A stretch of 26,765 nt of DNA, taken from IMG/VR virus record IMGVR_UViG_3300010885_049626, positions 1-26,765 of that record. One strand, 5' to 3'. The stretch is from a virus. The position numbers and the translations under genes are program-made. Of the stretch, positions 1 through 26,765 are shown piece by piece (position 1 is the first letter of the stretch; the number at the start of each line of letters is the position of its first letter). The notes under the pieces were generated by a model. That model was not told the DNA's origin. It did not search any database and worked only from the letters and a program-made list of their open reading frames with translations.

Positions 1-311
1 GCTTCTTTCCTAGTAATAGGATAATTTTTAGGTATTAGATATACACCTTTATATTCTTCACCTTGTCTAAATACGTGTACATATTCCCTATCCCATGCTG
101 GTACTGTGTAATCAAAATTAAAATTTTCTAAAATTTTAACATTGTCTTCAATTAACCAAAACATATTAGTAGATGATTTTTTTTTAGCACTAAGATATGA
201 TTCATAATTTCCATAAAAATTATTAACTATTTTTAATAGAGGAAATTGATCTTTTAAATATAATTGATTATTTAACGTGTTATTATTAAAAATCGTGATA
301 ATATCATACAT
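1..311 (-). CDS. Glycosyltransferase-like protein, N-terminal part (3' end beyond window)
   Basis: An ATG at 311 overlaps the TAA of the dehydrogenase gene (TAATG). The frame stays open for 103 codons to the left edge, so only the N-terminus is visible. A segment reading MFWLIEDNVKI is followed by NFNFDY, then YVHVFRQGEEYKGVYLIPK. This arrangement (acidic pair after a hydrophobic strand, an aromatic FxF, then YVHV...GVYL) resembles the DxD region of a glycosyltransferase-like family common in marine T4-like phages. It also resembles the 11562-12440 product (ITVDADN...FF...DYVFSW...NGL). The role is probably transfer of a sugar or related group, but this cannot be shown from a fragment. A run of nine A (coding strand, 185-177) encodes consecutive lysines. 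The ribosome site is weak, so translation is probably coupled to the upstream gene. Confidence 0.6.
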   Translation of the reverse strand, partial: MYDIITIFNNNTLNNQLYLKDQFPLLKIVNNFYGNYESYLSAKKKSSTNMFWLIEDNVKILENFNFDYTVPAWDREYVHVFRQGEEYKGVYLIPKNYPITRKE

Positions 312-979
312 TAAAAACACTCAATATTTGGAAACATAGTAATTGTCTTATAGATAATTTTATTATCTTGAGATGATATATAATAGATCATATCTACGAT
401 AGATTGCGGATTTATAGCATCTGATACATTACCCAATGGATATGGGTTATTATCATTCCATAATGTAGTATTAATTCCGCCCGGATGTATACTCGTTACA
501 GAGATTCCTCTTAGATTTAACTCTTTTCCAAGTATATTAGCAAATGAAGTTAATCCGTGTTTACTAGCGGAGTATATAGATTGATTTTCAATATCATTTA
601 ACCCAGCTACTGAGTTAACAAATATTATCTTTCCTCCTTTTACCATTTTAGTTAAAGAGCATTTTGTTACATATATAGATCCTTTTAAGTTAGTATCTAA
701 TATAGAATCAATTATATCAATATCAGTTTTTTCAAATTGTTCTAACTTAAAGATAGCTGCATTATTAATTACAACATCAATATGGGTGATCTCTGTTAAA
801 GAGTTAGATAAACTTTCATAATCAGTGATATCGAGATTATAATGTTTATATCTATCAGAAAATATGGGTGCCTTGGAACGAGATATTCCTATCACTAGCC
901 ATCCCTGAGATAAAAAATAATTAGCAAGTTCTAACCCTAATCCTCTACTTGTTCCTGTGATTAATACAACTTTAAACAA
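311..979 (-). CDS. Short-chain dehydrogenase/reductase (classical SDR)
   Basis: The 222-aa protein has the classical SDR layout. A Rossmann nucleotide-binding motif TGTSRGLG lies at residues 8-15, NNAA at 72-75, and the catalytic set is N97, S123, Y136 and K140 (YSASK). PGG follows near 167. The length is near the usual 230-250 aa. It should oxidise or reduce an alcohol/ketone with NAD(P)H; the substrate is unknown. The start is TTG, supported by AGGAG at 990-986 with a 6-base spacer; this site overlaps the TAG stop of the upstream gene. It lies downstream of a cyclase, RuBisCO-like protein and nucleotidylyltransferase, so a reasonable inference is that it works on a cyclitol or sugar in the same pathway. 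The family call is secure; the substrate is a guess. Confidence 0.9.
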   Translation of the reverse strand: MFKVVLITGTSRGLGLELANYFLSQGWLVIGISRSKAPIFSDRYKHYNLDITDYESLSNSLTEITHIDVVINNAAIFKLEQFEKTDIDIIDSILDTNLKGSIYVTKCSLTKMVKGGKIIFVNSVAGLNDIENQSIYSASKHGLTSFANILGKELNLRGISVTSIHPGGINTTLWNDNNPYPLGNVSDAINPQSIVDMIYYISSQDNKIIYKTITMFPNIECF

Positions 980-988
980 TAAGATCTC

Positions 989-1834
989 CTAAGTATGTTT
1001 AATTATAACATCTTTTTTCCAAAGATTCAAGATATGAGCATAATCTATGTCATCATTTAAAGTAAAAGTATTGATATCAAGTTCTAAATACTTTTTAGGA
1101 TCTATGTAAAAAGATTCACCATTAGATATTATAGAAATATTTGTGTTTTTAAAAAGGATTGCCCATATGCTATGGCTGCTACACCAAAGATATTGATCAT
1201 TTGTACAAGATATGTCTTGATTATTATAGGAAAGGGTTTTAATAGTTTTTATTAAATTACTTTCTAATTTTTTAATTGGTGTAAAATATTTTAACCAATA
1301 TTTTGAAGTTCCATATATTACATCTCCAGAAATTTCAAAAGTTCCTCGATATATATTACATGATTTAGTATAAAATATACTAGATTCTTTTCCTTCTTTT
1401 AGTAATGTTTCAATCGTATGTGGATAGAGCATGGTATCCCACCTAGAACGTATTATATAATCATATTCTTTTAATTCTTCTTTCCATTTATCTAGTGCTA
1501 AAAAAAATCCATATATCTGTCCAACAAATCTATAGAAGTGCTCTTTAGGCATTTTAATTTTTTTAAAATTTACTATATTATCATATAATTGTTTTACAAC
1601 AATTTCTTGATCTACGTGTACTGAATGATTGCCTAAATTTAAAATTATATCGTTAGTGCTATTTAGATTTTTATGTAAATTAATTGATTTTGATTCGCTT
1701 AAATTAGTCCATGTATAAGAAAAAAAATCATATTTAATCTTTAATGTGTCTAATATTTCTCTATTTATTTTATAACCATAAGGAACCATGCGTTGATGTC
1801 CTGACATAATAATAGCTACTTTAGAATCGTGCAT
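989..1834 (-). CDS. Putative glycosyltransferase, RxRxD type (copy 1)
   Basis: The 281-aa protein begins VAIIMSGHQR, then has FFSYTW, and centrally YIIRSRWDTML. Two other genes in the window (8260-9003 and 8990-9754) share this pattern: a short hydrophobic strand, SGxxRT-like turn, a phenylalanine/histidine-tryptophan motif (xxTWD/HFWD) and a central RxRxD. Proteins of this shape are usually annotated as putative glycosyltransferases in marine phages and capsule loci, and the RxRxD aspartate may replace the DxD metal motif. No signal peptide or membrane segment is visible. The ATG at 1834 overlaps the end of the cyclase gene by 14 bases, so it is in the same transcript. It would be a candidate to transfer the activated product of the neighbouring enzymes. 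Function is inferred from family resemblance only. Confidence 0.55.
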   Translation of the reverse strand: MHDSKVAIIMSGHQRMVPYGYKINREILDTLKIKYDFFSYTWTNLSESKSINLHKNLNSTNDIILNLGNHSVHVDQEIVVKQLYDNIVNFKKIKMPKEHFYRFVGQIYGFFLALDKWKEELKEYDYIIRSRWDTMLYPHTIETLLKEGKESSIFYTKSCNIYRGTFEISGDVIYGTSKYWLKYFTPIKKLESNLIKTIKTLSYNNQDISCTNDQYLWCSSHSIWAILFKNTNISIISNGESFYIDPKKYLELDINTFTLNDDIDYAHILNLWKKDVIIKHT

Positions 1835-2897
1835 TTAATTCTTTCATTTTTAAAATAGCTAACAATAATTCAGGATCGGTTAAATTATTAGTTATATTAC
1901 AACTACCTATAGCCGTTGGTAAAGGAAGAAAAATATTTCCATTCCTATGTTTTTTAGTATCCGATAATGCAATGTTTAATAGGTCAATATCAAAAAAATC
2001 TGTATGATATGTAGGAAGAGTATAAGATTGTATTAACTTAAATATCCTAATCAATACATCTTCACAAATCATATTTTTAATAAAAGCTATACATGAACTT
2101 AATAAACAATCTAAAATAACTGCTTCGCCATGTAGTAAATCATCTACATTTTTCATTTCAATAATAGGAGAAAAACTATGTCCAAAATCAACAGGACGTT
2201 CTAAATTTGTTTCCCAAAGATTTGATGTCAATTGTGATAACATTCCACCAATAGCAATATTAATAGTTTGATTTGCAATGTTTCCCTGGAATCGCTGTTC
2301 CATAAGTTCTTTTACATTTTTTTCTAATAGAAGAAATAATTCTTGATCAGTAACAATAGATAATTTAATCATTTCAGCTACTCCGTTTGATATCTGCCTA
2401 TCATCTTGAGTTTTTATAAATTGATTGTCAATTATAGAATATAATGGTGGATAAAAACTACCAAATCTATTTCTCCTGTTAAAATGATTAATACTGGTTT
2501 TAATTCCAATACTAGCATCGATTAGTGATAATAAGGTAGTTGGTATACGTATGTAAGGTATACCTCTCCTATAAATGCTACAACAAAATCCAACTATATC
2601 TAATAAAACTCCTCCGCCAATTGCTATAATTGGCTCAGAACGTCGCAATACATCATTCTTTTCAAAAAAATCTAATATCGATTCAGCTGTTTTCCAATCT
2701 TTAGTCGATTCTAAACATTCAATAGTTAATATCTTAGTATTTTTATCTATAATTATTTTATCACAATATAAATTATAAAAATTTAGATCTATTACAATTA
2801 ATTTTCTATCAATATCTATTTTGTTAAAAGATAGAGCATCTTGAGACCGAAATATCTCAAAAGAAATAGGTAATGATTGAGTTACTTTCCAATTCAT
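1821..2897 (-). CDS. Sugar-phosphate cyclase, sedoheptulose-7-phosphate cyclase (EEVS-like) type
   Basis: The 358-aa protein belongs to the 3-dehydroquinate synthase superfamily. It shows GGGVLLDIVGF (94-104), RRGIPYIRIPTTLLSL (110-125), GIKTSIN (131-137), GVAEMIKL (172-179), RPVDFGHSFSP (234-244) and HGEAV (256-260). The expected metal ligands are E175, H240 and H256; the conserved lysines K133 and K178 are present. Several details fit C7 cyclases such as 2-epi-5-epi-valiolone synthase rather than shikimate-pathway AroB: RNRFGSFYPP after the KT motif, NLWE before RPVDFGH, and Pro at 244 where AroB has the second His of GHxxGH. It should use NAD+ and a divalent metal to close sedoheptulose 7-phosphate to a cyclitol. 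ATG overlaps the upstream stop as ATGA. Superfamily call is strong; exact product is inferred. Confidence 0.82.
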   Translation of the reverse strand: MNWKVTQSLPISFEIFRSQDALSFNKIDIDRKLIVIDLNFYNLYCDKIIIDKNTKILTIECLESTKDWKTAESILDFFEKNDVLRRSEPIIAIGGGVLLDIVGFCCSIYRRGIPYIRIPTTLLSLIDASIGIKTSINHFNRRNRFGSFYPPLYSIIDNQFIKTQDDRQISNGVAEMIKLSIVTDQELFLLLEKNVKELMEQRFQGNIANQTINIAIGGMLSQLTSNLWETNLERPVDFGHSFSPIIEMKNVDDLLHGEAVILDCLLSSCIAFIKNMICEDVLIRIFKLIQSYTLPTYHTDFFDIDLLNIALSDTKKHRNGNIFLPLPTAIGSCNITNNLTDPELLLAILKMKELNARF

Positions 2898-3859
2898 ATT
2901 AATTTATTAACCAAGTAACAAGCGTGAACATAAAAGAATTTAGCAGAATCAAAATCACCAGCATAACATTTGAACGGCAACATTCTAAAAAATTGTGTTG
3001 CTTCAAAAAGTTTAACTAATTTTAATTTTTCTTCTCCATATTTTTCTAATATAGATTTATTAAACATATCATTAAATATAATTAATAATTCTGGTATTTT
3101 TACTAATGATGACACTGAGTTATTTAGGATATTCTTATGAGAATCATTTATTAATCCATAATAACTATTACTACATTGTAATATTTGAGAATAATCCATA
3201 AATTTTGAATCTATTATACCTTCTTCATAAAGATCTATAAACGTTATTTTATTGGTGATAGGCGAATATAATATGTTTTCTAAAGTAGGATTACCGTGTA
3301 CATAACTTTCTTGATCTATCTTTACATGAAATAATTCATTAAATTTTGATTTTATATTTTTTATTCCATTAACAATTTCATTATTATAATGATATTCATC
3401 AATATGATAGAAGTTAGAAAATTCTAAAAATTTTAAAGAATCATTTATTTTTTGTTCAACTTCTTCTAAAAAATATAATTGTAATGAATTAGTATTACAT
3501 GTATAATCCAAAAAATGTAGTTGATCAAAAGAATTCCACAGAGCATCATGGATTTTAACTACTTCTTCTTGAGATAATTTTTTTTCTTTAAACAGAGTTT
3601 TAATATCCTTAGCTTCAATATATTCTATATCAAAATATGCAACGTTGTTAGATACTCCAACATCTAATAATTCAGGTACCATTCCTGGAAATAATTTATT
3701 ATATCTCTGAATTTTTTTTAACTGAGAATACCATCTTACATATCCGTACTCTCTATCAGATTTAGTACTAATAGTTTTTCTAACAAACCATCTACTGCTA
3801 TTTTTATGAAGACAAGTAGAATTTAAAGATCCACCTTTTAACGTAATAATCTCATCCAT
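2894..3859 (-). CDS. APH/choline-kinase-fold protein, possible cyclitol or sugar kinase with altered catalytic motif
   Basis: The 321-aa protein has the signature of aminoglycoside-phosphotransferase-like kinases. RWFVRK with K28 could be the ATP-binding lysine. YVHGNPTLENIL (187-197) matches HGDxxxxNIL, and ITFIDLYEEG matches the metal-binding xxIDxxxxG with D209. The catalytic Asp of HGD is Asn190 here (codon AAT), so the usual catalytic base is missing. N195 and D209 remain. It may be a weak kinase, a binder or a kinase using another base. Such genes often sit beside nucleotidylyltransferases and cupins in capsule loci. Here it lies between a RuBisCO-like gene and a C7 cyclase (8-base and 4-base overlaps), the position where a cyclitol kinase would be expected. 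Substrate unknown. Confidence 0.65.
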   Translation of the reverse strand: MDEIITLKGGSLNSTCLHKNSSRWFVRKTISTKSDREYGYVRWYSQLKKIQRYNKLFPGMVPELLDVGVSNNVAYFDIEYIEAKDIKTLFKEKKLSQEEVVKIHDALWNSFDQLHFLDYTCNTNSLQLYFLEEVEQKINDSLKFLEFSNFYHIDEYHYNNEIVNGIKNIKSKFNELFHVKIDQESYVHGNPTLENILYSPITNKITFIDLYEEGIIDSKFMDYSQILQCSNSYYGLINDSHKNILNNSVSSLVKIPELLIIFNDMFNKSILEKYGEEKLKLVKLFEATQFFRMLPFKCYAGDFDSAKFFYVHACYLVNKLI

Positions 3860-4970
3860 CGATTGCCTTCCTTAAAGATTTAACTGCTGACGAAATTCCA
3901 TCAGGATCGCTATGAACTGCGCCGCCGACATTTGCAAGATAATTTATACCAAATCTAGCAGTAACTTTAGGAATTAAATCAGAATTCATTCCGCAGCTAA
4001 GTGCAGGAATAACATTATATGAAGTTAAAGTATCCATTATGTTCTTTAATGCATCAGGATCATCACTAAGATAACCTCCCCACATTCCTGCGTGTATTGT
4101 ATCAATGCCGCTTATAGCTGCTAACTTACATAATACTAACCAATCAATACCAAAAGGATTTTTTACGTTAGTAATGACTTTATCACCACTTTTTTGATAA
4201 TGGAAAACTAGATTATAATCTTGTCTCCGTACAGCACTGTAAGTTCCAAATCCACTCCATATGTTTAAATGTATACCATTAATACCTAATTCTGAAACTT
4301 TTTTTGCTTTTTCTAAAACTCTGTCAGCATCGGCATTAATACATGCAAGATAAATTATATCTTTATCTGTAATTAAATCTGAAATATATTTTAATCGATC
4401 ATCTAATTGACAAAATACAGGGCTTCCTAAAATTTCATCTTCTTTTATAATATTAGCTCCGCCAATTATCATTTCTTTAACCATTTTAGATACATCTTTT
4501 GGAGAAAGTCCTGTTTTAGGTTTTAATATACATCCTAACAAAGGTCTATCATAAATTTTTGTTATCTTTCTAATCCCATCTAACCCAAATTTAGGAGATA
4601 AAATTGGAATATTTGAAAGATCAATATCTGTTATACGACAGCGTTTAATGTGATCAATATCCATCTGTCCACCTTGTATCATACATAAAAGTTGGCTTAT
4701 CCCGTCTTGATACCAATCGATATTAGATAAAGGATATGAGATAGATACTATCCCATGTGTTTTTTTCACTAAATCTTTCTTATCTCCAATTATTTTTGCA
4801 CAATGATTTTCAATTAATTCAGGAGTTTCAAATTCATTACGTATAGAAGGATTTCCAATACTTTGGCCTATAGAGATAGCCTCAGCTGCTTCTGCTAAGT
4901 TTTTTAGACTAGTAACTTCATATTTTACAGTGATAGAATCTTTCGGGATATTACTTCTATAAATCTCCAT
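3852..4970 (-). CDS. RuBisCO-like protein (RuBisCO large-subunit superfamily, form IV type)
   Basis: The 372-aa protein spans the N-terminal domain and TIM barrel of RuBisCO large subunits. The LKPKTGLSP motif (149-157) supplies equivalents of K175 and K177. GGANIIKEDE (170-179) supplies the carbamylated lysine (K176) and metal ligands (D178, E179). IHAGMWGGYL (292-301) aligns with the loop-6 region: the His is kept (H293) but loop-6 Lys334 is Tyr300. SCG (325-327) replaces the phosphate-binding SGG, while GG (349-350) remains. Loss of the loop-6 lysine argues against CO2 fixation. Known RuBisCO-like proteins catalyse enolase, isomerase or decarboxylase steps on sugar-derived substrates. GAGGT precedes the ATG. 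The gene overlaps a cupin gene (14 bases) and the kinase gene (8 bases), so it belongs to this operon. The superfamily call is very secure; the reaction is unknown. Confidence 0.93.
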   Translation of the reverse strand: MEIYRSNIPKDSITVKYEVTSLKNLAEAAEAISIGQSIGNPSIRNEFETPELIENHCAKIIGDKKDLVKKTHGIVSISYPLSNIDWYQDGISQLLCMIQGGQMDIDHIKRCRITDIDLSNIPILSPKFGLDGIRKITKIYDRPLLGCILKPKTGLSPKDVSKMVKEMIIGGANIIKEDEILGSPVFCQLDDRLKYISDLITDKDIIYLACINADADRVLEKAKKVSELGINGIHLNIWSGFGTYSAVRRQDYNLVFHYQKSGDKVITNVKNPFGIDWLVLCKLAAISGIDTIHAGMWGGYLSDDPDALKNIMDTLTSYNVIPALSCGMNSDLIPKVTARFGINYLANVGGAVHSDPDGISSAVKSLRKAIDG

Positions 4971-5295
4971 TTATTACCTCAATATTATATTTGTCTGTTG
5001 GGTCACTTCTATCTCTAACTACCACTAATTTAACATCCGTAATAAATTCTACCTGGCTAAGTTCATAAGGATAGAGAACAAATATATCACCAGAAACAAA
5101 TTCTTTTCCGTTAATTTTAAGAATTCCTTCAACAATTAGATTGATTTCAATAGATAATTTATGATAATGATCTTGATGATATTCTCCTGCAGAATGCTGA
5201 TGAAATCCTACTTCGAAATTTGCTTTTAATAAGCTAGGTTCAAAGTTTCCAACGAACCATCCTTTGATAAAATTTTCAATTCTATCTATCTTCAT
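4957..5295 (-). CDS. Small single-domain cupin
   Basis: The 112-aa protein has a cupin core. HSAGEYHQDHYHK (34-46) supplies histidines H40, H43 and H45, followed by a conserved-looking Glu (SIEIN) and the second cupin strand pattern INGKEFVSGDIFVLYPYE (GDxFxxxPxE). The start GWFVGNFEPS resembles cupins found next to sugar nucleotidylyltransferases in capsule loci. Such proteins may be metal-dependent isomerases, epimerases or sugar-binding proteins; nothing here fixes the activity. The ATG overlaps the nucleotidylyltransferase stop as ATGA, and the gene's end overlaps the RuBisCO-like gene. In C7-cyclitol pathways an epimerase acts after the cyclase, so this protein is one candidate for that step (inference). 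Confidence 0.75.
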   Translation of the reverse strand: MKIDRIENFIKGWFVGNFEPSLLKANFEVGFHQHSAGEYHQDHYHKLSIEINLIVEGILKINGKEFVSGDIFVLYPYELSQVEFITDVKLVVVRDRSDPTDKYNIEVINGDL

Positions 5296-6017
5296 AGATC
5301 TGACCTAAAATTCATTTTAAAATTTGCTAAATCTTCAGGAGTACCTACCGGCCAAAAGTCGGTATTATTAATATGATATTTTTTAATTTTCAATCCTCTT
5401 GAAATACTAATATTATAGACAGGTGCTACATAATATTCACCATTTTCTTTTATATCATTGTTTATTAATGTTTCGACATCAATAAAAAAATCTTTAGTTT
5501 TTGCCCAGTGATATAATCCAATAGTCGCGTCATTACTTATAACTTGCTTCTCTCTTACTTCAATAATATTATCATCTTCATCAGTCCTAACATAACTACA
5601 CTTTTCACTAGTTTCTTTATATACCGGTATATATGACAAATCCGGATTCTGTTCTAATTGATTTAAAAAATCCTTAGAATCCCAATCTAAATATTGGTCA
5701 CAATTAACTGATAAAAATGGAGAATCAATATCATTTATATATTTTTTAGATAATAGGAGAGTTTCGGCAGCACCTCTTGTATTAGTTTCGCAAGGTATAA
5801 TTTCGTTACCTATTGCTAATAACATTTTTTCTAAATAACTATATTTTTGTAAATGTTCTGTTTTTACAATAAAATATATCTTTCCTGGAATCTTTAATGT
5901 ATTTACAGCATGGTAAATCATCGGAGCACCGTTAAAAGAAATGAGATACTTAGGAATATTATATCCTACATCTATAAATCTTTTTCCATTGCCGCACATG
6001 GCAAAAACAATATTCAT
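5292..6017 (-). CDS. Sugar-phosphate nucleotidylyltransferase (NTP transferase)
   Basis: The 241-aa protein starts with a nucleotidyltransferase signature: a hydrophobic strand, GNGKRF (10-15), then IPKYLISFNGAPMI. These are the GxGxRF loop and the PK lysine that bind NTP and sugar phosphate. FLSVNCDQYLDW carries the metal-binding Asp, and FWPVGTPEDL near the C-terminus is the usual end motif of this group. It should couple a phosphorylated sugar or cyclitol to a nucleotide, giving the activated donor for the glycosyltransferases encoded nearby. The length is typical of the single-domain capsule-type enzymes, without a C-terminal beta-helix. Both ends overlap neighbours as ATGA, so expression is coupled. 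Nucleotide and sugar specificity cannot be read by eye. Confidence 0.88.
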   Translation of the reverse strand: MNIVFAMCGNGKRFIDVGYNIPKYLISFNGAPMIYHAVNTLKIPGKIYFIVKTEHLQKYSYLEKMLLAIGNEIIPCETNTRGAAETLLLSKKYINDIDSPFLSVNCDQYLDWDSKDFLNQLEQNPDLSYIPVYKETSEKCSYVRTDEDDNIIEVREKQVISNDATIGLYHWAKTKDFFIDVETLINNDIKENGEYYVAPVYNISISRGLKIKKYHINNTDFWPVGTPEDLANFKMNFRSDL

Positions 6018-6685
6018 AACTCTATCTTCCTTGATATTTCATCTGCCCATAATTTATGGGTTTCAATTGTAGGATGTCCATATTGAAATCTACTATGATC
6101 ATTGTCTTCTATATATTGTTTCCAAGAAGTAGGGTATAAATTTATTAATCCTTGATTAAATTCTCTATTTGATATATAGTTTAATTTATCCACAGGTGTT
6201 CCAAATGCAATAAAATCATAATATTTTATTCCTAATCCTGCACATAAATTCCTAAGAATTAACATATAACGAATTTGCTGTATTTGAAGAGATTTTTCAT
6301 CATAAATTTTATAAAAAATTTGTTGGAAATTTTTTAAATTGTGCGACTGACTATTTTTTCCTATAATGCTATGTGCTGTTATATGATGAAAATTGTTATC
6401 TATACATATTTCAGTTCGTTCAGGTATCGTCCACCCTACTATAACTATTAAATTTTTTGGAGATTTTCCTTTTCCAATCCAATTTAAAATAAAGTTATTA
6501 GTTTTTCTAAATATATAATCATTACTTGCGGCGCCTGCTCCTTCGTTAATACATAAAGATAAATTTAGTTTTTCCATAGTAAACCAAGGCCATGTATGAT
6601 AATACCACTCAGTAGTGCAAGGCAATTTTCTAGGAATTTCCTGGCCAGCAGTCCAACTATCGCCACAAGCATATAATAATTTCAT
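6014..6685 (-). CDS. SGNH/GDSL hydrolase-like protein (copy 1)
   Basis: The 223-aa protein opens with LLYACGDSWTAG, which is block I of SGNH hydrolases with nucleophile Ser10. GAGAASNDYIFR gives the block II glycine and asparagine. VGWTIPERTEI stands where block III (GxND) is expected, with Thr rather than Asn-Asp. GHPTIETHKLWA near the C-terminus could supply the catalytic His (HPxxxxH). It shares this unusual layout with the 7458-8276 product (VGLTSPERKDF, HPSELGHTWWA), so they are paralogues. The likely role is esterase or acyl-transfer chemistry on a glycan, such as O-acetyl removal, but activity is not shown. No signal peptide is visible. The ATG overlaps the upstream stop as ATGA. Confidence 0.7.
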   Translation of the reverse strand: MKLLYACGDSWTAGQEIPRKLPCTTEWYYHTWPWFTMEKLNLSLCINEGAGAASNDYIFRKTNNFILNWIGKGKSPKNLIVIVGWTIPERTEICIDNNFHHITAHSIIGKNSQSHNLKNFQQIFYKIYDEKSLQIQQIRYMLILRNLCAGLGIKYYDFIAFGTPVDKLNYISNREFNQGLINLYPTSWKQYIEDNDHSRFQYGHPTIETHKLWADEISRKIEL

Positions 6686-7464
6686 ATTAAATTATATCTT
6701 TCTATATGTTTTATTATATTTTCACCTACTAATCTATTTCCTATTTCATTACAATGCCCACTGCCTCTAGTGTCTGGATATTGATTCGTATATATTCCCC
6801 AACTATGTTCTAGATTATTTTCTGGAGATATCACTTTAGGATGCCGATGTCCCATTAGTACATGTGGAATATTATGATATTTTAATAAAAGATGCATATG
6901 TACAAACAAGGAATCATCATATGTTTTTTTAATACCTGTATCAAATAATTCCAAGAAATACTTTTTTATTGCCTCAAATTTATTTGAGTTTACTTTTAAA
7001 AATAACTGTTTAATTCCCGGAGATTTTCCGTTTTGATAATACTCTATATTTGATATAGTTTCAGTTATTAATCTAGGATTAGATGATGTATTAAATTCTA
7101 ATGGTCTGCATACATCAGGACCAGTTTCTGGTGCATAAGGAACATATGAAAGATATTCTACATCTGAAAGATCCGGACGACGGTATTTAAACCCATCATC
7201 TAATGGAAAAATTATCCTTTCATGATAAGTTGTTGTAATTAATACAAGAGGCTTATATGCAGGATCAGATTTTGTTTGTTCAATTATTTTTTCTACTTGT
7301 AAAAAAATAGTCATATTACAACATCCAGAACGTGCATATATACGTTGAGGTAAATCAAAATATTTAGATACTACTCCACTGAAATTGTCCTCAAAAGACG
7401 TTTTGTCAGGTAACCCTGCACCTACTCCAAAACTATCTCCACAAACTGCTATATGTGTTACCAT
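6682..7464 (-). CDS. SGNH/GDSL hydrolase-like protein (copy 2, divergent)
   Basis: The 260-aa protein begins MVTHIAVCGDSFGVG, an SGNH block I with Ser11. ARSGCCNMTIF could be block II (Gly and Asn). LITTTYHERIIF aligns with the VGxTxPER region of the two neighbouring copies but is more divergent. GSGHCNEIGNRLVGENI at the C-terminus offers a His and Asn in place of HPSxxGH. It is longer than copy 1 and contains a middle insertion with little recognisable structure. It probably acts on an ester or acyl group of a glycan, as inferred from fold and context. It overlaps copy 3 by 7 bases and copy 1 by 4 bases. Family assignment rests on block I and overall order. Confidence 0.6.
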   Translation of the reverse strand: MVTHIAVCGDSFGVGAGLPDKTSFEDNFSGVVSKYFDLPQRIYARSGCCNMTIFLQVEKIIEQTKSDPAYKPLVLITTTYHERIIFPLDDGFKYRRPDLSDVEYLSYVPYAPETGPDVCRPLEFNTSSNPRLITETISNIEYYQNGKSPGIKQLFLKVNSNKFEAIKKYFLELFDTGIKKTYDDSLFVHMHLLLKYHNIPHVLMGHRHPKVISPENNLEHSWGIYTNQYPDTRGSGHCNEIGNRLVGENIIKHIERYNLI

Positions 7465-8276
7465 AGATTATTATCCTTACAATATTCATAAACATGTTCG
7501 GCCCACCATGTGTGCCCAAGTTCCGAGGGATGCATTTTTAAAAAAGCATCCGTCTTATTAACCGTTTGATCCTTATTAACTAAAAAATTATGGAAACTTT
7601 GTATCTCATCTTCTTTATGCATAAATTTTATAGGATCAATCATATCCCAAACAAATCTATCCGGTTGACTTTTATAATGCCGAGTATAAGGGTTGTCTAA
7701 CCAATTTTTTAGATGCAAATCCTTATATTGATAAAATGCTTGGAAAAATAGATATTTAATATTGTATTGTTTAAAAACAGTTTGTAAATAAAACAATTGA
7801 TTAACATATCTATGAGTATATTCTTCTGAATTATAAAAATTTTCTATATATGCTTCCGAAAATCGAGCAATATTTCTTTGGGGGTATTTATGAGACCACA
7901 TTGGCCATAAAGTAAACCACCAATTCCCATCATGGGATTTATAGTAAAAATCTTTACGTTCAGGACTAGTTAATCCTACAATTACAAATAATTCATCAGT
8001 GGATTTATTATCTTTAAGATAATATTCAGTTAACCATCCCATAATGTGCCTAACACTTCTATCATTACTCGCTGCTGGATAACTAAGATTTACTACTTCT
8101 TGTACACCTAACATATTTCCTAATTTAGTAGGCCATATCCGAGGTAATCGATATTCATCATTTGGTTTATCCCAATCATTGATATCATCAGATAGTATTG
8201 GATCACGTATTTCGCTACCGTAGGTCCAACTATCGCCGATCACTACTAGTTTTTTTATATTATTCAATTCGTTCAT
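7458..8276 (-). CDS. SGNH/GDSL hydrolase-like protein (copy 3)
   Basis: The 272-aa protein has LVVIGDSWTYGSEI near the start (Ser16, block I), YPAASNDRSVRHI (block II-like), FVIVGLTSPERKDF (block III position) and MHPSELGHTWWAEHV (block V-like, two histidines). These blocks match copy 1 in order and wording, so the two are clear paralogues, with copy 2 more distant. Between blocks III and V lies an aromatic-rich stretch (WWFTLWPMWSHKYPQ) that could bind carbohydrate, though this is inference. The expected chemistry is hydrolysis or transfer of an acyl group on a glycan. The gene overlaps the upstream RxRxD glycosyltransferase-like gene by 17 bases. No signal peptide or membrane segment is visible, so it probably acts in the cytoplasm. 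Confidence 0.68.
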   Translation of the reverse strand: MNELNNIKKLVVIGDSWTYGSEIRDPILSDDINDWDKPNDEYRLPRIWPTKLGNMLGVQEVVNLSYPAASNDRSVRHIMGWLTEYYLKDNKSTDELFVIVGLTSPERKDFYYKSHDGNWWFTLWPMWSHKYPQRNIARFSEAYIENFYNSEEYTHRYVNQLFYLQTVFKQYNIKYLFFQAFYQYKDLHLKNWLDNPYTRHYKSQPDRFVWDMIDPIKFMHKEDEIQSFHNFLVNKDQTVNKTDAFLKMHPSELGHTWWAEHVYEYCKDNNLW

Positions 8277-9003
8277 ACCTTTCTCTTATTTTATCATAAT
8301 CAGTAAACGGATCTAAATGCGAAACATCATCTCTCCAAGGAATTTCTCTAATACCTTGTACAAATCTTATCAAAGCAATATTATATTTTATACAAATATC
8401 ATATATAAGTGTTCCTGGACTGTAATATGTATTTGTTGGATCAAATTTAAATCCACGTAGTATTAATGAGTTTTTCTTAAGTGCTACGTGTTTGTAATAC
8501 ATATAAACATTAGTGGCTATGTCCATAGATTGGCTATCTCCCCAAAAAATGATATCATTAATACCATGACGTTCTACATCGGTTGATGTTATTCCAAAAT
8601 TTCCGCCAGGACAATAAATTGTTCGAGGCATTAAATTATTCAATATAAACATACTACTCGGATGAAACACTAAATCAAATCGAGTTCTAATTACTAAATC
8701 ATATCGGAAATTATTTTCTATTTCGTATTTCTTTTTCAATTCGTTCGCCATCATTATGCTGTAAAGCATACTACCAAAAGATCCGTGCTCTGATTTTTCA
8801 TAAGGAGATTCAATTATATAACTAGTTGGTAGATATAATTCATTTAATTTTTTAAGAGAATCTGTATTATGACCGACGTCCCATGTATGATAAAATATAT
8901 CATAATCTTCCAATAAAGAAAAAAACTTTCTAAAAGATTCTATAGCAAGAATTCCAGTTCTTGTTAATCCACTTACACAGATTGCAACTCTACCAAATTT
9001 CAT
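8260..9003 (-). CDS. Putative glycosyltransferase, RxRxD type (copy 2)
   Basis: I place the start at ATG 9003, because GAGG lies six bases upstream; an in-frame GTG at 9009 would sit almost on that site. The 247-aa protein begins MKFGRVAICVSGLTRTG, then IFYHTWDVG, LVIRTRFDLVF and IIFWGDSQSM. The same order of blocks occurs in the next gene upstream (IAICFSGQLRTW, VFCHFWDF, LVVRARYDSFY, ICWIADS) and in 989-1834. The RxRxD motif probably lies at the active site in place of DxD. The family is annotated as putative glycosyltransferase in phages and capsule loci; no biochemistry is known to me. It overlaps both neighbours, so it is part of the same operon. Likely cytoplasmic. Confidence 0.58.
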   Translation of the reverse strand: MKFGRVAICVSGLTRTGILAIESFRKFFSLLEDYDIFYHTWDVGHNTDSLKKLNELYLPTSYIIESPYEKSEHGSFGSMLYSIMMANELKKKYEIENNFRYDLVIRTRFDLVFHPSSMFILNNLMPRTIYCPGGNFGITSTDVERHGINDIIFWGDSQSMDIATNVYMYYKHVALKKNSLILRGFKFDPTNTYYSPGTLIYDICIKYNIALIRFVQGIREIPWRDDVSHLDPFTDYDKIRERYERIE

Positions 9004-9754
9004 AACCACCCTCTGTCTTGCTATAAGAGTATGCTCGTGATTCTCTAAATATTTTTATATCCCAACTATTTGAAATTAAAGATATATTGCATTTCTTAAG
9101 GTAATGAAAAAACACACTTTCAGGAACTATGGAAGAATTAAACCACGATTTATTAATGTATTTTAAATTTAAATAATAATCAGATATAATATCATATGTA
9201 GTAGAATCTGCTATCCAACAAATATCTCCCATTCGACCTATTTTATTATGATTAGTCCATCCATAATGGAATCCATGCATAGTATCCGGAATTATATTAT
9301 CATAATAAGTCGATACTTGAGTATTATAAAAGGAATCATATCGAGCGCGAACGACCAAATTATACATTAGATTATTTTCTATTTCATATTCTTTTTTTAA
9401 TCTAGCAGATCGCATAATTCCATAAAATTGACTTAAGAACGGAGGATGTATTAATGCTTGTGATTCCGACATTGGAATAAAATTCTTTTCAGATTCTATT
9501 AAAAACTTCTTAGGCTTTAAAATATCTCTTATTTCATAAATTTCTTCTATCGGAACTAATGTAGATATTGGATTAGATTTTGATTCTATAGAATTTGGTA
9601 GATTATTAAAATCCCAAAAGTGACAAAAAACATCAATGTTATCACTTGATCCGTTATGTAATAATATATTATGCCAAGTATCTATACATTTTCTCCAAGT
9701 ACGTAATTGACCACTAAAACATATTGCTATTTGATTAGATCCAGTTTTTAACAT
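8990..9754 (-). CDS. Putative glycosyltransferase, RxRxD type (copy 3)
   Basis: I favour ATG 9754, which leaves eight residues before IAICFSGQLRTW, as in the sister proteins. An in-frame GTG at 9763 is possible; both starts have a GGAG only a few bases ahead, so the choice is not settled. The protein of about 254 aa has VFCHFWDF, a central LVVRARYDSFY and RMGDICWIADSTTYD. It is closest to the adjacent 8260-9003 product, suggesting tandem duplication followed by divergence. The role is probably transfer of a sugar-like group to a glycan or protein, inferred from family only. It overlaps the GDPD-like gene by 20 bases at its start and the next gene by 14 bases at its end. Confidence 0.56.
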   Translation of the reverse strand: MLKTGSNQIAICFSGQLRTWRKCIDTWHNILLHNGSSDNIDVFCHFWDFNNLPNSIESKSNPISTLVPIEEIYEIRDILKPKKFLIESEKNFIPMSESQALIHPPFLSQFYGIMRSARLKKEYEIENNLMYNLVVRARYDSFYNTQVSTYYDNIIPDTMHGFHYGWTNHNKIGRMGDICWIADSTTYDIISDYYLNLKYINKSWFNSSIVPESVFFHYLKKCNISLISNSWDIKIFRESRAYSYSKTEGGYEIW

Positions 9755-10163
9755 AATCTCCACATACTCCGTATAAATTATTCAAATCTATAGTTAATTC
9801 TTTTGTTAATACAACTGACACCGATAATAAACTGAGATTTTCTCCAGGATAAGTCCAGATATACCCTTTGCTTGTTAGTGTTCGTTTATCATTTTCATGC
9901 CAAAAGCAGTGTATTCCATTATTTAGTAAACAAGTTAATGCTTCTAAATTTTTAGCGTGACACCAAAGTTTTTCATTTTTTAAAAATTCTACATCAACAG
10001 GGTATTTTGGATAATCATGGCCTAACATAAATTGTCCGTCAACATGCCAAACGTCTATTTCACAATCAAAACCGGCTTCAATAGAATCTAAAATATATTC
10101 TATAGAATTTTCTTTTTCTAAATTTGGACCTATTAAGTTACCTCTATGAGAAATATATTTCAT
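9735..10163 (-). CDS. Compact GDPD-like protein (glycerophosphodiester phosphodiesterase family)
   Basis: The 142-aa protein reads ISHRGN at the start, then ENSIEYI, then GFDCEIDVW and FMLGHDY. These match the HRG, EN(T/S), ExD and HD motifs of glycerophosphodiester phosphodiesterases, which use the Glu and Asp for a metal. WCHAKN, HCFWHENDKRTLTSKG and IWTYPG follow in the order of the barrel strands, and GVCGDYV near the end corresponds to the final DY(P) motif. It is about half the usual length, so either the barrel is strongly trimmed or the protein forms a partial barrel. It could cleave a phosphodiester in a glycan or lipid; substrate unknown. The ATG overlaps the radical SAM stop as ATGA. 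Confidence 0.72.
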   Translation of the reverse strand: MKYISHRGNLIGPNLEKENSIEYILDSIEAGFDCEIDVWHVDGQFMLGHDYPKYPVDVEFLKNEKLWCHAKNLEALTCLLNNGIHCFWHENDKRTLTSKGYIWTYPGENLSLLSVSVVLTKELTIDLNNLYGVCGDYVKNWI

Positions 10164-11548
10164 GTTTCTTTATACTTTTTGTAAAATTCTTCAAATTCAG
10201 GAAATGTTTCTAAAAAATTAGTTCCCCTGCGCCGATCGTGCTCGTCTACAAATTTAATAAAATCTTTCCTATTATTATTAGAGTACTCATTTTCTGGATT
10301 ATTTTCAGCCATATTATAGATTCTTTTTAGTTTATCAGCTTCGTACTCTGAAAATCCTCTATTAGCACACCCAAACCAATTTTTATTTTCTAAATTTTGA
10401 TATATGTAGGTTGTTTGATCATATATCATTTCTATCATCGCTGGATCCATTATGAAGATAGTTTGATGTGTAGGAAATTTTAGATAAGGAATGTCTAATA
10501 AAATAGGGTTATGTGTTTTATAACTTCCATACTTTCTTTTAATTTCTAATAAATCATTTAAAAATTTTGTATAAGAAGTTAGGCTTAATATATTATATGT
10601 ACTCATTACCGTAAAACTTATATTCGGTATAGCATCAAAAACTTTATAAATGTTTGATAACCAAAGATCGTAATCCATACCAAATCGTATATATTCAGCT
10701 TGTCTTCCATGTGCTTCGGCGCTAGTAAAAATTTTAAATTTCTTAACTTTTTTTTCTTCAACTATAATTTTAATTTTTTCAATAAACTTATCCATAAGTT
10801 CAACCGGAGGACACATGTTTGAATTAATTGAAAAATCTAAATTTGGATTAGGATTTTCAATTATATAATCTAATACTTTGAAGGTATTTTTATTTAAAAG
10901 TGGTTCTCCTCCAGTTATACGAAAATGCTCTACAGAATTGTAAATCTTTGGCCACCATTCCCAAAATGCATCTACATAAGGATTATATTGATTATTTGGA
11001 ATTGGTAACATATCTTGAGATTTAATCCATCCTAAATTATTAAAAGACGAGGAAGTTGGATATGCTCCAAATTGCTGAATTTCTTCCATCCATTTAGAAC
11101 TAATATGAGGGGCACAATAACTACATTTAAAATTACAAACATTTCCAAAACTAACCTCAACATAACTAGGTGCAACATCATCATCCCAAGGTTTCTTTAT
11201 TATATCAGAAATATAGGGAGCAGCCCACTTATCAGCGGATTTAAAAACTCTATCACTTAATGAATTACTTGTATCTTCTACTTTCCAACAATAATCACAT
11301 TCAGATGGCCGTTTATTATCTAGCATCATCTTTCTTTGTTCTTTCTTATAAGAAGTATTGTGTAATGCACCTGGATTATTAAGTAATTCTTCTACTGGAA
11401 CCTTATGGGTGCGAGGATGATGACAGCTATGAGTATGCCCGTTTTGTAAGTGTATAGTAACTTGCTTCCATTTGGCTGCACAAAAAGAATTACTAACTGT
11501 ATCTAAATTTTCTTTCTTCCATTGTATTAAATTATTTTCTGTTGTCAC
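10160..11548 (-). CDS. Radical SAM protein with N-terminal twitch-type cysteine region
   Basis: I choose GTG 11548 (462 aa) because AAGGG lies about eight bases before it; a TTG at 11572 would add eight residues and overlap the upstream gene. The radical SAM motif is CNFKCSYC (CxxxCxxC), the three cysteines that bind the 4Fe-4S cluster and S-adenosylmethionine, followed by a glycine-rich RITGGEPL. Upstream, NSFCAAKW, HSCHHPR and SECDYCWKVED supply extra cysteines, as in the family with an N-terminal twitch domain holding an auxiliary Fe-S cluster. Phage members of this family are known to me only as predicted enzymes. In this glycan operon it could modify a sugar, for example by epimerisation or dehydration, or a peptide. 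The family is secure; substrate unknown. Confidence 0.85.
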   Translation of the reverse strand: MTTENNLIQWKKENLDTVSNSFCAAKWKQVTIHLQNGHTHSCHHPRTHKVPVEELLNNPGALHNTSYKKEQRKMMLDNKRPSECDYCWKVEDTSNSLSDRVFKSADKWAAPYISDIIKKPWDDDVAPSYVEVSFGNVCNFKCSYCAPHISSKWMEEIQQFGAYPTSSSFNNLGWIKSQDMLPIPNNQYNPYVDAFWEWWPKIYNSVEHFRITGGEPLLNKNTFKVLDYIIENPNPNLDFSINSNMCPPVELMDKFIEKIKIIVEEKKVKKFKIFTSAEAHGRQAEYIRFGMDYDLWLSNIYKVFDAIPNISFTVMSTYNILSLTSYTKFLNDLLEIKRKYGSYKTHNPILLDIPYLKFPTHQTIFIMDPAMIEMIYDQTTYIYQNLENKNWFGCANRGFSEYEADKLKRIYNMAENNPENEYSNNNRKDFIKFVDEHDRRRGTNFLETFPEFEEFYKKYKET

Positions 11549-11561
11549 ATTATTATCCCTT

Positions 11562-12440
11562 TTATCTTCCAATTATCCTAGGAGTATTCTGATATACCGA
11601 TTTAAAAAATTGTGAAGAGTTTGCATCCATTTCAGCTATCTCTAAATTTAAATTCTGTCTTAGATTATTTCCAATACCTTCTAATTCATCTTCAACATCA
11701 ATATGTTCAACATGAGTCTTCCAATAATCTGTTAAATATTCGAAATCTCTAACCTGTGTATAATCCCAATCAGTACAGGCAGTAAGATAGCATCCCAATC
11801 GGGCTCCATACATTGCCCAATATCCATTCTTTACATCAGCACCAACATTGCACCATATTAATAGCCTATGATAATTCTGCCACCAGACTCGCTTAATATC
11901 AACTGCTTTAGCGCCTCGATCAAGACTCATCTTAACACCTTCACGGAACCCTGCACGCCAGGCCTGGAAAGTACTTCCATTAATATAACTAGTAGAATAA
12001 CATTCATTCATCTGATAATATCTAGGATCAAAACAAAATTCAACTACACTTTCCGTATCATTAGGATCCGAATTTTCATGCGTCTTCATATTAAGGACAA
12101 AATCTTTAGTCCAGCATTTGAGACCACCATTACCATATATAAGACCATTTATAGCATTCTTACCGCACCATGAAAATACGTAATCGTTATTCTCATCTGT
12201 TAGTTCGATGTTCTGTGCAAAAAATTTAGAATCAATTATATTATCAGCATCAACTGTGATAAATCTGTCAGTTTCACTTAGATTAGCAGCAGCCTTGTGT
12301 GCGCTGTCGCTGCCCTTAACACCATGTATACGTTTAGCCCATGGCAATATCTTTACTAATTCTGAATAATTCTTATCAGCATTAGGTTCATCGTAGCTAA
12401 TGAATATAGTATCAATATCATGTAGTATTAGTTTAGTCAT
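11562..12440 (-). CDS. Glycosyltransferase-like protein with DAD motif
   Basis: The 292-aa protein has FISYDEPNADKNY near residues 13-25, RIHGVKGSDSAHKAAANL, then FITVDADNIID with D64-x-D66, a typical GT-A metal motif. DYVFSWCGKNAINGLIYGNGG follows in two pieces (shown here as DYVFSW and NGLIYGNGGLKCW). This order is familiar from a protein family widespread in marine T4-like phages and annotated as glycosyltransferase-like. The acceptor is unknown. Its ATG overlaps the 209-aa gene's stop as ATGA. GC content by eye is higher here than in the flanking genes, and codon use is less AT-extreme, which may reflect an older core gene. No signal peptide or membrane helix is seen. Confidence 0.68.
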   Translation of the reverse strand: MTKLILHDIDTIFISYDEPNADKNYSELVKILPWAKRIHGVKGSDSAHKAAANLSETDRFITVDADNIIDSKFFAQNIELTDENNDYVFSWCGKNAINGLIYGNGGLKCWTKDFVLNMKTHENSDPNDTESVVEFCFDPRYYQMNECYSTSYINGSTFQAWRAGFREGVKMSLDRGAKAVDIKRVWWQNYHRLLIWCNVGADVKNGYWAMYGARLGCYLTACTDWDYTQVRDFEYLTDYWKTHVEHIDVEDELEGIGNNLRQNLNLEIAEMDANSSQFFKSVYQNTPRIIGR

Positions 12441-13066
12441 TCAATCACCAAATGTAAGTAAGTAGAAAAATACTTTTTAGAGAAAATATTACAAGAAGTA
12501 CCTTCATACTCATCGTAAGGTATAGTATAATAATGATATTGTAACAGTTTAGATAACGGGATGTCAAGAGTTGTAAAAAGTATATTTGGATCGTTTTCTT
12601 CTGTTATATAAAATGTAAAATCCTGTTTAGAACGTAAACTATCCTTATATTGATCTTTCATCATTCCAGAAAGTCTTATCCTAAACTCTTTCTTAATATT
12701 GTCTTGCTCAATTAATAAATCAAATTGATAAGTTATTTGAGATATTTTTGTAACAGAATCAGCTAGTGATTTAGGAATCTGATAGATATTATCATCAATT
12801 TTTGATATACTTTCAGATAACCTATCTCGTTTAATTAGTTTAAAAATTCCATCTCTTTCTAATATAGAATAATCATCTAAGCATATATCATTTTCAATTT
12901 CTTCTTGTGTAGCTGTGATATATGGAAGATCGTCATCTCCGTCTAAATATGGTCTAAGATTTTTAATATTTCCATCTAACGGATCATAATGGAAATAAAA
13001 AATAACTAACGGAGGTGGTAATAATAATTTTCTTAACAATTCCAGTGCATCATCACTTTGATCCAT
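12437..13066 (-). CDS. Hypothetical protein, 209 aa, unknown function
   Basis: I do not recognise this protein. It is acidic, with RPYLDGDDDLPYI near residue 40 and a short proline cluster LLLPPPLVIFYF near the N-terminus. The middle is charged (EQDNIKKEFRIRL), and the C-terminus is rich in tyrosine and serine. There are no membrane segments or cysteine motifs. The opening pattern (hydrophobic strand, then YDPLDGNI) resembles small proteins of marine T4-like phages, but this is only an impression. It is flanked by glycosyltransferase-like genes and overlaps them by 14 and 4 bases, so it is translated with them. It could be an accessory subunit, an acceptor protein or a virion component. Confidence 0.7.
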   Translation of the reverse strand: MDQSDDALELLRKLLLPPPLVIFYFHYDPLDGNIKNLRPYLDGDDDLPYITATQEEIENDICLDDYSILERDGIFKLIKRDRLSESISKIDDNIYQIPKSLADSVTKISQITYQFDLLIEQDNIKKEFRIRLSGMMKDQYKDSLRSKQDFTFYITEENDPNILFTTLDIPLSKLLQYHYYTIPYDEYEGTSCNIFSKKYFSTYLHLVIE

Positions 13067-13922
13067 TTATCATCTCCTTATAAAGATCTTCATAAACATA
13101 TTCTATATGATCATTTAGGAATTTTTTTTCTGTGTAATGGAATATTCCTGTTTGTTGATAATTGCTTATCTTTAATAAACCTTGTCTATTTAAATAAACT
13201 CCGCCATAATCCATCCAATCATCTGTAACTGTAATCCAGTTCTGTACTCGACTCTTCATATGAACAAAAGTTGGATATCCTAAGGTTGTCTTTATTTGAT
13301 CTTCTATTCCTAAGATCCTTACTGCTAATGCAAATACAATATCCATGCTAAGGTGTGTTGGTTTAAAGTTTATTAGATATCTATCATAAAAAACTTTCCA
13401 ATTTTTAGCTATGATTTCAACTAATGTCCAAAATTCTTCAGCAAGTTGCGATTTCTTAAAATACGTAAAAGCACTGTAAGTATTTGGAAGATTATTATCA
13501 ACAAATGCTCTTCGATAATAACTGTTAGTTACTATTTCATTTCGATACGTTAGTACATCGGAAGTAATAAAAAGATCAAAATTCTTATTAAGATATACCC
13601 ACCAATTATCAATATTTGTTAAAAATAACATATCAGCATCAAGCAATACAGTCTCATCATAAGGTGTCACATGATAAATCTTCCAACGATTTTCAATCTT
13701 CCATTCAGAATCTAGTGCATCATCGTACCAAGGTATTTCTATAATATGATCAAAAACTGTTCGATAATGTTCCGGAACAGCATCAACTACGTCTGTTATA
13801 AGACTAACTGATGTAACTTCTTTCTGAGATATCTTTATACTTAAAGCTAAAACATATGCCATCTTTACATAATCATCAGAATCGTTATTTTGTGCTAGTA
13901 TTAAATAGCCTTTAGTTGACAT
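13053..13922 (-). CDS. GT8-like glycosyltransferase (copy 1)
   Basis: The 289-aa protein begins GYLILAQNND, then KMAYVLALSIK, SLITD, and YDETVLLDADMLF with D95-x-D97. Start, SLxTD and LLDADMLF are the usual order of GT8-type, GT-A-fold retaining transferases. The following WWVYLNKNFDLFITSD and SAFTYFKKS fit the acceptor side. It shares the full layout with the next gene upstream (MAYLSARHVEK, SLVTD, LVIDTDVLI), so the pair looks like a tandem duplication. It should transfer a sugar from a nucleotide donor. The acceptor could be a glycan on the virion, the host surface or DNA; the sequence does not decide. It overlaps both neighbours (11 and 14 bases). Confidence 0.72.
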   Translation of the reverse strand: MSTKGYLILAQNNDSDDYVKMAYVLALSIKISQKEVTSVSLITDVVDAVPEHYRTVFDHIIEIPWYDDALDSEWKIENRWKIYHVTPYDETVLLDADMLFLTNIDNWWVYLNKNFDLFITSDVLTYRNEIVTNSYYRRAFVDNNLPNTYSAFTYFKKSQLAEEFWTLVEIIAKNWKVFYDRYLINFKPTHLSMDIVFALAVRILGIEDQIKTTLGYPTFVHMKSRVQNWITVTDDWMDYGGVYLNRQGLLKISNYQQTGIFHYTEKKFLNDHIEYVYEDLYKEMINGSK

Positions 13923-14793
13923 TTAATGCCTCCAGCAAATTTGGAATGTTCCTATTGAGGCTAAATTTATTCATTATATGAACATTTTGATTGCCTATTT
14001 TAGTTAATGTATATTCACCTAAAATATTCTCTTTTTCTAATAAAAATATGAGATTACCAGTTGCATCAACTTGCTGTAGAACATCACTATCAATCGTATA
14101 GTATAAGTTAGCAGGTAAACTTTGGGGATACGTCTTGTTATTGAATCCATTCATTATATGAATCGCAATGCTAAAAACAAAATCATTCCTCATGAGAGGG
14201 GGGGCAATTTGATAGATAAATCTATAATATTCGTAATTCTCACAAACATGTTGACAGAGATCAAAGAAAGTTTTAGTCCACTCTGTTTTTTCAAAATAAA
14301 AAATAGTGGCCCAATAAAAATCTATTGTATATTCACTTACTCTATTAAATTCTATCCTATTCCTATTATATAATATATCTATGTGTTTAGAATCAATCAT
14401 AAAATCAGTATTAGAATTCCATATATTTTTTAATCTATCATTTCGTATTAAAACATCCGTGTCAATCACTAAGGTCTTATCGTACGGACTAAAGTCATAT
14501 GATTTAATACGAAATCCGTTATTAAAATTTGCTTTCTTATAATCAATACTTCCGTCATGAAATCTCCTAAGTTGTATATGCGCTGGAGATAAATCGTCAG
14601 TTAATATAATCTTATCAAATATATTCTTAAAACCAGGATCACTTTTGTCTAACCATTTAACTGTACCAGAATCAGTTACTAGACTTACAGGAACTTTCAG
14701 ATATTTTTCCACATGCCTAGCCGAAAGATATGCCATCATTCCGTAATCAATTTCTTGATTATTATGAGCAAACATTAAAACACCGTTTGTCAT
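13912..14793 (-). CDS. GT8-like glycosyltransferase (copy 2)
   Basis: The 293-aa protein begins GVLMFAHNNQ, then MMAYLSARHVEK, SLVTDS and YDKTLVIDTDVLI, with D111-x-D113 as the metal motif. IDFYWATIFYFEKTEW matches the SAFTYFKKS region of its neighbour. The GT-A-like fold and donor use are inferred from this layout. The gene starts directly after the TAA of the 116-aa gene, with no intervening base, so it is translationally coupled. It contains a run of seven C on the coding strand (14204-14198, encoding Ala-Pro-Pro), unusual in such AT-rich DNA and a possible slippage site. Acceptor and donor are unknown. Confidence 0.7.
   Translation of the reverse strand: MTNGVLMFAHNNQEIDYGMMAYLSARHVEKYLKVPVSLVTDSGTVKWLDKSDPGFKNIFDKIILTDDLSPAHIQLRRFHDGSIDYKKANFNNGFRIKSYDFSPYDKTLVIDTDVLIRNDRLKNIWNSNTDFMIDSKHIDILYNRNRIEFNRVSEYTIDFYWATIFYFEKTEWTKTFFDLCQHVCENYEYYRFIYQIAPPLMRNDFVFSIAIHIMNGFNNKTYPQSLPANLYYTIDSDVLQQVDATGNLIFLLEKENILGEYTLTKIGNQNVHIMNKFSLNRNIPNLLEALNVN
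14198..14204. repeat. Seven-base G/C homopolymer in a glycosyltransferase gene
   Basis: Seven consecutive G on the plus strand (C on the coding strand) lie inside the second GT8-like gene, in an otherwise AT-rich region. Gain or loss of one base would shift the frame. Whether it varies in nature cannot be seen in one sequence. Confidence 0.7.
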
Positions 14794-15144
14794 TTATATT
14801 CCAATCATAGTCAATACTGAACGATTCTTTTTTAATTCAATATATTTGTGATAATATTCGTTGCTTTTCTCTGTATAGATATCAAACACAGCCGAACGGA
14901 AATCTTCAACAGATGATATCATATAGGGATTTTCAAAGTCATCAATAATTACCACGTCTTCAACATACTCCATCTGTATCAAAGATGTTAAAAAATTTAT
15001 AAGTTCTTTATTGATAGTAAACTGATGGCCATTCTCGTGATAAAGACAGCTTTCTCTATATTCTTGTTTAATTAATTCTTTTTGCGTGTTAAATGTAACC
15101 ATTCGATTGGCTACATCAAGAGCAGATTTTAATCTGTCATCCAT
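14794..15144 (-). CDS. Small conserved marine T4-like phage protein, unknown function
   Basis: The 116-aa protein begins MDDRLKSALDVANRMVTFN, contains CLYHENGHQFTINKELI, and ends with YHKYIELKKNRSVLTM. I recognise this pattern (MDDxLxxAL...MVTFN...G..FT..KELI...NEYYxKYxELKKNRSV) from marine T4-like phages, where it is uncharacterised. It is predicted mainly helical, without membrane segments or catalytic motifs. It is the first gene after the 59-base regulatory gap. Its ATG is preceded by GGAG with a 7-base spacer, the best ribosome site of the region. That site is part of a perfect 12-bp inverted repeat, and a promoter lies just upstream, so this gene appears to head the glycan operon. Confidence 0.8.
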   Translation of the reverse strand: MDDRLKSALDVANRMVTFNTQKELIKQEYRESCLYHENGHQFTINKELINFLTSLIQMEYVEDVVIIDDFENPYMISSVEDFRSAVFDIYTEKSNEYYHKYIELKKNRSVLTMIGI

Positions 15145-15150
15145 AAGGAA

Positions 15151-15188
15151 TCTCCAATAATAAAGTAATTATACATTATTATTGGAGA
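15151..15188 (-). promoter_or_regulatory. RNA hairpin covering the ribosome site of the 116-aa gene
   Basis: Arms at 15188-15177 (TCTCCAATAATA) and 15162-15151 (TATTATTGGAGA) are perfect 12-bp complements with a 14-base loop. The GGAG of the next gene lies in the 3' arm, seven bases before its ATG. In RNA read through from the tail genes the ribosome site would be paired. The -10 of the promoter is in the loop, so RNA started locally would lack the 5' arm and leave the site free. T4 genes e and 49 use the same arrangement. Structure seen in sequence; effect inferred. Confidence 0.7.
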
Positions 15189-15196
15189 TATATCAA
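15168..15196 (-). promoter_or_regulatory. Sigma70-like promoter driving the glycan operon (-35 TTGATA, -10 TATAAT)
   Basis: TTGATA (15196-15191) and TATAAT (15173-15168) are separated by exactly 17 bases, five and six matches to consensus. Transcription should start near 15161, about 17 bases before the ATG at 15144. The same -10 extended, TATAATTA, differs by one base from the T4 late promoter TATAAATA, so a late-promoter reading is also possible. It is placed just after the TAA of the 323-aa tail gene and would separate expression of structural and glycan genes. Confidence 0.65.
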
Positions 15197-15203
15197 GTTT
15201 TGA

Positions 15204-16175
15204 TTAACCCGTTGATAACGCAGTTGTAGTGGTAAAGTCGCCAGCAACTGGTCTACTTATAGTAAGATAAGTAGCACCTGCTTTTCTAAGACCTATTGAG
15301 CTAGTAAGTGTACCATTGATCTGATCTGGATTAAGTTGGGGGCTAAATCTTGCTGTATATGCATCATCAAAGATAACACTAAATGTTAGAGTGCTGCTGC
15401 TTACACTAGCTGTTACTTGATAAAAGTTGCTAGTATATATACTCTGTCCGCCAGTAGTTGATCCGTATGCTCTAAAGATTGTTTGTGCTGAAGATGTAAG
15501 AGATCCATAGGCTATAGAATATGCTGTTCCACCTGTACCAGAATATGTAGCACCAGTAGCTCCATATGTAATAGTTCCCATAGTACTTAATAAGTTAAAC
15601 CAGTTAGTTGTTTGCGGATTACTAGTATATCCTGCAAGAGAAGCTCCAAATGTTATTGCCCCTCCTGAATTAAAAAAGAAACGTAAGTTATCATAAGATC
15701 CAAATGCTACATTAAAAATATGCTGTACTATACCATTTCCTGAACCCCAAGCAGTCGTTCTTACTGAAGTAAGTATACCATTAGTAGTTGTCATATCCGT
15801 ATTTGAAAAACTAAGAGCATTAGTTTGTAACTCACCTGCTACTGTAGAAATTAAATTAACATCTTGTGCTCGGATAGTTGCTCCTGATGCTATATTAGTG
15901 CCTATAAGAGATTGCAAACTAGTATAATTAGCACTAGTAAATCCTTGGTGATTAGCTATTTTCTGCATATCAGCATACAAAGCAGCCCATTGAAAATCAC
16001 TTGTTTGATAAGATATTAAGCTTCCAGAAGTTACCGAAGGTGTTGTTGTATCTCCACGTGATGTTACTGTTTGTCCGTATCCTAATGTAGCTGATCCTGT
16101 TCCTAAAACATTAGAAACTACTGTTTGTATAGTAGTATAATCATTAACATTAATTATTGCATTTTGTGCGACCAT
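15204..16175 (-). CDS. Tail/adhesin-like virion protein (marine T4-like family)
   Basis: The 323-aa protein is rich in Ser, Thr, Gly and Ala with short beta-like stretches, typical of tail-fibre and adhesin proteins. Its start (NAIINVNDYTTIQTVVSNVLG) and a middle part with FFFNSGGAITFGASLAGY are familiar from marine T4-like phage virion proteins. A repetitive S/T/G-rich stretch around residues 195-225 (TYGATGATYSGTGGTAY) is likely a beta-structured fibre. No signal peptide or catalytic motif is visible. It ends with TAA at 15206-15204, the -35 of the glycan-operon promoter following at once. An AGGAT lies about ten bases before the ATG. It probably contributes to host recognition; the exact position in the tail is unknown. 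Confidence 0.7.
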   Translation of the reverse strand: MVAQNAIINVNDYTTIQTVVSNVLGTGSATLGYGQTVTSRGDTTTPSVTSGSLISYQTSDFQWAALYADMQKIANHQGFTSANYTSLQSLIGTNIASGATIRAQDVNLISTVAGELQTNALSFSNTDMTTTNGILTSVRTTAWGSGNGIVQHIFNVAFGSYDNLRFFFNSGGAITFGASLAGYTSNPQTTNWFNLLSTMGTITYGATGATYSGTGGTAYSIAYGSLTSSAQTIFRAYGSTTGGQSIYTSNFYQVTASVSSSTLTFSVIFDDAYTARFSPQLNPDQINGTLTSSIGLRKAGATYLTISRPVAGDFTTTTALSTG

Positions 16176-16197
16176 CGTGTAATCATCCTATTAAATT

Positions 16198-16205
16198 AAT
16201 TTATA
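16198..16205 (-). promoter_or_regulatory. Candidate T4-type late promoter (TATAAATT)
   Basis: TATAAATT, one mismatch to TATAAATA, lies in the 37-base gap before the 323-aa tail gene, about 23 bases ahead of its ATG. Such strings occur by chance in AT-rich DNA, but its gap location is suitable. Confidence 0.35.
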
Positions 16206-16212
16206 TCTTTAC

Positions 16213-17751
16213 TTATGTTACTACTATCATAATAATACCAAAGTCAGAATCAAACTTATCTTCTAAGCTCTTTCCAATTATAGATGCTGCTAAAGGATTA
16301 TTACTACGGCTTGCCATAGCACATCCAGATGTTGCCGATGATACTAATATATCACCTTTTTTAACTGGACCGATCACTTTACACGGAACTTTTCCTCTTA
16401 ATGCTACTGCTAACCCTTCTGAATCAACATTCATTAGATAGGCTGGATTAGTTGAAATAACTCCTGCAACTCTTGTATCTTCTTCAATATTTGTAATAGT
16501 AATTTCTCTAATTCCACCAAATACAACAACTGTACCTGGATCATAAATTGCATCTGCATCATACTTTTCTGCTAAGTCAGCATACCTTGCTTGTGTAACT
16601 GTAGCAGTAATTATGTTAGCTGCAAAATTACCACTAGCATCTCTAGCAACAATAGTGTTTGGAGTATTTGTATCTTTTGCACTAACAAAATTTGTTCCTA
16701 AACTATTGAAATCATATAATAAGTTACTTGCGTTTGATGCAGTTCCGGTCATTGCTCCAACAAAACTATCGGCATGTATTGTTTTACCATATATATGGTT
16801 CCACTTAATAACTGCTGTACCTAAATTATAAGTTTCAGTAGCACCAGGAATTACGTCGTAATTAGAAAGTTTTAATGGTTCTCTTTCAGCTCCAACATTT
16901 GTTACCTTAAATGATAAGGTACTTGATACCATGTTTTTAATAGTACCTAAATTTGAATTTGTTTCGTCGATAAAGATTTTTATATCGTTAGCACTACCAA
17001 TTGTAAGACCTGCATTTGGGAACGAAGCTTGAGTAGTAAATGAAGCACTATCGTTTAAGATATAGTCAGCAGCAGGCCTATTGTTTAATCTATCCGAATC
17101 ACTTGCTGTTCCCCAAAATCTATAATCACTTGTAGTATGACCATTGGCACTATTAACTATAGTTATACCTTGATTTACGTAAGTAAATCCTGCTATAGGA
17201 TTAGTAAGACTATCTAGTGTAAATGAATCTTTACTTATTAAGTAAGTAACTATACCATCAGCAACTGCCTTAACAATAGCATGAGAATTACCGTCAGTAT
17301 CTTTAACAGAAATACTCTCTAGGTTTGTTTGATTGGCACCGCTAACTGCTTGTGGACCAACTAATGTAAAACTAGTACCGTTCCATGCTTTTAACTGCTT
17401 CGTTGTAGTATCAAACCAAAAATCACCTGTGTTAAGCGTAGTGGTCGGTGAAACTGCACTGACATATGACCCACCAGTAGTTCTCCATTTATCTGCATCT
17501 GAGATAGATGGATCATAGAATTTTAATTTTTTGTTATTACTATCATACCAAATTTGTCCAGCAACTGGATTACTTGGAGCACTTCCGTTAGCAAAATTTT
17601 CTAAAAGATAAAGGAAATTTTCATTCTGTATACCGCCATATCCGGCAAAATTCTTACCTACAAATGTTAAAGATGTAGCACTTTGATCAGTAGCACCGTC
17701 TTCGACGGTCACTAATGGTGCTCTATTATATCGATTTAATTGATATGGCAT
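16213..17751 (-). CDS. Tail-fibre-like protein with shared N-terminal module (512 aa)
   Basis: The N-terminal 150 residues contain LTFVGKNFAGYG, FLYLLENFANG, NPVAGQIWYDSNNKKLKFYD and GDFWFDTTTKQLKAWNG. The two upstream genes carry the same order (LLENF, GQxWY, GDxW...QLxxxxG), so the three are paralogues. The middle has tail-fibre phrases such as YNLGTAVIKWNHIYGKTIHA and VGAMTGTASNA. From about residue 388 comes a C-terminal domain beginning RYADLAEKYDADAIYDPGTV, with GKVPCKV and GDILVSSATSGCAM, common at the ends of phage tail fibres. It likely forms a trimeric fibre or receptor-binding element. AGGAG lies eight bases before the ATG. No chaperone gene is evident nearby. Confidence 0.78.
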   Translation of the reverse strand: MPYQLNRYNRAPLVTVEDGATDQSATSLTFVGKNFAGYGGIQNENFLYLLENFANGSAPSNPVAGQIWYDSNNKKLKFYDPSISDADKWRTTGGSYVSAVSPTTTLNTGDFWFDTTTKQLKAWNGTSFTLVGPQAVSGANQTNLESISVKDTDGNSHAIVKAVADGIVTYLISKDSFTLDSLTNPIAGFTYVNQGITIVNSANGHTTSDYRFWGTASDSDRLNNRPAADYILNDSASFTTQASFPNAGLTIGSANDIKIFIDETNSNLGTIKNMVSSTLSFKVTNVGAEREPLKLSNYDVIPGATETYNLGTAVIKWNHIYGKTIHADSFVGAMTGTASNASNLLYDFNSLGTNFVSAKDTNTPNTIVARDASGNFAANIITATVTQARYADLAEKYDADAIYDPGTVVVFGGIREITITNIEEDTRVAGVISTNPAYLMNVDSEGLAVALRGKVPCKVIGPVKKGDILVSSATSGCAMASRSNNPLAASIIGKSLEDKFDSDFGIIMIVVT

Positions 17752-17781
17752 ACTATTGGCTCCTAAATCATGTCTATAAGC

Positions 17782-17789
17782 TATTTATC
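17782..17789 (-). promoter_or_regulatory. Candidate T4-type late promoter (GATAAATA)
   Basis: GATAAATA lies in the gap before the 512-aa fibre gene, about 30 bases ahead of its ATG, one mismatch from TATAAATA. It overlaps the TGA of the upstream gene. Weak evidence on its own, but it recurs in the same kind of gap as the neighbouring candidates. Confidence 0.35.
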
Positions 17790-18987
17790 AAACACTGCTA
17801 ATTAAATCTGTTGCAAAGGTCCAAGCACCATTTGTAATAACAAATCGCTTGTTATATCTAGTAATAACTGCTCCATTTATATGTTGATAGTGAACAAATG
17901 CTCCTTGCCCATCTAAATAGAGTGAAGTACTAGCAATATCATTTAATATTAAAATTGTTTTTGCATTTATATTACTGAGTATATCATTATCAATTAATGT
18001 AAGTACAAATGGTTTTGTTAATGTTCTACCGTCAACTTCAAAATCTCCTCTAATCCTAGCGTTACCATTAACATCAAGAACTTTTTGAGGATTATCTGTT
18101 AATATACCGATATGTCCAGCACTAGCATTAATATAAATGTTTGAATTAGTACCACTAGCATTAGTAGTCCTAATAGAAACATCGCCATTTTGTCTAGAAT
18201 TTTCTATCTGTAAAGCAAATCCAGAAAGTTTAATTTTAATATTTGATGTAGATCCAAGTGTTAGTCCATTATTAGAAACAATTGAAAGTGGAACACTCAT
18301 CGTAGATCCAACATTTCCATTACTGTTGTCTCTTACCAAATAACTTGCAGCATTTAGTCCTCCAAGTTGTTGAGAATTAGATACTGTTATGTTGAATAAA
18401 TTTGAAACTGCTGAGCTTGAAGTATATCCTTTTACTATAGTAGTAAATCCAGTAATAACTGGAACTGGATCAAACTCTGACGACGAATAAATTCCAAGAA
18501 GAGAATTATTAACAAATAATTGTAAAGTTGGTTTAGAATTACCAAAACTGTCATAAAGTGTTTCAGCAATAAATCCAGTTTTACCTTGGCTATGTGTCCA
18601 TATTGGTCCGGCCAATGTTAAAGCCGAGCCGTCATAGAAATAAAGCTGTTTGTCTTTGCTATTAATCCAAAAATCTCCAGTTACAAAACTAGTAGGTTCC
18701 TCAGGACTAACGACCGGAGCACCAGTAGCTCTCCACCCAGTGACGTTTCCGGTATACACTTGTAATCTAGATTCAGCTGTATTATACCATAGTTGACCTG
18801 TCATTGGTTTACCAGGAGGCAGCGAATTAGAAAAATTTTCTAAAAGATGTACAAGATCACCGTTTAGAGCTTCACCAAACATTGTGGAATTTTTTCCAAT
18901 TAATTTAAGATCAGTAGTATCATCAATTGTACCATCTAGAATATCAACTAATTTTGTTCCATCGGATTTATTAATAGTATATGTCAT
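17788..18987 (-). CDS. Tail-fibre-like protein with shared N-terminal module (399 aa)
   Basis: The first 130 residues carry the shared module: LKLIGKNSTMFGEALN, LVHLLENFSNSLPPGKP, GQLWYNTAESRLQVY, GDFWINSKDKQLYFYDG and LAGP. A fibre shaft follows, with LTLGSTSNIKIKLSG and HIGILTDNPQKVLDVNGNA, a phrase typical of phage tail fibres (IGIGTxNPxxxLDVNGNA). The last ~100 residues, after GDFEVDGRTLTKPF, look like a compact distal beta domain ending ITNGAWTFATDLISSV; this could be the receptor-binding tip. The ATG overlaps the TAA of the 765-aa gene by one base. GC is somewhat higher than in the glycan block by eye. The receptor is unknown. Confidence 0.75.
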   Translation of the reverse strand: MTYTINKSDGTKLVDILDGTIDDTTDLKLIGKNSTMFGEALNGDLVHLLENFSNSLPPGKPMTGQLWYNTAESRLQVYTGNVTGWRATGAPVVSPEEPTSFVTGDFWINSKDKQLYFYDGSALTLAGPIWTHSQGKTGFIAETLYDSFGNSKPTLQLFVNNSLLGIYSSSEFDPVPVITGFTTIVKGYTSSSAVSNLFNITVSNSQQLGGLNAASYLVRDNSNGNVGSTMSVPLSIVSNNGLTLGSTSNIKIKLSGFALQIENSRQNGDVSIRTTNASGTNSNIYINASAGHIGILTDNPQKVLDVNGNARIRGDFEVDGRTLTKPFVLTLIDNDILSNINAKTILILNDIASTSLYLDGQGAFVHYQHINGAVITRYNKRFVITNGAWTFATDLISSV

Positions 18988-21284
18988 TAGATAATTACCC
19001 CTGAATAGATTATATAGTTAATAGATATATATGGATTCATTAAACTTACAGCATTACCAATTGGTTGATTTGTTTTAATGTTACCAGTAGTTGATATGTA
19101 TTGACTTTGATCTGCGCCAGTTGGACCTTTTCCGAGGAAAGTATCGTCATCAGTAGGAACTACAGATGTATTATTAATTGCATAATATTGTCCACCAGTT
19201 GACCCACTTAAATCATGTTTATGATCAGGTATCTGAGTAATATCAAGAGTAGTTTGTTCTTGTCCAGCAACTTGCCCTAATACACTAGCAGTTGAGGCAT
19301 TTACTCTACCAGCTGAACCGCCGCCGCTATCAATAAGACTTATAGCATTAGTAACAGTTTTATCTGGGACTTTATCACCATTATCCATATTATCAAGACC
19401 TAGCGGGAATCTTCCTCTTAAATCTGGAATTTTGAATGTACCTGAACCGACTAATAAATTAGTATTAGGAGTATATATGTATCCGATAACATTATATAAA
19501 TCTTGATATACACCAATTAATTTTTCACTGCCATCACATAACAAATACCCTGGAGGAATCGCTGCGCCAGCAAATGGAAAAATAGCTCCAACTGGAACTA
19601 CTGGCAAATTACTTACAAAATCTTTTTTAGTTGTTTTGTATACACCAGACGGAGCACCGCCTTCAACAAATGGTCTATTAATTATTATTTCATCAGTATT
19701 TGCTGTTGAGGTAGTAGAATTTTGATTAGTTATAAATTCTGGAGATATACTTGTAGTAAATATCTTATCAGTAGATGTAGTAGCAGTACCAGTTCCTGTT
19801 CCGGCACCAGTTGCTGCAAAAATCAATCCAATAGTATTTGATGCAGCACCAATTAATGTAAAATTAGTAGGGTTAGCCCCATTACTAAGAGAAGTAATCT
19901 TGTATTGTTGACCATTAACAAATGCACCTGCTGAAACAAGTGTTGCTGACCCATCAAAACTAATTCCAGGACTAGTTACATCTCCAGTCATTCTAAATAC
20001 AGTGCTAGATATCAAACTGCTTGCAGTACCTGTAACACTGCCAACTACACTACCTGTAACATTTCCAATTAACGATCCATTAAATGTAGTAGCGTAAATG
20101 TTTCTATACTTTAAATTATTAACAGGAGCTACTAAATCAACTGAGCCAATATCAACTGTATTATTAGTTATTGGAAGTATATTTGAACTATTGATGGTAG
20201 AGGAAGCAAATATTTCTCCCAAAGTTCTTAATTTCTTTTTAACAACTATTCCCCCATCAACTATTAGTGCGCCTGTTGCTATATTGATAGTATCAGTAGT
20301 ATCTGTAATTTTAACTTGTTCGGTAAAGCTACCTGTACCTTTAACAGATAATGTTTCTGTTGGAGCTAGGTTATTTGATCCAATACCAATCCGTCCACTA
20401 GTAGCATCTAAACTTATTAGTGTAGTTTCAACGTGTGCGCCTGCTCCGACATTAAGTCTTATATCAAATCTGGAACCCGGTGTAGAGTAATATAATACTC
20501 CAGTTTGTTCGGTTATGCGAAGTTGTAATTGTGAATCTCCGCCTACATTTAATCCAGAATCACTTTTAACAGTTAATATTTGAGTAGTTATATTAGGAAC
20601 ATCTGCTCTAAGAAAACTAGCAGCAGGAATAATTGAACCGCCAATAATAAGATTTTCTGCTTTCTCACTTACACCCCAAAATTTATTAGAATTACTACTA
20701 AGATTTATACCTACCTTAATATTTTCAAAACCTGATATTCCAGACTGAGGAGTAAATTCTGAATTACTTAATATAGAAACTACCTTATCATCAACATAAT
20801 TTATTAGGACAGTATGTTCAGTTTGTAATGTAGTCGAATCTTTAATTTTTTCAGGTTTAGCACCAGTCTGAAGACCGCTACTAAATGTTGGACCAACTAG
20901 AATCCAATTAGCTCCATTGTAAAGATATAACTGTTGATTTGCAGTATCAACCCAAATATCACCTAGAATACTACCGCCAATATCGGGCTGGCTAGATCCT
21001 TTCTTTAGTGATCCGGAAGATTTCCAATTAGTACCGTCATAAACTTTTAAAGACTCTACTCCTGGAGAACTATCATACCATAACTGTCCTTCAACAGGAT
21101 TAGGTGGCGGAGTCATTTTGGCAAAATTTTCTAATAGGTGTAAGAAATTTTCAGCAATAGTAACCGCATATCCTTTTTGATTTCTCCCAGGAAATTTTAA
21201 ACTTGTGGCCGTATTAATAGTATTATCATTAACTATAATATTACCATTATTTGTTTGATCTGTAAAATTAACTGTGTAAGCCAT
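18987..21284 (-). CDS. Tail-fibre protein with tail-collar domain and shared N-terminal module (765 aa)
   Basis: The N-terminus has LKFPGRNQKGYA, FLHLLENFAK, NPVEGQLWYDS and GDIWVDTANQQLYLYNG, the module shared with the next two genes. The shaft includes IGIGSNNLAPTETLSVKG and FNGSLIGNVTGSVVGS. Around residues 450-500 lies a separate module, GQQYKITSL, then FTLIGAASNTIG and FAATGAGTGTGTA, seen in many marine phage tail proteins. From about 565 comes a phage tail-collar domain: VPVGAIFPFAGAAIPPGYLL, CDGS, then LRGRFPLG. IPDHKHDLSG near 685 and NPYISINYIIYSGVI at the end complete it. It probably forms a long tail fibre or whisker touching the host. The ATG overlaps the upstream TAA by one base. 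Confidence 0.85.
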   Translation of the reverse strand: MAYTVNFTDQTNNGNIIVNDNTINTATSLKFPGRNQKGYAVTIAENFLHLLENFAKMTPPPNPVEGQLWYDSSPGVESLKVYDGTNWKSSGSLKKGSSQPDIGGSILGDIWVDTANQQLYLYNGANWILVGPTFSSGLQTGAKPEKIKDSTTLQTEHTVLINYVDDKVVSILSNSEFTPQSGISGFENIKVGINLSSNSNKFWGVSEKAENLIIGGSIIPAASFLRADVPNITTQILTVKSDSGLNVGGDSQLQLRITEQTGVLYYSTPGSRFDIRLNVGAGAHVETTLISLDATSGRIGIGSNNLAPTETLSVKGTGSFTEQVKITDTTDTINIATGALIVDGGIVVKKKLRTLGEIFASSTINSSNILPITNNTVDIGSVDLVAPVNNLKYRNIYATTFNGSLIGNVTGSVVGSVTGTASSLISSTVFRMTGDVTSPGISFDGSATLVSAGAFVNGQQYKITSLSNGANPTNFTLIGAASNTIGLIFAATGAGTGTGTATTSTDKIFTTSISPEFITNQNSTTSTANTDEIIINRPFVEGGAPSGVYKTTKKDFVSNLPVVPVGAIFPFAGAAIPPGYLLCDGSEKLIGVYQDLYNVIGYIYTPNTNLLVGSGTFKIPDLRGRFPLGLDNMDNGDKVPDKTVTNAISLIDSGGGSAGRVNASTASVLGQVAGQEQTTLDITQIPDHKHDLSGSTGGQYYAINNTSVVPTDDDTFLGKGPTGADQSQYISTTGNIKTNQPIGNAVSLMNPYISINYIIYSGVII

Positions 21285-21952
21285 TATCCATTAAACCCCG
21301 ATAAGCTCTGTATGCGAACTGTATAATCTATCTGTATCAACCTGTTTAAGCTTTTCTGTACAGGATGGAACATAACATGAGTTAATAATTTTCCTTCGTT
21401 ATCAATCGCAGTTGAATCGTATCCTCTAAGGCCCAATTCATCAAATACATAATCACCAGTATTAGTAGCATTATCAAACGCTTCTTGTCCAGAGGGTTCA
21501 CCATAATCAAGCAAACAAGATACAATAATATCTGTATACGTAGCACCAGTAACGTGGACAGTATCTATTTTGTTACGTGTGGGATCAGTATTGGCTACAC
21601 TACGATTATCTATCACTTTCTTATATGTCTCATTATAAAGTGTGCTATTAGTTCCTACACTATTTGGAGTTAAGTAAGTAATAACACCAGTAGGATCAAC
21701 TATAGTTCCACCATTTCCAAATACCATCTGATAAATCATTCCTTGTCCAGTATTAGCAAGACTGTGTGCTAAAGCTACACTCATATTTTCATAATGTATA
21801 GCATTACGCTTATTGATATAGACTTGTCCTGACTCTGGGTCAAATATTTTAATATGTCCCTCTATATGGAAAGGTCCAGTTTCATTAGGTTGTGTCTTCA
21901 TATCTTTATCCTGATCCTTGGGTTTTTTAGGTGTGTTGTCTGATGTCTTCAT
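21284..21952 (-). CDS. Virion-associated protein of marine T4-like type (222 aa)
   Basis: The protein opens with a lysine/aspartate-rich, probably disordered stretch (residues 1-25), then FHIEGHIKIFDPESGQVYIN, KRNAIHYENMSVALAHSLAN, and later DYVFDELGLRGYDS. This wording (GHxKIxDPxxGxVxxxKRNAIHYENMS) is familiar from a conserved marine T4-like phage protein next to tail genes; I know no assigned role. It lacks membrane segments and catalytic motifs. A second in-frame Met at residue 18 gives a shorter alternative; I keep the longer start because AGAG lies eight bases before it. It is cotranscribed between the giant virion protein and the collar-domain fibre, so it may be a baseplate or fibre-attachment component. 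Confidence 0.7.
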   Translation of the reverse strand: MKTSDNTPKKPKDQDKDMKTQPNETGPFHIEGHIKIFDPESGQVYINKRNAIHYENMSVALAHSLANTGQGMIYQMVFGNGGTIVDPTGVITYLTPNSVGTNSTLYNETYKKVIDNRSVANTDPTRNKIDTVHVTGATYTDIIVSCLLDYGEPSGQEAFDNATNTGDYVFDELGLRGYDSTAIDNEGKLLTHVMFHPVQKSLNRLIQIDYTVRIQSLSGFNG

Positions 21953-21966
21953 AATCTTTACTCTCT

Positions 21967-21977
21967 TATTTATTTAG
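21967..21977 (-). promoter_or_regulatory. Candidate late promoter (CTAAATAAATA)
   Basis: CTAAATAAATA on the minus strand contains CTAAATA and AATAAATA, close to late-promoter motifs of T4-like cyanophages and T4. It overlaps the last codons of the giant virion protein and lies 15-25 bases ahead of the ATG of the 222-aa gene. Low complexity makes chance occurrence possible. Confidence 0.4.
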
Positions 21978-24900
21978 GTAAATCTACCTGCTTACTGTTC
22001 AAGAATCTAGCAATATCAGTAGTGCTATAAACTAATGGTCCGGTTTCGTTTGGTTTCTGCCATTTTTTACCTTGTTTTGATATAATTAATACCATTTCTC
22101 CAGGATTTGGCGCTACTGTTAATCTTACTGATTTACTAACACCGTCTACTGAAAATTCTGCTTCAATTTGTTTATCACCAGCACCTAAATAACTATCTTG
22201 ACCTTTATTTTGATCATAGATAAATGTAGGAGTCTTAACTAGTCGACGTCCAGCAACATACACTTCAATAGAATCGCATTGACCAAAATCTGACGGAATA
22301 GTTTTTCTGTACCATACAGGATTAATAGATTTTGTAGGAATAAAATCAAAATCAAATATTTGACTCGTTCCGTCTCCGTACGCTGTTCTCTTAACTTCAG
22401 TATCAACATAAGGTATAGTTAACTTAGCTCCAAAATCATAAACTTCAGTTCCGGCTGGGACTGAAATACCAACGCTAGTGCCTAATGTACCTCTACGCAA
22501 CTGACTAAGTGTATTTCCGTTCTTTATAAAATATTCAATACGTTCACCGTTAATTTCAATAATTCCAGGAAGCTTAGTATCTGTTGTTTGATCATTAATA
22601 ACTGTAGTTAATATTGATCCGTCAGTTACTATTATGCTAGTATCTGTTATATTAAAATCTTGAGCTAGCGTTGTTATCTTTGTTTTATCCAATACTTTAT
22701 AAGCTGTTCGATTTAACATATCTTTAAATATTTTAAATCCAAAACTAGGACGAACTGTTTGATCAGATGTTGTAATAATTTCGATATAATCACTGCTAGT
22801 TAAAATATCAGGTAATGTAACTCTAACTTGTTTTCTATTATCTAATACAACGAAATCAATATTAGGTGATAAGAATTTATGATTTAATATTACAAAAACT
22901 CCGCTAGTGTTTGATACTGTTCTAGGTAAATCAAATATACCACTAGTATTAAATGATGCAGTCATTAAATCGTATCTATTAGAATCATATCCAAGTAAAT
23001 CATACCCAGTAGTAAAAGTAAATCCTTTATTAACTCTTTTAATTTTTATAATATCATGATTAGTAAATGTAGTTACTGTTATATTATTTTTTCTAACAAT
23101 ATCATAATTTCCACTAAGAATTAATTGATTATCTATTATTTGATAATCATTTCTTTTAATAATTTCTACAATAATCTCATTACCGTTAACTGCTACATTT
23201 GTCGCTAACGATATAGAGTTTTGAGAAGAATCTAATAAGAAATCTTGTGTTGGAATTAACATCTTTCCGTTAATATATACATTAATATCTGATTGACTTA
23301 ACATATATGGCATATATCTAGGATCAATTATTTGTAAATCAGATCCACTATATACAAAATTCTTATAATCAGGAGCTGATAAATATTCTCCATCAATCAC
23401 AACAAGAACACTTGCCGATAATGGTAGAAGATTTGCAGGAACTGTTGTTAGATTATATATTTTTTGACCAGCAACTATCGGAATATGCTCATTTATAACT
23501 TTGCTATATTTTTGTATGCTTCCGGAAAAAATAACTATTTGAATAATTGAATCTATTGGAGGTGGTTCGTTAAGTTGTATTGCAACATTACCTGAAATAG
23601 ATTTAACTGATGATCCTGTTTCGATACCGTCAATTGTTATAAAGACAGTAAAATTATCTTTAGAATATTTTGCAGCTGTTAAAAATTCTATAGTCTCACC
23701 ATCACTAACATATGTTTTTTGATCTAATATATCATATCCTGCCGTATCAAATATAATAATGACAATCTTTAATCCTTCATTTGGAATATCATTAAGTATA
23801 ATTTTTTTATTCATATAGTTAATTGAAAATTCAACAGGAATATTATTAACTAATACTATTATACCATCAATTACTCCAGGAAGATGTGTAATTGAATATT
23901 CAGTAGTGATTCCATCGCTTGTATAATTGTTAACGTAAACATTAGGACCGCCTGATGAAGGAGTATGATAAACTTTAATATCTAAAGTATCAAATACTTG
24001 ACCTTGTACAAGTTCTTCAGGTCCATGACTTGTATCTGTTGTAATAAATCCATCGCCATCGATAATTATGTCTTCAGGATTAATACCAGTTGCTGAAGAA
24101 TAACTAAATGCTCCACCAGATACTAACGAATCTACTAAGCTCCTATCAGAAGGTAATATAGATCCATCGCTAGTACTCTTACGGAAATTTAACATATCGT
24201 TGTTAGCTAATGATATTATATTTGGAATAGTTATAGTTTGATTGATACCATTACCTATAAAAGAATTTAATTTTACATTATCATCTATTCTAACATTATT
24301 TTTATAGATATTAATTGTTTCTCCAATTGCTGGAACATATGGAAGTGTAAAGTTTCTAGTGGTACCATTAGAAATTTCCATGTAATCATCATTACTAGAA
24401 ATAACATTATCCCATGAAGTTACATCCCATGGAAGAACATCCCAGCCACCGCCTATTTCAAAATCAATACTAGTAACAGTAACACCGCTATAATCAATGC
24501 CAGTCATTAACTGAGCAAGATCTTTACCATATTGTCCAGCAGTCGGTGAGTAAGCATAATCAATTCTATCAGCTGCTGAATACAATTTAATATTTTTATT
24601 ATAGGTTATTTCTATGTTTCGAATACCTGTACGTGGTGGTTGAGAAAATATAATATATCCCTCTAACGCTGTATAGGTATCATGATCTGCATTTATAATA
24701 GATATTTCATATTGAGATCCATAATATTCAATGTTATCAACAAATATTGTAAATTTATGTTTTAGAGGTTCAGGTGCAAATGTTAATTTAAACTTAAATT
24801 GGGTTCCTGTTCCATTAAAATAATCAGTATGTTTAAAATCATTTACTACATACGAATTAGTATAACGATCAAACTTCATAGCGATATGATTAGTTCGAAC

Positions 24901-26765
24901 TAGGCTATTTCCGATCCTAGCATATGCTCTAGCTCTAGTACTTTCAACATTACCGTTTCCGCCACTTATTAAAATAGTAGGAGTACTAGTATATCCATAA
25001 CCCGGATCATCTATAACTATTTTGTATACACTTCCATTAGCAATGTAAGCAGAAGCTTTTGCACCTGTTCCATTTCCAGTTATGATTACCATTGGAGTAG
25101 TTGTATAGTTTTTTCCACCATCCATTAATATTATATCACTTAGATTATATGTATGATGATCTAACCAACTTTTCCAAGGATATGTATTAATGTTATTAGA
25201 TAGAAGAGTAGTTCTTTCAATCCTATCTGATTTAGGATCATTATTATAATAAGAAGGTAAATCAAAATCAGTAATTCCTAAATCTGATTCTTCTAATCGT
25301 TGATAAGAGCTAACCCATTCACGGATTTTAGATCTATAAGGTTTAGCCTCATCTAAGAATGACTCATAACTATCTACTTCGTCGCTTTGAAAAGTTATTC
25401 TCTTTCTAAGAGTTCCAACATTATGATTAATTTTTAAGAAACTAGTTTTAAAGCACCAATCCGTATATAGCTGTTCACTTAATACATAATATACACTATT
25501 AAAAAATGTTTTTACATATTCTTCTCTTAGTTTATTATTTTTATCAGTTAATATATCATCCCTTAATGTTTCTAGTATTATTCTTAATTCAGCAGTTGAA
25601 TTTTGATCATAAAAATTTAAATCAAAACTAAAATTAGTATCAAATCCTAACTGTTGATTTAAATTATAAATTTTATTAGAAAATTCTATAGTTCCATTTT
25701 GCTTTCCAACTACCTTATAATCGTTTGTAAAATCTGAACTATAAGTATTATCAACTCTTTGTAATAATAACCAGTTTCCATAACCAACATTATTAATCTT
25801 AACAATATCTCCAATTCTAGATTGAAGACCATTAAGATCGACCGTTCTTTCTAGTTGATAGTTAATATCAGCTGATAGTCCATAACCGGTAGCATACCAA
25901 TCCTTATAAGACCAATAGCGTCTTACATCATATGCTTGAGTTTTAGTTCTATTCCATTCTTGGGTTACAGGGTTATATGTTTGTATACTCCAGGCATTGT
26001 TAGCTTCTTCGTCATTTCTAACTAATACAGTATATGCTCTTACAACTATTTTTGTATCAGCATCATATCTCATACCAGATTTAATAATATTTGCTTCAAT
26101 AATACGACCTTGCTCATCTATTACTGTTTGAACGAAACCACCGGTTCCTACTCCGATTATGTTAACTATTGGACCATACCAACTAATAGCGTTACCTTGG
26201 TCATCAATAGCATATGATTTATTACGGCCGTATCCGTATCCAGTATCTTCTATAAAGACATTATCTAACTTTCCGTTGATAACTTGTAATACTAATTTTG
26301 CTGTTTTAAGTCTTAGAGTTCCAACAAATTTTAACTCATATAGCACATCAACAATCTCATCAATTTCTCCAGAATTTAATGTTGGCTGTGGATCATTCTT
26401 GTTTAATTTAGAAAAATCAACATTATCAACAATAATTTGTTTTGCTAGAACAGAATTTACATATGTAAATAATTGCTTCAGTGCTTCAAATCTATTAATA
26501 AACCATGATTGTCTCGGGCTAGTAAGATTACCATAACGTTGCTTTTGATTAAGTTTCATATCAGGTAATGATTGACCTAAGATATTAGAACCGATCAAAC
26601 TATCAAACCATTTAGTCTCAATCGTATGAGGAATAATTGCATTAGGATCATTTTTAGCTATTAGAATATATTCTCTATGTGTTAATAGTTCCGTATTCTC
26701 AACTTCATAGAATTGAAGATTTATAGATACATCACTATCGACTAACTTGCTTCCAATGTTTGTTA
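21970..26765 (-). CDS. Giant virion structural protein, 5' end beyond window
   Basis: No minus-strand stop occurs between 26598 and the right edge. Fifty-five further codons read VENTELLTHREYILIA and IIPHTIETKWFDSLIG straight into the rest, so the TTG at 26598 is not the real start; at least 1597 residues are encoded here. The N-terminal visible part has a tyrosine/glycine motif (DTGYGYG, GTGGF), repeated later as GGKNYTTTPMVIITGNGTGA and DPGYGYTSTPTILISGG, a beta repeat known in marine T4-like phages. Further on come many short beta-rich repeats with VYVNN/VFITIDG/NVYINGK patterns. Near the C-terminus, INGERIEYF and LRRGTLGT, then VYVAGRRL and EAEFSVDG, are also family phrases. It is probably a large baseplate or fibre-base component. 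Its end overlaps a late-promoter-like motif. Confidence 0.8.
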   Translation of the reverse strand, partial: TNIGSKLVDSDVSINLQFYEVENTELLTHREYILIAKNDPNAIIPHTIETKWFDSLIGSNILGQSLPDMKLNQKQRYGNLTSPRQSWFINRFEALKQLFTYVNSVLAKQIIVDNVDFSKLNKNDPQPTLNSGEIDEIVDVLYELKFVGTLRLKTAKLVLQVINGKLDNVFIEDTGYGYGRNKSYAIDDQGNAISWYGPIVNIIGVGTGGFVQTVIDEQGRIIEANIIKSGMRYDADTKIVVRAYTVLVRNDEEANNAWSIQTYNPVTQEWNRTKTQAYDVRRYWSYKDWYATGYGLSADINYQLERTVDLNGLQSRIGDIVKINNVGYGNWLLLQRVDNTYSSDFTNDYKVVGKQNGTIEFSNKIYNLNQQLGFDTNFSFDLNFYDQNSTAELRIILETLRDDILTDKNNKLREEYVKTFFNSVYYVLSEQLYTDWCFKTSFLKINHNVGTLRKRITFQSDEVDSYESFLDEAKPYRSKIREWVSSYQRLEESDLGITDFDLPSYYNNDPKSDRIERTTLLSNNINTYPWKSWLDHHTYNLSDIILMDGGKNYTTTPMVIITGNGTGAKASAYIANGSVYKIVIDDPGYGYTSTPTILISGGNGNVESTRARAYARIGNSLVRTNHIAMKFDRYTNSYVVNDFKHTDYFNGTGTQFKFKLTFAPEPLKHKFTIFVDNIEYYGSQYEISIINADHDTYTALEGYIIFSQPPRTGIRNIEITYNKNIKLYSAADRIDYAYSPTAGQYGKDLAQLMTGIDYSGVTVTSIDFEIGGGWDVLPWDVTSWDNVISSNDDYMEISNGTTRNFTLPYVPAIGETINIYKNNVRIDDNVKLNSFIGNGINQTITIPNIISLANNDMLNFRKSTSDGSILPSDRSLVDSLVSGGAFSYSSATGINPEDIIIDGDGFITTDTSHGPEELVQGQVFDTLDIKVYHTPSSGGPNVYVNNYTSDGITTEYSITHLPGVIDGIIVLVNNIPVEFSINYMNKKIILNDIPNEGLKIVIIIFDTAGYDILDQKTYVSDGETIEFLTAAKYSKDNFTVFITIDGIETGSSVKSISGNVAIQLNEPPPIDSIIQIVIFSGSIQKYSKVINEHIPIVAGQKIYNLTTVPANLLPLSASVLVVIDGEYLSAPDYKNFVYSGSDLQIIDPRYMPYMLSQSDINVYINGKMLIPTQDFLLDSSQNSISLATNVAVNGNEIIVEIIKRNDYQIIDNQLILSGNYDIVRKNNITVTTFTNHDIIKIKRVNKGFTFTTGYDLLGYDSNRYDLMTASFNTSGIFDLPRTVSNTSGVFVILNHKFLSPNIDFVVLDNRKQVRVTLPDILTSSDYIEIITTSDQTVRPSFGFKIFKDMLNRTAYKVLDKTKITTLAQDFNITDTSIIVTDGSILTTVINDQTTDTKLPGIIEINGERIEYFIKNGNTLSQLRRGTLGTSVGISVPAGTEVYDFGAKLTIPYVDTEVKRTAYGDGTSQIFDFDFIPTKSINPVWYRKTIPSDFGQCDSIEVYVAGRRLVKTPTFIYDQNKGQDSYLGAGDKQIEAEFSVDGVSKSVRLTVAPNPGEMVLIISKQGKKWQKPNETGPLVYSTTDIARFLNSKQVDLPK

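Follow-up and report, generated by a model that had tools for sequence, protein, structure and literature searches.

To our knowledge, the RuBisCO-like proteins (RLPs) with an established role all act in catabolism or salvage, while acarbose and similar pseudosugars are products of cellular secondary metabolism. The GOS survey recorded marine RuBisCO homologues that fall outside the known groups (PMC1821046); the literature holds, as far as we found, nothing that joins RLPs with polysaccharide synthesis and nucleotidyltransferases, and no phage pathway is apparent from the titles and abstracts of work on valiolone and phages. The window analyzed here, a stretch of 26,765 nucleotides of viral DNA (IMG/VR record IMGVR_UViG_3300010885_049626), carries an RLP and a C7 cyclase in a single operon, which we read, with a probability of roughly two thirds, as the place where two phage sugar cassettes that travel independently meet, with one nucleotidylyltransferase (NTP) in common. 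Neither cassette seems to be on record for viruses so far.

All seven genes that an earlier note on this DNA had assigned to an operon at 311-6017 are found there on the minus strand. In order of transcription they encode the NTP (5292-6017, 241 aa; PF00483, 1.6e-10), the first gene and the one common to both cassettes; a small cupin (4957-5295, 112 aa); the RLP (3852-4970, 372 aa; PF00016, 3e-34), at the centre of its cassette; a kinase-fold protein, KIN (2894-3859, 321 aa); the cyclase, CYC (1821-2897, 358 aa; PF01761, 4e-33); an RxRxD protein that is probably glycosyltransferase-like (989-1834); and an SDR (311-979, 222 aa; PF00106, 8e-40). The family calls of that note are thus backed by Pfam for SDR, cyclase, RLP and NTP, whereas the Pfam match of KIN is marginal (PF03881, 7e-5), the cupin has no Pfam match and the RxRxD protein has neither a Pfam nor an NCBIfam match. 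The tight packing that it described is also there: from the NTP to the RxRxD protein consecutive genes overlap by 4, 14, 8, 4 and 14 bases, and the SDR follows after 9 further bases; its start codon is TTG 979, and its Shine-Dalgarno sequence, AGGAG, overlaps the stop codon (TAG) of the gene before it.

The gene chain runs beyond these limits at both ends, always on the minus strand. A gene at 3-320, truncated by the window edge, shares 10 bases with the SDR, and tblastn finds a related stretch directly after the SDR at other loci (e.g. L011, L022 and L036); on the opposite side, the nearest of three genes for SGNH-like hydrolases with DUF6071 or GDSL matches (6014-6685, 6682-7464 and 7458-8276) overlaps the NTP by 4 bases. 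Two further RxRxD proteins (8260-9009 and 8990-9763) and a small GDPD-like protein (9735-10163, 142 aa), a partner of the RLP cassette lying 3.7 kb upstream of the NTP, complete a series whose arrangement relative to the RLP cassette is kept in related phages: the order from the GDPD-like protein through both RxRxD proteins, the three hydrolases, NTP and cupin to the RLP is common to the window and to L138, L142, L144, L147 and L153. The RxRxD gene between CYC and SDR was seen in this window alone and was not found at that position in the other loci. Tail collar and structural genes are present in the same window.

About 19 viral contigs share the order NTP-cupin-RLP-KIN-CYC-SDR, a recurrence that is far beyond chance. 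Taken with the overlapping genes and the EEVS type of the cyclase, it speaks for the proposal of that note that the seven genes form a single pathway to one activated cyclitol, the RLP acting as epimerase or isomerase on the valiolone-type product of the cyclase. This proposal is nonetheless improbable, as the RLP occurs mostly without the cyclase and the cyclase often without the RLP; homologous clusters that lack the cyclase are an outcome which the note itself had named as refuting it. Of 44 viral RLP loci that have 3 kb of downstream sequence, only 9 contain a cyclase, and there is none in 11 RLP contigs taken whole, which lie outside the cyclase group and reach 204 kb; conversely, about 26 viral contigs bearing KIN-CYC-SDR have no RLP at the locus, and for eight of them the search covered the full record (14-138 kb). 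KIN, CYC and SDR always stand together where the contig allows, and in all 42 viral loci with 3 kb upstream an NTP gene is found no more than 4.5 kb from the RLP. Cellular genomes that carry an RLP have either no cyclase match or matches at the AroB level only (E 1e-32 to 1e-44), as against values below 1e-200 for the phage cyclases. Moreover, the RLPs from loci with a cyclase go back to two origins (AU p = 1.4e-61) but their NTPs and cupins form one clade, so that the RLP has been exchanged, that of cyclase operons being replaced by one from cyclase-less phages. The RLP would most likely act on a substrate of its own. It must be borne in mind that many records are fragments, for which reason the absence of a gene is no proof and the second cassette could lie elsewhere; besides, RLP and cyclase are joined by overlaps through KIN in the composite operon, and a joint product could therefore arise there.

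The RLP loci were gathered with a degenerate DNA pattern for the motif HAGMWGGY, after a first genome scan had given nothing. Since a search of this kind favours the very motif it is built on, we ran another with patterns for IKEDE or IHAGMWG, in which W297 varies and Q259, K260 and Y300 are constant, the pattern bias being reduced in this set, though still present. A Chitinophaga match (L098) was a chance DNA match and contains no RLP. The family comprises at least 86 distinct loci here, possibly extending to a few hundred viral contigs, and its cellular carriers include SAR11, Nanoarchaeia, Patescibacteria and other cells; INPHARED phage records gave no match to it.

These RLPs form a clade of their own (stem 1.18, support 100/100), distinct in the tree from MtnW and OiaX, each represented by one sequence. 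They keep K175, K201, D203, E204, H327 and S379, and K175 together with the K201, D203 and E204 metal site is invariant in the 77 and 63 distinct sequences of our two sets. Five replacements are likewise invariant, namely K334 to Y, H294 to Q, R295 to K, T65 to N and W66 to P. K334 and H294 of RuBisCO are needed for carboxylation; as these residues and R295 are replaced while the Mg and carbamyl-lysine site is kept, the RLP probably enolises or isomerises without carboxylating. A true carboxylase or one of the known RLPs (MtnW of methionine salvage or OiaX of the apionate pathway), present here as an auxiliary metabolic gene, would fit the predicted RuBisCO fold and the intact metal site, yet this explanation is very hard to sustain, given Tyr at 334 and Gln at 294 in all sequences scored, the long-stemmed separate clade, NCBIfam scores far under the cut-offs (112 of 409 bits for MtnW, 117 of 700 for OiaX) and surroundings of the RLP in which no methionine-salvage or apionate genes were seen.

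Among the partners of the RLP, the cupin has a profile that matches PDB cupins at 4e-6, its H43, H45 and E50 are invariant in 24 aligned sequences, and of the 21 viral loci that have 3 kb to either side, 17 carry it near the RLP. The GDPD-like protein, found near the RLP in 14 of these 21 loci and in 47 of 72 overall, is too short for a full-size barrel (142 aa) and has no Pfam match; its profile matches the GDPD structure 7e0v at 6.7e-5, and its AF2 model (pLDDT 96.9) gives a weak Foldseek match to GDPD (TM 0.47). It does carry the GDPD catalytic motifs (HR, ExD and His), and HR, ExD, LGH and HxK (H6, R7, E35, D37, H49 and K71) are invariant in 25 aligned sequences. The nearest solved structures to the NTP are an uncharacterised NDP-sugar pyrophosphorylase (4evw) and proteins of the 6-deoxy-D-mannoheptose pathway, and its clade (100/100) includes both L156, which has a cyclase and no RLP, and L064, which has an RLP and no cyclase.

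As to the cyclase cassette, an initial single-protein scan for the cyclase gave no matches, and its matches among INPHARED phage records are AroB-like (about 30% identity or less). Among PDB sequences its best match is 4p53 (ValA, 2e-74), followed by 5tpr (5e-52) and AroB structures; in a tree with annotated sedoheptulose-7-phosphate cyclases and AroB it falls inside the former (100/99 split), the phage cyclases forming their own clade (100/99), and the copy in the window shares 37-40% identity with three annotated members from bacteria. D237 and H317, which we take to be the fingerprint residues D281 and H360 of ValA in agreement with our alignment, are invariant in 38/38 distinct copies, as are the metal ligands H240 and H256, and E175 is kept in all but one, which has a gap. 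The positions of D237 and H317 hold A and T in a DDGS-like enzyme of Nostoc, and N and A/V in AroB; two fingerprint sites discriminate among the types of sedoheptulose-7-phosphate cyclase (PMC4426668). The C7 cyclase of the earlier note is, as judged from its sequence, a sedoheptulose-7-phosphate cyclase of the EEVS type. The SDR shows the motifs TGxxxGxG, NNAA and YxxxK, and its S123, Y136 and K140 are invariant in 37 distinct copies.

KIN is less straightforward. Its AF2 model (pLDDT 83) finds aminoglycoside phosphotransferases as best Foldseek matches (1.7e-6, TM about 0.5), placing it in the fold of protein-kinase-like and APH phosphotransferases; PADLOC returns weak partial matches only, and INPHARED none. 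The catalytic Asp of HGDxxxxN is missing, with HGN (N190) in 38/38 distinct matches covering the site, and the phosphorylation step that the earlier note ascribed to it is therefore doubtful. The same replacement would suit a binding or regulatory pseudokinase in a cassette that yields a small molecule instead of a glycan donor, e.g. a cyclitol phosphate inhibiting a host enzyme; L161 and L162, which carry KIN-CYC-SDR with no NTP nearby, and the glycosidase inhibitors among known C7 cyclitols (PMC8599487) count for this explanation. We nevertheless consider it unlikely, because an NTP directly precedes KIN in nearly all other cassettes (at L156 and, as NTPb, 53-68% identical to that of L154, in 17 further loci) and an RxRxD protein usually precedes that NTP, which suggests that an activated sugar is made for transfer. 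The conserved viral cassette consists of the cyclase, the SDR, KIN and, in most cases, an NTP.

Under our reading of two joined cassettes, the cyclase of the first (NTP-KIN-CYC-SDR) would convert host sedoheptulose 7-phosphate to 2-epi-5-epi-valiolone or a close stereoisomer, the SDR reducing the ring ketone, KIN handling phosphorylation and the NTP yielding a C7 cyclitol in nucleotide-activated form, on which the transferases nearby would draw. In the second (NTP-cupin-RLP plus the GDPD-like protein), the RLP would bind Mg at the carbamylated lysine and remove a proton from a ketose phosphate, which would make it an isomerase, epimerase or tautomerase instead of a carboxylase, and together with cupin and GDPD-like protein it would provide the NTP with a different phosphosugar. 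The two products would probably be added to tail fibres or to other glycans of the virion or the host surface. That the RLP family brings a new enolisation to nucleotide-sugar biosynthesis and that phages separately build nucleotide-activated C7 cyclitols, both as glycan building blocks, is a tentative proposal to which we give slightly less than even odds. An RLP family with an invariantly altered active site beside an NTP would add a sugar-building role to the fold, and with a compact cyclase cassette in viruses, pseudosugars would gain a new source and phage glycans a new kind; as each cassette occurs alone in other phages, the two can be assayed separately, and this modularity makes the problem testable.

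With respect to known systems, the viral RLP shares with form IV (MtnW, OiaX) and form III RuBisCO the Mg site, the carbamylated-lysine position, Lys175 and the phosphate-site glycines, but has Q-K for H294-R295, Tyr for K334, N-P for T65-W66 and Cys for G380, and, unlike theirs, its gene context is glycan synthesis. The phage cyclase has the same metal ligands and the same D and H fingerprint residues as ValA (EEVS type, PDB 4p53), and both have Pro where AroB has the second His. The likeness to validamycin- and acarbose-type sets claimed in the earlier note is limited to the cyclase and to the overall scheme, a cyclase beside kinase-type and dehydrogenase genes, as in cellular C7-cyclitol clusters. 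Annotated clusters of the latter kind have a ROK-type kinase and, in Agrobacterium vitis, an epimerase; neither of these was seen in the phage cassettes, nor was a pseudoglycosyltransferase. The A. vitis cluster, which lies on a plasmid, comprises a ROK kinase, an MDR, an SDR and a sugar-phosphate isomerase/epimerase, whereas the phage cyclase is accompanied by an APH-fold protein, an SDR and, in most cases, an NTP. Among phages, the glycan clusters of the cyanophages S-SM2, Bellamy, SynMITS9220M01 and S-CAM9 have a related NTP and a GDPD-like protein, those of Bellamy and SynMITS9220M01 a cupin as well; these four clusters lack an RLP and a phage-type cyclase, and S-SM2 and Bellamy carry instead an aldolase-family gene and a phosphoheptose isomerase nearby.

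The seven genes that the earlier note had described, encoding in transcription order a sugar-phosphate nucleotidylyltransferase (NTP), a cupin, a RuBisCO-like protein (RLP), a kinase-fold protein (KIN), a cyclase, an RxRxD-motif protein and a short-chain dehydrogenase/reductase (SDR), were all found on the minus strand at the positions it gave; the overlaps it had read hold as well, at 4, 14, 8, 4 and 14 bases, the last junction being a 9-base gap, where the Shine-Dalgarno sequence of the following gene sits on the preceding stop codon. Upstream in the 26,765-base virus record lie a tail collar gene and further structural genes.

Gene content and linkage show two separable cassettes, NTP-KIN-cyclase-SDR (A) and NTP-cupin-RLP plus a small GDPD-like protein (B). 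All 42 viral loci that include 3 kb of sequence upstream of the RLP have an NTP gene no more than 4.5 kb from it; of the 21 with 3 kb on each side, 17 have a cupin and 14 the GDPD-like protein nearby, and of the 44 that reach 3 kb downstream, 9 have a cyclase. Sixteen RLP contigs were searched over their full length: the 5 belonging to the cyclase group carry a cyclase, and none was found in the remaining 11 (up to 204 kb, IMG/VR records often being fragments). Cyclase and kinase profile scans revealed an RLP-less KIN-cyclase-SDR set in about 26 contigs, most with a different NTP immediately upstream, and 8 of these records (possibly fragments), each searched whole, contain no RLP. The window's NTP clade takes in both L156, a cyclase locus without RLP, and L064, an RLP locus without cyclase; therefore one NTP lineage occurs with each cassette.

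The RLP survey used a DNA pattern for the RLP motif and is therefore motif-seeded; it matched 86 viral and 15 genome stretches, nearly all true RLPs, and gave, with earlier loci added, 86 distinct loci (72 viral, 14 cellular). A wider scan found relatives in 342 viral stretches, the best 80 of which were inspected. Profile scores are bimodal (full-length members 530-680 bits, one fragment 352, ordinary RuBisCO at most 224), and the RLPs form a clade on a long, fully supported stem, separate from forms I, III, OiaX and MtnW, each represented by few reference sequences. Of 297 genomes from a single Pelagibacter order, only two carry the RLP. SAR11 genomes L101, L103, L105, L106 and L108 patchily show the order GDPD, NTP-like, RLP, NTP, with frequent Mrp-type ATPase and RxRxD-like neighbours.

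The RLP has been exchanged: cyclase-bearing loci occupy two places in its tree, one holding the window, L019, L043 and L041 (with the cyclase-less L064), the other L011, L016, L022, L042, L051, L085 and L090, nested among cyclase-less phages, and all the cyclase-bearing loci group together in the NTP and cupin trees. A single RLP clade for this group, which was defined by the cyclase trait and not from the tree, is rejected by the AU test (p = 1.4e-61; 1.6e-5 with L064 included). That cyclase operons keep an RLP akin to that of cyclase-less phages argues for one RLP substrate with or without the cyclase, other than the cyclase product. Because the Mg site and K175 are retained and H294, R295, H298 and K334 are replaced, (almost) without exception, by Gln, Lys, Asp and Tyr, and T65, W66, N123 and G380 by Asn, Pro, Gly and Cys, comparison with known RuBisCO residues makes enolisation plausible and carboxylation implausible.

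The best solved relative of the window cyclase is ValA (4p53, 2e-74), followed by 5tpr (5e-52) and also AroB structures. In a tree with a small reference set of annotated sedoheptulose-7-phosphate cyclases and AroB, it groups with the former (100/99), all phage copies forming one clade. D237 and H317, which we take, following the ValA residue numbering, to separate 2-epi-5-epi-valiolone synthases (EEVS) from DDGS, are invariant across 38 distinct phage cyclases, whereas the corresponding residues are A and T in a Nostoc DDGS-like enzyme and N and A/V in AroB. Fingerprint sites telling EEVS from DDGS exist (PMC4426668). In the L011 cyclase (7992-9017) a stretch of some 13 residues surrounding the metal Glu is missing, either through assembly error or decay; its close relative in L022 is intact.

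KIN has an aminoglycoside phosphotransferase-like (APH-like) fold in which HGN replaces HGD in all 38 distinct matches spanning the site, and the SDR retains Ser-Tyr-Lys. The GDPD-like protein (142 residues, confident model, pLDDT 96.9) belongs to a family whose profile matches GDPD at 6.7e-5, the fold match being weak; at 10160-11572 a radical SAM protein adjoins its gene, in a block conserved in other phages. In several cyclase operons (L019, L043, L140; see also L190) the gene after the SDR encodes a NodU-type carbamoyltransferase. L039, which has no cyclase, carries behind its RLP an APH-like gene that has the HGD motif, together with a carbamoyltransferase gene.

Cassette A would convert sedoheptulose 7-phosphate to an activated C7 cyclitol, and cassette B would yield a different activated sugar via an enolising RLP, both products being presumably destined for phage or host-surface glycans. 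Three SGNH/DUF6071-like proteins in a row (6014-8276), which precede the NTP and are collinear with it in related phages too, could serve the same glycan as esterases or acyltransferases. Several RxRxD-motif proteins (989-1834, 8260-9763), lacking a good family match and encountered repeatedly next to each of the two cassettes, may constitute a family of phage glycosyltransferases.

We found no earlier description in the literature searched, which covers few subscription journals. Cellular clusters with a related cyclase differ in having a ROK kinase, to which that of A. vitis adds an epimerase. In two cyanophage clusters, relatives of this NTP and GDPD-like protein occur together with phosphoheptose isomerase and a gene of the aldolase family, a hint of related sugar-phosphate chemistry.
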